In this document: positions 1 to 44,075 of the stretch, piece after piece
How positions within the stretch are numbered: position 1 is the first letter of the stretch
How the letters are laid out: every line of letters starts with the position of its first letter
NCBI GenBank assembly: GCA_017547385.1
Contig: JAFYPU010000009.1
Location: forward strand, 1 to 44,075
From: Bacteroidaceae bacterium
Lineage (GTDB): Bacteria; Bacteroidota; Bacteroidia; Bacteroidales; Bacteroidaceae
Reading direction: 5' to 3'
Length of the DNA: 44,075 nucleotides
Made by a program: the position numbers and the translations under genes
The notes under the pieces: generated by a model
The model's database searches: none
Told to the model about the DNA's origin: nothing
Seen by the model: only the letters and a program-made list of their open reading frames with translations

Positions 1-503
1 AATTGCTTTCAGATTAGTATCTTTGCATTGGTAAGAACAACATCTCATGAAACAAAATGAGTGGGCAATGCGTTGTGAATTGCTTTCAGATTAGTATCTT
101 TGCATTGGTAAGAACAACGGTGTGCAGATTATAGAGGAAGTCGGCAGGGTTGTGAATTGCTTTCAGATTAGTATCTTTGCATTGGTAAGAACAACATAAG
201 CAACTAACAGACGAACAAGTAGAGCGTTGTGAATTGCTTTCAGATTAGTATCTTTGCATTGGTAAGAACAACGTACAATTAATGAACTTCGTAGAGCAAC
301 CGGTTGTGAATTGCTTTCAGATTAGTATCTTTGCATTGGTAAGAACAACCTTCACCGCCTGTTATAAAATCTTGAAATTGTTGTGAATTGCTTTCAGATT
401 AGTATCTTTGCATTGGTAAGAACAACGTGTTTGCAAAAATGCGCCCAAGATGCCAGGTTGTGAATTGCTTTCAGATTAGTATCTTTGCATTGGTAAGAAC
501 AAC
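1..503 (+). CRISPR. Type II-C CRISPR array, 7 repeats and 6 spacers visible
   Basis: The repeat is 47 bp, begins GTTGTGAATTGC and ends GGTAAGAACAAC. Copies start at 72, 149, 226, 303, 380 and 457; a first copy at 1-41 lacks its first 6 bases because the window begins inside it, so the array continues to the left. All copies are identical, including the last one at 457-503, so there is no decayed terminal repeat. All six spacers are exactly 30 bp (42-71, 119-148, 196-225, 273-302, 350-379, 427-456). The crRNA strand is taken as plus because the tracrRNA anti-repeat at 6426-6450 pairs with the 5' half of the repeat read on this strand. The array therefore converges on the cas operon, as in Neisseria II-C loci. 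No spacer matches elsewhere in the window were seen. Confidence 0.98.
72..102 (+). promoter_or_regulatory. Promoter embedded in each CRISPR repeat (shown for the repeat at 72)
   Basis: Repeat bases 1-4 are GTTG and bases 24-31 are TATCTTTG, a perfect match to the Bacteroidetes -7 box TAnnTTTG; the spacing is 19 nt. The same layout (TTG, 19 nt, TATCTTTG) stands before rpsA at 20746-20775. Transcription would be expected to start near repeat base 36, giving about 11 nt of repeat, one spacer and the next repeat. The box is seen; promoter activity is inferred by analogy with repeat-borne promoters known in Neisseria meningitidis II-C arrays. Confidence 0.6.
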
Positions 504-584
504 TCATTCTTTGTAAATATCAGCACTGCAATGGGTTACCAATGAAAATAGAAAAGAAAATTCAAACATGTTTTTACCAAACAG

Positions 585-625
585 AGAGGCCGATACTTGA
601 AAAAGTGTTGGCCTCTTTGCTTTTA
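585..625 (+). terminator. Terminator between array and cas2
   Basis: A 14-bp stem (585-598 with 603-616, two G-U pairs) closed by a GAAA tetraloop is followed by TTTGCTTTT on the plus strand. It suits the end of the array transcript. The same hairpin may also stop the cas operon coming from the right (cas2 ends at 639), though the T-run on that strand is weak. Confidence 0.75.
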
Positions 626-638
626 AGTTTTCGGAAAA

Positions 639-1031
<393 letters not shown>

Positions 1032-1970
1032 TTATTCTATCTCCGGATAAATGATTTTTCGGATTTCTCCTCCAAAACATTTTGCCAGTGATGCAGTTGT
1101 TGTTGAAGCTGCAATCATTAGCGGACTTCGTTTTCCGGAAATTTGAACATCTATTGTTGGTATGGAAAGCAGCAGAGCTTTCAAGTCCTTTGTTAATTCT
1201 TCATAGTCTTGGCCGCTTTTAACGATATTGAGCACCAACTCATCTACGTATGGCCGGTAGGGTTCCATAATATCATCTGCCAAACAATAGGCATTGTAAC
1301 GATTGTGATGGTGAATACCCAAGGTAGGAAGTAGTCCGCTCGAAACCAATGCTCTTGCTATTAAGGCTCGCAGAATGGCATATCCGTAGTTAAGTAGATT
1401 GTTAGGTGGGGCAGCTTCTCTTCCTCTTACGAATTTGTCAATATAAGGTATAAACAGATTTTTCCAATAATAGGCAGCCGCTCTTCCCTCCAAATTGTCG
1501 GAATCACCGCTTTTTACGTCTGAAGCCCAAACATTCATACATTTGCTTTCAGCCGATGTGTGCTTGCGCAGTACAGCTGCTTGATTTTCTATCTTAGCTT
1601 TGATGGTTTGTTGCCACAATTGTTTGCGCAGTGGCAGGCTGGAGTTGATTTGGTCGGTAAATCGCTCTTGTTGTATGGTATTGCCGGAAAGTGGCAGTAA
1701 TAGTCCGGCAGGCATACTTCTCGCGTCGCAGCTGACAACAGCAGTATTATTGGCAAGAAGTGCCTCCATCAGCCCTTGTGTGAGAGTGATTTGTTTGTTG
1801 TCAAGCACCACCACTCCAATGTCCTCCACCGGAATTGTCCTAACAGATTCCGTTTTTATCACTTCGCATACGGTAGTGCTTTTCTCCACTTCCGGCATTT
1901 TTATCACCAGTTGTTGATTGCGCAGCGATAAGTAAGCCGGATTGCCGAAGTATAAAGTACGTTTTATCAT
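1032..1970 (-). CDS. cas1: CRISPR-associated integrase Cas1
   Basis: A type II Cas1 of 312 residues, the metal-dependent integrase that inserts protospacers into the array. The protein begins MIKRTLYFGNPAYLS, the usual start of II-C Cas1. An upstream in-frame ATG at 1997 would add nine residues, but AGGAG stands five bases before the ATG at 1970, so 1970 is chosen. The segments with the metal ligands are visible: EGRAAAYYW (glutamate), then GIHHHNRYNAYCLADDIMEPYRP (histidine and DD/E, here split by the line of the fold). It lies 72 nt after cas9 and 60 nt before cas2 in the same direction, consistent with one transcript. Confidence 0.96.
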   Translation of the reverse strand: MIKRTLYFGNPAYLSLRNQQLVIKMPEVEKSTTVCEVIKTESVRTIPVEDIGVVVLDNKQITLTQGLMEALLANNTAVVSCDARSMPAGLLLPLSGNTIQQERFTDQINSSLPLRKQLWQQTIKAKIENQAAVLRKHTSAESKCMNVWASDVKSGDSDNLEGRAAAYYWKNLFIPYIDKFVRGREAAPPNNLLNYGYAILRALIARALVSSGLLPTLGIHHHNRYNAYCLADDIMEPYRPYVDELVLNIVKSGQDYEELTKDLKALLLSIPTIDVQISGKRSPLMIAASTTTASLAKCFGGEIRKIIYPEIE

Positions 1971-2042
1971 TACTACTCCTATTTTGTTATAAAACAATAT
2001 GGGCTGTTACGCACAGAACGCAACAGCCCACTATTTCTCAGA

Positions 2043-5000
2043 TTAGTATTCGCCCACAGCTACGATTTGGCCAATATGATTTACGCGAACTTTGACTATT
2101 TTATCCAATCCTTTAGAACTTCGAAAATCTCTCCATGTAATACCTTTTAATTGAATAGATGTATCAACAATAGATGTCTCCAAATGATGTCTAAACACAT
2201 AATTTTTATATGAGAATTTCTGAACCCTAAACAAGTTCGGACTGATTATTGCATAGTTCTCCGGATTCAGCAAATCCACATCTTTAGGATCAAAACCTGT
2301 AGTTTCATTAGGAAATACAAAGTACTCGTTTTGCTTCAAGGTATAAAGGAATTCCCATCCATCATCAGCCCGATAGTTTTTATCAATTACCGGTAATCCC
2401 TGATTAACCCTCTCTACAACTTCATAAAATGAAACCACATTCTCATCCAATTCGTAAATCATATTACCATCATCATCCAATTTTGGTTGCCCATTTTTAT
2501 CTAACACAGGCTTTCTGTAGATGGCAACATGGTGATTATTACCAGTGTTCACGAAGTCTACGGGAATTCTATTACCCTTTTCATCAGTAATATAATTTCC
2601 CTCTTTATCTCGTTTTTCATGGATAGCCAACGCATTGCTTATTCCATAAATTGCAACGCGCTTGATGCTAATTCCTTTTTCTTTATTAAGCCAAATCGGA
2701 TTTTCTTCTAAATTAGAGAATGCCTTTTTAGCGTCACCATATTCCTTTATACGCTCTTGTAAGATGCGTCTGATTTTGCGATCCACCACTTTGTCTATTT
2801 TCAAGTCGGGAGTGATGGGTTTACGAATGGTGTAAACAGTTTCCAGTGTATAGGTCTTTACTTTGAGGGGTACACAGATACCTTTGTCTTTATTTATCCA
2901 CAACGGATTCTTATCTAATGCATTCTTCCCGGTAAAGGCTTTCTTGGCGTCTCCGTCAAATTGGTGTAGCCGCTTCTGCAATGCTTCTCTGTAGGCCCGA
3001 CAACAAACAGAGCTAATCTTTATTTCATCAAAAGCAGCATTTATTTTTTCCTCTTTTGTAACATACTCCTTATGGCTGCCATAAATGGTTTCGAGGTGCA
3101 GCTGGCCTCTCGGTGTTTGTTGCACCTTGGCGTGTCCACCTTTCTTCGATGGAATGTTATTTATATTGTTGGTTACAACTTTATTCTTAGCCTTGATAGA
3201 TATGAGTATGTCCTGCAAGTGTTTCTTAGCTTCAGCACGGAAAGTTCCAAGCGGAATCGGAGCGATGGCTTTTCCGTCTTTGAAGTATTTATTTCTTATC
3301 AAGTACTCATTAGAGTTTACTTTATCACTTGCATTCTTGTTATTGTAGTATTGTATGAATACATCTTTTGTAAAGGCCACAGTGAGTGCGTCCATCGCAT
3401 GGTGTCGATGGTCGTTTCGTTTGCTCCAATCTTTGATGCGTCCAATGACTTTTCCGTCGTGGTTGGTGTGGTATTCCACTAAATCTTGTGCTTCATATTT
3501 CTCCCAATTCAGCTCTTTCATGGTGTCTACCAATTGCCAATCATTGCGCAATTGGTCGGTAATGCTGCCGGTGGTAGCCACCACTCTGCGGCATATATCG
3601 CCCAACATGGAGAGTGCTCGTTTGGCAATATATTGTGTATTGCGCAAGTCTCTATCCACAAAGTCTTCGGGAATATCCTCTTCACGCATTTTGAGTTTGC
3701 GCAATTTTCCTTTTTTGTCCTTGAAGAGACTTTCGCAAACATTGAGGTAGCGTTTAAGCCCGTCTTCTCCGTATTTCTCCAGAACAAAGTCATAGGCTGT
3801 CTTGTTGCCTTTTTCAATGTTTACACTTCGCACTTCCAAAGTCTTGTTTGAGAATGAATCATCAAACAAGCGTGCTTTGGGAATGATGTGCTCAATATCA
3901 TATTCCTTGCTGAAAAGTTTTTCACGTGGAATGTAGGTATCTGAATACGGTGTTTTATATCCGTTGTCTTTCAACTCCTCATACAGACGATAACGTATAA
4001 CATCGTTGCGTGTGGGATAAGTAATACCAAACTCTTCTGAAAGGATTTTGCGAATTTGTTCCTGCTCTTTAGTGGCAGAGGCAATGGCTCTTGAGAGCTC
4101 TTCACGCTCTTTTTGATTTTTCTTTAGATCGCGAGCCAGTTCCACTCTGATTTCATCCGGCTTGCCATAGGTGCTGATGATTTCGTTTACCACATTGACC
4201 ATTTGGTTAAGGATTTTCTCAACAACCGGATTGCGCAGGCTGTTTTTAGGCAGAAGTTCCAAATGCTCTTTCAGCTCTTTGGCGGCAATCTCTTCCTTTG
4301 TAAGCGATGTCGCAGAGTGGCGATAACCTGCCTTTTGGGAAGCTTCATCATATTGCAAACCCGATTTTAGATGAGGAAGAATCTTCACAATGGCTTTGGC
4401 ACTCAGACTTCCATAATCGCTTTCGAAAGCAACATTGGCAAGAATGCGTGCGTATTCTTTTTCAAAGTTGCAAAGCTTCTGCAATTTCTCTATCAGCTTT
4501 CCATCGCCTGTAGGGGTGCTGTCGCTTTCAAAAGAGTAGAGCAGATGCCACAGTGCGTATACATCTTGTGCAAAGGGCTTATCTTCGGAGTTGTATGTCA
4601 ATATCTCGGAATTCCACCCCAAGGCTTCAAAGATGGCTCGCACTTGTTCCTTTATGGTCGCGGCATCTTGCTTGAAGTCGATAGGTTCATGTCCTGAGTG
4701 CTCCAAAATTTCGCTGTATGCTTTATATAAATTGTGGAGTGTTTTGTTACCGCTTATTTCTATGAAGTTCAAATCCAGTCCGGCACTATCTTCAGATAGC
4801 AATTTGAGCACCTGAGTTTTTGAAAGTTTTTCGCGTATCGAGAGTTCTTCGGCCAACCGCTTTTTCTCTTCTTGCGTCAGTTTACGTTTGCCAGCTTCTC
4901 TCCAGTTCTCGGTTTGAGGAACTTCACCCTCTTGTCCTTGCTTGTTGGTTGAAGCTTTACGTTTCTTTGGCTTGGCATCGACAACAAGCACTTCTGCATT

Positions 5001-6329
5001 GTTCAGTGTTTGCCAAATTTTGAATTCTTGGAATAAAGGAGAAGATCTTGGTATAACGCGACTGCCGATAACTATTGTTTTTGTTTGACCGTTTTCAGTG
5101 ATTTCAAGATTTTTCCTTTCAAATTCACAATAGCTGATAAGTCCTTTTTGACTTTTCAGACGGCGCTGATAGAATATGGCAGTATCTCGCACTTCTTGTT
5201 TGAGAGCACGTGTCAGTTCCGGATGAAACTCCGCCTGCTTTTCCCAAATGGTTTCAAATTCGTCTAAGTAGTCTTGACGATAAAATACCGTATTCTTAAG
5301 ACTCACGTTCGGATTTTCGTCTAACGACTTCATTAGTGCCTGTCCCACCGTGAGGTGATTGAAATGCAAACTTTTGCTTCTGTCACTAATAGCCCCGAGA
5401 TAGCCACTGGAAGAGTTGATATCGTTGTTTATTTCTTGCAGTACGATTGCCAGCTCTTCAGGGTGCATTTTTTCATGCACTGCTTTAGCTCTCCATTCAT
5501 AGTTTTCAATCTTTTGCTCAAAGCCCTTTTTCTCACGCTTCAATCCTTTCAACATCATTCTCTCTGTTTGAATTTCAGATTGTGCGTTCTCCTCGTCCCA
5601 TGTGGTTTTAGTTTCTTCCCAAACGAAGTGTTTGGCCAAAATTGCCCAAGTCTGACTTTTGTTCTTTCCCTTAAGTTCTTCTTTCACCGCATCGGTGAGC
5701 ACCTCCGGATAATATACCGACTGGCAAGCCCAAACTTTATCAAATTCCTCCTGTAAGTCGGAGCGATAGAAATCGGGCAAAGCCTTTTTGCCTTCTCTCA
5801 GCAAATCTGAACAAAGTTGTCCGGGTGTGATACCTTCATCATAGAGGCGTTTTGCTACCTCCATACCATCTATCAACTTGCCGTCTTCTTCTCCTTTTGC
5901 TTTGCGATTGCTTTTATAACCTCTCTTTTTGTTGATCATCAACAACACACGCGCAAATTCGTCCAACGAGATTTCTTCTGTGGCCGCCTTTGCACGCAGA
6001 CGATAGGTCTCAAAGGTCGTGGCATTGCCATTCTCTGACAATATGGTTGCGTCTGTTATCAGGTGGTGTGATTTCAGTAGCTTTATCAATGCTTGGCGAC
6101 GCAATTTATAGCGTTGCAGATTTCGGCGCATTCCACGCTTCAAAGTGCGAGCTGAATTTGTTTCGATGCTTTTTCCTTTTTCGAAGTTCTGCGCTTCATC
6201 CACAGTCAGCGGATTCACTCGTACTCCCAAACGTATGATGGACGATTTTTCTTCGGAATGTTCTGCTTCGTTTACTAATGCCCAACCGATGCTTGTTGTA
6301 CCCAAGTCGAGACCTAAAATCTTTTTCAT
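2043..6329 (-). CDS. cas9: CRISPR-associated endonuclease Cas9, type II-C
   Basis: A 1428-residue RNA-guided DNA nuclease, at the large end for II-C. RuvC-I is at residues 4-16 (GLDLGTTSIGW, catalytic D8). The arginine-rich bridge helix is at about 60-86. RuvC-II is EIRVELARDL with E730; HNH is DIEHIIPKARLF with H814 and N828; RuvC-III is DHRHHAMDAL with H977 and D980. All catalytic positions are intact. A low-complexity KPKKRKA linker lies near 453-459. The C-terminal PAM-interacting region contains two copies of a DAKKAF...NPxWxNKxKGI module (about 1117-1151 and 1190-1220). It is the first gene of the operon and its start faces the tracrRNA gene. Confidence 0.99.
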   Translation of the reverse strand: MKKILGLDLGTTSIGWALVNEAEHSEEKSSIIRLGVRVNPLTVDEAQNFEKGKSIETNSARTLKRGMRRNLQRYKLRRQALIKLLKSHHLITDATILSENGNATTFETYRLRAKAATEEISLDEFARVLLMINKKRGYKSNRKAKGEEDGKLIDGMEVAKRLYDEGITPGQLCSDLLREGKKALPDFYRSDLQEEFDKVWACQSVYYPEVLTDAVKEELKGKNKSQTWAILAKHFVWEETKTTWDEENAQSEIQTERMMLKGLKREKKGFEQKIENYEWRAKAVHEKMHPEELAIVLQEINNDINSSSGYLGAISDRSKSLHFNHLTVGQALMKSLDENPNVSLKNTVFYRQDYLDEFETIWEKQAEFHPELTRALKQEVRDTAIFYQRRLKSQKGLISYCEFERKNLEITENGQTKTIVIGSRVIPRSSPLFQEFKIWQTLNNAEVLVVDAKPKKRKASTNKQGQEGEVPQTENWREAGKRKLTQEEKKRLAEELSIREKLSKTQVLKLLSEDSAGLDLNFIEISGNKTLHNLYKAYSEILEHSGHEPIDFKQDAATIKEQVRAIFEALGWNSEILTYNSEDKPFAQDVYALWHLLYSFESDSTPTGDGKLIEKLQKLCNFEKEYARILANVAFESDYGSLSAKAIVKILPHLKSGLQYDEASQKAGYRHSATSLTKEEIAAKELKEHLELLPKNSLRNPVVEKILNQMVNVVNEIISTYGKPDEIRVELARDLKKNQKEREELSRAIASATKEQEQIRKILSEEFGITYPTRNDVIRYRLYEELKDNGYKTPYSDTYIPREKLFSKEYDIEHIIPKARLFDDSFSNKTLEVRSVNIEKGNKTAYDFVLEKYGEDGLKRYLNVCESLFKDKKGKLRKLKMREEDIPEDFVDRDLRNTQYIAKRALSMLGDICRRVVATTGSITDQLRNDWQLVDTMKELNWEKYEAQDLVEYHTNHDGKVIGRIKDWSKRNDHRHHAMDALTVAFTKDVFIQYYNNKNASDKVNSNEYLIRNKYFKDGKAIAPIPLGTFRAEAKKHLQDILISIKAKNKVVTNNINNIPSKKGGHAKVQQTPRGQLHLETIYGSHKEYVTKEEKINAAFDEIKISSVCCRAYREALQKRLHQFDGDAKKAFTGKNALDKNPLWINKDKGICVPLKVKTYTLETVYTIRKPITPDLKIDKVVDRKIRRILQERIKEYGDAKKAFSNLEENPIWLNKEKGISIKRVAIYGISNALAIHEKRDKEGNYITDEKGNRIPVDFVNTGNNHHVAIYRKPVLDKNGQPKLDDDGNMIYELDENVVSFYEVVERVNQGLPVIDKNYRADDGWEFLYTLKQNEYFVFPNETTGFDPKDVDLLNPENYAIISPNLFRVQKFSYKNYVFRHHLETSIVDTSIQLKGITWRDFRSSKGLDKIVKVRVNHIGQIVAVGEY

Positions 6330-6353
6330 ATATATTTATTTAAAGTTCTTATG

Positions 6354-6361
6354 CAAATGTA
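6354..6361 (-). promoter_or_regulatory. -7 box of the cas9-cas1-cas2 operon
   Basis: The minus strand reads TACATTTG, a perfect TAnnTTTG, 25 bases before the cas9 start codon. No convincing -33 TTTG is seen at the usual distance. It is divergent from the tracrRNA promoter, about 30 bp away, so the two could affect each other. Confidence 0.6.
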
Positions 6362-6389
6362 GAAAATATTGCAGAAAAATAAGCTATCG

Positions 6390-6421
6390 TTTGGATATTT
6401 TATAAAAAAGCATTTATTTTG
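6390..6421 (+). promoter_or_regulatory. tracrRNA promoter
   Basis: TTTG at 6390-6393 and TTATTTTG at 6414-6421 (one mismatch to TAnnTTTG) are 20 nt apart. A start about five bases downstream falls at 6426, exactly where the anti-repeat begins. Confidence 0.6.
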
Positions 6422-6425
6422 CCTG

Positions 6426-6512
6426 TACTAATTTGAAGCAATTCACAATAAGGATTATTCCGTTGTGAAAACATTAAAGTGGCCCTTGACCTTTGTCTCG
6501 GGTCATTTTTAT
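6426..6512 (+). ncRNA. tracrRNA of the Cas9 system
   Basis: The anti-repeat TACTAATTTGAAGCAATTCA continues to 6449 and pairs with repeat bases 1-25 through nearly all positions: one unpaired repeat base and G-U pairs where the RNA has U against the repeat's G. Downstream, AAGGATTATTCCGTTGTG and the following AAAACATT resemble the nexus region of other Bacteroidetes II-C tracrRNAs (recalled, not searched). The RNA ends in a TGACC/GGTCA hairpin (6487-6505) with TTTTT at 6506-6510. It is encoded divergently from cas9. The length is about 85 nt. Confidence 0.9.
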
Positions 6513-6856
6513 TGGCTTATGTTGTGTGTCGGAAGTCAGGGTTGTTTCTTGGACTTTCCTATTTCATCTTCATAACGTTCTTCCATCGTAATTCGGAACG
6601 TCTTTTTCCTTAAACTTTTTCACGTGCGCACGCGCGCACTGGAAGTTTTCAAACTTTATCTGCTCTTCTGTCACTTTTCAACGATATTTATTGAAAATCA
6701 AAGGAATGTCGAGTGACAGATACCGTGACAGATGGTATTTGCACTCACATTTTCTACCATCATCAATGCTTTTCTAAAAAATGATGGATGTTGACCAAAA
6801 GATTAAAGCTCTATGTTTATTTGTTGGAGGGGGGAGATGAAAGGGCTGAACAAAAC
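6513..6856. other. Gene-free gap with nested inverted repeat
   Basis: No credible gene is seen. An inverted repeat TCTGTCAC (6667-6674) / GTGACAGA (6713-6720) encloses a second one, TTTTCA (6675-6680) / TGAAAA (6692-6697). GTGACAGAT is repeated directly at 6713 and 6727. The stretch ACGTGCGCACGCGCGCAC near 6632 is alternating purine-pyrimidine. It could be the remains of a decayed insertion next to the CRISPR locus; that is inference. Confidence 0.5.
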
Positions 6857-7690
6857 TCATTTCATCATTATCCCTGTGAAAATTCTTCCGCTCTTGATGC
6901 CCAGGCGGCGTGCCGAAAAGTAGGTGTCGTGGTGCGTGTAGGTGCAGATGCCGCTCACCATGATGTGATGGAGGGGGAGTCCGGCTGTTTCGAGCAGGTG
7001 GGCATTGGCAGCCCAGAGGTCGATGTGCCATTTTTCGGGAATGTGAGACGATGCGGCTGCTATTGAAGCGGCAAAAGCCGGCATGCGCCGTGCGATGTGC
7101 GGCATGGGGAAGCCGGCCTCGGCAAAGGCTTCATAAACTTCGTCACCAACCTCGAAGGCTTCCGGGCTGATGCCGGGGCCTATGACAGCGCGGAGCTCGT
7201 GGGGCTGTGTGCCGTAGTGATGCTGCATGGCACTGATGGTGCGCTCCACAATGTTCTTCACTGTGCCGCGCCATCCTGCGTGGATGGCTGCCACGGCATT
7301 GTGAACGGGGTCATGGAGAAGAATGGGGATGCAGTCGGCTGTGGAAACTCCGATGCATTGGCCGGACTCGTCGGTGATGAGGGCATCAATGCCATGCAGA
7401 CGCTCGGCGCGTGCCTCGGTCGGCAGACGCAGAAATGCTTGGTCTATTTTCATCACTTCGGCGTCGTGGGTCTGCCATGGCAGATGCAGGGATGCGTCTG
7501 TGATGCCCAATTCCCGACACAAGGCATGTCGATTGCGACTCACATGCTCGGGATCGTCGCCACAATAGTGCGTGATGTTGAAGCCGGCATAGGCCCCCTG
7601 TCCCACTCCGCTGTCGCGACGTGTGCTGAAAGCCCGAATGCCGGCGTCAAGGGGATATTCCAACAAGTCCGGACGCACGGTCTTATTCAT
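6857..7690 (-). CDS. pgeF: Laccase-domain peptidoglycan-editing factor (YfiH family)
   Basis: A 277-residue member of the multicopper-polyphenol-oxidase-like YfiH/PgeF family, which in E. coli removes wrongly incorporated serine from peptidoglycan precursors; other members show purine-nucleoside activities. The zinc-site residues are visible: H75 in WQTHDAEV, C120 in STADCIPIL and H137 in IHAGWRGT. The start at 7690 is chosen because its ATG overlaps the obg stop (ATGAATAA), a typical translational coupling; the longer open frame to 7900 runs inside obg and has no support. Family length is about 240-280, so the protein is complete. Confidence 0.93.
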
Positions 7691-8843
7691 CTTCAAGTTC
7701 TTCAAAATCGTATTCTTCCAGGTCTTCGATATCTTCTTCGTCTGACCAGTCATCGTCTTGCCAATCGGCAAAATCGCCGGCAAAGGCGGCCACGTCGCGG
7801 TCGCGGTGAACAATGCTTCCGCCCTCGGAGATGGCTTGCAGCTTGTTGCTCTCGCTGTTGAGTTCCTGCCACAGGAGGTCCTTGAGTTGTTGCAAGCCAT
7901 AGCCCGTCACCGCTGAGATAAAGACCACGGGAAGGTCGTCGGGCAACTCTTCGCGAAGCATCTCCATGAGTTCTTCGTCAAGGAGGTCGCTCTTGGTGAT
8001 GGCCAGGATGCGATGCTTGTCGAGCATGCCGGGATTGAAGCGGCTGAGTTCGCCCAAGAGGATTTCGTATTCGCGTTTGATGTTGTCGGTGTCGCCGGGC
8101 ACCATGAAGAGCAGCAGAGAGTTGCGCTCAATGTGGCGCAGGAAGCGCAGACCGAGGCCACGCCCCTCGCTGGCTCCCTCAATGATTCCGGGAATGTCGG
8201 CCATGACGAAGGATTTGCCATCACGGTAGGGCACAATGCCGAGACTGGGCTCAAGGGTGGTGAATGGATAGTTGGCAATCTTGGGGCGGGCGGACGAGAG
8301 GCTGGAAAGCAGGGTGGACTTGCCGGCATTGGGAAATCCCACCAAACCCACGTCGGCCAGGAGTTTCAGTTCCATGATGACCATCATCTCTTGCATGGGT
8401 TCGCCGGGCTGAGCATAGCGCGGCGTTTGATTGGTGGAGGTGCGGAATTGCCAGTTGCCCAATCCGCCACGGCCGCCCTTGAGGAGCATCACCACCTGGC
8501 CGTCTTCCGTTACATCGCAAATGTATTTGCCGGTCTCGGCGTCATAAACCACGGTGCCGCAGGGCACATCGATGTATTTGTCCTCGCCATCGGCACCATG
8601 TGAGCAGCATTTCGAACCGTTACCTCCATGTCCGGCAAAGACGTGGCGCTCGTAGCGCAGGTGCAGCAACGTCCAGTAATTGTGGTTGCCGCGCAGATAA
8701 ACGTGGCCGCCGCGACCTCCGTCGCCTCCATCGGGACCGCCGTTGGGTTGGTATTTGGCTCGGTGAAGGTGCATGGAGCCACGGCCGCCCTTGCCTGAGC
8801 GACAAAATATTTTCACGTAGTCAACAAAATTGCTTTCTGCCAT
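7683..8843 (-). CDS. obg: GTPase Obg/CgtA, ribosome assembly
   Basis: A 386-residue Obg GTPase, which binds the 50S subunit and links ribosome assembly to nutrient state. The glycine-rich Obg fold occupies about residues 1-160 ([18 protein letters not shown]). The G domain has G1 GFPNAGKST (169-177), G3 DIPG (216-219) and G4 TKSD (283-286; asparagine of the usual NKxD is threonine). The C-terminus (about 355-386) is a very acidic tail typical of Obg proteins. It is followed by pgeF with an 8-bp overlap and preceded by adk after 149 nt. Confidence 0.97.
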
Positions 8844-8992
8844 AAAGATGTTTTTGGGTGAGGACGCCCGATGAGTTGCGCCCGAATGAATGATGTGAGA
8901 TGTGAAGTCGGCGACACAAACAAAAGTGAAAGCGATGATGGCCTGCCATCACCGCACATCACCCTTTGGTCTTTGTTTTCTCTTTCCCCTAA

Positions 8993-9562
8993 TCAGAAGG
9001 TATCTATCACGGTACAGAGGGCTGCGTTGATTTCTTCCAAGGATCCATAACCTTTCACAGCGTGTCGCTTGCCCTCTTTTTCGTACCACTCGATGAGGGG
9101 AGCTGTCTGCTCATTGTAGACGGCAAGACGCTTCTTGATGGTTTCTTCGTTGTCGTCGGCACGTCCGCTTGTCTTACCGCGATTGATGAGACGCTCGGTC
9201 AGCATTTCGTCGGGCACGGCGAGTTCCAACATACCAGCCACCTCTGTGCCACGCTGGGCCAACATCTCTTTGAGTGCTTCGGCTTGGGGGATGGTGCGAG
9301 GAAAACCATCAAAAATAACGCCGTCGCAGGGCTGCATACCATCGTAGGTGGCTGCAAGGATGTCTATCATCAGGCTGTCGGGGATGAGTTGCCCTTTGTC
9401 GATGAAAGTTTGTGCTGTTTTACCGAGTTCGGTTCCGTTCTTGATTTCGGCACGCAGCACATCACCGGTGGAAATGTGCTTGAAACCGTATTTTTCAACC
9501 AGCAGCGCGCTCTGTGTGCCTTTTCCGGAACCCGGAGCACCAAATATCACAATGTTTCTCAT
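8993..9562 (-). CDS. adk: Adenylate kinase
   Basis: Cytosolic enzyme converting ATP and AMP to two ADP. The P-loop GAPGSGKGT lies at residues 7-15, the NMP-binding segment ISTGDVLR follows, then DGFPRT. At 189 residues it has a short LID (NRGKTSGRADDNEE) without zinc cysteines, the common Bacteroidetes form. It is in a run of minus-strand housekeeping genes: hpt lies 35 nt upstream, obg 149 nt downstream. Coexpression with hpt is likely, joining two nucleotide-salvage steps. Confidence 0.97.
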   Translation of the reverse strand: MRNIVIFGAPGSGKGTQSALLVEKYGFKHISTGDVLRAEIKNGTELGKTAQTFIDKGQLIPDSLMIDILAATYDGMQPCDGVIFDGFPRTIPQAEALKEMLAQRGTEVAGMLELAVPDEMLTERLINRGKTSGRADDNEETIKKRLAVYNEQTAPLIEWYEKEGKRHAVKGYGSLEEINAALCTVIDTF

Positions 9563-9597
9563 TATAGTTTAGGAATAGTTATTCAGTTGTTACAATG

Positions 9598-10131
9598 TTA
9601 AACCACGGTGTAGATGTCTTTGAGGTTACGACCATAACCATCGTAATCAAGTCCGTAGCCCACGATGAAATCGTTGGGAATTTCAAAACAGCGATAGCGT
9701 ATGTCGAGGCTCACTTTCATGTTGTCGGGCTTGACCAGCAGTGATGCCACATGCACTTCGGCCGGATGTTTGGCCTGAAGCGTGGCAAGCAGTTCTTTCA
9801 TGGTGAGACCGGAGTCGATGATATCCTCCACCACCACAACGGTGCGGCCCTCCAGGTCCTCTGTCAGCCCCATCACTTCCTTCACATTGCCGGTGGAAGA
9901 GGTTCCGATGTATGATGCCAAACGGATGAAAGATATTTCGCAGGGAATGCTGACTGCTCGCAACAAGTCGGCAGCAAAGACAAACGAGCCATTGAGCACG
10001 GCAAGGAAGATGGGATTTTTACCCTCCAAATCACGACTGATGGCAGCCCCCAATTCTGCCACACGCTCCTTGATGCGGCTTTCGGGAATGGAAATGGCAA
10101 ATGTTTTGTCCAATACTTTTATGTTATCCAT
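9598..10131 (-). CDS. hpt: Hypoxanthine phosphoribosyltransferase
   Basis: Purine salvage enzyme of 177 residues that joins hypoxanthine or guanine to PRPP. The PRPP loop is VVVVEDIIDSGLTM (about residues 95-108). The C-terminal segment ends in the usual FIVGYGLDYDGYGRNL. It is read leftward and appears to be the promoter-proximal gene of the hpt-adk pair, with a -7 box at 10218-10225. Confidence 0.96.
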   Translation of the reverse strand: MDNIKVLDKTFAISIPESRIKERVAELGAAISRDLEGKNPIFLAVLNGSFVFAADLLRAVSIPCEISFIRLASYIGTSSTGNVKEVMGLTEDLEGRTVVVVEDIIDSGLTMKELLATLQAKHPAEVHVASLLVKPDNMKVSLDIRYRCFEIPNDFIVGYGLDYDGYGRNLKDIYTVV

Positions 10132-10217
10132 ATCGAATTAGGATTTTAGGTAAGTACTAAAGCTTTGCATACTGTCGAAAAAAACGACATGTGATCCCTA
10201 AGGGGATTATGACGGAG

Positions 10218-10225
10218 CAAAAATA
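10218..10225 (-). promoter_or_regulatory. -7 box upstream of hpt
   Basis: The minus strand reads TATTTTTG (matches TAnnTTTG), 87 bp before the hpt start. No clear -33 partner at 19 nt. Confidence 0.45.
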
Positions 10226-10340
10226 CAAAAAATCGGGATACGATTACGAATTTCGCATTCTGCGTTTCTTTTTTTTGTTGCACCGCTTTGTTGACCACAC
10301 AATAGTGGGCCAAATCCGCATGGGCTTTCGGCATTTTTCC

Positions 10341-10403
10341 GCAGTGCTTGTAGAATTTTCCACAGTGCTTGTAGAATTTTTCGCAAGGCGAGCGCAGAAT
10401 TAT
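10341..10403 (+). repeat. 21-bp iterated repeat, copy 1
   Basis: Two 21-bp units start at 10341 and 10362, each with CAGTGCTTGTAGAATTTT, followed by a divergent unit beginning GCAAGGCG at 10383. The same arrangement, with the same period and the same third unit, occurs at 19745. It lies in the 564-bp gap between divergent hpt and the DUF151 gene. Apart from this repeat and the promoters listed, I see nothing else in the gap. Confidence 0.8.
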
Positions 10404-10621
10404 GCAATATCAACCAATACGAAACAATGGGCATACTTTTCATAGAAGGAATGCAACCTTTGCTTTTAAGAAGTGCACCTCTCTTCATTACCAAGAGGAG
10501 AAGATATTTTTCGACTCGGCTGCTTCAATCATTCTCTCCGACCAAAGTGTGTGTGAAAGCATTCCGGATGGCATACGCTCAGATTGTGTGAACACTAAAG
10601 GGCAAAATAGAAAATATGTTT

Positions 10622-10629
10622 TACCTTTG
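10622..10629 (+). promoter_or_regulatory. -7 box upstream of the DUF151 gene
   Basis: TACCTTTG matches TAnnTTTG, 66 bp before the chosen ATG at 10696. This argues that the longer open frame from 10402 is not the gene start. Confidence 0.55.
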
Positions 10630-10695
10630 CGCTGTGTCTTCACACCCAGAGAAGACATTCTTCAGCATTCTGACCGACCAACAAGGGCAACCATC

Positions 10696-11268
10696 ATGAA
10701 CAGAAACGACTACATAACTTTGCAAGTGCATTACTTAACACGGGGCACACAATTGGCACATGCTCACATCCTCATGCTGAAGCACACTGAGAGTGAGCTA
10801 CATTTGCCTATTCTCATCACCGATGACGAGGCCATAGCACTGAAAAAAGTCGTTGAAAAGGGCATTTCCGAAGATGCCGGGTTGGCACTGCAAATACTGA
10901 AATCGCTAAACGTAGGCATCGAAAGTGTGCACATCGTGCCCGACTTGCCCGGACACTATCATGCCATCCTGATGATGCTGACAGCCACACAATCACTGCA
11001 CACCATGACTTGCTCCGTAACAAAGGGGGTATGTTTGGCCATGAGCACGGGATGCCCGCTGCTGATGTCGGAAGTTGATTTCATGCAATATCAAGGACAG
11101 ATCAAGAACAACGGTCAAGTGGCTTTCCCACTACCGGCCATGACCGACAGACTCCTTGACGAAGCATTGCAAGTGGCCGTCAACGAAGAGAATTATGAAT
11201 TGGCAGCTACCCTGCACAAAGAAATCGAAATGCGAAAGCTATCCGGCAAGTCGCAACCCGAAACTTAG
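10696..11268 (+). CDS. Bifunctional nuclease family protein (DUF151) with UVR motif
   Basis: A 190-residue protein. The DUF151 bifunctional-nuclease domain fills about residues 1-140 (LPILITDDEAIALKKVVE, then MTCSVTKGVCLAMSTGCPLLM), and a UvrB/UvrC-type helical hairpin closes the protein (TDRLLDEALQVAVNEENYEL, then AATLHKEI). Homologues of this length and order are widespread in Bacteroidetes; their substrate is not settled. The open frame extends upstream to 10402, but that part has no family resemblance and lies over a promoter, so MNRNDY at 10696 is taken as the start. rsmE follows after 39 nt. Confidence 0.88.
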   Translation: MNRNDYITLQVHYLTRGTQLAHAHILMLKHTESELHLPILITDDEAIALKKVVEKGISEDAGLALQILKSLNVGIESVHIVPDLPGHYHAILMMLTATQSLHTMTCSVTKGVCLAMSTGCPLLMSEVDFMQYQGQIKNNGQVAFPLPAMTDRLLDEALQVAVNEENYELAATLHKEIEMRKLSGKSQPET

Positions 11269-11307
11269 AAAATAAACGTCGCAAGAATAAGAACATAGCC
11301 TCACTAT

Positions 11308-12054
11308 ATGAAAGAAATACATTTGTTCTACGCCCCCGATGCATCCACCACCGGTTTACTGCCGGCAGAGGAAGCCTCACATGCTGTGCGAGTGCTGCGT
11401 CTCGCAGAGGAAGATCATATCTTCGTAACCGATGGAATGGGCTTTTTTCATGAAGCCGAAATCACCATAGCATCTCCCAAGAAATGCCACATCAGCATTG
11501 TGAATTCCACACCGGGAGAACAAACGTGGCTCGGGGAAATTCATCTGGCAGTTGCTCCCACAAAAAACATGGACCGCATGGAATGGTTGGCAGAGAAAGC
11601 CACTGAAATCGGCATAAACAGTTTCACTTTTCTCAACTGCCAAAACTCCGAACGCCGCGTGCTCAAGACAGAGCGCATCACCAAAATTGTGATTTCGGCC
11701 ATGAAGCAAAGCCACAAAGCTCACCTGCCTGCAGTGAACGAAATGACCGATTTCAAAAAGTTTCTGGCACAACCTTTTGATGGAAAAAGATTTATCGCCC
11801 ACTGCCACAACATGGGCGAAAACACCGAAGCCGCCAACCATCTCCCCTCGCTCGATAACCTTTTGCGTCAAAACAACGATAAAAATCGAAAGTGCCTCAT
11901 TCTCATCGGACCGGAGGGTGATTTCAGTCTAGAAGAAGTGCGAATGGCCGAAGCAGCCGGCTTTCAATCCATCAGTTTGGGAAGGAGCAGACTGCGCACC
12001 GAAACGGCAGCCTTGGCAGCCGTGCACATAGCCCATCTGGCCCACCAACCATAA
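11308..12054 (+). CDS. rsmE: 16S rRNA m3U1498 methyltransferase RsmE
   Basis: A 248-residue SPOUT-fold methyltransferase that methylates N3 of U1498 in 16S rRNA. The N-terminal PUA-like part contains EEASHAVRVLRL (family HHLxxVLR). The C-terminal knot holds the SAM site: LIGPEGDFSLEE and LGRSRLRTETAALAAV. Length agrees with the family. It is in the same direction as the DUF151 gene upstream and the kinase-RapZ gene 96 nt downstream. Confidence 0.96.
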   Translation: MKEIHLFYAPDASTTGLLPAEEASHAVRVLRLAEEDHIFVTDGMGFFHEAEITIASPKKCHISIVNSTPGEQTWLGEIHLAVAPTKNMDRMEWLAEKATEIGINSFTFLNCQNSERRVLKTERITKIVISAMKQSHKAHLPAVNEMTDFKKFLAQPFDGKRFIAHCHNMGENTEAANHLPSLDNLLRQNNDKNRKCLILIGPEGDFSLEEVRMAEAAGFQSISLGRSRLRTETAALAAVHIAHLAHQP

Positions 12055-12150
12055 TTCCAACGTTTGCTTTGTTTTCTGAAATTTCACGGAAGAATTTTAC
12101 ATTCAGCACTCTATTATAAATCCATCCAACAAACACACGTTAAACACCTT

Positions 12151-13674
12151 ATGCACAATCTCATACAATTATACAATGAATGGAAAGGATGTGCTCCAAA
12201 GCACACAGAAAGTTTGCCCAAAGCCGGCAGTAACCGACACTATGTGCGCCTGACCGATGACGATGGACGGACAGTGATTGGAGTTGTCGGCGCCGACACA
12301 CATGAAAATCGATGCTTCATCAATCTGAGCCGCCATTTCCTTGAGAAAGGCTTGCCGGTACCTGAAATTTTAGCCGTAAGCACCGATGAAACCTGCTATT
12401 TACAGACGGATCTCGGAGGAGTGTCGCTCTATCAAGCCATATCCCATGGCCGTGAAAACAATGGGGCATACGATGAGACTGAAGTCGAACTATTGAAACG
12501 TACCATCCGTTTACTGCCTCACCTTCAAGTGGAAGGAGCACAGGGACTAAACTTTGATTCCTTGTTATCACCCACCCACTTCGACAGACGCACCGCCCTT
12601 TTTGATTTACACTACTTTAAGTATTGCTTTCTGCGCACAACCGATTTGCCCATAGACGAAACAAGATTGGAAAACGACTTTGAGCAATTGGCTGACGACC
12701 TTGTGAAATCAGCCATGGGAGAATGCACATTCATGTATCGCGACTTCCAAGCACGAAATGTGATGCTCGTAGGAAAAGAACAGAAACCATATTTTATAGA
12801 TTTTCAAGGCGGTAAGTGCGGTCCGTTACAGTATGATGTAGCATCCTTTCTGTGGCAGGCGTCAGCGCATTATTCCTCCGAATTACGGCAATTGCTGGTA
12901 AATGAATACGTGGCAGAACTTTCCACGCTCATCAACATAAACCCCGAAAACTTCAAACAAGATTTGCAACGCTTTGTGTTATTCCGTTTGTTGCAAGTAT
13001 TAGGGGCATACGGATTGCGAGGACGTTTTGAACGCAAGCAATACTTCATCGACAGCATACCGCCGGCTTTGCAAAGCATTAGCTGCCTTCTGGAAGAGGG
13101 TGTAGCCGCCCCCTACCCTTATTTACATAAAGTTTTAACCCAACTCATCAAACGCGAAGGCGCGATAGTTGCAACGCCAAAGCCATCTGAAACTTCCAAA
13201 AAGGACATGCCTGCCGACACCTCTGACGCACATAAACAAACACTCAAAGAAGAAAACAACAAAAAGCTCAAAGTGAGAGTATTCAGTTTTAGCTACAAAC
13301 GAGGAATACCCGAAGACACATCAGGCAACGGAGGAGGCTATGTTTTCGATTGTCGCAGCACTCATAACCCCGGCAGATACGAGCCTTACAAACAACTCAC
13401 GGGACTGGATGAGCCGGTCATCCGTTTTCTGGAAGATGATGGAGAAATCCTGCTCTTTCTTCAGAGTGTTTATCGCTTGGCCGAAACACACGTGGAACGA
13501 TACCTGCAACGCGGATTTACCGACCTCATGTTTTGCTTCGGCTGCACAGGTGGACAGCATCGCAGTGTTTACAGCGCACAGCATCTGGCCGAGCATCTTC
13601 ATCGGAAATATAACATTGAGGTCTCTATCTGTCATCGCGAACAAAACATCCAGCGAACCTTGACGGCTAAGTAG
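12151..13674 (+). CDS. APH-type sugar kinase fused to RapZ C-terminal domain
   Basis: A 507-residue two-domain protein. Residues about 1-335 are an aminoglycoside-phosphotransferase-like kinase resembling AmgK (MurNAc/GlcNAc anomeric kinase): catalytic loop YRDFQARNVM with D198 and metal motif IDFQGGKCGP with D217. A charged, lysine-rich linker (345-372) leads to a RapZ C-terminal domain (about 374-507) with YKRGIPEDT, LTGLDEPVIRFLED and GCTGGQHRSV (464-473). In E. coli that domain binds GlcN6P and a small RNA. The RapZ P-loop kinase half is absent and is replaced by the sugar kinase. The ATG at 12151 is preferred over an upstream frame to 12064 that lacks family similarity. Function as an amino-sugar kinase with a sensor domain is inference. 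Confidence 0.88.
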   Translation: MHNLIQLYNEWKGCAPKHTESLPKAGSNRHYVRLTDDDGRTVIGVVGADTHENRCFINLSRHFLEKGLPVPEILAVSTDETCYLQTDLGGVSLYQAISHGRENNGAYDETEVELLKRTIRLLPHLQVEGAQGLNFDSLLSPTHFDRRTALFDLHYFKYCFLRTTDLPIDETRLENDFEQLADDLVKSAMGECTFMYRDFQARNVMLVGKEQKPYFIDFQGGKCGPLQYDVASFLWQASAHYSSELRQLLVNEYVAELSTLININPENFKQDLQRFVLFRLLQVLGAYGLRGRFERKQYFIDSIPPALQSISCLLEEGVAAPYPYLHKVLTQLIKREGAIVATPKPSETSKKDMPADTSDAHKQTLKEENNKKLKVRVFSFSYKRGIPEDTSGNGGGYVFDCRSTHNPGRYEPYKQLTGLDEPVIRFLEDDGEILLFLQSVYRLAETHVERYLQRGFTDLMFCFGCTGGQHRSVYSAQHLAEHLHRKYNIEVSICHREQNIQRTLTAK

Positions 13675-13700
13675 CAACTTGCCGAAAGCGTATTTCTACG

Positions 13701-13807
13701 TTGTTTTGCACTCGCCTTGTACACTTTCGCAAAGCGCAAGTTAGGCGGTGGCTCGGCAAAAAAGCAAAAAAAAGGGATTTTTGCTTTGTTTTGCACTCGC
13801 CTTGCAC
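13701..13807 (+). repeat. Direct repeat of 22 bp upstream of the NifU-like gene
   Basis: TTGTTTTGCACTCGCCTTG plus YAC occurs at 13701-13722 and again at 13786-13807 with one difference. The second copy runs into the -7 box; after the first copy the box is decayed (ACTTTCG instead of AACTTTG). This looks like a duplicated promoter region. Between them, AAAGCAAAAA (13761-13770) and TTTTTGCTTT (13778-13787) form a perfect 10-bp hairpin that may end the upstream transcript. Confidence 0.75.
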
Positions 13808-13815
13808 TAACTTTG
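13785..13815 (+). promoter_or_regulatory. Promoter of the NifU-like/GGGtGRT operon
   Basis: TTTG (13785-13788), 19 nt, TAACTTTG (13808-13815): both boxes are perfect for the Bacteroidetes primary sigma factor. The same TTTG/19/TAACTTTG pair precedes rpsP. The strength suggested fits the skewed codon use of the two genes that follow. Confidence 0.8.
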
Positions 13816-13860
13816 CTACGGAAATAAAATTTATCTAATATTCACTTATTAATAAACGAC

Positions 13861-14562
13861 ATGGAATATTCACACGAAGTTCAGAACATGTGTTGCGTGG
13901 CAAAAGGCCCCAACCATGGTCCCGCTCCCATTCCCGAGGAAGGCAAGTGGGTACAAGCCAAAGAAATTAAAGACATCTCCGGTCTGACTCACGGTGTGGG
14001 TTGGTGTGCTCCCCAACAAGGTGCCTGCAAACTTACACTCAACGTGAAAGAAGGTATCATCGAAGAATGTTTGGTGGAAACTATCGGTTGCTCAGGTATG
14101 ACTCACTCTGCCGCTATGGCCAGTGAAATTCTTCCCGGCAAGACAATCCTCGAAGCACTGAACACCGACCTCGTTTGCGATGCCATCAACACCGCTATGC
14201 GTGAGCTCTTCTTGCAGATCGTTTACGGACGCACACAGTCTGCTTTCTCTGAAGGCGGTCTTGTGATCGGTGCCGGCCTCGAAGACCTCGGTAAGGGTCT
14301 CATCAGCCAAACCGGTACTCTCTATGGTACTAAGGTAAAGGGTAGCCGTTATCTCCAACTCACCGAAGGCTACATCACCAAGATGTTCCTCGACAAGGAC
14401 GACCAGGTTTGCGGTTACGAATTTGTTCACATGGGCAAATTCATGGATGCCATCAAGAAAGGCGTGCCCGCAGACGAAGCTCTGAAGAGTGTAACCGGTA
14501 CTTACGGCCGCACAAAAGCCGAAGACGGCGTAGTGAAATCAATCGACCCGCGTCACGAATAA
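13861..14562 (+). CDS. NifU-like iron-sulfur scaffold protein, partner of GGGtGRT protein
   Basis: A 233-residue protein whose first 130 residues resemble the NifU/IscU N-terminal scaffold: TIGCSGMTHSAAMASEILPG (74-93) lines up with the GCG...SxxTExxxGKT signature. Cysteines at 49, 56, 77 and 106 could hold a cluster. The C-terminal 100 residues have no domain I recognise. The start at 13861 is 46 bp after the -7 box. It is followed after 19 nt by the GGGtGRT gene, with AGGAGG before that gene's start. Homologues are usually annotated as iron-sulfur cluster assembly scaffold proteins; the actual target is unknown. Confidence 0.85.
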   Translation: MEYSHEVQNMCCVAKGPNHGPAPIPEEGKWVQAKEIKDISGLTHGVGWCAPQQGACKLTLNVKEGIIEECLVETIGCSGMTHSAAMASEILPGKTILEALNTDLVCDAINTAMRELFLQIVYGRTQSAFSEGGLVIGAGLEDLGKGLISQTGTLYGTKVKGSRYLQLTEGYITKMFLDKDDQVCGYEFVHMGKFMDAIKKGVPADEALKSVTGTYGRTKAEDGVVKSIDPRHE

Positions 14563-14581
14563 AATAAGGAGGAACAAGAAT

Positions 14582-15601
14582 ATGATACGTGAAGTAAAAT
14601 TTGAAAGTCAGGATCGTCGTATCAAGCAGATTCTTGCCTGCTTGAACGCACACGGAATTTCATCCATCGAAGAAGCTAACCAAATCTGCGAAGAAGCAGG
14701 TCTCGATCCCTATCAGACTTGTGAAGAAACTCAGATGATTTGCTTCGAAAATGCAAAGTGGGCTTACGTTGTAGGTACTGCGATTGCTTTGAAAGAGAAA
14801 GCAAAAAATGCTGTAGAAGCAGCCGAATACATTGGCGAAGGCCTTCAGGCTTTCTGCATCCCCGGATCAGTGGCTGACGACCGCAAGGTTGGTATCGGAC
14901 ATGGTCAACTCGCTGCCCGTCTTCTCTCTGAAGACACCAAGTGCTTCGCATTCTTGGCCGGCCACGAAAGTTTCGCAGCTGCAGAAGGTGCTATCAAAAT
15001 TGCACAAATGGCCAACAAGTCAAGACCCGCCGACAAGCCTCTCCGCTGCATCCTCTGCGGTTTGGGTAAGGACGCTGCCATGATTATCAGCCGCATCAAC
15101 GGTTTCACTTATGTGCAGACTCAGTTTGACTACTATACTGCAGAACTCAAGGAAGTACAGCGCATCGCTTACAGCAATGGCCCCCGTGCTGCTGTGAACT
15201 GCTATGGTGCAGACGACGTTCGCGAAGGCGTTTCTATCCTTTGGAAGGAAGATGTTGACGTTTCCATCACAGGTAACTCAACCAACCCCACCCGCTTCCA
15301 GCACCCCGTAGCTGGTACTTACAAGAAGGAACGTGTACTTGCCGGCAAGCCCTACTTCTCAGTGGCATCCGGTGGTGGTACCGGCCGTACCTTGCACCCC
15401 GATAACATGGCTGCAGGTCCCGCTTCTTATGGTATGACCGACACTCTTGGCCGTATGCACAGCGACGCTCAGTTCGCAGGTTCTTCTTCTGTTCCTGCCC
15501 ACGTTGAAATGATGGGCTTCCTCGGTATCGGTAACAACCCGATGGTGGGATGCTCTGTGGCTTGCGCAGTGAATGTTGACCTCGTTCTCAACAAGAAGTA
15601 A
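14582..15601 (+). CDS. GGGtGRT family protein of unknown function
   Basis: A 339-residue protein named for the motif GGGTGRT, here at residues 264-270 (VASGGGTGRTLHPDN). It has eleven cysteines, including C156 and C159 in RCILCGLG and C324 and C328 near the C-terminus. A glycine- and alanine-rich middle (IGHGQLAARLL, FLAGHESFAAAEGAIKIA) suggests a nucleotide- or cofactor-binding fold, but I recognise no catalytic signature. It is translated from AGGAGGAACAAGAAT just ahead of the ATG at 14582. The pairing with a NifU-like gene is conserved in Bacteroidales as I recall; a role in iron-sulfur or redox chemistry is inference. Confidence 0.88.
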   Translation: MIREVKFESQDRRIKQILACLNAHGISSIEEANQICEEAGLDPYQTCEETQMICFENAKWAYVVGTAIALKEKAKNAVEAAEYIGEGLQAFCIPGSVADDRKVGIGHGQLAARLLSEDTKCFAFLAGHESFAAAEGAIKIAQMANKSRPADKPLRCILCGLGKDAAMIISRINGFTYVQTQFDYYTAELKEVQRIAYSNGPRAAVNCYGADDVREGVSILWKEDVDVSITGNSTNPTRFQHPVAGTYKKERVLAGKPYFSVASGGGTGRTLHPDNMAAGPASYGMTDTLGRMHSDAQFAGSSSVPAHVEMMGFLGIGNNPMVGCSVACAVNVDLVLNKK

Positions 15602-15622
15602 ATAATTAATACAAAATTTAGG

Positions 15623-15658
15623 AAAGGGAGAATGTCCGCGCGGACATTCTCCCTTTTT
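15623..15658 (+). terminator. Perfect-palindrome terminator after the GGGtGRT gene
   Basis: 15623-15656 is a perfect 34-bp palindrome, left arm AAAGGGAGAATGTCCGC, ending in TTTTT. It lies between convergent transcripts and could work in both directions, since A-rich sequence on the left gives a T-rich tail on the minus strand. Confidence 0.9.
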
Positions 15659-15734
15659 ACGTGCATGCACTAATGTATTTTTGTCTACGAACTTGGAGAA
15701 ATACACACATTCTCCGAGACTCTGCTTAACTAAC

Positions 15735-16688
15735 TTATTTTCTACGACTAAGACTATATAATACTTTACCGGTCTTATCAACAAAATACATATTCAGTTC
15801 CATTTTATCTGCTGATATGATAGAAAAACCGGAATTTGAATCGCAAAAACGAGTCCCGGGTATTGAATTAACCTTGCGTGATAAAGAAGCTGAGGAGTTC
15901 ACTACATAATCAATGGGTGACCCATCGACACGAATGTGCTGAAAGTTATGGATATGTCCGGCCGCATAGATATCTACACGATTCCTGCGCAGTATGTTGT
16001 CCACGCGTCGCTGCATATCCAATCTCTCATTTTTCGATTTGGGTGTATCTGCATAAATCGGATGATGACCGATGACAATCACCCAATCCTCAACTGCATT
16101 CTTCAAAGTTGTATCCAACCAAGCCAATTGTTCCTCAATATCTTGTCCACATGCATCCGGATATTTCTCTGAATCCTTTCTATATTTATCAATCAGCGGT
16201 GTTGTATCAATAAAAACAAGACGTACACTCACACCATTGTCCTCGTAAGTTTTTGTATAGTAACGACCGGGCATTTCCCAACGGCGGCTAACTTTTCCGT
16301 AATCCAATACAGCCTGTGTTGAACCACGATACTCATGATTTCCTAAGATGGGATGCCACGCAATCATCAATTCCGGATGTGCATAGATGCATTCATAATT
16401 TGTCATCCATAGCGGGTCATTCACTGAGGCCACACCATCAAAGTGATGCACATCACCGGCTGCAATTACACACTCAGGACCAATCACTTCTGCCATATTT
16501 CCCATCAAATCCGCAATGGTTTTCTGGTCATAGTAGCCGTTTCGCCCGAGATCGTTTGCCATAAAGAAATTTACTGTACGCTTTAGCGATTTCCACTCCT
16601 GCGGAGTCTGAGCCATTGCCCCCAATGAAATCACGATCACTAAGAGCAGCCAAACTGCTCGGAATGCTTTTGAAAAATCTTTCTTCAT
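15735..16688 (-). CDS. Secreted metallophosphoesterase (purple-acid-phosphatase-like)
   Basis: A 317-residue calcineurin-like phosphoesterase with a signal peptide (AFRAVWLLLVIVISLGAMAQ, cleaved near residue 27). The five metal blocks are in order: ANDLGRNGYYDQ, AAGDVHHF, GNHEYRG, VIGHHPIY and AGHIHNFQH. Spacing and the extra histidines resemble tartrate-resistant acid phosphatases. The first block has ND where the family often has GDWG, so metal-site details may differ. It follows the TonB receptor gene by 19 nt in one operon; release of phosphate outside the inner membrane for uptake is the likely job, by inference from this pairing. Confidence 0.88.
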   Translation of the reverse strand: MKKDFSKAFRAVWLLLVIVISLGAMAQTPQEWKSLKRTVNFFMANDLGRNGYYDQKTIADLMGNMAEVIGPECVIAAGDVHHFDGVASVNDPLWMTNYECIYAHPELMIAWHPILGNHEYRGSTQAVLDYGKVSRRWEMPGRYYTKTYEDNGVSVRLVFIDTTPLIDKYRKDSEKYPDACGQDIEEQLAWLDTTLKNAVEDWVIVIGHHPIYADTPKSKNERLDMQRRVDNILRRNRVDIYAAGHIHNFQHIRVDGSPIDYVVNSSASLSRKVNSIPGTRFCDSNSGFSIISADKMELNMYFVDKTGKVLYSLSRRK

Positions 16689-16707
16689 TTGTATATTTAT
16701 TAGAACG

Positions 16708-19473
16708 TTAGAATTTTATTTTAAAACCGGCATTTACCTTTACACCATAGTATTCTACCTGCATCGTACGTGCTTCCTCGCCCTGATAGTAGCGCAGAGG
16801 TTGATTGAGCAAGTTGTTTGCTTCAGCATAGAAAGTAAACTTGGTCTTTTTGCCCCATGTGTAAGAAGCATTCAGATCCAAATAGCTCACCTTATCATAG
16901 TATCTGTCGAGCGATGCCATTTCGCCCATTTCATCGATAAAGGCTGAAGCAAAATTGTATGACAGACGCACATTTACACCGGCTTTATCGAAGAAAAGCG
17001 AAGCATTGGCTGTGTGTTTGGGAGAACCCGGCAGACTCAGTCCACTCTCGTTTTCGCGCCCTTCAAAATTGAAGTTCTGCACATTCGACCAAGTGTAAGT
17101 GTATGTTCCGTAGAAGCCTAAACATTTCAGAGCCGGAGCAATAAATCCGAAGTCGCGTTGGAAAGCCATTTCCACTCCGAGCAAGTTGGCATCTCCGGCA
17201 TTTTTGGGCTGCACAATCCGACAGTTTTCATAACCGAGATAGTTACCTCGCGATGTCTGATCAACCACAAATCCCTTGATGCGCTTGTAGAAAACACCGG
17301 CAGACATTAACCCCACACTCTTGAAGTAATACTCAGCATTGAGATCGGCATTCCAAGATGTAGTGGCATTCAGGTCTGAGTTACCTAATGTTACTTGAAC
17401 AGGCGACTCTGCACGGTTGATATTCACACACGGAACCAACGACGAATACTTTGGACGCGACAAAGTCTTTGTAATGGAAGTGCGGATTTTCAAGTCATCG
17501 GTAGCATCCCACTTCACAAGCAGACTTGGCAAAAGGTTAACGTAGCTGTTGGTCTTTTGGCCGGTACCAACCAGCGATTCGTTCTCATCTTCATCAATGT
17601 TCCAATTCACACCTTCATAAGCCAGATGTGTGGCTTCCAGACGCAATCCGGCTGTGAGTTGCACCTTTTTGCCAAAATGCTGATCGAAGCGTAAATAAGC
17701 GGAAGTAACTTGTTCTGTTGCCTGATAATTGCCCGAAGATTCTTCCAAAATCTGCTCACCCTGCAATTGGTCGAAGTCTATGCTTCCCAGATATTCTCGG
17801 CTCACAAAGTCGGTCGGTGCATATTGATGACCGGGCATAAAACCATCACGAATTTGGCTGACGTAATGCTCAGTATATTCCTTGCCGAACACATCACTAT
17901 AAGCATCTGTGTAATCAAACCACAGAGTCTCACGCTCCTTAGTCTTGTGGGTATACTTACCTCCGAACTTAAGATAGTTGGCATAGAATCCCTGACGGAG
18001 CGGCAAAGTGAAATCCAAGCGTGCCTTCCATTCGTTCTCGGCAATGTTTTGGTCGCCATTGGTCAGTTCCTTCAGTTTCCACTTACCTTCATGTACACTC
18101 ACCGACGTTGTGGAATAAGGCTGTCGCCCTCCTACTCCTACAAAATCAAAGGTCTGATCTTTGAGTTGTAAATCAAAGTAACGCTCATCCGGACGATCCT
18201 CCGTGGCTCGTGCAAAGCCTACGGACCATTCCGAATTTAGTCGCCCCCACAGATGCTCACCACCCAAAGTGAAGTCCATGGTTTGCTGACGCTCCAGACG
18301 CGCATCACGATTGTTTGATGAACCACCTTTGGTCTGAATACGAGCCGACATCTCTCCTTCACCTTCTGAAATATCTTTATAAGTAAGACGATAACGATTT
18401 TCCCAATCGTTCCGACGATTATAAAGTCCCTTGAGATAGAATTTATGATTGGGATTTAAGTCGAAATCAAAGGCCAACGAATAGCTCTGTCGCTCACGAG
18501 TAACATAATACTGACGGATTTCCGCTACATCGAGTACTATCTCTCCATCTTTTTCAATGTATTCAAACTCCACGTTGTCCGCTCCCACAGGAGCATTCTG
18601 ATACGAGAGAGCCGCCATAATGCCCAGACGATTGTTGAAAAAGCGATTTCCCCATGTCAAACCACCGTTGAACTGCATTTTGTCGCTGATCCTATTATAA
18701 CCTGTTCCGACCGTCAATCCCAACGTTTGACGATAAGGCGTGTTCTTTGTGACAAGATTGATGCTTCCACCGATGGCATCCCCATCCATATCAGCCGTAA
18801 CAGCCTTGTTCACCTCAATGGTTCGCACCATGTCGGCAGGTATCAGGTCAAGCTGCACGTTGCGTGTATCACCCTCGGCTGAGGGAAGTCTGTTGCCATT
18901 AACCGTTACGGAAGTCATGTCGGCCGATGTTCCACGCACCTGACCGAAACGCGCTTCACCCATGTCATACTGCACATTGATACCGCTGATGCGCTTCAAA
19001 GCATCGCCCACATTCGAATCGGGGAATTTTCCCACTTGGTCAGCCGACACCACATTGGTGATGCCCAAATTGTTGCGTTGTGTATTAATGGCACGTCTCT
19101 GTTCACTAAACGTACCTGCAACCACAGCCTCCCCCAGAAGAATACCGTTTTGAAGCACAAAATCCTGCTCCACCGTGCGGCCATTGTTCATCGTGATTTT
19201 CATTTCCACAGGTTTGTAGCCCACATAGCTCACACGCACCAGATAAGTGCCGGGAGTGAGATTGGTCACTGTGTAACTGCCGTTCTCGTTACTCACCGTG
19301 CCGGTATTGATATTTTTGATAAACACCGAAGCACCCGGCAAAACCCGTCCGTCGGAATCGACAATGCGCCCCCGCAAAGCTCCGGGCTTATCTGTCGGTT
19401 CATTTCCGGCCATCATTGGAATTGCTGCACTCATGGCTAAAAAACAAGCCACTGTCTGAAAAAACTTTCTCAT
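16708..19473 (-). CDS. TonB-dependent outer-membrane receptor
   Basis: A 921-residue receptor with signal peptide (cut after ...AAIPMMAGN). Residues about 30-105 form a carboxypeptidase-regulatory-like domain (GRIVDSDGRVLPGASVFIKN). The plug follows (NTQRNNLGITNVVSADQVGK; GDAIGGSINLVTKN at about 238-251), then a beta barrel rich in aromatic-ended strands to the C-terminal GFKIKF. No SusD gene is next to it, so it is not a Sus-type glycan pair. It resembles the Caulobacter/Xanthomonas receptor subgroup. Its operon partner is a phosphatase, which suggests import of a phosphorylated compound. Confidence 0.92.
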   Translation of the reverse strand: MRKFFQTVACFLAMSAAIPMMAGNEPTDKPGALRGRIVDSDGRVLPGASVFIKNINTGTVSNENGSYTVTNLTPGTYLVRVSYVGYKPVEMKITMNNGRTVEQDFVLQNGILLGEAVVAGTFSEQRRAINTQRNNLGITNVVSADQVGKFPDSNVGDALKRISGINVQYDMGEARFGQVRGTSADMTSVTVNGNRLPSAEGDTRNVQLDLIPADMVRTIEVNKAVTADMDGDAIGGSINLVTKNTPYRQTLGLTVGTGYNRISDKMQFNGGLTWGNRFFNNRLGIMAALSYQNAPVGADNVEFEYIEKDGEIVLDVAEIRQYYVTRERQSYSLAFDFDLNPNHKFYLKGLYNRRNDWENRYRLTYKDISEGEGEMSARIQTKGGSSNNRDARLERQQTMDFTLGGEHLWGRLNSEWSVGFARATEDRPDERYFDLQLKDQTFDFVGVGGRQPYSTTSVSVHEGKWKLKELTNGDQNIAENEWKARLDFTLPLRQGFYANYLKFGGKYTHKTKERETLWFDYTDAYSDVFGKEYTEHYVSQIRDGFMPGHQYAPTDFVSREYLGSIDFDQLQGEQILEESSGNYQATEQVTSAYLRFDQHFGKKVQLTAGLRLEATHLAYEGVNWNIDEDENESLVGTGQKTNSYVNLLPSLLVKWDATDDLKIRTSITKTLSRPKYSSLVPCVNINRAESPVQVTLGNSDLNATTSWNADLNAEYYFKSVGLMSAGVFYKRIKGFVVDQTSRGNYLGYENCRIVQPKNAGDANLLGVEMAFQRDFGFIAPALKCLGFYGTYTYTWSNVQNFNFEGRENESGLSLPGSPKHTANASLFFDKAGVNVRLSYNFASAFIDEMGEMASLDRYYDKVSYLDLNASYTWGKKTKFTFYAEANNLLNQPLRYYQGEEARTMQVEYYGVKVNAGFKIKF

Positions 19474-19509
19474 AATGTAAAAAACAATAAAGTGTTGATT
19501 TCACGAGTG

Positions 19510-19517
19510 CAAAAGTA
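19510..19517 (-). promoter_or_regulatory. -7 box of the TonB receptor-phosphatase operon
   Basis: The minus strand reads TACTTTTG, 37 bp before the receptor start codon. A TTTG stands 14 nt further upstream, closer than usual. Confidence 0.5.
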
Positions 19518-19737
19518 GGAGGGCGATGTTACAAAGCGATGACATCGGTGTTGCATACCCGTGAACGCTTTTTAAGTTTTAGTTACAAGATGTAGCAAGC
19601 AACTTTCCAAACTTTTAGAACAGCAGAAAGGATTTCTTATGAAAGTGTAAGTAAAAACAACTCTCTAACTTTGGCATCCCCTAAAGCCTTACATAAAAGG
19701 AAACCTCCCTTTCACCAAAGTTCGAAGGCTTCCGGTG

Positions 19738-19807
19738 AAAATCTGCAGTGCTTGCAGATTTTTTTGCAGTGCTTGTAGAAAAATCTGCAAGGCGTTTAGA
19801 TTTTCAG
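19738..19807 (+). repeat. 21-bp iterated repeat, copy 2
   Basis: Units of 21 bp start at 19745 (GCAGTGCTTGCAGATTTT), 19766 (GCAGTGCTTGTAGAAAAA) and 19787 (GCAAGGCGTTTAGATTTT). AAAATCTGCA (19738-19747) and TGCAGATTTT (19753-19762) make a perfect 10-bp hairpin with a GTGCT loop. It sits in the gene-free stretch 19474-20057 together with the -7 box of the receptor; nothing else was seen there except a GAGCGCA-type hairpin downstream (19995-20030: GAGCGCAA...TGCGCTC), which may end the lipoprotein transcript. Confidence 0.82.
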
Positions 19808-20057
19808 CCCAAGCATGATAAAAAGAATTGTAAACCTTAGCCGCTTTACCGACCTCCATCGGAAAGTGGCCAACATGACTTTTTGTTTACAATTGATGAC
19901 ATTATATATTTTTGAAAAAGCGTAAACAAGTTGTCGGTTCTGTTCGTAAATATGCAAACAGAAGCCCCACAAATTCGCATCTTAAATCCAACGAGCGCAA
20001 ACGGAAAAACACTTTCCGCCTGCGCTCGTTGATTAGCTGTCCTTTGATTGAATCTTC

Positions 20058-20546
20058 TTATTTCTTCAGTTCATATCGTTTACCTTCAGCACCTTCGGCC
20101 ACCAGTTCCGTATCCGTCAATTTCAGCACCTCAACGGTGTCTGCCTTATCTTCATTCTGCAATATAAGACGTGCATTGCAAATTTTATAATCTTTGGTAA
20201 GTCCCTCCAGCTGTGAGAGGTTGATAAGTCGCGCAATGGATTCACCATTTTCGCGAACCGTCATGGCATAGCGCTTGCCCTCTTCCAAACTTCCTGCCAC
20301 CAGTCCATCGATGCCGTCCTCACCGGTACGTGAAACATGAAGAGTATCACCGGCATCCGTAATCAGTGTGAATGTACTCATACCAAACTCTCCTGAAACA
20401 CCAAATAGGGTTGTATCTCGAACCACCTGTGCCTCTTCGTTTACTGCAACGCTGTCTGCATTGCCTCCATTTTCGGTTTTATTTCCTCCACACGACACCA
20501 TCACAGATGCAGAAAGCAGGAATAATCCCATCCAATACTTTTTCAT
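20058..20546 (-). CDS. Small lipoprotein of unknown function
   Basis: A 162-residue protein with a lipoprotein signal: LLSASVMVSCGGN, lipidated cysteine at residue 19. The following 20 residues are acidic and glycine-asparagine rich. The remainder is predicted beta-rich (FTLITDAGDTLHVSR, YAMTVRENGESIARL). I do not recognise the family. It stands alone, divergent from rpsA, with GAGCGCA/TGCGCTC dyad sequence just downstream as a possible terminator. Confidence 0.8.
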   Translation of the reverse strand: MKKYWMGLFLLSASVMVSCGGNKTENGGNADSVAVNEEAQVVRDTTLFGVSGEFGMSTFTLITDAGDTLHVSRTGEDGIDGLVAGSLEEGKRYAMTVRENGESIARLINLSQLEGLTKDYKICNARLILQNEDKADTVEVLKLTDTELVAEGAEGKRYELKK

Positions 20547-20744
20547 ATAATATATAATAATGTATAGATTTGCTTGTTGGACTCACAGATTTGCACAAGC
20601 ATCGGCAGAAAATACGCACCATTTATCCGTAATTTCAGGAACTTTCATCCTCCTTCCCAACGCTCTTTGCCAATCTGATGGCCGCAAAGATATAGCAAAA
20701 TACTGTTTCTGCAAGTTTTGGGAACACATTTTCCGACCTAAAGC

Positions 20745-20775
20745 ATTGTCAATAATAATTTTGGATGTATCTTTG
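20745..20775 (+). promoter_or_regulatory. rpsA promoter
   Basis: ATTG (20745-20748), 19 nt, TATCTTTG (20768-20775); the start codon is 62 bp downstream. It has the same -7 octamer and spacing as the promoter within each CRISPR repeat. Confidence 0.7.
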
Positions 20776-20836
20776 CACCGTTTTTTCAAACAACATAAAG
20801 TCCAACATTATTAATTAACACTTTTCATTAAACTCA

Positions 20837-22627
20837 ATGGAGAATTTAAAGAACATTACCCCGCTGTCCGATTTCGATTGGAATGCATTCGAAAACGATG
20901 CTGCTGTCGCTGAAGGCCAGTCTGATTTGCAGAAAGCCTACGACGAAACTCTCAACCGCGTGAACGAACACGAAGTGGTTGATGGAACAGTTATCGCCAT
21001 CAACAAGAGAGAAGTTGTTGTCAACATCGGCTACAAGAGCGACGGCATCATCCCCGTTAACGAATTCCGTTACAATCCCGAACTTCAGGTTGGCGACACT
21101 GTAGAAGTGTACATCGAAAACCAAGAAGACAAGAAGGGACAGCTGGTTCTTTCTCACAAAAAGGCTCGCGCCAGCAAGTCTTGGGAGCGTGTGAACCAGG
21201 CTCTCGAAAACAAGGAGGTCATCAAGGGTTACATCAAGTGCCGCACTAAGGGTGGTATGATTGTTGATGTATTCGGCATCGAAGCCTTCTTGCCCGGCTC
21301 ACAAATCGACGTGAAGCCCATCCGCGACTACGATGTATTCGTTGGTAAGACCATGGAATTCCAGGTTGTAAAAATCAATCAGGAATACAAGAACGTGGTT
21401 GTTTCGCACAAGGCTCTCATCGAAGCTGAACTCGAAGCACAGAAGCAAGAAATCATTTCTAAGCTTGAGAAAGGACAAGTTCTTGAAGGAACCGTCAAGA
21501 ATATCACTACTTACGGCGTATTCATCGACCTCGGCGGCGTAGACGGACTCATCCACATCACAGACCTCTCTTGGGGCCGCGTGAACGATCCGCACGAAAT
21601 CGTTGAATTGGATCAGAAGCTGAATGTTGTTATCCTCGACTTCGATGAAGAGAAGAAGCGCATCGCTCTCGGTCTGAAGCAACTCACTCCTCACCCCTGG
21701 GATGCTCTCGACGTAGAACTCAAGGTGGGCGACAAGGTAAGCGGTAAGGTTGTTGTTATGGCCGACTACGGAGCATTCGTTGAGATTGCAGCCGGTGTTG
21801 AAGGCCTTATCCACGTTAGCGAAATGAGCTGGAGCCAGCACCTCCGCAGTGCACAGGATTTCCTCAAGGTGGGCGACGAAGTAGAAGCCGTTATCCTCAC
21901 ACTCGACCGCACTGAGCGCAAGATGTCTCTCGGCATCAAGCAACTCAAAGAGGATCCTTGGAAAGACATCGAGGAAAAGTATCCCGTTAACTCTAAGCAC
22001 ACAGCTCGCGTACGCAACTTCACCAACTTCGGTGTGTTCGTAGAATTGGAAGAAGGCGTTGATGGTCTTATCCACATCTCTGACCTTTCTTGGACCAAGA
22101 AGATTAAGCATCCTTCAGAATTCACTCAAATCGGTGCAAGCGTTGAAGTTGTTGTTCTCGAAATTGATAAGGACAACCGCCGTTTGAGCCTGGGTCACAA
22201 GCAGCTCGAAGAAAATCCTTGGGATGTATTCGAAACCACTTTCACTGAAGGCAGCATCCACGAAGGTACTATCATCGAACTTCTCGACAAGGGTGCCGTA
22301 GTTCAGCTCCAATATGGTGTTGAAGGTTTCGCCACTCCCAAGCACCTTGTGAAGGAAGACGGAAGCCACGCACAGCTCAACGAAAAGTTGGAGTTCAAGG
22401 TAATTGAATTCAACAAGGACAGCAAGCGTATCATCTTGAGCCACAGCCGCACATTCGAAGATGTTCAGCGTGCCGAAGCTCGTGCTGAAAAGAAGGCTGC
22501 CGCAGCTGCTAAGCGTACCACTAAGAAGGAAGAAGCTCCCGCTATCCAGAACCAAGCCGCTTCTACCAGCCTCGGCGACATCGACGCTTTGGCTGCTCTG
22601 AAGGCTAAGATGGAAAAGGGTGAGTAA
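20837..22627 (+). CDS. rpsA: 30S ribosomal protein S1
   Basis: A 596-residue S1 protein, which binds mRNA on the small subunit. Six S1 (OB-fold) repeats are visible, with repeated signatures such as GVFIDLGGVDGLIHITDLSW, GAFVEIAAGVEGLIHVSEMS and GVFVELEEGVDGLIHISDLS; the first two and the last are more divergent, as usual. The C-terminus is an alanine- and lysine-rich tail (EKKAAAAAKRTTKKEEA). Codon use is strongly biased, as for a highly expressed gene. A strong terminator follows at 22691. Confidence 0.97.
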   Translation: MENLKNITPLSDFDWNAFENDAAVAEGQSDLQKAYDETLNRVNEHEVVDGTVIAINKREVVVNIGYKSDGIIPVNEFRYNPELQVGDTVEVYIENQEDKKGQLVLSHKKARASKSWERVNQALENKEVIKGYIKCRTKGGMIVDVFGIEAFLPGSQIDVKPIRDYDVFVGKTMEFQVVKINQEYKNVVVSHKALIEAELEAQKQEIISKLEKGQVLEGTVKNITTYGVFIDLGGVDGLIHITDLSWGRVNDPHEIVELDQKLNVVILDFDEEKKRIALGLKQLTPHPWDALDVELKVGDKVSGKVVVMADYGAFVEIAAGVEGLIHVSEMSWSQHLRSAQDFLKVGDEVEAVILTLDRTERKMSLGIKQLKEDPWKDIEEKYPVNSKHTARVRNFTNFGVFVELEEGVDGLIHISDLSWTKKIKHPSEFTQIGASVEVVVLEIDKDNRRLSLGHKQLEENPWDVFETTFTEGSIHEGTIIELLDKGAVVQLQYGVEGFATPKHLVKEDGSHAQLNEKLEFKVIEFNKDSKRIILSHSRTFEDVQRAEARAEKKAAAAAKRTTKKEEAPAIQNQAASTSLGDIDALAALKAKMEKGE

Positions 22628-22690
22628 TCACTTCCTAAATTTAAAATGACACAACAATGACGACAAAACGTCTGAGTGTAATCTGATAAG

Positions 22691-22728
22691 AACTTAGGGA
22701 AAGTCAATGAGCTTTCCCTAAGTTTTTT
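22691..22728 (+). terminator. rpsA terminator
   Basis: AACTTAGGGAAAG (22691-22703) pairs perfectly with CTTTCCCTAAGTT (22712-22724), followed by TTTT. Confidence 0.92.
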
Positions 22729-22817
22729 GTTTGTTTTCAAAATAAGCGCATTGCTTTCTCCCATCATTTCAATAGGGACATCACTTTCTATATAATTATT
22801 GAAAATTCACTCAACCC

Positions 22818-25550
22818 ATGAGACAATTCTTACTTGGCGCAAGTTTATTGTTGACTAGCTTCTGCGGAATTCAGGCTCAAGAAGGCATTTATCAGTTTGC
22901 TGATCCCGGCTTTGAGCAGTATACCTCCGGCAATGAACCCGGCAATGGCTGGAACTCATTTGCTTCGGCCACCGGTTCGTTATCGAACTACAAAGGCACT
23001 TCTCCGCAGGCTTCGAGCTATTCGCCCGGTGCCAACGGTTCAAACTATGCCGTGCAGATTTACTCAAAGTCAATCTTGGGTCAAAAAGCCAATGGCAACC
23101 TCACCACAGGCGTTATCAACATGGGCAGCATGAGTCCGGCCAACTCGGCTAACTATAACTTCACTCGTCGAAGTGATGCCACACATTCTTTACGCTTTGC
23201 CGGTCGTCCCGATGCCGTTACGTTCTACGCCAAGTTCTCTTCCGGAGGCAGCCCCAACGGACGCGCACAATTCATTCTGCACGACGATTGCGACTATCGC
23301 GACCCAGAAATCAGCGACCAGGCCGGCAACCGTATCGGCAAGGCTTCGGTGGCCATTCCGGCTTCGAGCGATTGGGTGAAATACGAAGGTAAATTTTCTT
23401 ACGACAGAACACAACCCTCCGTGCAATATCTCCTCGCTTCCGTAACCACCAACCCCACAGCCGGCGGTAGCAGCGGCGACTATCTGCAAATCGACGAAAT
23501 TCGTTTTGTTTACTATCACACTTTGTCGGCCCTCAACTATCAAGGAGCCAACGTCAATTTCAGCGAAGACAAAACGAATTACGACCTCTCCACCACAACT
23601 TTTGAAAATTCCAAACTCTCCTATACGGTGAAAGGAGCCGGAGCCACGGCCGAACACTCCTATAATGCCGAAACCGGCCTGTTGACCATCACTGTGAAAG
23701 GCGACGACTATAGTGTCAACGCCCAAAGTCAAACCATCTACACCATACGTTTCGCCGTCGGTGGCAACTCCTCAAGTTCAGGTGTTGGCAATCAGGTTGC
23801 AACACCTGCCGACATCAGCATGCGCAAGACTTATCTGCTCTACAACGAGCACTTCACCACTTATGCCATCTATAAGGAAAACTATTCACAAACGGTGCTT
23901 TGGACAGCCGGCATGACCGGCGACGATACGCACGCCGTCAGCTCACAGACCTACACGGAACCGGTGGACATAACCTCGGCCGGCAGCAGTTGGATGGTCA
24001 TTTCTCACGAGGGAAAATACTATCTCTACAACATGGAAGCGCAACGCTATCTCTCCTCACCCGGTGCCGATACAAATGGTGAGGCAAGCTATTTCTCTGA
24101 AAGCCCCGTAGCACTTACCATGGTCGATTTGGGCAACGGCAAATTCGCTTTCACAGCCAGCGGAGCAGAGAGAGATTACATCTGCGTGTCGCCGCAACTT
24201 TCCATCCCCGTTTCCAACTGGGACAGCAGCGATGCCGGAGCTGCCTGGCAACTGATTGAAAATCCCAACATCGAGGCAGACATTGATGTGGTGCGCGAGA
24301 TTACCGGAGAAGACCCCCTGCCCTCTGTATCCGATTTGGGTGAAAAGATTTCTTCGCTCAAACAAATCGACATGCGCAAGACTTACGTGCTCTACAACGA
24401 GCACTTCACCACTTATGCCATCCACAATGCCACTCAATCCGATACTTATCTGTGGACTGCCGGCATGACCGGAGACGACACACACGCAGTCAACTCCTCT
24501 GCATATACCGAGGCGTTGGACGTTGCCCAACCCGGCAATGCTTGGATGGTGATGACAAAGGGCGGAAAATACTATCTCTACAATTTGGGAGCGAAACGCT
24601 ATCTCTCTTCCCCCGGTGCCGACACTCACAGTCAAGCTTGCTATTTCTCCGAAAGCCCTGTGGAACTCACGGTGGTTGAATTGGGAAATGGCAACTTCGC
24701 TTTCACAGCCAGTGGTGCCGAAAAGGATTACATCTGCGTGTCGCCGCAACTTCCCGTACCCGTTTCCAATTGGGAAAGCAGTGATGCCGGAGCAGCCTGG
24801 CAACTGATTGAAAATCCCTTCCACGAGGCCGATTTAGAGGTAGTCGAAGCTTTGGTAGGTCCGCTTCCCAAGCCGTTGGGCGAGCCTCTCATGTCGCTTG
24901 ACGAGGTAAGTATCGAAAAAACCTATGTCCTCTATAACAAAGCCTTCACAGCCTATGTCGTGTATGATGCAGGAAACTCCAACACCAATGTATGGTCTGC
25001 CGAAATGACCGGTGATGAAGCACATCAGTTGGCCAGAGAATCTTATTCACAGGAGCTGAATATCATGAGTGTCAATAGCAGCTGGATGGTTGTGCCGCAC
25101 GAAGGAAAAGTTTACCTCTACAACATGGGCGCCGGCAAATACCTCACCACACCCGGCTATGCTGCCGGTGGCGGTACCACAGCCCCTTGCCGCTTCTCCA
25201 CCGAGGCCGTGCCTCTCACGGTGGTTGCCTTGGAAGACGGACAGATGGCTTTCAGTGCCACAGGAGAAACACGCGACTATATGTGTGCAGCCCCGCAGAT
25301 GTCGGCCGGACCCATTGGAATTTGGCAGAGCGACGATGCAGGAGCCGCCTGGCTGTTGCGCGAAAACCCCAATGTGGCGGCCAATTCCTCCATCGCTTCT
25401 GCACTTACCGCCATTGCCGGTGCAAGAGTTGAAACAACGACTCCCGAAGTTTATACCCTCACCGGAACCAAGGTGAGTGCTCTCGGCAAGAACAAACTTC
25501 CGCGCGGCATTTATATCGTAGGCGGAAAAAAGATGTTTATCGGACGTTAA
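22818..25550 (+). CDS. Secreted protein with PCMD-like domain and three tandem repeats
   Basis: A 910-residue exported protein, signal peptide cut after ...GIQAQ (residue 20). Residues about 25-230 resemble the PCMD beta-sandwich domain (putative carbohydrate metabolism). Three tandem copies of a unit of about 180 residues start at 335, 519 and 699; each has KTYxLYN, a TGDxxH segment, WMV...GKxYLYN, YLxxPG and ends DAGAAWxLxENP. Copies 1 and 2 are nearly identical over long runs; copy 3 is more divergent. The end (VYTLTGTKVSALGKNKLPRG, then IYIVGGKKMF) resembles the short C-terminal sequence found on many Prevotella and Bacteroides secreted proteins. I do not recognise the repeat family. A surface role is inferred. 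Confidence 0.85.
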   Translation: MRQFLLGASLLLTSFCGIQAQEGIYQFADPGFEQYTSGNEPGNGWNSFASATGSLSNYKGTSPQASSYSPGANGSNYAVQIYSKSILGQKANGNLTTGVINMGSMSPANSANYNFTRRSDATHSLRFAGRPDAVTFYAKFSSGGSPNGRAQFILHDDCDYRDPEISDQAGNRIGKASVAIPASSDWVKYEGKFSYDRTQPSVQYLLASVTTNPTAGGSSGDYLQIDEIRFVYYHTLSALNYQGANVNFSEDKTNYDLSTTTFENSKLSYTVKGAGATAEHSYNAETGLLTITVKGDDYSVNAQSQTIYTIRFAVGGNSSSSGVGNQVATPADISMRKTYLLYNEHFTTYAIYKENYSQTVLWTAGMTGDDTHAVSSQTYTEPVDITSAGSSWMVISHEGKYYLYNMEAQRYLSSPGADTNGEASYFSESPVALTMVDLGNGKFAFTASGAERDYICVSPQLSIPVSNWDSSDAGAAWQLIENPNIEADIDVVREITGEDPLPSVSDLGEKISSLKQIDMRKTYVLYNEHFTTYAIHNATQSDTYLWTAGMTGDDTHAVNSSAYTEALDVAQPGNAWMVMTKGGKYYLYNLGAKRYLSSPGADTHSQACYFSESPVELTVVELGNGNFAFTASGAEKDYICVSPQLPVPVSNWESSDAGAAWQLIENPFHEADLEVVEALVGPLPKPLGEPLMSLDEVSIEKTYVLYNKAFTAYVVYDAGNSNTNVWSAEMTGDEAHQLARESYSQELNIMSVNSSWMVVPHEGKVYLYNMGAGKYLTTPGYAAGGGTTAPCRFSTEAVPLTVVALEDGQMAFSATGETRDYMCAAPQMSAGPIGIWQSDDAGAAWLLRENPNVAANSSIASALTAIAGARVETTTPEVYTLTGTKVSALGKNKLPRGIYIVGGKKMFIGR

Positions 25551-25579
25551 TGGTACATTAACAACTTATCAAAATCACT

Positions 25580-25618
25580 CACGGCTTGAACACCCCGGTG
25601 CTTCAAGCCGTGTTTTTT
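25580..25618 (+). terminator. Terminator of the repeat-protein gene
   Basis: CACGGCTTGAA (25580-25590) pairs with TTCAAGCCGTG (25602-25612), followed by TTTTTT. Confidence 0.92.
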
Positions 25619-25701
25619 GTCTATACTGTTAAAACATCTGCAAGGGGCATCGGTGGAAGGGCTCGACCAATGCTCTATGTTTTGCAGTGCGTTTCTGAAA
25701 A

Positions 25702-25762
25702 AGTGGCAGGCCTTGCCACTTTTGTGGTTGTGCTCGCCACTTTAGTGGCAAGGCCTGCCACT
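25702..25762. repeat. Nested 19-bp inverted repeat
   Basis: AGTGGCAGGCCTTGCCACT (25702-25720) is the exact reverse complement of 25744-25762. Each arm is itself almost a palindrome around GGCC. The 23-base loop has GTGG and CCAC that pair again. It lies between convergent genes, just left of the third 21-bp repeat cluster. Confidence 0.85.
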
Positions 25763-25764
25763 AT

Positions 25765-25833
25765 TGCTTGCAAGCACTGCAAAAAATATCTGCAAGCACT
25801 GCAGATTTTCCTACAATGCTTGCAGATTTTCGC
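25765..25833 (-). repeat. 21-bp iterated repeat, copy 3 (minus strand)
   Basis: Read on the minus strand, units begin GCAAGCATTGTAGGAAAATC, GCAGTGCTTGCAGATATTTT and GCAGTGCTTGCAAGC, with periods of 21-22 bp. The hairpin AATCTGCA-GTGCT-TGCAGAT of copy 2 recurs. The orientation is opposite to copies 1 and 2. Confidence 0.8.
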
Positions 25834-25859
25834 CTTTCGGCACACAGCGAATTTCCGCC

Positions 25860-27101
25860 TTACTCTGTTGCTTCAGGAGCCTTATGCATATTTTGACTCA
25901 TGCGCAGCAAATCGCTACCGCCGGGTTGCTGATAATGGCGCAAGCCGAATGCCGGCAACACAGCCAAGAGGTGCTCCATGGCCTCGGCTGCCATGTGTTC
26001 GAACACCACAAAACGAGTGTCGGTGAAGAAGAACCAAAGTTCCACAGGCACCCCCGTGGGAGTAGGCTCCAGATGACGCGCCAGCAGGAAGTGGGCATGA
26101 CTGATGTAAGGACGTTGCGAGAGATAATGCTCGGCATACTCGCGGAAGAGCGTCAGATTGACCACCTTTTCGGATGCCTCTGTGTTTCGCTCCGGCAGCA
26201 TCAGACCTTTCTGCTTCAGCTCAGCCATTTGTTCGGCCGTGGCAAAAGTGATGCTGTGAACATCGATGAAAAGCGAACGCTTCACGCGACGTGCCCCACT
26301 CTGCACCATGCCATCCCAATTTTGGAACGAATCACTCACCAACGTGTAGGGAGGAACGGTGGAAATCGTGTTGTCGAAATTGCGAATCTTCACCGTGGTG
26401 AGCGACACGTGTTCCACCACACCATCGATGCCGTGATTCTTGAGCGTTACCCAATCGCCGGGCTTCAGCATCTTGTTGGCTGAAAGCTGTATGCCGGCCA
26501 CAAGTCCCAAGATGCTGTCCTTGAACACCAACATCAACACCGTAGCAGCTGCACCCAAACCGGCTATAAGGTTCACCGGATTTTTCCCCAACAACAAAGC
26601 CACGATGACAATTATCCCAAGACCATAAACAAGTATCTTCAGGAACTGCACAATTCCCACCACATGATGGTTGTCTCTGTGTGAAGTCTCGGTGGTGTAA
26701 ACAATGATGTTGGAGAGAAACGTATTGATGAGATGAATCACCGTGCCCGTGATGTAAACATTGGTGAGCACCGCGATGAGGTGATAGAACGATGGCAAAT
26801 CTTCGCCATTGCGCAACACATGGAGATATGGCAGGAACATAGCAAACAGCACGCCCGGCACAACCATGCAGCCTGCCCGCAACACCGGCGGATTGAGGAA
26901 GTAATCATCCCACTTGTTGCTGGTACGTTTCACCCAAAGATGCACCACCGGCAACAGCAGCCGACGGCATAACGCGCCAACCAATGCCGCCAGCAAGGCA
27001 GGCACCAACAGCATCACCACCACCGTAGCCCAATAGGCCGCGTCGGCATCTGAGATAACGGAAAGCATTAGTTCGTTAACGTAAGTTTGAAGGGTATTCA
27101 T
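25860..27101 (-). CDS. MscS-family mechanosensitive channel (YbdG type)
   Basis: An inner-membrane channel of 413 residues that opens under osmotic stress. Four or five membrane segments are visible (WATVVVMLLVPALLAALVGA; VVPGVLFAMFLPYL; FLKILVYGLGIIVIVALLLG; the pore helix LIAGLGAAATVLMLVFKDSI). The MscS beta domain follows (GDWVTLKNHGIDGVVEHVSL), then VPPYTLVSDSFQNW. Length and the extended loop match E. coli YbdG. The ATG at 27101 is chosen: the open frame continues to 27149, but that part lies in the pheS terminator hairpin. Confidence 0.92.
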   Translation of the reverse strand: MNTLQTYVNELMLSVISDADAAYWATVVVMLLVPALLAALVGALCRRLLLPVVHLWVKRTSNKWDDYFLNPPVLRAGCMVVPGVLFAMFLPYLHVLRNGEDLPSFYHLIAVLTNVYITGTVIHLINTFLSNIIVYTTETSHRDNHHVVGIVQFLKILVYGLGIIVIVALLLGKNPVNLIAGLGAAATVLMLVFKDSILGLVAGIQLSANKMLKPGDWVTLKNHGIDGVVEHVSLTTVKIRNFDNTISTVPPYTLVSDSFQNWDGMVQSGARRVKRSLFIDVHSITFATAEQMAELKQKGLMLPERNTEASEKVVNLTLFREYAEHYLSQRPYISHAHFLLARHLEPTPTGVPVELWFFFTDTRFVVFEHMAAEAMEHLLAVLPAFGLRHYQQPGGSDLLRMSQNMHKAPEATE

Positions 27102-27138
27102 CACGAAAGTATGTTTTTGTTTTTCAAAGGAAACAACA

Positions 27139-27172
27139 AGCCCCGCCAACCCATGAAGGGGAAAGCGGGGCT
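27139..27172 (-). terminator. pheS terminator
   Basis: AGCCCCGC and GCGGGGCT (27139-27146 and 27165-27172) pair; on the minus strand the stem is followed by TGTTGTTT. It separates pheS from the channel gene. Confidence 0.75.
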
Positions 27173-27275
27173 AAGTGATTTAGGTGAGCTTAGGAGCTGA
27201 AATATGCCGCGGCCACTCGGGACACATGGCATTTCCTCCATCATTTATCCACTCGCCTTATAACATTGTCTGTCA

Positions 27276-28295
27276 TCAATGGGCTGCCATGAACTCGTCG
27301 AGGAAACGAACGTCGTTCTCAGAGAAAAGACGCAAGTCCTTCACTTGATATTTCAAGTTGGTGATGCGCTCCACGCCCATACCGAATGCATATCCCTTGT
27401 AGGTCTTGCTGTCGATGCCGTTCGCGTCGAGCACATTGGGATCGACCATTCCGCAACCAAGGATTTCCACCCAACCGGTGTGCTTGCAGAAGCCGCAACC
27501 CTTGCCACCACAGATGTTGCACGAAATGTCCATTTCGGCACTCGGCTCTGTGAAGGGGAAATAGCTGGGACGCAGACGGATTTTTGTGTCTGCACCGAAC
27601 ATCTCACGCGCAAAGGTGAGCAACACTTGCTTGAGGTCTGTGAACGATACGTCCTTGTCGATGTAAAGACCTTCCACCTGATGGAAGAAACAGTGCGCAC
27701 GGGCTGAAATGGCTTCGTTGCGATAAACACGACCCGGACAGATGACACGGATGGGCGGCTCGGCGGTTTCCATCACGCGGCTCTGAACAGAACTTGTGTG
27801 AGTGCGCAACACGATGTCGGGGCGTTGCTCGATGAAGAAAGTGTCTTGCATGTCGCGTGCCGGATGGTCATCGGCAAAGTTCATCGAACCGAATACGTGC
27901 CAATCGTCCTCCACTTCCGGACCTTCGGCCATGGAGAAGCCAAGACGCGAAAAGATGTCAATGATTTCGTTCTTCACGATGGTGAGGGGGTGGCGTGTAC
28001 CCACACGAACGGGATAAGGAGTGCGCGTCAAATCAATGCCGCTATGGTCTTCCTCCTTCACGGCCAAGGCTTGTTTCAACTCGTTCAACTTGTCTTGCAC
28101 AGCCGTCTTGAGTTCGTTAATACGCATTCCCACTTCTCGCTTTTGCTCGGCAGGAACGTTGCGGAAGTCGTTCATCAATTCGTTGAGCGCTCCCTTTTTG
28201 CTCATATAGCGAAGGCGAAGTGCCTCCCACTCTTTTTCGTCGCCGGCTTTCAGGGTCTGAACTTCCGAAAGCAAGGTCTGGATTTTCTCTATCAT
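27276..28295 (-). CDS. pheS: Phenylalanine-tRNA ligase alpha subunit
   Basis: A 339-residue alpha subunit of the alpha2-beta2 enzyme that charges tRNA-Phe. The N-terminal coiled coil covers residues 1-85. The class II catalytic core starts at HPLTIVKNEIIDIFSRLGFS and includes motif 2 (CPGRVYRNEAISARAHCFFH) and motif 3 (GYAFGMGVERITNLKY). A CNICGGKGCGFCKHTGW segment adds four cysteines. pheT is not next to it. It has its own -7 box and terminator. Confidence 0.98.
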   Translation of the reverse strand: MIEKIQTLLSEVQTLKAGDEKEWEALRLRYMSKKGALNELMNDFRNVPAEQKREVGMRINELKTAVQDKLNELKQALAVKEEDHSGIDLTRTPYPVRVGTRHPLTIVKNEIIDIFSRLGFSMAEGPEVEDDWHVFGSMNFADDHPARDMQDTFFIEQRPDIVLRTHTSSVQSRVMETAEPPIRVICPGRVYRNEAISARAHCFFHQVEGLYIDKDVSFTDLKQVLLTFAREMFGADTKIRLRPSYFPFTEPSAEMDISCNICGGKGCGFCKHTGWVEILGCGMVDPNVLDANGIDSKTYKGYAFGMGVERITNLKYQVKDLRLFSENDVRFLDEFMAAH

Positions 28296-28330
28296 ATTAT
28301 AATTATATATAGGTCCGTTTATAAACGCCG

Positions 28331-28338
28331 CAAAGGTA
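28331..28338 (-). promoter_or_regulatory. pheS -7 box
   Basis: The minus strand reads TACCTTTG (TAnnTTTG), 36 bp before the start codon. Confidence 0.6.
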
Positions 28339-28381
28339 AAGATTTATTTGTAAAATCTCTGCCACTTAGCCCGAAAAGCCG

Positions 28382-28389
28382 TATTTTTG
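28382..28389 (+). promoter_or_regulatory. -7 box of the DUF4348-murB genes
   Basis: TATTTTTG matches TAnnTTTG, 36 bp before the ATG at 28426. It is divergent from the pheS promoter 43 bp away. Confidence 0.55.
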
Positions 28390-28425
28390 CCGACAAATGT
28401 GCCTAACTCATCACAAACCGGCCGA

Positions 28426-29277
28426 ATGAACAAATTAAAACTGCTGATAGGACTTTGCTGTAGCTTGCTGATTTTAGCCGCTTCGTTCTCTGCTTGCGAC
28501 AGCAGGCAGACCGGCGAGGCCGGAATTGTGCCACCCACCGACAGTGTGCTCCTCCCGGATACCACGGCGGATGACAGCCTCTTTTCTGAGGAAACGGAAG
28601 AGACCTCGGCGGCTGTCGATGAACTCTTTGACGACTTCATCTATTCTTTCATGAAGAACAAAAAGTTTCAGCTCAGTCGCATCAAATTTCCGCTGACACA
28701 AATCGAGAACGGCAAAAAGACCCGGACCAACCGCAAGGCATGGAAACATAACCCCTTGTTCTCCGAAAGTGATTACTACACCATGATCTTCAATGACGAA
28801 GCATCCATCGAGAACGAGAAAGACACCTCGCTGACCGAGGTCTGTGTGGAACAGATTTTCACAAGCGAAGGAAAAATCAAGCACCATCGTTTCAAGAAAA
28901 CATCAGGCCATTGGCAATTGGTGGAAATTGACACACGCCACTTTGCCACCGATGCCAATCACGATTTTCTGGTGTTCTACAGCAATTTTGCCACCGATTC
29001 TGTTTTCCAACGCCAACACACGCAAAACCCGTTGCGCTTCCGCACTTACGACCCCGACAACTTCAGCAATATCGACGGCTTACTCGATATCGAACAATGG
29101 TTTGCCTTCCGTCCGGAACTCCCTTCCGACAACATCACGAACATCAATTACGGAGCAGCCATGCCGGAAACCAAACAGCGCATTCTGGTCATCAGCAGTC
29201 AGTCGGCAGGTATGAATTGCACGCTCTCTTTCGTGAGATATGGCGACACTTGGCGCTTGGTTCGCTTTGAGAATTGA
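28426..29277 (+). CDS. DUF4348 lipoprotein
   Basis: A 283-residue predicted lipoprotein. The ATG at 28426 gives a proper signal (KLLIGLCCSLLILAASFSAC, lipidated cysteine at residue 25), while the upstream frame to 28387 would put 13 polar residues ahead of it. The body matches the DUF4348 pattern I know from Bacteroides: FDDFIYSFMKNKKFQLSRIK, FYSNFATDSVFQRQHT, LDIEQWFAFRPELP and ITNINYGA. The function is unknown. murB follows after 48 nt. Confidence 0.85.
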   Translation: MNKLKLLIGLCCSLLILAASFSACDSRQTGEAGIVPPTDSVLLPDTTADDSLFSEETEETSAAVDELFDDFIYSFMKNKKFQLSRIKFPLTQIENGKKTRTNRKAWKHNPLFSESDYYTMIFNDEASIENEKDTSLTEVCVEQIFTSEGKIKHHRFKKTSGHWQLVEIDTRHFATDANHDFLVFYSNFATDSVFQRQHTQNPLRFRTYDPDNFSNIDGLLDIEQWFAFRPELPSDNITNINYGAAMPETKQRILVISSQSAGMNCTLSFVRYGDTWRLVRFEN

Positions 29278-29325
29278 GTGCACCCGAATTCCTTTGCTAT
29301 CAACATTCAACCCTTTTGCTCACCC

Positions 29326-30339
29326 ATGCAAATTCACACTGATTATCCCCTGTTGCAACACAACACATTCGGCATCGAAGCCAAATGTGCTCACTTTGTT
29401 GAATACAACAATGAAGACGAACTTCGCGAAGCTTTAAAACTAATCCGCAAAGACAAGGACACGCCTTGGCTGCATATCGGAGGCGGAAGCAACCTCCTCT
29501 TTACTCGGGATTATCCCGGAACCATTCTTCACTCCGGCATTCTTGGCAAGGAAGTGATGGAGGAAAGCAAAGACAGCCTTTTGCTTCGCGTGGGAGCCGC
29601 CGAGGATTGGGACAGTTTGGTGGAATGGTGCGTTTCCAGAGGGTATCACGGACTTGAAAATCTGTCGCTCATTCCCGGTGAAGCCGGAGCCAGCGCCGTT
29701 CAGAACATCGGAGCCTATGGCGTGGAAGTGGAAAGCCTTATCGAAAAAGTGGAGACTCTTCATGTGGAAACCGGAGCAGCTCGCATCTTTCAGCACGACG
29801 AATGCGAATATGGTTATCGCACCAGCATTTTCAAGCAGGCATACAAAGGAAAATTCATAGTTACGCATGTGCAATATCGCTTGAGCAAGGCTTTTCATCC
29901 GCAAACATCTTACGGAGCACTGAAAAACCTTTCCGAAAATCGTCCCACACCGCCCACAGCCACAGAAGTTCGCAACGAAGTGATCCGCATAAGACGTGAA
30001 AAACTGCCCGACCCGGCAGAAATCGGCAGCGCAGGTTCTTTCTTTATGAACCCCGTCATCAGCGAAGCACAATTCCGCTTGCTGCAATCTCAGCATCCGG
30101 ACATCCCCAACTACCCCGCCAAAGGGGGCATCAAAGTGCCGGCCGGCTGGCTCATCGAACAGTGCGGATGGAAAGGGAAGCAGTTGGGACAAGCCGGAGT
30201 GCACCCCCGACAAGCCTTGGTGCTGGTCAATCTGGGACACGCCACAGGAGCAGAAATACAACTACTCAGTCAAGAAATTCAGAAGGATGTGGCAACACGC
30301 TTCAATATCAACCTGCATCCGGAAGTGCTTTTCTTATAA
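29326..30339 (+). CDS. murB: UDP-N-acetylenolpyruvoylglucosamine reductase
   Basis: FAD enzyme of 337 residues that reduces the enolpyruvyl group to make UDP-MurNAc. The start MQIHTDYPLLQHNTFGI at 29326 is the family start; the frame to 29278 is not. FAD site: HIGGGSNLLF and IPGEAGASAVQNIGAYG (catalytic arginine region YGYRTSIFK); catalytic serine in GSAGSFFMNP; C-terminal NINLHPEV with the type I glutamate. It is of the E. coli type (type I). Confidence 0.96.
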   Translation: MQIHTDYPLLQHNTFGIEAKCAHFVEYNNEDELREALKLIRKDKDTPWLHIGGGSNLLFTRDYPGTILHSGILGKEVMEESKDSLLLRVGAAEDWDSLVEWCVSRGYHGLENLSLIPGEAGASAVQNIGAYGVEVESLIEKVETLHVETGAARIFQHDECEYGYRTSIFKQAYKGKFIVTHVQYRLSKAFHPQTSYGALKNLSENRPTPPTATEVRNEVIRIRREKLPDPAEIGSAGSFFMNPVISEAQFRLLQSQHPDIPNYPAKGGIKVPAGWLIEQCGWKGKQLGQAGVHPRQALVLVNLGHATGAEIQLLSQEIQKDVATRFNINLHPEVLFL

Positions 30340-30386
30340 AATCACCCCCAACACGCTCAATTTGAAAACAAAAAGGCACAACTCAC

Positions 30387-30417
30387 TTTGCCGTAACAAA
30401 AAGAGTTTGTAACTTTG
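30387..30417 (+). promoter_or_regulatory. rpsP promoter
   Basis: TTTG (30387-30390), 19 nt, TAACTTTG (30410-30417), both perfect. Confidence 0.8.
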
Positions 30418-30476
30418 CGCCGCTGCTACGAGATAGCAGCACTAATTCAAACCTATCAAATAAATAATTTAAACAA

Positions 30477-31037
30477 ATGGCAACTAAAATCAGATTGCAA
30501 CGTCGTGGCCGTAAGGGCTATGCTTTCTACAGCATCGTGGCCGCAGATGTTAGAGCTCCGCGTGACGGTAAGTTCATTGAGAAGATTGGTACTTACAACC
30601 CCAACACCAATCCCGCAACTGTAGATTTGAATTTCGAACGCGCACTGTATTGGGTAGAAGTAGGTGCACAGCCTACCGACACAGTACGCAGCATCCTTTC
30701 TAAGGAAGGCGTTATGTTGATGAAGCACCTCAACGGTGGTGTTCGCAAGGGCGCTTTCGACGAGGCTACTGCTCAAGCCAAGTTCGAAGCTTGGAAGAAC
30801 GAGAAGGACGCTAAGGCTTCTGCTTTCGCCAACCAAAAGGCCGCAGACAAGAAAGCCGCTGCTGAAGCTCGCCTCGCTGCAGAAAAGGAAGTGAATGCGA
30901 AAATTGCAGAAAAAGTAGCTGAAAAGAAAGCTGCCGAAGCAGCTGCCAAGGCTGAAGCAGAAGCTGCCGCTGCTGCCGAAGCACAAGGCGAAACCGAAGC
31001 TCCCGCTGAGGAAACTGAAGCTACTGCAGCTGAATAA
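30477..31037 (+). CDS. rpsP: 30S ribosomal protein S16
   Basis: S16 of 186 residues. The first 80 residues are the usual domain ([40 protein letters not shown]). The remaining 100 residues are an alanine-, lysine- and glutamate-rich helical extension, as in other Bacteroidetes S16 proteins. It is a single-gene unit with its own strong promoter and terminator. Confidence 0.97.
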
Positions 31038-31058
31038 GAAACTGCAAGGTAAGCAAAC

Positions 31059-31097
31059 AAAAAAGCATCGTAGCACAAGCTACGGTGCTTTTTTGTT
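31059..31097 (+). terminator. rpsP terminator
   Basis: AAAAAAGCATCGTAGC (31059-31074) pairs with GCTACGGTGCTTTTTT (31079-31094) with one G-U pair and a 4-base loop. Confidence 0.93.
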
Positions 31098-31161
31098 TTG
31101 GCAATGAGAGATTTTGAGTGAGTTCTGTGCTTAATCAGTGCGATATTCATGTTCCTTAGAC

Positions 31162-31268
31162 TATCAACAGAATTACACAGATTAAACCAGATTTATCTTT
31201 CCCGTCCGGATGGCTACTGTTTAATCTATTGATTTGAATTTATCAACAAGATTGCACGGATTAAACAG
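31162..31268. repeat. Pair of degenerate repeats with an inverted copy
   Basis: TATCAACA...ATT.CAC.GATTAAAC occurs at 31162-31190 and 31241-31268. CTGTTTAATC (31217-31226) is the exact inverse of GATTAAACAG (31259-31268). It lies in the AT-rich gene-free stretch 31098-31474, where nothing else was seen. Confidence 0.65.
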
Positions 31269-31474
31269 TTTTAGGTGAACTCCTATATCCATTACCTTAT
31301 TTTTTAAGAGGAACACAAATCTCACAGATTTCCTTAATTCGAAAATAAACGAAGTCTGCGGTAATTCGCAAAAATCTACTCTAAACATTAGTGTCGTACA
31401 ACAAATTTGGGAAATTCGAAAAAATTGTTCACATAAATTGAGGGGCAACTGGCTATATCATTCCTTATATTTAT

Positions 31475-31482
31475 TACATTTG
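31475..31482 (+). promoter_or_regulatory. -7 box of the small secreted protein gene
   Basis: TACATTTG matches TAnnTTTG, 42 bp before the start codon. Confidence 0.55.
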
Positions 31483-31524
31483 CAGTGTTACATAAAACTC
31501 TATTAATAACTAAAATCTAATTCC

Positions 31525-31938
31525 ATGAGAAAAGTTTTATTTGTACTCACACTGCTGTTTACCTCATTCTCAATCAATGGCTACGCCCAAACAGAGGAGG
31601 TGGAAGAAGGTAAAAAACGAGTTTATTGTGAATTGGTTGGAACCGGAAATCTTTTAGGAAACAAAATGAAAGTTTCCGTGGATTTTGGACAAAGAGTTAC
31701 TTGGCTCAGCGATCAGCAATTGGTTGATGAAAATGGAAAGAAAATTAAATTCAACTCCATGGTAGACGCAATGAACTATATGGGAAGATTTAAATGGAAA
31801 TTCATTCAAGCTTATGCCATCAGACATGACAATTCTAATGTATATCATTTCCTCCTCTACAAAGATATTGTGAATGACAACGAGATTACAGAAGGCTTCC
31901 GAACAAAGGAGCAATATGATAATGAAAATGTAGAATAG
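31525..31938 (+). CDS. Small secreted protein of unknown function
   Basis: A 137-residue protein with a signal peptide (VLFVLTLLFTSFSINGYAQ, cut near residue 21). The mature part has a beta strand pattern (RVYCELVGTGNLLGNKMKVS, VDFGQ) and ends with a short acidic tail. I recognise resemblance to short uncharacterised Bacteroides proteins but no named family. It is alone between its own promoter and a very strong terminator. Confidence 0.8.
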   Translation: MRKVLFVLTLLFTSFSINGYAQTEEVEEGKKRVYCELVGTGNLLGNKMKVSVDFGQRVTWLSDQQLVDENGKKIKFNSMVDAMNYMGRFKWKFIQAYAIRHDNSNVYHFLLYKDIVNDNEITEGFRTKEQYDNENVE

Positions 31939-31960
31939 ACTTATACACTTCTTTTATTTG

Positions 31961-32008
31961 GCCTCACACCATTTTGTGCAGCAAACACAAAATGGTGTGG
32001 GGCTTTTT
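31961..32008 (+). terminator. Long-stem terminator
   Basis: GCCTCACACCATTTTGTG (31961-31978) pairs with CACAAAATGGTGTGGGGC (31986-32003), 18 bp with one G-U pair, followed by TTTTT. Confidence 0.93.
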
Positions 32009-32029
32009 CTGACATTGCAAAACAAACAA

Positions 32030-32160
32030 GATATCCCATCAACAAATACTAACCGATGGAATATCTGATATATAAAATGAGAAAACCATTTTCGTACTCA
32101 TCATCATTAGTGGCAATAGTGGCAGTAAAACTTACTATCTACCGCTGTCACTGCCACTAA
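32030..32160. repeat. Two inverted repeats in a gene-free stretch
   Basis: GATATCCCATC (32030-32040) and GATGGAATATC (32055-32065) pair with one mismatch. TTAGTGGCA (32107-32115) pairs with TGCCACTAA (32152-32160); a shifted copy AGTGGCAGT (32118-32126) pairs with ACTGCCACT (32150-32158), so two foldings compete. Nothing else was seen in 32009-32247. Confidence 0.7.
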
Positions 32161-32247
32161 ACAACCATCAGAAACACAAACATTTACCCCCACAAATAGC
32201 AGTAAAGCAGATAAACGAGCATGAAAAATCATGTGGTGTATAGAATA

Positions 32248-32932
32248 TTAGCCTAAATCTGAAAAATCATCTACTAAAATATCTTCACCGCATGTAGAAA
32301 AACAACGTTTGCTAGAGTTTATAAAAGCCGGAACATTAATAATTTGTGGGTTCAGTTTCTTTTTTCGTCTATCGTATTTATATTCATCCTTATAAAATTG
32401 TCCACTATTCATATACTTAAGAGCAGTATCCCACGATCTCATTGCAATCTCATCTATTCGTGGGTGAGAACCTTGATCTGCTATATAATAAAACTTCTCA
32501 CAACCTAAAGCGAAAGCATACCTCTTTGCTATTAATCTCCAATTATTAAGTTCATTTATATATTTATCTATGTAGTCAGCATCCATAAAGTAATTTATAA
32601 GACCATTCCATCTAAATGGCTCATTTCTTAAACTCAATATTATAGATTATTAAGTACAAAAAATCTGTTTTTATTTCATATGTATTGGGGGAAAGTTTTA
32701 GATATACATGAACTCCTTTTAAACTTCTTCTCCATTCTTTGTCATCAATTAATGTAAATGCAGGAGTGTTTTTATAAGGGGACTTTTCTCCACATTTAAC
32801 ATATGTATATCGTTTCCCATAGTAGCCATATTCTATATTAATGTATAACTTGTTACATAAATCTTCTACTGTATTTTCTATTTTATCTGTTCTAAGATTA
32901 TGTTTACCTAATATATTTATATCCCATCCCAT
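32248..32932 (-). pseudogene. Frameshifted gene of unknown function
   Basis: Two minus-strand frames overlap by 17 bp: 32932-32621 (103 residues, begins MGWDINILGKHNLRTDKIEN) and 32637-32248 (129 residues, no ATG; its first possible start is TTG). The second reads on naturally (SLRNEPFRWNGLINYF, WRLIAKRYAFALGC) without an N-terminal start or a ribosome site. This suggests a single protein of about 230 residues split by a one-base change near 32621-32637 (around TTTAAGAAA). The region is AT-rich compared with its neighbours and is bounded by palindromes, which points to transfer. An immunity-protein-like role is possible but not supported directly. Confidence 0.6.
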
Positions 32933-32982
32933 AACACCTTTATCTTTTTATATTAGAATTCTCAGATACTAAAAAACTAAAA

Positions 32983-33359
32983 AGAAACAGTCGGGCTATA
33001 AGCCGGGTTCTGTGTGTTCCAGATGGAACATGTCTGTCATTTATCCGCACTTGCCGTCGCCGACAAGCTCTATCGTTCTACCCTCCGACGGGCTATGCTC
33101 GGACGGACCGCCCTCTCTCCGCCGGTATACGCGAACTTTCAGCCTCCGATGTGCACGGCTCGCATGTCGCCATACGACCGGTGGGCTCTTACCCCACCTT
33201 CTCACCCTTACCGACCGAAATCGGCGGTTGTTTTCTTCTGCACTGATTAACCCTCACGGACTACTTCCCATTAAGAAGCGGAGTGTCCTGCGCTGCCCGG
33301 ACTTTCCTCCTGCGCCACCCATAAAGGAGCGCACGCGACAGACCGCCCGACTGTTTCTT
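32983..33359 (-). ncRNA. rnpB: RNase P RNA
   Basis: The catalytic RNA of RNase P, which matures tRNA 5' ends. On the minus strand the 5' part has GAGGAAAGTCCGGGCAGCGC (P4/CR-I) and the 3' part has ACAGAACCCGGCTTATAGCC, the conserved end. The two ends pair as P1: AAGAAACAGTCGGGC with GCCCGACTGTTTCTT, and the T-run after the 3' side acts as terminator. Length is about 377 nt. A box TAAATTCG at 33366-33373 (one mismatch to TAnnTTTG) lies just upstream. Open frames across this region are spurious. Confidence 0.96.
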
Positions 33360-33415
33360 GGGTTGCGAATTTACGAAATTTCTGTTGCCCCACTCTGTTC
33401 TACCAATAAATTCTG

Positions 33416-33423
33416 TAAATTTG
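33416..33423 (+). promoter_or_regulatory. -7 box of the fucosidase gene
   Basis: TAAATTTG matches TAnnTTTG, 93 bp before the start codon; it is divergent from rnpB. Confidence 0.5.
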
Positions 33424-33515
33424 CTTCGCATAAACAGAGATTCACCTCGGTGAAGACGCTGCCTATATGACTTTATCCAAAAAAATAAACAACAAAAACA
33501 AAACATCTCACTACC

Positions 33516-34817
33516 ATGAAAAGAACAATATTGTTATTCGTATCAATATGCTTTCTGCTCACCGGACACGCACAAGTTAAGGGTTACACCCCCACGTCCG
33601 AAAATCTGAAAGCCCGGTCGGAATTCCGAGACAGCCGTTTTGGCATCTTTTTGCATTGGGGACTATATAGCATATTTGGTCAAGGCGAATGGTATATGAC
33701 CAATGCAAATATCAATCATAAAGAATATGCCAAAGTCAGCGAGGCTTTCTATCCACATCGTTTTGATGCCAGTCAATGGGTTTCAGCCATCAAGGCATCC
33801 GGTGCAAAATACATCTGCTTCACCTCGCGCCACCACGAAGGTTTCTCGATGTGGAACACACAACAAAGCGGCTATAATGTTATGAATACTCCTTATGGAA
33901 AGGATATTCTCAGAATGCTGGCTGATGAATGCCATCGTCAAGACATAAAGCTACATCTATATTACTCTCACTTGGACTGGACACGCGAAGACTATCCCAT
34001 CGGACGAACAGGACGCGGAACGGGCCGCGAAGGACGTGCCAACTGGCCGGAATATTATGCTTTCATGAACCGACAGCTCACAGAGCTACTCACAAACTAT
34101 GGTGAGATTGGGGCCATTTGGTTTGACGGTGTGTGGGACCACGACAATGATTCTGTTCCTTTCGATTGGCAATTGGAAGAACAATATGCCCTCATTCATC
34201 GTTTGCAACCGGCTTGCCTTGTGGGCAACAACCATCATCAGGCACCGGTGGAGGGAGAAGATATTCAAATCTTCGAACGCGATGTTCCGGGAGAGAACAG
34301 AGCCGGTCTGTCCGGACAGGCTATCAGCCAACTCCCCCTTGAGACTTGCCAAACCATGAACGGTATGTGGGGATACAAGGTAGTGGATCAAAACTACAAG
34401 TCTACAGCCGAACTCATTCGTCTGTTAGTGCGCACTTCCTCCAAAGGTGCCAACTTACTGCTCAATGTCGGTCCTCAGCCTGATGGAACATTGCCCGAAA
34501 TTGCTCTGAACCGCTTGTCTGAAATGGGAGAATGGTTGGCCACGCACGGAAACACCATCTATGGCACTGAGGCCGGCGAAGTGGTGATGGGCGACAGCAT
34601 CGTTTCCACCAAGTGCGGCAACGTGGTTTACTTACACATATTGTCCGACAAAGTGCGCCAAATTGAGACACCCTTCAACGGAAAAGTGAAACGAGTGGTG
34701 GCCTATGCCGATAAGCAAAAGGTTGAATTCCGTCAACACAAGGGCAAACTCCACATTCCGGAAATAAACATACAGCCCGGAACAATAGATTACATCATCG
34801 AAATCCACCGGAAATGA
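33516..34817 (+). CDS. GH29 alpha-L-fucosidase
   Basis: A 433-residue secreted glycoside hydrolase removing terminal alpha-L-fucose. Signal peptide: residues 1-19 (LLFVSICFLLTGHAQ). The (beta/alpha)8 domain starts with FRDSRFGIFLHWGLYSIFGQ and YICFTSRHHEGFSMW; the likely nucleophile is the aspartate in GAIWFDGVWDHD, and ERDVPGE lies where the acid/base glutamate is found. LLNVGPQPDGTLP closes the barrel, and a beta domain follows. No susC/susD genes are near, so it is an isolated enzyme. Its stop overlaps the next start (ATGA). Confidence 0.93.
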   Translation: MKRTILLFVSICFLLTGHAQVKGYTPTSENLKARSEFRDSRFGIFLHWGLYSIFGQGEWYMTNANINHKEYAKVSEAFYPHRFDASQWVSAIKASGAKYICFTSRHHEGFSMWNTQQSGYNVMNTPYGKDILRMLADECHRQDIKLHLYYSHLDWTREDYPIGRTGRGTGREGRANWPEYYAFMNRQLTELLTNYGEIGAIWFDGVWDHDNDSVPFDWQLEEQYALIHRLQPACLVGNNHHQAPVEGEDIQIFERDVPGENRAGLSGQAISQLPLETCQTMNGMWGYKVVDQNYKSTAELIRLLVRTSSKGANLLLNVGPQPDGTLPEIALNRLSEMGEWLATHGNTIYGTEAGEVVMGDSIVSTKCGNVVYLHILSDKVRQIETPFNGKVKRVVAYADKQKVEFRQHKGKLHIPEINIQPGTIDYIIEIHRK

Positions 34818-36091
34818 AAGGGTTAAGACCCATTATCTGCATCGTTTTTGCTACACTATTTCACCCCTCTTCTGCTCAACAAAGTGCAACTTTGAGCAAC
34901 GAGATACACACACTGATTGTGGCTGTGGAGGGGCGCGAACGGCAACTGCCCGTGTTGCAACTAGGAAGCGACGAGCGCCTGAACATCTCCTTTGATGACA
35001 TGACGCACGATTATCGCCGCTTCACATACACTTTGCAACATTGCACCTGGGATTGGCGCACATCTGAAAACCTATTTGAGAGCGAATACATGGAGTCGTC
35101 TGCAGATGAAGGTATCATTGAGGGATATACCCAAAGCATGAACACGTCCGTGCCCTACACTCACTACGAATTCAGTTTGCCCAACGACTACATGTGCCCC
35201 CTCCTTTCAGGCAATTATCGACTGACCATCAGCGTGGACGACACCGAAGCCGACGAGGGGAAACGTCCAGTGGCAGTAGCCTGCTTTAGCGTGGTCGAAC
35301 CCCTCATCGGAATAAGCGCAACAGTGAGCACCAACACCGAAATAGACTGGAACGACCGACATCAACAACTCACACTGCAGGCCAACTGCGGAGCCCTCAA
35401 TGCAAGAGATGCGCGCACTGAGTTCAAAGCCATCGTCCTGCAAAACCGCAGATGGGACAACGCCGTGATAGCCCCCACGCCTACATCCATCATGGGCAGC
35501 ACCCTGCTATGGGAACACGACCGCCGATTGGCATTTACGGCCGGCAACGAATATCGAAAGTTCGAAATGCTCAGCACGCGCTATCCCGGCATGGGGATGG
35601 AGAGCACCGCATTTTATCCCCCCTACTACCACGGGGCTTTATTCCCCGACGAAGTGCGACGCAACTACTTGTATGAAGAAGACTGCAACGGCTGCCGCGT
35701 GATACGCACCGACGATGGTTTCGGGGGATCACCGCAGACAGAAAGCGACTACATGCTCACCCACTTCACCCTCATGGCAGACTCCCTGCCGGGCACCGCA
35801 GTTTACGTCAGCGGCGATTGGACACACCACCTGCTCACCCCCACATACCGCATGCACTACAACGCAAGCACCAAGACCTACGAAACTGTGCTCCTCCTCA
35901 AGCAAGGCCACTACAACTACCTCTACCTCACCGCTCCGCAGACAGGAAACGCACCTGGGCAGACAGCCCATATCGAAGGTGATTTTCATCAAACTGAAAA
36001 CGAGTACGACATACTCCTATATCACAGCACCCCATCCGAACGTTACGACCGACTGGTGGGCTACACCCGAACTGCCTTCCGAGCGAAGTGA
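34814..36091 (+). CDS. DUF5103 protein (type IX secretion plug-like)
   Basis: A 425-residue exported protein (signal peptide to about residue 21). The pattern QLGSDERLNISFDDMTHDYR, RFTYTLQHCTWDW and VPYTHYEFSLPNDYMCPLLS, then GNYRLTISV is that of DUF5103, whose Flavobacterium member plugs the SprA translocon of type IX secretion. Bacteroides without type IX secretion also carry homologues, so the role here is open. Translation is coupled to the fucosidase through a 4-bp ATGA overlap. Confidence 0.85.
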   Translation: MKGLRPIICIVFATLFHPSSAQQSATLSNEIHTLIVAVEGRERQLPVLQLGSDERLNISFDDMTHDYRRFTYTLQHCTWDWRTSENLFESEYMESSADEGIIEGYTQSMNTSVPYTHYEFSLPNDYMCPLLSGNYRLTISVDDTEADEGKRPVAVACFSVVEPLIGISATVSTNTEIDWNDRHQQLTLQANCGALNARDARTEFKAIVLQNRRWDNAVIAPTPTSIMGSTLLWEHDRRLAFTAGNEYRKFEMLSTRYPGMGMESTAFYPPYYHGALFPDEVRRNYLYEEDCNGCRVIRTDDGFGGSPQTESDYMLTHFTLMADSLPGTAVYVSGDWTHHLLTPTYRMHYNASTKTYETVLLLKQGHYNYLYLTAPQTGNAPGQTAHIEGDFHQTENEYDILLYHSTPSERYDRLVGYTRTAFRAK

Positions 36092-36148
36092 AAGCCCCCA
36101 CTCCGCTAAATTGCTACTTTTACTTATATATAACTTCACATCACAAAC

Positions 36149-37111
36149 ATGATGAAGATAGTATTTCTAGACGGACACACCCTCAACCCCGGCGACCTCA
36201 GTTGGGACCGACTGAAAGCCTTGGGAGATTTTCAAGCATACGACCGCACCGAAACCAAAGAAGAGCTATACCATCGAGCCGCCGACGCCGAAGTGCTGAT
36301 AGTCAACAAAACACCCCTTACCGAAACCGACTTCGACCACCTGCCCAGGCTGCAATTGGTCTGCGTGGCCGCCACCGGATATGACGTCGTTGACGTTGAA
36401 GCTGCACGCCGGCGAGGCATCCCTGTGTGCAACGCAGCCGGCTACGGCAGCCGCGCTGTAGCACAAATGGCCACAGCCCTCCTGCTCGAAGCAACAACAC
36501 GCGCAGGCCACTATGCCCAAGCCAACCGCCAAGGCTTTTGGACTAACAGCCGCGACTTCTGCTGCTGGAACAATCCCCTCATCGAACTAGCAGACAAGCA
36601 CGCGTGCATCGTAGGCTACGGCAACATTGGCCGACACCTCGCCGACATCCTGCGCGCCCTCGGTATGAAACTTCATGCCGTCAGCTCCAAGCCGCAAGAA
36701 GAGCTGCCCCCCGATGTGCAGAAAATCACACTCGAAGAGGCTTTTTCCACATGCCATGTGGTAAGCCTCAATTGTCCCCTCACCCCCAGCAATCGTGAAA
36801 TGGTTAACGCCACATTATTAGCTAAAGCCAATCCGAATCTCATCCTCATCAATACCGCGCGAGGGCGGCTCATCGACGAAAAAGCCGTGGCCCAGGCCTT
36901 ATGGGAAAACAGGTTTGCGGCCTACTGCTGCGACGTCCTGTCCCACGAGCCACCAGCTGCAGACAACCCTATCCTGACAGCCCCACGCACCATCGTAACT
37001 CCCCACGTAGCTTGGGCAACGGTGGAAGCTCGCGAGCGGATAATTGACATATTAGCAAGCAACATTAAGGCCTACACTGAGGGAAAAATACAGAATGTGG
37101 TAAACGCCTAA
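36149..37111 (+). CDS. D-2-hydroxyacid dehydrogenase
   Basis: A 320-residue NAD-dependent dehydrogenase. NAD fold: CIVGYGNIGRHLADILRALG. Catalytic residues: arginine in NTARGRLID, glutamate in LSHEPPAADNP and histidine in TPHVAW. The set suits glycerate dehydrogenase/hydroxypyruvate reductase, but the substrate cannot be read from sequence. Two adjacent ATGs (36149, 36152) make the start uncertain by one residue. Confidence 0.92.
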   Translation: MMKIVFLDGHTLNPGDLSWDRLKALGDFQAYDRTETKEELYHRAADAEVLIVNKTPLTETDFDHLPRLQLVCVAATGYDVVDVEAARRRGIPVCNAAGYGSRAVAQMATALLLEATTRAGHYAQANRQGFWTNSRDFCCWNNPLIELADKHACIVGYGNIGRHLADILRALGMKLHAVSSKPQEELPPDVQKITLEEAFSTCHVVSLNCPLTPSNREMVNATLLAKANPNLILINTARGRLIDEKAVAQALWENRFAAYCCDVLSHEPPAADNPILTAPRTIVTPHVAWATVEARERIIDILASNIKAYTEGKIQNVVNA

Positions 37112-37161
37112 CCCTCCCCTTTTTTAACATACATCAGCAATAAACAAATCTTAAAAAAGCA

Positions 37162-37791
37162 ATGATAGAAATCACCTTTACCCAAGTGCTCGACTTCATC
37201 GGCACCCTTGCCTTTGCCATCTCCGGCATACGCCTCGCCTCAGCCAAGCAGTTCGACCTCTTTGGAGCCTACGTCGTGGGCGTTGTTACAGCCATTGGCG
37301 GAGGTACCATGCGCGACCTCATGCTGGGCAACCAGATATTCTGGATGACCAACTCATTCTATCTCATCTGCTCAGCCATCGCCCTACTGTGGGTCATTGC
37401 CTTCCGGCGCCTGCTCGTGCGGCAGAACAACACGTGGTTCCTCTTCGACACCATCGGGTTGGCCCTCTTCACCGTAACCGGCATCGAGAAGACCCTCACC
37501 GCCCCTGCCGAATACCCCTTCTGGGTGGCTATCATCATGGGGGCCATCACGGGAGCTGCCGGCGGCGTATTTCGCGATGTCTTTATCAACGAAGTGCCCC
37601 TTATCTTCCGCAAAGAGATCTACGCCTTGGCCTGCGTCATCGGTGGCATGGTCTATGGCGTGTGCTATCACCTACTCGGGCTCGACACCATCAGCTCCGG
37701 CCTCATCTGCGGCAGCACCGTCATTATCATGCGCCTTTTGGCCGTGAAATACGGGCTGCACCTGCCCACCCTCAAGGGCGAACCCGAATAA
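37162..37791 (+). CDS. TRIC/UPF0126 family membrane protein
   Basis: A 209-residue inner-membrane protein of seven segments, made of two homologous UPF0126 halves: GGGTMRDLMLG in the first and GAAGGVFRDVFINEVPL in the second. Prokaryotic relatives form trimeric cation channels. It stands 50 nt after the dehydrogenase; shared transcription is possible. Confidence 0.93.
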   Translation: MIEITFTQVLDFIGTLAFAISGIRLASAKQFDLFGAYVVGVVTAIGGGTMRDLMLGNQIFWMTNSFYLICSAIALLWVIAFRRLLVRQNNTWFLFDTIGLALFTVTGIEKTLTAPAEYPFWVAIIMGAITGAAGGVFRDVFINEVPLIFRKEIYALACVIGGMVYGVCYHLLGLDTISSGLICGSTVIIMRLLAVKYGLHLPTLKGEPE

Positions 37792-37952
37792 AAATCCCCA
37801 TCCCAGAAAGTTTCCGCAGCAAACATGCCGCACAGCATAACCCTCGGGCTTGCACACACGCGCCGAAAGTCCCATTTTTGCGCTGCCCCGACAAAAGGGG
37901 AAAACAATCTTTTTACCTTAAAACAACAAAACTAATACCTATCAAAAACACT

Positions 37953-37984
37953 TGGGCCGCCCGTTGCGAAACGGGCGGCCCAAC
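37953..37984 (-). terminator. Terminator with GNRA-type loop
   Basis: TTGGGCCGCCCGTT (37953-37966) pairs perfectly with AACGGGCGGCCCAA (37971-37984) around GCGA on the plus strand. On the minus strand the stem is followed by GTGTTTTTG, so it most likely ends the apbE-crp transcript. The rest of 37792-38090 shows no gene. Confidence 0.85.
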
Positions 37985-38090
37985 TTCATTCAGGAGTAAG
38001 GGGGAGCAGAAGTCGGAGAATAACGGTACAAACACAGGAGCAGAGGACTCTGTTTCTTTATCTTAGGAATTTGTTCATAAGAACTTATCA

Positions 38091-38771
38091 TTACCTCATC
38101 CGCAACAAATCTTGAAACGCCGGAACAACAATTCGCTCACGGTACAACTGAATTTTACCTTGCTGCTCCAGATTTCCGAGCATGCGTGACACATTCAGCC
38201 GAGTGGCATCCAACTCTTTGGCCAATTGGGTCATCTTGATGCGCAGTTCTTTTTGGCCGGCAGGTCTACAACAACGGTCCGCCAAAAAACGCACAAATCG
38301 GTGCGACAAGTCTAGAGGCATGCTGCGCCAACGACTGCGGTGTACTTGTTGCAAATGATAGCTGAGGAAATTCAAATAATTGAAACGAAAAATCGTATAA
38401 TCGAAGAGTATGTCGCGCACCACGGATTTATCAATCTCCATCACCTCAACTTCTGTTTCGGCCAAAAAACTACGGGTGTATGTCGTATTTAGACCAAAAA
38501 GATTCTCAGGTTGCACCACTTGCGGTGCATGAAGTTGTTCGTTGAGAATGTAAGAACGATTGTCGCCACATCCCGAGACACAAACATCGCCCGAAAGCAC
38601 AAAAATCAAACTCCGACAAGGCTCGTCCTGCTTGACAATTGTGGTGCCGGCCGGACATTTCCGACTGGCGAATTGCACTCGCTCAACCATTTCAAGGAAT
38701 TCATTCTTTCCCAACCCCTGAAAGAGAGGTAGTTCGAGCAAACGCAGAAAAAAATCATTGGTGTGCGGCAT
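38091..38771 (-). CDS. Crp/Fnr family transcription regulator
   Basis: A 226-residue regulator. The N-terminal cyclic-nucleotide-type beta barrel spans about residues 10-125 (CPAGTTIVKQDEPCRSLIFV; LSGDVCVSG). The C-terminal winged helix (about 165-215) has LAKELDATRLNVSRMLGNLE as the recognition part. No FNR-type cysteine cluster is evident. It is 18 nt after apbE in the same direction, suggesting a link between redox flavoprotein maturation and this regulator. Confidence 0.92.
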   Translation of the reverse strand: MPHTNDFFLRLLELPLFQGLGKNEFLEMVERVQFASRKCPAGTTIVKQDEPCRSLIFVLSGDVCVSGCGDNRSYILNEQLHAPQVVQPENLFGLNTTYTRSFLAETEVEVMEIDKSVVRDILFDYTIFRFNYLNFLSYHLQQVHRSRWRSMPLDLSHRFVRFLADRCCRPAGQKELRIKMTQLAKELDATRLNVSRMLGNLEQQGKIQLYRERIVVPAFQDLLRMR

Positions 38772-38789
38772 ATTGACAAAGTTGATTTC

Positions 38790-39800
38790 TCACTCTGTTT
38801 CGAGCAATTCATTCATACGAGGTGTGCACCAAGTGGCCATTTCACCATCAGCATTTTCATAAATGAAATATCCCATCAATTCGGGATGTTGTTCCAAAAT
38901 GCTTTTGGCACTATCCAAACCCACCACCATGAAAGCTGTTGCATAGGCATCGGCCGTGGCACAATCAGGGGCCACTACAGAAGCTGAAAGCAAAGAATGT
39001 TGAACCGGATAACCCGTACGCGGATGAATGGTATGAGCATAGCGCTTACCGTCCTTCACATAATGATTACGATAATTACCACTCGTAGCCATGGCTTTGT
39101 TTGTTACGCTCAATACTGCCTGCACATCAGCATTTCCGGCCTCAGGTTTCGGCACACTCACACCGATACGCCAAGGTTTTCCGTGCGAGTTGGTGCCACG
39201 CACCACCACTTCGCCACCTATTTCAATCATAAAGTTGCGAATGCCCAAGCTATCGAACATCGCAGCCACATGGTCGACGGCAAATCCTTTGGCTATGGCA
39301 CCACAATCCATCATCACCCGAGGATGAAGTTTCTCAATCTGTCCGTTCTCGGTAAGCCTCACATGTGTGTAACCCACTGCCGGTAGCAAACTATCGATTA
39401 AAGCCGGCGTGATGCTGTCTGCTTTTGAAAAACCAAAACCCCATGCATTGACCAAAGGAGCCACTGTGATATCAAAAGCACCATTCGTTTCGGCAGACAC
39501 GGTTTGGGCCAATGTAAACACCCGAGCAAACAATGAATCTGCTGCAACCTCTTCTCCACGATTGATTCGCGACAACAAACTATTAGAATTAAACATCGAA
39601 AAAGTGGCATCCACCTGCTGCAGACGTTCCATTATTTCAGTTTCTAATGAAGTGGGGTATTCATATTTTGCATGATAAGTTGTACCAAAGATGCGCCCTT
39701 TACTGTTTTGCATCTCTGTGGTTCGATTACGCAGAATCCAAATAGTGCTAATCACTAATACCAATAAGAATAGGTAATGCCATGGACGAAGTTTCTTCAT
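38790..39800 (-). CDS. apbE: FAD:protein FMN transferase
   Basis: A 336-residue ApbE protein that attaches FMN to threonine of exported redox proteins such as NqrC or RnfG. A membrane anchor (YLFLLVLVISTIWIL) sits at the N-terminus. Family blocks: VDATFSMFNSNSLLSRINRG, GAFDITVAPLVNAWGFGF, MMDCGAIAKGFAVDHVA and ATADAYATAFMVVG (metal and FAD region). No target flavoprotein gene is in the window. Confidence 0.95.
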   Translation of the reverse strand: MKKLRPWHYLFLLVLVISTIWILRNRTTEMQNSKGRIFGTTYHAKYEYPTSLETEIMERLQQVDATFSMFNSNSLLSRINRGEEVAADSLFARVFTLAQTVSAETNGAFDITVAPLVNAWGFGFSKADSITPALIDSLLPAVGYTHVRLTENGQIEKLHPRVMMDCGAIAKGFAVDHVAAMFDSLGIRNFMIEIGGEVVVRGTNSHGKPWRIGVSVPKPEAGNADVQAVLSVTNKAMATSGNYRNHYVKDGKRYAHTIHPRTGYPVQHSLLSASVVAPDCATADAYATAFMVVGLDSAKSILEQHPELMGYFIYENADGEMATWCTPRMNELLETE

Positions 39801-39883
39801 ATTATTTTTTGTTTAGATGTGGTGAAATAAGAATCTAAGAAACTATTTTCTCTCTGTTGAAACAACAATAACGAAATTGTTAA

Positions 39884-40450
39884 TCAAACACATAGATGTT
39901 CCAATAAGACTTTACAACCGATGAAGATGAGAAGCACACCGCCCAAATAGCCGGCACGGAAATTAAGTCGCTGCCCCACTTTCACTCCGATGTATTTGCC
40001 GATGACACTCAGCAGAAACGAAACTGCTCCGATTTGCAACAATGGCATCAGGAGCATCTCTGATTTTTTCAGTCCCATGCCCCAAAACGAAACACCTACC
40101 GACAGAGCATCAATGCTTGTGGCCACAGCCAGCATAAGCAACACGCCCAAATGCGAAGGGTCATAATGTTGCTTTTCTTCCGGTTTTCGTGCATCCCAAC
40201 ACATTTTCAGTCCCAAAAACATCAGCAAAGCAAAAGCTATCCAATGGTCAAAACTGGAAATCTGTTGCTCAAAAAGCCCCGTCAACTGCCACCCCAGCCA
40301 CGGCATAACGGCCTGAAAGGCTCCAAAGAGAAATGCCATCAACCATACTTGCCCCCCCATGCGTCGCTGCAGAATGCCGCAAGTGATACTCACAGTGAAA
40401 CAATCCATGGCCAGAGCCAAGGCCAACAAAAAAGCATCAAAGTATGTCAT
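39884..40450 (-). CDS. mntP: Manganese efflux pump MntP
   Basis: A 188-residue six-helix exporter. The two homologous halves each have an acidic signature: LALAMDCFTVSITCG and TSIDALSVGVSFWG. E. coli MntP removes toxic Mn(II). No yybP-ykoY riboswitch precedes it: only 44 nt separate it from the DUF6048 gene, with which it may be cotranscribed. Confidence 0.94.
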   Translation of the reverse strand: MTYFDAFLLALALAMDCFTVSITCGILQRRMGGQVWLMAFLFGAFQAVMPWLGWQLTGLFEQQISSFDHWIAFALLMFLGLKMCWDARKPEEKQHYDPSHLGVLLMLAVATSIDALSVGVSFWGMGLKKSEMLLMPLLQIGAVSFLLSVIGKYIGVKVGQRLNFRAGYLGGVLLIFIGCKVLLEHLCV

Positions 40451-40494
40451 CGGTTGAGATTAAAAATTCCAACAATCCATCAAAGGAATAATGT

Positions 40495-41235
40495 CTAAAT
40501 ATCAAAGATTATATTGAATGTACCGCCGAAGGCACTATTGTCGTTCTTGCCAAATCCCGGCAGATACCAAGCACGGCCCATGGGAGCTTGCTTTTCGGAA
40601 AAACGCATCCGATAACGAGCCGACCATCCCAAATGAAAGAATTTCCACACCTTGGTTTCAAGGCCCACCACCAATTCACCCCAATGGGCATTTCCGGCAA
40701 TGTTCTTGAAATGAAATGGTGTTTCTGTTCCCCAAATAGGATCTTGAATGGCCGGGCCACTCATATCATATCTGAAAGAGGTATATCCATAGCGAACGCC
40801 TACAAAGATGCGATTGCCTGAAAACTTATCCTTAAGCACGTTGTAATCACAGCCCACACGAAAATAGGGAGCACTCACACGGAAATGATTGTCGGATTCG
40901 TCATTGACATAATTGCTCCGTCCCAATCCCACTTCAGCAATGGGGAAAAAGCGGTTTTTTAGGTTCACTCTGACTGCTCCTTCGTATTGTCCATACGAAC
41001 AGAAAGCAGCCATCACCGCTCCACACACATCGCCAGAAATCGAAACACCGGCAAACAGAGGGTCGTCGGGATGAAGCAATCCATTCAAGGCCTCATCAGC
41101 TTGGGCATATTGCACTCCTCGAATGCGTGGCGTGGTGGTCTTGGCTGTGTCAGCCACCGTCTGACTCAACGCCGGCATCGCAAAACTAAGGAGCCACAGT
41201 GCGCAAATAGATACGTAGGTTTTCAACATCGTCAT
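40495..41235 (-). CDS. DUF6048 outer-membrane-like protein
   Basis: A 246-residue protein with a signal peptide (CALWLLSFAMPALSQ, cut near residue 25). The mature part has alternating aromatic strands (FFPIAEVGLGRSNYV, IFVGVRYGYTSFRYD, FFHLGWSARYRMRFSE) and ends FNIIFDI, as expected of a small outer-membrane beta barrel. It overlaps the preceding DUF6452 gene by 50 bp. The two are commonly neighbours in Bacteroidales. Confidence 0.85.
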   Translation of the reverse strand: MTMLKTYVSICALWLLSFAMPALSQTVADTAKTTTPRIRGVQYAQADEALNGLLHPDDPLFAGVSISGDVCGAVMAAFCSYGQYEGAVRVNLKNRFFPIAEVGLGRSNYVNDESDNHFRVSAPYFRVGCDYNVLKDKFSGNRIFVGVRYGYTSFRYDMSGPAIQDPIWGTETPFHFKNIAGNAHWGELVVGLETKVWKFFHLGWSARYRMRFSEKQAPMGRAWYLPGFGKNDNSAFGGTFNIIFDI

Positions 41236-41749
41236 AATTTACTGCGGTTCTTACCAAAGCCACACTATCAATGGCCAAAGGGAAGTCGCCGTTCTCTTGT
41301 TGTTTCCATTTCACATCGGTCAGCGTGTGAAAAACTGTGGCCGGACACTCTATGCTCTCATAATGGGGTATGTTGGCGTGAGAAACAATCAAAGTGTCAG
41401 TGCCCACCTTTCCTGTCCCGTCTGTAAAACGTAACAAAAATGTATCGGCATCTGCCACTTGACGCAAAGGCAACATAAAATCCGTGATGTCGGAAGCGCG
41501 GTTCAACAATACGGTATCCTTACCCAGGGGGAGCACATCCAATGTTTCCTGAAGCTTGAGATGCTCGTGGGTGTCGGCCGAATAGAGTCCGCACGTCATC
41601 ACCACGATATTGTCCAGGAGACATTCAATGTTCGAACAGCCCGACACAAAAATCAGCAGTGATACAACACTGACACCCAACTTGGATGCAAATCGAAACA
41701 AAGGATTATATTTCTTTTTCAATTTGGTAATTGTTACGATTTTCTGCAT
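41186..41749 (-). CDS. DUF6452 lipoprotein
   Basis: A 187-residue predicted lipoprotein: VVSLLIFVSGCSNIECLL with the lipidated cysteine near residue 38, after an unusually long basic leader. The start at 41749 lies inside the glycosyltransferase gene (44-bp overlap), but there is no later ATG before the signal. A GTG or TTG start further in is possible. The remainder has beta strands (DTVLLNRASDITDFMLPLRQ). The function is unknown; its overlap with the DUF6048 gene suggests a shared role at the outer membrane. Confidence 0.82.
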   Translation of the reverse strand: MQKIVTITKLKKKYNPLFRFASKLGVSVVSLLIFVSGCSNIECLLDNIVVMTCGLYSADTHEHLKLQETLDVLPLGKDTVLLNRASDITDFMLPLRQVADADTFLLRFTDGTGKVGTDTLIVSHANIPHYESIECPATVFHTLTDVKWKQQENGDFPLAIDSVALVRTAVNYDDVENLRIYLRTVAP

Positions 41750-42671
41750 TGCGACTAATCAACTCACCCAAGAAACCGGCCACAAACAACTGTGTTCCGA
41801 GAATCATCATGGTCAGAGCAATATAGAAATAGGGCGAACTCGTTACCAGGGGAGCCGGTGTATCTGTTGCCAATGCGAAGAGTTTGTTAGCTCCCACGAT
41901 GACGCAAGCAATAAAGCCAAAGGCAAACATCAATGTTCCCAAAAATCCGAACACATGCATGGGTTTCAGTCCGAAACGATTGAGGAACCAAAGCGACAAC
42001 AGGTCCAAATAACCATTCACAAAGCGGTTCAGACCGCCAAACTTGGTTTTGCCAAACTTGCGTGCTTGGTGCTGAACCACCTTCTCACCAATCTTTGCAA
42101 AACCAGCGTTCTTGGCCAAATAAGGTATATAGCGATGCATTTCTCCATACACTTCAATGTTCTTCACCACATCATAGCGATAAGCCTTCAATCCGCAATT
42201 GAAGTCGTGCAAATTCGGAATGCCGCTCACTTTTCGTGCCGTCGCATTGAAGAGTTTGGTCGGTATTGTTTTCGACAAGGGGTCATAACGCTTTTGCTTA
42301 TAGCCGGACACCAAATCGTAGCCATCTTCCGTAATCATGCGATAGAGTTCGGGTATTTCGTCGGGCGAGTCCTGCAAGTCTGCATCCATTGTGATGACCA
42401 CACGTCCCTGTGCAGCCTTGAAACCACAGAAGAGTGCCGGTGATTTGCCGTAGTTACGTCTGAATTTGATGCCATGCACGGCATCATTGCTTTCAGCCAA
42501 GCGTTCGATGACCTGCCATGATTCGTCGGTGCTACCATCATTAACAAAAATCACTTCATAGCTGAAGTTGTGTTCCTTCATCACACGCTCAATCCAAGCA
42601 TGCAGTTCCGGCAGACTCTCGGCCTCATTAAAGAGAGGCACCACCACCGAAATGTCGTATTTTGTTTCCAT
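41706..42671 (-). CDS. Family 2 glycosyltransferase with C-terminal membrane helices
   Basis: A 321-residue polyprenyl-phosphate sugar transferase of the DPM1/GtrB type. The GT-A domain has VVPLFNEAESLPELHAWIE, the nucleotide-site DGSTDESW and the metal motif MDADLQDSPDEIPEL. Two membrane segments follow at about 230-305 (GFLGTLMFAFGFIACVIVGA; YIALTMMILGTQLFVAGFLG). Sugar and lipid specificity cannot be read. DUF4199 lies 104 nt upstream, an arrangement common in Bacteroidales. Confidence 0.93.
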   Translation of the reverse strand: METKYDISVVVPLFNEAESLPELHAWIERVMKEHNFSYEVIFVNDGSTDESWQVIERLAESNDAVHGIKFRRNYGKSPALFCGFKAAQGRVVITMDADLQDSPDEIPELYRMITEDGYDLVSGYKQKRYDPLSKTIPTKLFNATARKVSGIPNLHDFNCGLKAYRYDVVKNIEVYGEMHRYIPYLAKNAGFAKIGEKVVQHQARKFGKTKFGGLNRFVNGYLDLLSLWFLNRFGLKPMHVFGFLGTLMFAFGFIACVIVGANKLFALATDTPAPLVTSSPYFYIALTMMILGTQLFVAGFLGELISRNAENRNNYQIEKEI

Positions 42672-42775
42672 ATTTTATATATTGGATTTTGTATGTTTTC
42701 TGTAAATTTATGAAAAGTCTCCGCTCAAATGCAGACTCCTTTTGCACCTGTTGATTTTTTTAGTTTCAGGACAAT

Positions 42776-43366
42776 TCATGCCGACATAACATGACGATGC
42801 CCTCTGCGTGCCACTAATCCGACAAAAAGGGCCAGCACCGGAGCTGTCATCATGTTGAGGTAAACACTCGCAGCAGCAAAATGTGCCGGCGAAACCCCAC
42901 GCAGCTGCTCTATGGCTAGTTCTAGTTCCTCTGTTCCCACATTGCCATACAATTCACGCAGTTCTGCATTCTGTTCGAACACACTCTGCACCTCGGGACT
43001 GCGTAGCGTTGCGACATAAGCATCAACAAAGAACCCTCCATCGATATAGGCAAAATAAATATACACAGCCAAAGCCAGCCAAATGCTTGCATAAAACATC
43101 ATCAGCAGTGTATGCAGGAAACCTCTGGCAAAACCAAAAGCCTCTGCACGTCCGGAGACCTCATCGCGAAAGCGCAATGTGAATAGGCAGGCCAGCACGG
43201 GCACAGCTACACACAGCAACAAAGCAAGCGTGGAGAGCACGGCATAAGCAAAGGTTCCCATAAAGGCTGCAAACGCACCTATGCACACAAACCCCAACAT
43301 CACACCATATTGCATGGCATAAGCATTGGTCTGTCCGGAAGGACGTTTGGCATTTTTTGTTTCCAT
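42776..43366 (-). CDS. DUF4199 membrane protein
   Basis: A 196-residue protein with four membrane segments (YGVMLGFVCIGAFAAFMGTF; ALLLCVAVPVLACLFTL; LLMMFYASIWLALAVYIYFA; MMTAPVLALFVGLVA). The order and the GRAEAFGFARGF segment match DUF4199. The ATG at 43366 (METKNAKRPSG) is preferred to 43402. The function is unknown; it usually accompanies the glycosyltransferase that follows. Confidence 0.87.
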   Translation of the reverse strand: METKNAKRPSGQTNAYAMQYGVMLGFVCIGAFAAFMGTFAYAVLSTLALLLCVAVPVLACLFTLRFRDEVSGRAEAFGFARGFLHTLLMMFYASIWLALAVYIYFAYIDGGFFVDAYVATLRSPEVQSVFEQNAELRELYGNVGTEELELAIEQLRGVSPAHFAAASVYLNMMTAPVLALFVGLVARRGHRHVMSA

Positions 43367-43494
43367 TTTTTCCGTATTGTGAGAACTGCCTCTTTTCCGC
43401 ATTTCATTCTGTCAGCAAACTTTTCGGCAGAAGTGAGGCAATCCTTTTTAACATCATCATTCACCATTCTGACGCACGTCACTACCGTGCTGCC

Positions 43495-43647
43495 CTAATC
43501 CTTGTTCAGTATCACCAATGCTGCAATTACGCCGGGCACCCAGCCCACCAATGTCAGCAGAAACACAATCAACACTGATCCGCAACCGCGATCCAACACA
43601 GCCAAAGGCGGAAAAAAAATGGCTAAAATCACTCGAAGAAGAGACAT
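43495..43647 (-). CDS. YqaE/Pmp3 family small membrane protein
   Basis: A 50-residue protein reading MSLLRVILAIFFPPLAVLDR followed by GCGSVLIVFLLTLVGWVPGV, and ending ALVILNKD. The FFPPLAV segment, two hydrophobic helices and the PG between them are the Pmp3/YqaE signature. Such proteins affect membrane potential under salt or cold stress. It is read leftward, 128 nt upstream of the DUF4199 gene. Confidence 0.92.
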   Translation of the reverse strand: MSLLRVILAIFFPPLAVLDRGCGSVLIVFLLTLVGWVPGVIAALVILNKD

Positions 43648-43791
43648 AGTTTTATCAGTTTTTTATTGAATAATACTCATTACAGCGCGAAGTTAAACAA
43701 ATCTCTTTGAAAAACAAAAGGAGAGTTCCGAGAGTTACACCAACGTGATGCATCTTTAGGCTCAACACCTCATTCGAAAAAAACAGAGTGT

Positions 43792-44075
43792 TGTGTACTA
43801 AATAAGTTGACACAATTAAAAAAAGTTATGTCACGCTTAATTAGTAATTCATTGCGATTGGAAATCGTGAGGGCCTGCTACTATGATCATCTAAAGAAGA
43901 CGGAAATTTGTAAGAAATATGGTGTGTCCAATGCAACATTATACCGTATTCTTAATACCTTTGCTTCAGAGAACGGCCTTAACCTGAGTATGTCAACGCC
44001 CTTGAAAAATCCGTCTTTGAGCGATAGCGAGTCAGAAATTCTTCGTCTTCGCTTACGCATCAAGGAATTAGAGCA
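43792..44075 (+). mobile_element. Left end of an insertion sequence, cut by the window
   Basis: The sequence from TGTGTACTAAATAAGTTGAC onward, with TGTGT...ACACA dyad, just ahead of a transposase-type frame, resembles IS ends common in Bacteroidetes. The exact boundary and any target duplication cannot be set without the other end. Confidence 0.6.
43828..44075 (+). CDS. Transposase helix-turn-helix subunit (partial)
   Basis: An open frame from ATG at 43828 runs off the end (82 residues visible). It begins MSRLISNSLRLEIVRACYYD and has a helix-turn-helix (LKKTEICKKYGVSNATLYRI) followed by the start of a leucine-rich coiled coil (SESEILRLRLRIKELE). This is the form of OrfA of IS3-type elements, which is normally followed by a frameshifted OrfB integrase. 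The family is inferred, since the catalytic part is beyond the window. Confidence 0.8.
   Translation, partial: MSRLISNSLRLEIVRACYYDHLKKTEICKKYGVSNATLYRILNTFASENGLNLSMSTPLKNPSLSDSESEILRLRLRIKELE

Follow-up and report, generated by a model that had tools for sequence, protein, structure and literature searches.

In the type II-C CRISPR-Cas system of Neisseria meningitidis the promoters of the crRNAs are reportedly encoded in the repeats. For the II-C system of Campylobacter jejuni such per-repeat promoters have been mapped, with transcription starting at base 5 of the spacer (PMC3656092). A survey of II-C systems by Feussner and colleagues, in the text available, states per-repeat promoters for II-C in general and places spacer acquisition at the last repeat (PMC12080349). 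The same text names no phylum-specific promoter box and treats II-C as having a single reading direction (PMC12080349), whereas we found 14 forward arrays in the Bacteroidota (see below).

A repeat-encoded promoter has also been proposed in the Bacteroidota, for the II-C array of Flavobacterium columnare, which, like the array described here, is transcribed toward the leader. In this case, however, the repeats are 36 bp long, the proposal was made from a TTG located 33 bp upstream of each spacer together with eight RNA reads, and no -7 box is named for the repeats in the available text (PMC8092290). In Flavobacterium psychrophilum CN46, which has a II-C array with 46-bp repeats, array transcription was seen by RNA-seq and a promoter in each repeat was proposed, but the repeats were called for the TTG only (35 bp upstream of the spacer) and the motif TAnnTTTG was assigned to the cas9 promoter (PMC10309648). 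CRISPR1 of Riemerella anatipestifer shares with our locus the 47-nt repeats and the anti-repeat core, and its new spacers enter by cas2, as is predicted here (PMC5006608, PMC6008519), but its authors report that no promoter was found in the 47-nt repeats and propose leader promoters instead (PMC5006608). The type IIC repeats of Bacteroides fragilis are likewise 47 nt long; the consulted portion of that paper notes long repeats, up to 48 bp, as a trait of Bacteroidetes II-C systems and names no II-C repeat promoter (PMC5704556).

The promoters recognized by the sigma factor sigma-ABfr have the -7 consensus TAnnTTTG, as quoted in PMC7366714, with motif centers at -7 and -33; in Flavobacterium johnsoniae no -33 motif could be identified (as quoted in PMC7366714). 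Already known, therefore, are repeat-encoded II-C promoters in Campylobacter and a Flavobacterium proposal from TTG alone. A TAnnTTTG box placed in a CRISPR repeat was not found in the open-access literature that we searched, including the available text of PMC10309648 and PMC7366714, and such a -7 box appears to be unpublished there.

Here we analyze a II-C locus of a Bacteroidaceae bacterium, for which an earlier note, made from the DNA sequence alone, had suggested a promoter in every repeat. The locus is like those of C. jejuni and N. meningitidis in its cas9-cas1-cas2 gene order, in having one promoter per repeat and in a single 3' processing step, the last two being predictions here, and comparison supports the Neisseria-like principle that the note had proposed. 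The systems differ in the position of the promoter: in C. jejuni and N. meningitidis a -10-type box lies at the 3' end of the repeat and transcription starts in the spacer, whereas our repeat has a Bacteroidota -7 box in its middle and a predicted start inside the repeat, approximately 9–14 nt before the spacer, which would leave a repeat-derived 5' tag on the transcript.

Organization of the locus

The window (the whole stretch of 44,075 nt that was analyzed) is contig C7 of genome G000, a 2.35 Mb assembly of 34 contigs, and its first position falls inside a CRISPR array. The locus is a type II-C CRISPR-Cas9 system, in which a cas9-cas1-cas2 operon adjoins the array and a putative tracrRNA gene lies next to cas9 (Table 1). 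As a check for csn2 and cas4, we listed the open reading frames of at least 100 aa between cas9, cas1, cas2 and the array; the only ones present overlap those genes (family searches extended as far as cas9). Named relatives of the Cas9 protein are nearly all from Bacteroidota. The six complete repeats are identical and 47 nt long, and follow each other in steps of 77 nt. The first of them matches the Rfam family CRISPR-DR49 with 39.3 bits, slightly below the gathering score of 41. The anti-repeat of the putative tracrRNA pairs with bases 1–26 of the + strand repeat (duplex of -35.2 kcal/mol, including a 13-base exact complement), and the putative tracrRNA has a z-score of -4.4.

Table 1. Features of the II-C locus and of a comparison promoter in the window.
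Feature	Position	Strand	Remarks
Partial repeat (repeat bases 7–47)	1–41	+	-7 box 18–25; contig edge
Complete 47-nt repeat	72–118	+	TTG 73–75; -7 box TATCTTTG 95–102
Complete repeat	149–195	+	-7 box 172–179
Complete repeat	226–272	+	-7 box 249–256
Complete repeat	303–349	+	-7 box 326–333
Complete repeat	380–426	+	-7 box 403–410
Last, leader-side repeat	457–503	+	-7 box 480–487
Leader, between array and cas2	504–638	+	Identity rests on position; downstream of array transcription
17-bp hairpin followed by U-rich stretch, terminator-like, in leader	582–619	+	-27.9 kcal/mol, z -5.7
cas2	639–971	-	TIGR01573, 65 bits
cas1 (type II)	1032–1997	-	TIGR03639, 307 bits
cas9 (1428 aa)	2043–6329	-	TIGR01865, 507 bits
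Putative tracrRNA promoter, TTTG-N20-TTATTTTG	6390–6421	+	Identified by eye; one mismatch to TAnnTTTG
Putative tracrRNA	6426–6515	+	Anti-repeat 6426–6449, hairpins after; 3' end approximate
Comparison promoter TTG-N19-TATCTTTG, so-called rpsA	20746–20775	+	Gene name from the earlier note only

Six further identical copies of the repeat are found at the end of another contig (C4:173720–174151, + strand). These very probably represent the older end of the same array; the two contigs were left unjoined. At the far end of the C4 copies lies a degenerate oldest repeat (C4:173644–173690, or 1425–1471 of the extracted locus L001), which agrees with the intact repeat in 32 of 47 bases and is placed 76 nt before the next one. 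Its box is damaged (TGTTTTTG), and therefore the oldest spacer may lack drive from its own repeat and is possibly silent. Because the + strand repeat pairs with the anti-repeat and the degenerate repeat is at the opposite end, we take the reading direction of the array to be from the old end, on C4, to the leader beside cas2. The leader is then downstream of the array and cannot drive it, in agreement with the suggestion of the earlier note that spacer expression would be independent of the leader.

A host-type promoter box within the repeat

The sequence GTTG-N19-TATCTTTG is present in all six complete repeats, on the + strand, as the earlier note had observed, and nowhere else in the window; TTG-N19-TATCTTTG is found in the six complete copies on C4 as well. 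Within the repeat, TTG occupies bases 2–4 and TATCTTTG bases 24–31, and the latter fits the -7 motif TAnnTTTG of the sigma-ABfr promoter. As a -33 element, the TTG has the commonest spacing of the host (N19), but it falls short of a full TTTG and coincides with the general end of such repeats. The note had equated boxes and spacing with those of the so-called rpsA promoter; this stands for TTG-N19-TATCTTTG, but not for GTTG, as the preceding base in that promoter is A. Genome-wide, GTTG-N18..21-TATCTTTG occurs 15 times, of which 12 in the array (reversed-pattern control: 3), and the 12 complete repeats, being copies of one another, count as a single observation.

To describe the promoter idiom of the host we used 20 stretches of the genome plus the window (417 kb), in which coding regions were assigned with a crude ORF caller. 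Per kb and strand, TAnnTTTG is found 1.29 times in noncoding DNA and 0.27 times in coding DNA. Once an interspersed repeat family with boxes of its own is left out, TTG precedes the 93 boxes in upstream sense at N19 in 14 cases and at N20 in 10 (together 24/93), and at any other spacing between 10 and 29 in at most seven; in coding DNA the corresponding numbers are six and four (10/190). The commonest nn in the 93 boxes is TC (14/93) and the commonest next base is C (63/93), and our repeat carries both. The complete motif TTG-N19-TATCTTTG is found outside the array at 10 sites in the 417 kb, nine of which are noncoding although 86% of the bases are called as coding. One interspersed repeat family accounts for six of the 10; the remaining four are all noncoding and located 61–138 nt before an ORF. 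Because its N19 spacing, the TC and the following C match the commonest choices of the host, the repeat looks like a good promoter by the host's own usage, and by these comparisons the box in every complete repeat is a host-type promoter box.

Conservation of the box among II-C loci

Two sets of loci were compared, neither of them random: 100 loci chosen by us from a search with the TIGR01865 Cas9 model, mostly from the top of three match lists, and the best 80 of 525 named loci found with an alignment of 19 Cas9 proteins. Arrays with a repeat that could be oriented, for which repeat bases 1–17 alone were used, were obtained for 82 of 101 (window included) and 51 of 80 loci, the other 19/101 and 29/80 having no usable array. 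Identical repeats were counted once, and some loci are apparent duplicates between the named and unnamed sets (L181 = L042, L239 = L098). The group referred to as Bacteroidia includes L214, which has a Bacillota title and is probably mis-binned, and L229, titled Fibrimonadaceae.

In this group, 94 arrays with repeats of 44–49 nt run opposite to cas9 (long reverse arrays), and a strict TAnnTTTG is present in 68 of their 87 distinct repeats. Clustered at 80% identity, 23 of the 39 repeat clusters contain the strict box, compared with 2.0 on average and at most 8 in 200 dinucleotide shuffles; on the opposite strand the box was found in none of the 39. Most boxes start at base 24 of the repeat, others at 23, 25, 26 or 27, and one at 32, with the repeat length still at 44–49 nt. 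Such a shifting start at near-fixed length means that the word is kept, rather than the column. The six fixed columns of the box hold 1.4–2.0 bits, whereas the eight columns from two bases past the box hold at most 0.36 bits and are near random between clusters; these values are from 43 of 52 clusters aligned on the motif itself, which inflates the contrast. Of the 19 repeats that lack the strict box, 13 have one with a single mismatch near the usual place (two of these by eye). We treated the one-mismatch class as uninformative, since more than half of the clusters reach it after shuffling too.

None of the four reverse 36-nt repeats in the Bacteroidia group has the strict box. Among repeats from other classes of the phylum, it is present in five of 20 distinct ones and in three of 12 clusters (shuffles: mean 0.5, maximum 3). 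The 1157 internal repeat copies contain 11 substitutions, all outside the box (approximately two would be expected within it), a variation too low to show selection. As a control for other CRISPR types, 17 arrays from 16 of 20 non-type-II loci contained the box on neither strand, but this control is uninformative because repeats of 26–37 nt would rarely hold it by chance.

The GTTG at repeat bases 1–4 was rejected as promoter evidence: forward 36-nt arrays without a -7 box carry it too, and truncated terminal repeats mostly lose it. GTTG is a common end of such repeats and therefore weak evidence for a -33 element. For the promoter in each repeat that the earlier note had proposed, comparison supports the Bacteroidota-type -7 box and not the GTTG.

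Outside the Bacteroidia, the reverse 36-nt repeats of L109 and L112 have TAnnTTTG at base 21. Other reverse 36-nt repeats there (L099–L104, L107, L113, L138) end in TACATT, TAGATT or GATATT, resembling the -10 box at the repeat end of Campylobacter; the forward repeats of L110 and L137 end in GATATT too.

Pairing with the tracrRNA and tracrRNA promoters

For 29 loci that combine a strict box with a confident anti-repeat, we determined how far the continuous repeat:anti-repeat duplex extends. It includes the first base of the box in 25 of the 29, and each base of the TTTG in only three to five; in L083 the duplex spans repeat bases 1–30 and runs through the box. Conservation of the box thus appears to lie mostly beyond tracrRNA pairing. 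The tracrRNA genes have the motif as well: TAnnTTTG lies within a short stretch ahead of the anti-repeat in 22 of 36 loci, compared with 2 of 36 for a control stretch. The window's own site, TTATTTTG, contains no strict TAnnTTTG and is not among the 22.

Reading direction and forward arrays

II-C arrays are usually said to run toward the leader, but 14 Bacteroidota arrays share the direction of cas9 and lie downstream of the cas genes (L047, L049, L050, L052, L054–L056, L061, L062, L065, L071, L072, L110, L137). All have 36-nt repeats, and none of the 14 has the box in its repeat. In the 300 nt upstream of the array, TAnnTTTG is found anywhere in 12 of the 14. We rejected this bare count as evidence, because reverse flanks of equal length hold the box in 29 of 80 (27/68 for long and 2/12 for 36-nt repeats). 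Position, however, separates the two groups: at -90 to -94 of the array TAnnTTTG is present in 10 of 14 forward flanks and in one of 80 reverse flanks. In 11 of 14 forward flanks the box directly follows a stop codon, approximately 90–110 nt before the array, and its nn vary freely. The reading frame closed by this stop codon is conserved, ends in QLE(F/L/I)F and is taken to be cas2. The promoter thus seems to have moved along with the reading direction. A quick tree of Cas9 for 82 loci contains only three changes of direction, too few for a test of the link between direction and box as independent events. For two reverse loci (L067, L194) the array is not on the cas2 side, and reading toward the leader does not extend to these.

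Terminator-like sites were found on the 3' side in 14 of 100 long-repeat reverse arrays, whereas simple shuffles gave 1.2; for the 5' side the numbers are four of 68 and 0.

Truncation of the oldest repeat

If each repeat promotes the spacer that follows, the oldest spacer would need the 3' half of the oldest repeat. No spacer precedes this repeat, and therefore its pairing half is dispensable. Among reverse box-bearing arrays with the old end inside the locus, 29 of 51 have a terminal repeat that is truncated at the 5' side, and in 26 of these 29 the repeat is broken at the box or 5' of it. The p-value for the break position is 0.0006–0.0045 under a null limited to detectable breaks, as the search for terminal repeats needed most of the inner 14 bases or a high overall identity. 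Truncated terminal repeats usually lose the TTG, and a new TTG at N17–22 is present in seven of 26; because TTG is not regularly regained at -33, this element is probably optional. In forward arrays, six of 11 terminal repeats are short by 7–22 bases at the opposite, 3' end, and one further repeat is masked there. The II-C survey by Feussner and colleagues reports that most mutations of the oldest repeat lie in its first 15 nt, and argues that this repeat must stay a promoter (PMC12080349); the box gives their argument a concrete boundary.

Proposed mechanism and alternative explanations

We consider it highly likely that the 47-nt repeat is composed of two modules, an RNA part (approximately bases 1–25) and a promoter (bases 24–47), that transcription starts in each repeat and that the leader is not required for expression. 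The RNA module would pair with the tracrRNA and provide the 3' handle for the crRNA of the preceding spacer. In the DNA module, TATCTTTG would act as the -7 box of a promoter of the housekeeping sigma-ABfr type, read toward the leader, with the TTG at bases 2–4 as an optional -33 element. The housekeeping RNA polymerase would start a few bases past the box, at about bases 34–39 of each repeat, an offset derived from the names of the -7 and -33 elements. The precursor would consist of a repeat tag of about 9–14 nt, one spacer and the next repeat, so that the tracrRNA with RNase III or another nuclease would make the 3' cut only, and each spacer would probably be switched on separately. The promoter of the last repeat would read the leader only and end at the leader hairpin, which would also stop array transcripts before cas2; the leader would then serve in spacer acquisition and termination, rather than expression. 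Support so far comes from the motif, its conservation, its escape from pairing, the reading direction, the upstream box of forward arrays and its retention in truncated terminal repeats. On this basis sequence comparison strongly supports a promoter in the repeat; the polymerase start in the repeat, its exact position and the processing are steps that we infer. Speaking against the model are the 19 of 87 long reverse repeats and the four reverse 36-nt repeats that lack a strict box, the damaged box in the oldest repeat of G000, the usual loss of TTG from truncated terminal repeats, the mismatch in the window's putative tracrRNA promoter and the negative statement on Riemerella repeats (PMC5006608).

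The box could instead be kept for RNA reasons, as part of a longer repeat:anti-repeat duplex or as a site read by Cas9 or RNase III. A few loci such as L083, with a duplex that runs through the box, would agree with this, but the TTTG is so rarely paired, and the box so often retained in terminal repeats that have lost their 5' pairing half, that we regard it as very unlikely. Internal elements of repeats can guide integrases, and the repeat is copied at each acquisition, which could make TATCTTTG an element for integration by Cas1-Cas2 with an incidental likeness to a promoter. Such an element would not be expected to shift by several bases within repeats of near-fixed length, or to give the oldest repeat a reason to retain it, and forward II-C arrays place TA-nn-TTTG, with nn free, upstream of the array instead; this makes an integration element highly improbable.

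That the array is transcribed by read-through or from a single promoter located upstream of the old end, with the repeat boxes as inactive relics, is unlikely as well. Read-through is possible, and the boxes counted above in full 300-nt flanks of long reverse arrays, some of them within terminal repeats, could supply such a promoter. On the array's strand, however, there is no TAnnTTTG in the 1.5 kb upstream of the first intact repeat of the G000 array, and relics are not expected to persist across a class or at truncated ends. Most CRISPR types are read from the leader, and a leader that drives the array on the minus strand would mean that the earlier note had the direction wrong. We find this hardly credible, as it is the + strand repeat whose 5' half is matched by the anti-repeat of the tracrRNA-like gene upstream of cas9, with the duplex energy and exact complement given above, and the other strand of the repeat clusters is devoid of the box; in F. 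columnare, moreover, RNA reads run toward the leader, although only eight were mapped (PMC8092290).

Returning to the promoter in each repeat, we think it probable on balance that the Bacteroidota have a 44–49-nt two-module repeat with a complete promoter and a start inside, and two opposite layouts: reverse arrays in which every repeat carries a promoter, and forward 36-nt arrays served by a single promoter immediately behind the last cas stop codon. If so, their II-C systems would be split into two expression layouts, and the repeat-encoded crRNA promoters mapped in Campylobacter would extend into a large phylum that has its own, different type of promoter. In reverse arrays each new spacer would be born with its own promoter, and expression would not fall with distance from a single start. 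This would also correct a published report that 47-nt repeats of this kind lack a promoter. Any single repeat would provide Bacteroides-type hosts with a small natural promoter, and a minimal array would not need a leader.

An interspersed repeat in the host genome

An interspersed repeat with the core CTCGCCTTKCRCTATCTTTG is present in the window at 13796–13815 (+ strand) and at 103 places in the genome (43 + 60 copies at up to two mismatches; reversed-pattern control: 0), several of them in tandem at approximately 84–86 nt. Allowing one mismatch, 16 genomes of the genus contain 80, 86, 41 and 31 copies in four, three copies each in two and none in the other ten. Some copies have a TTG 19 nt before the box, and the repeat looks like a mobile or amplifying portable promoter.
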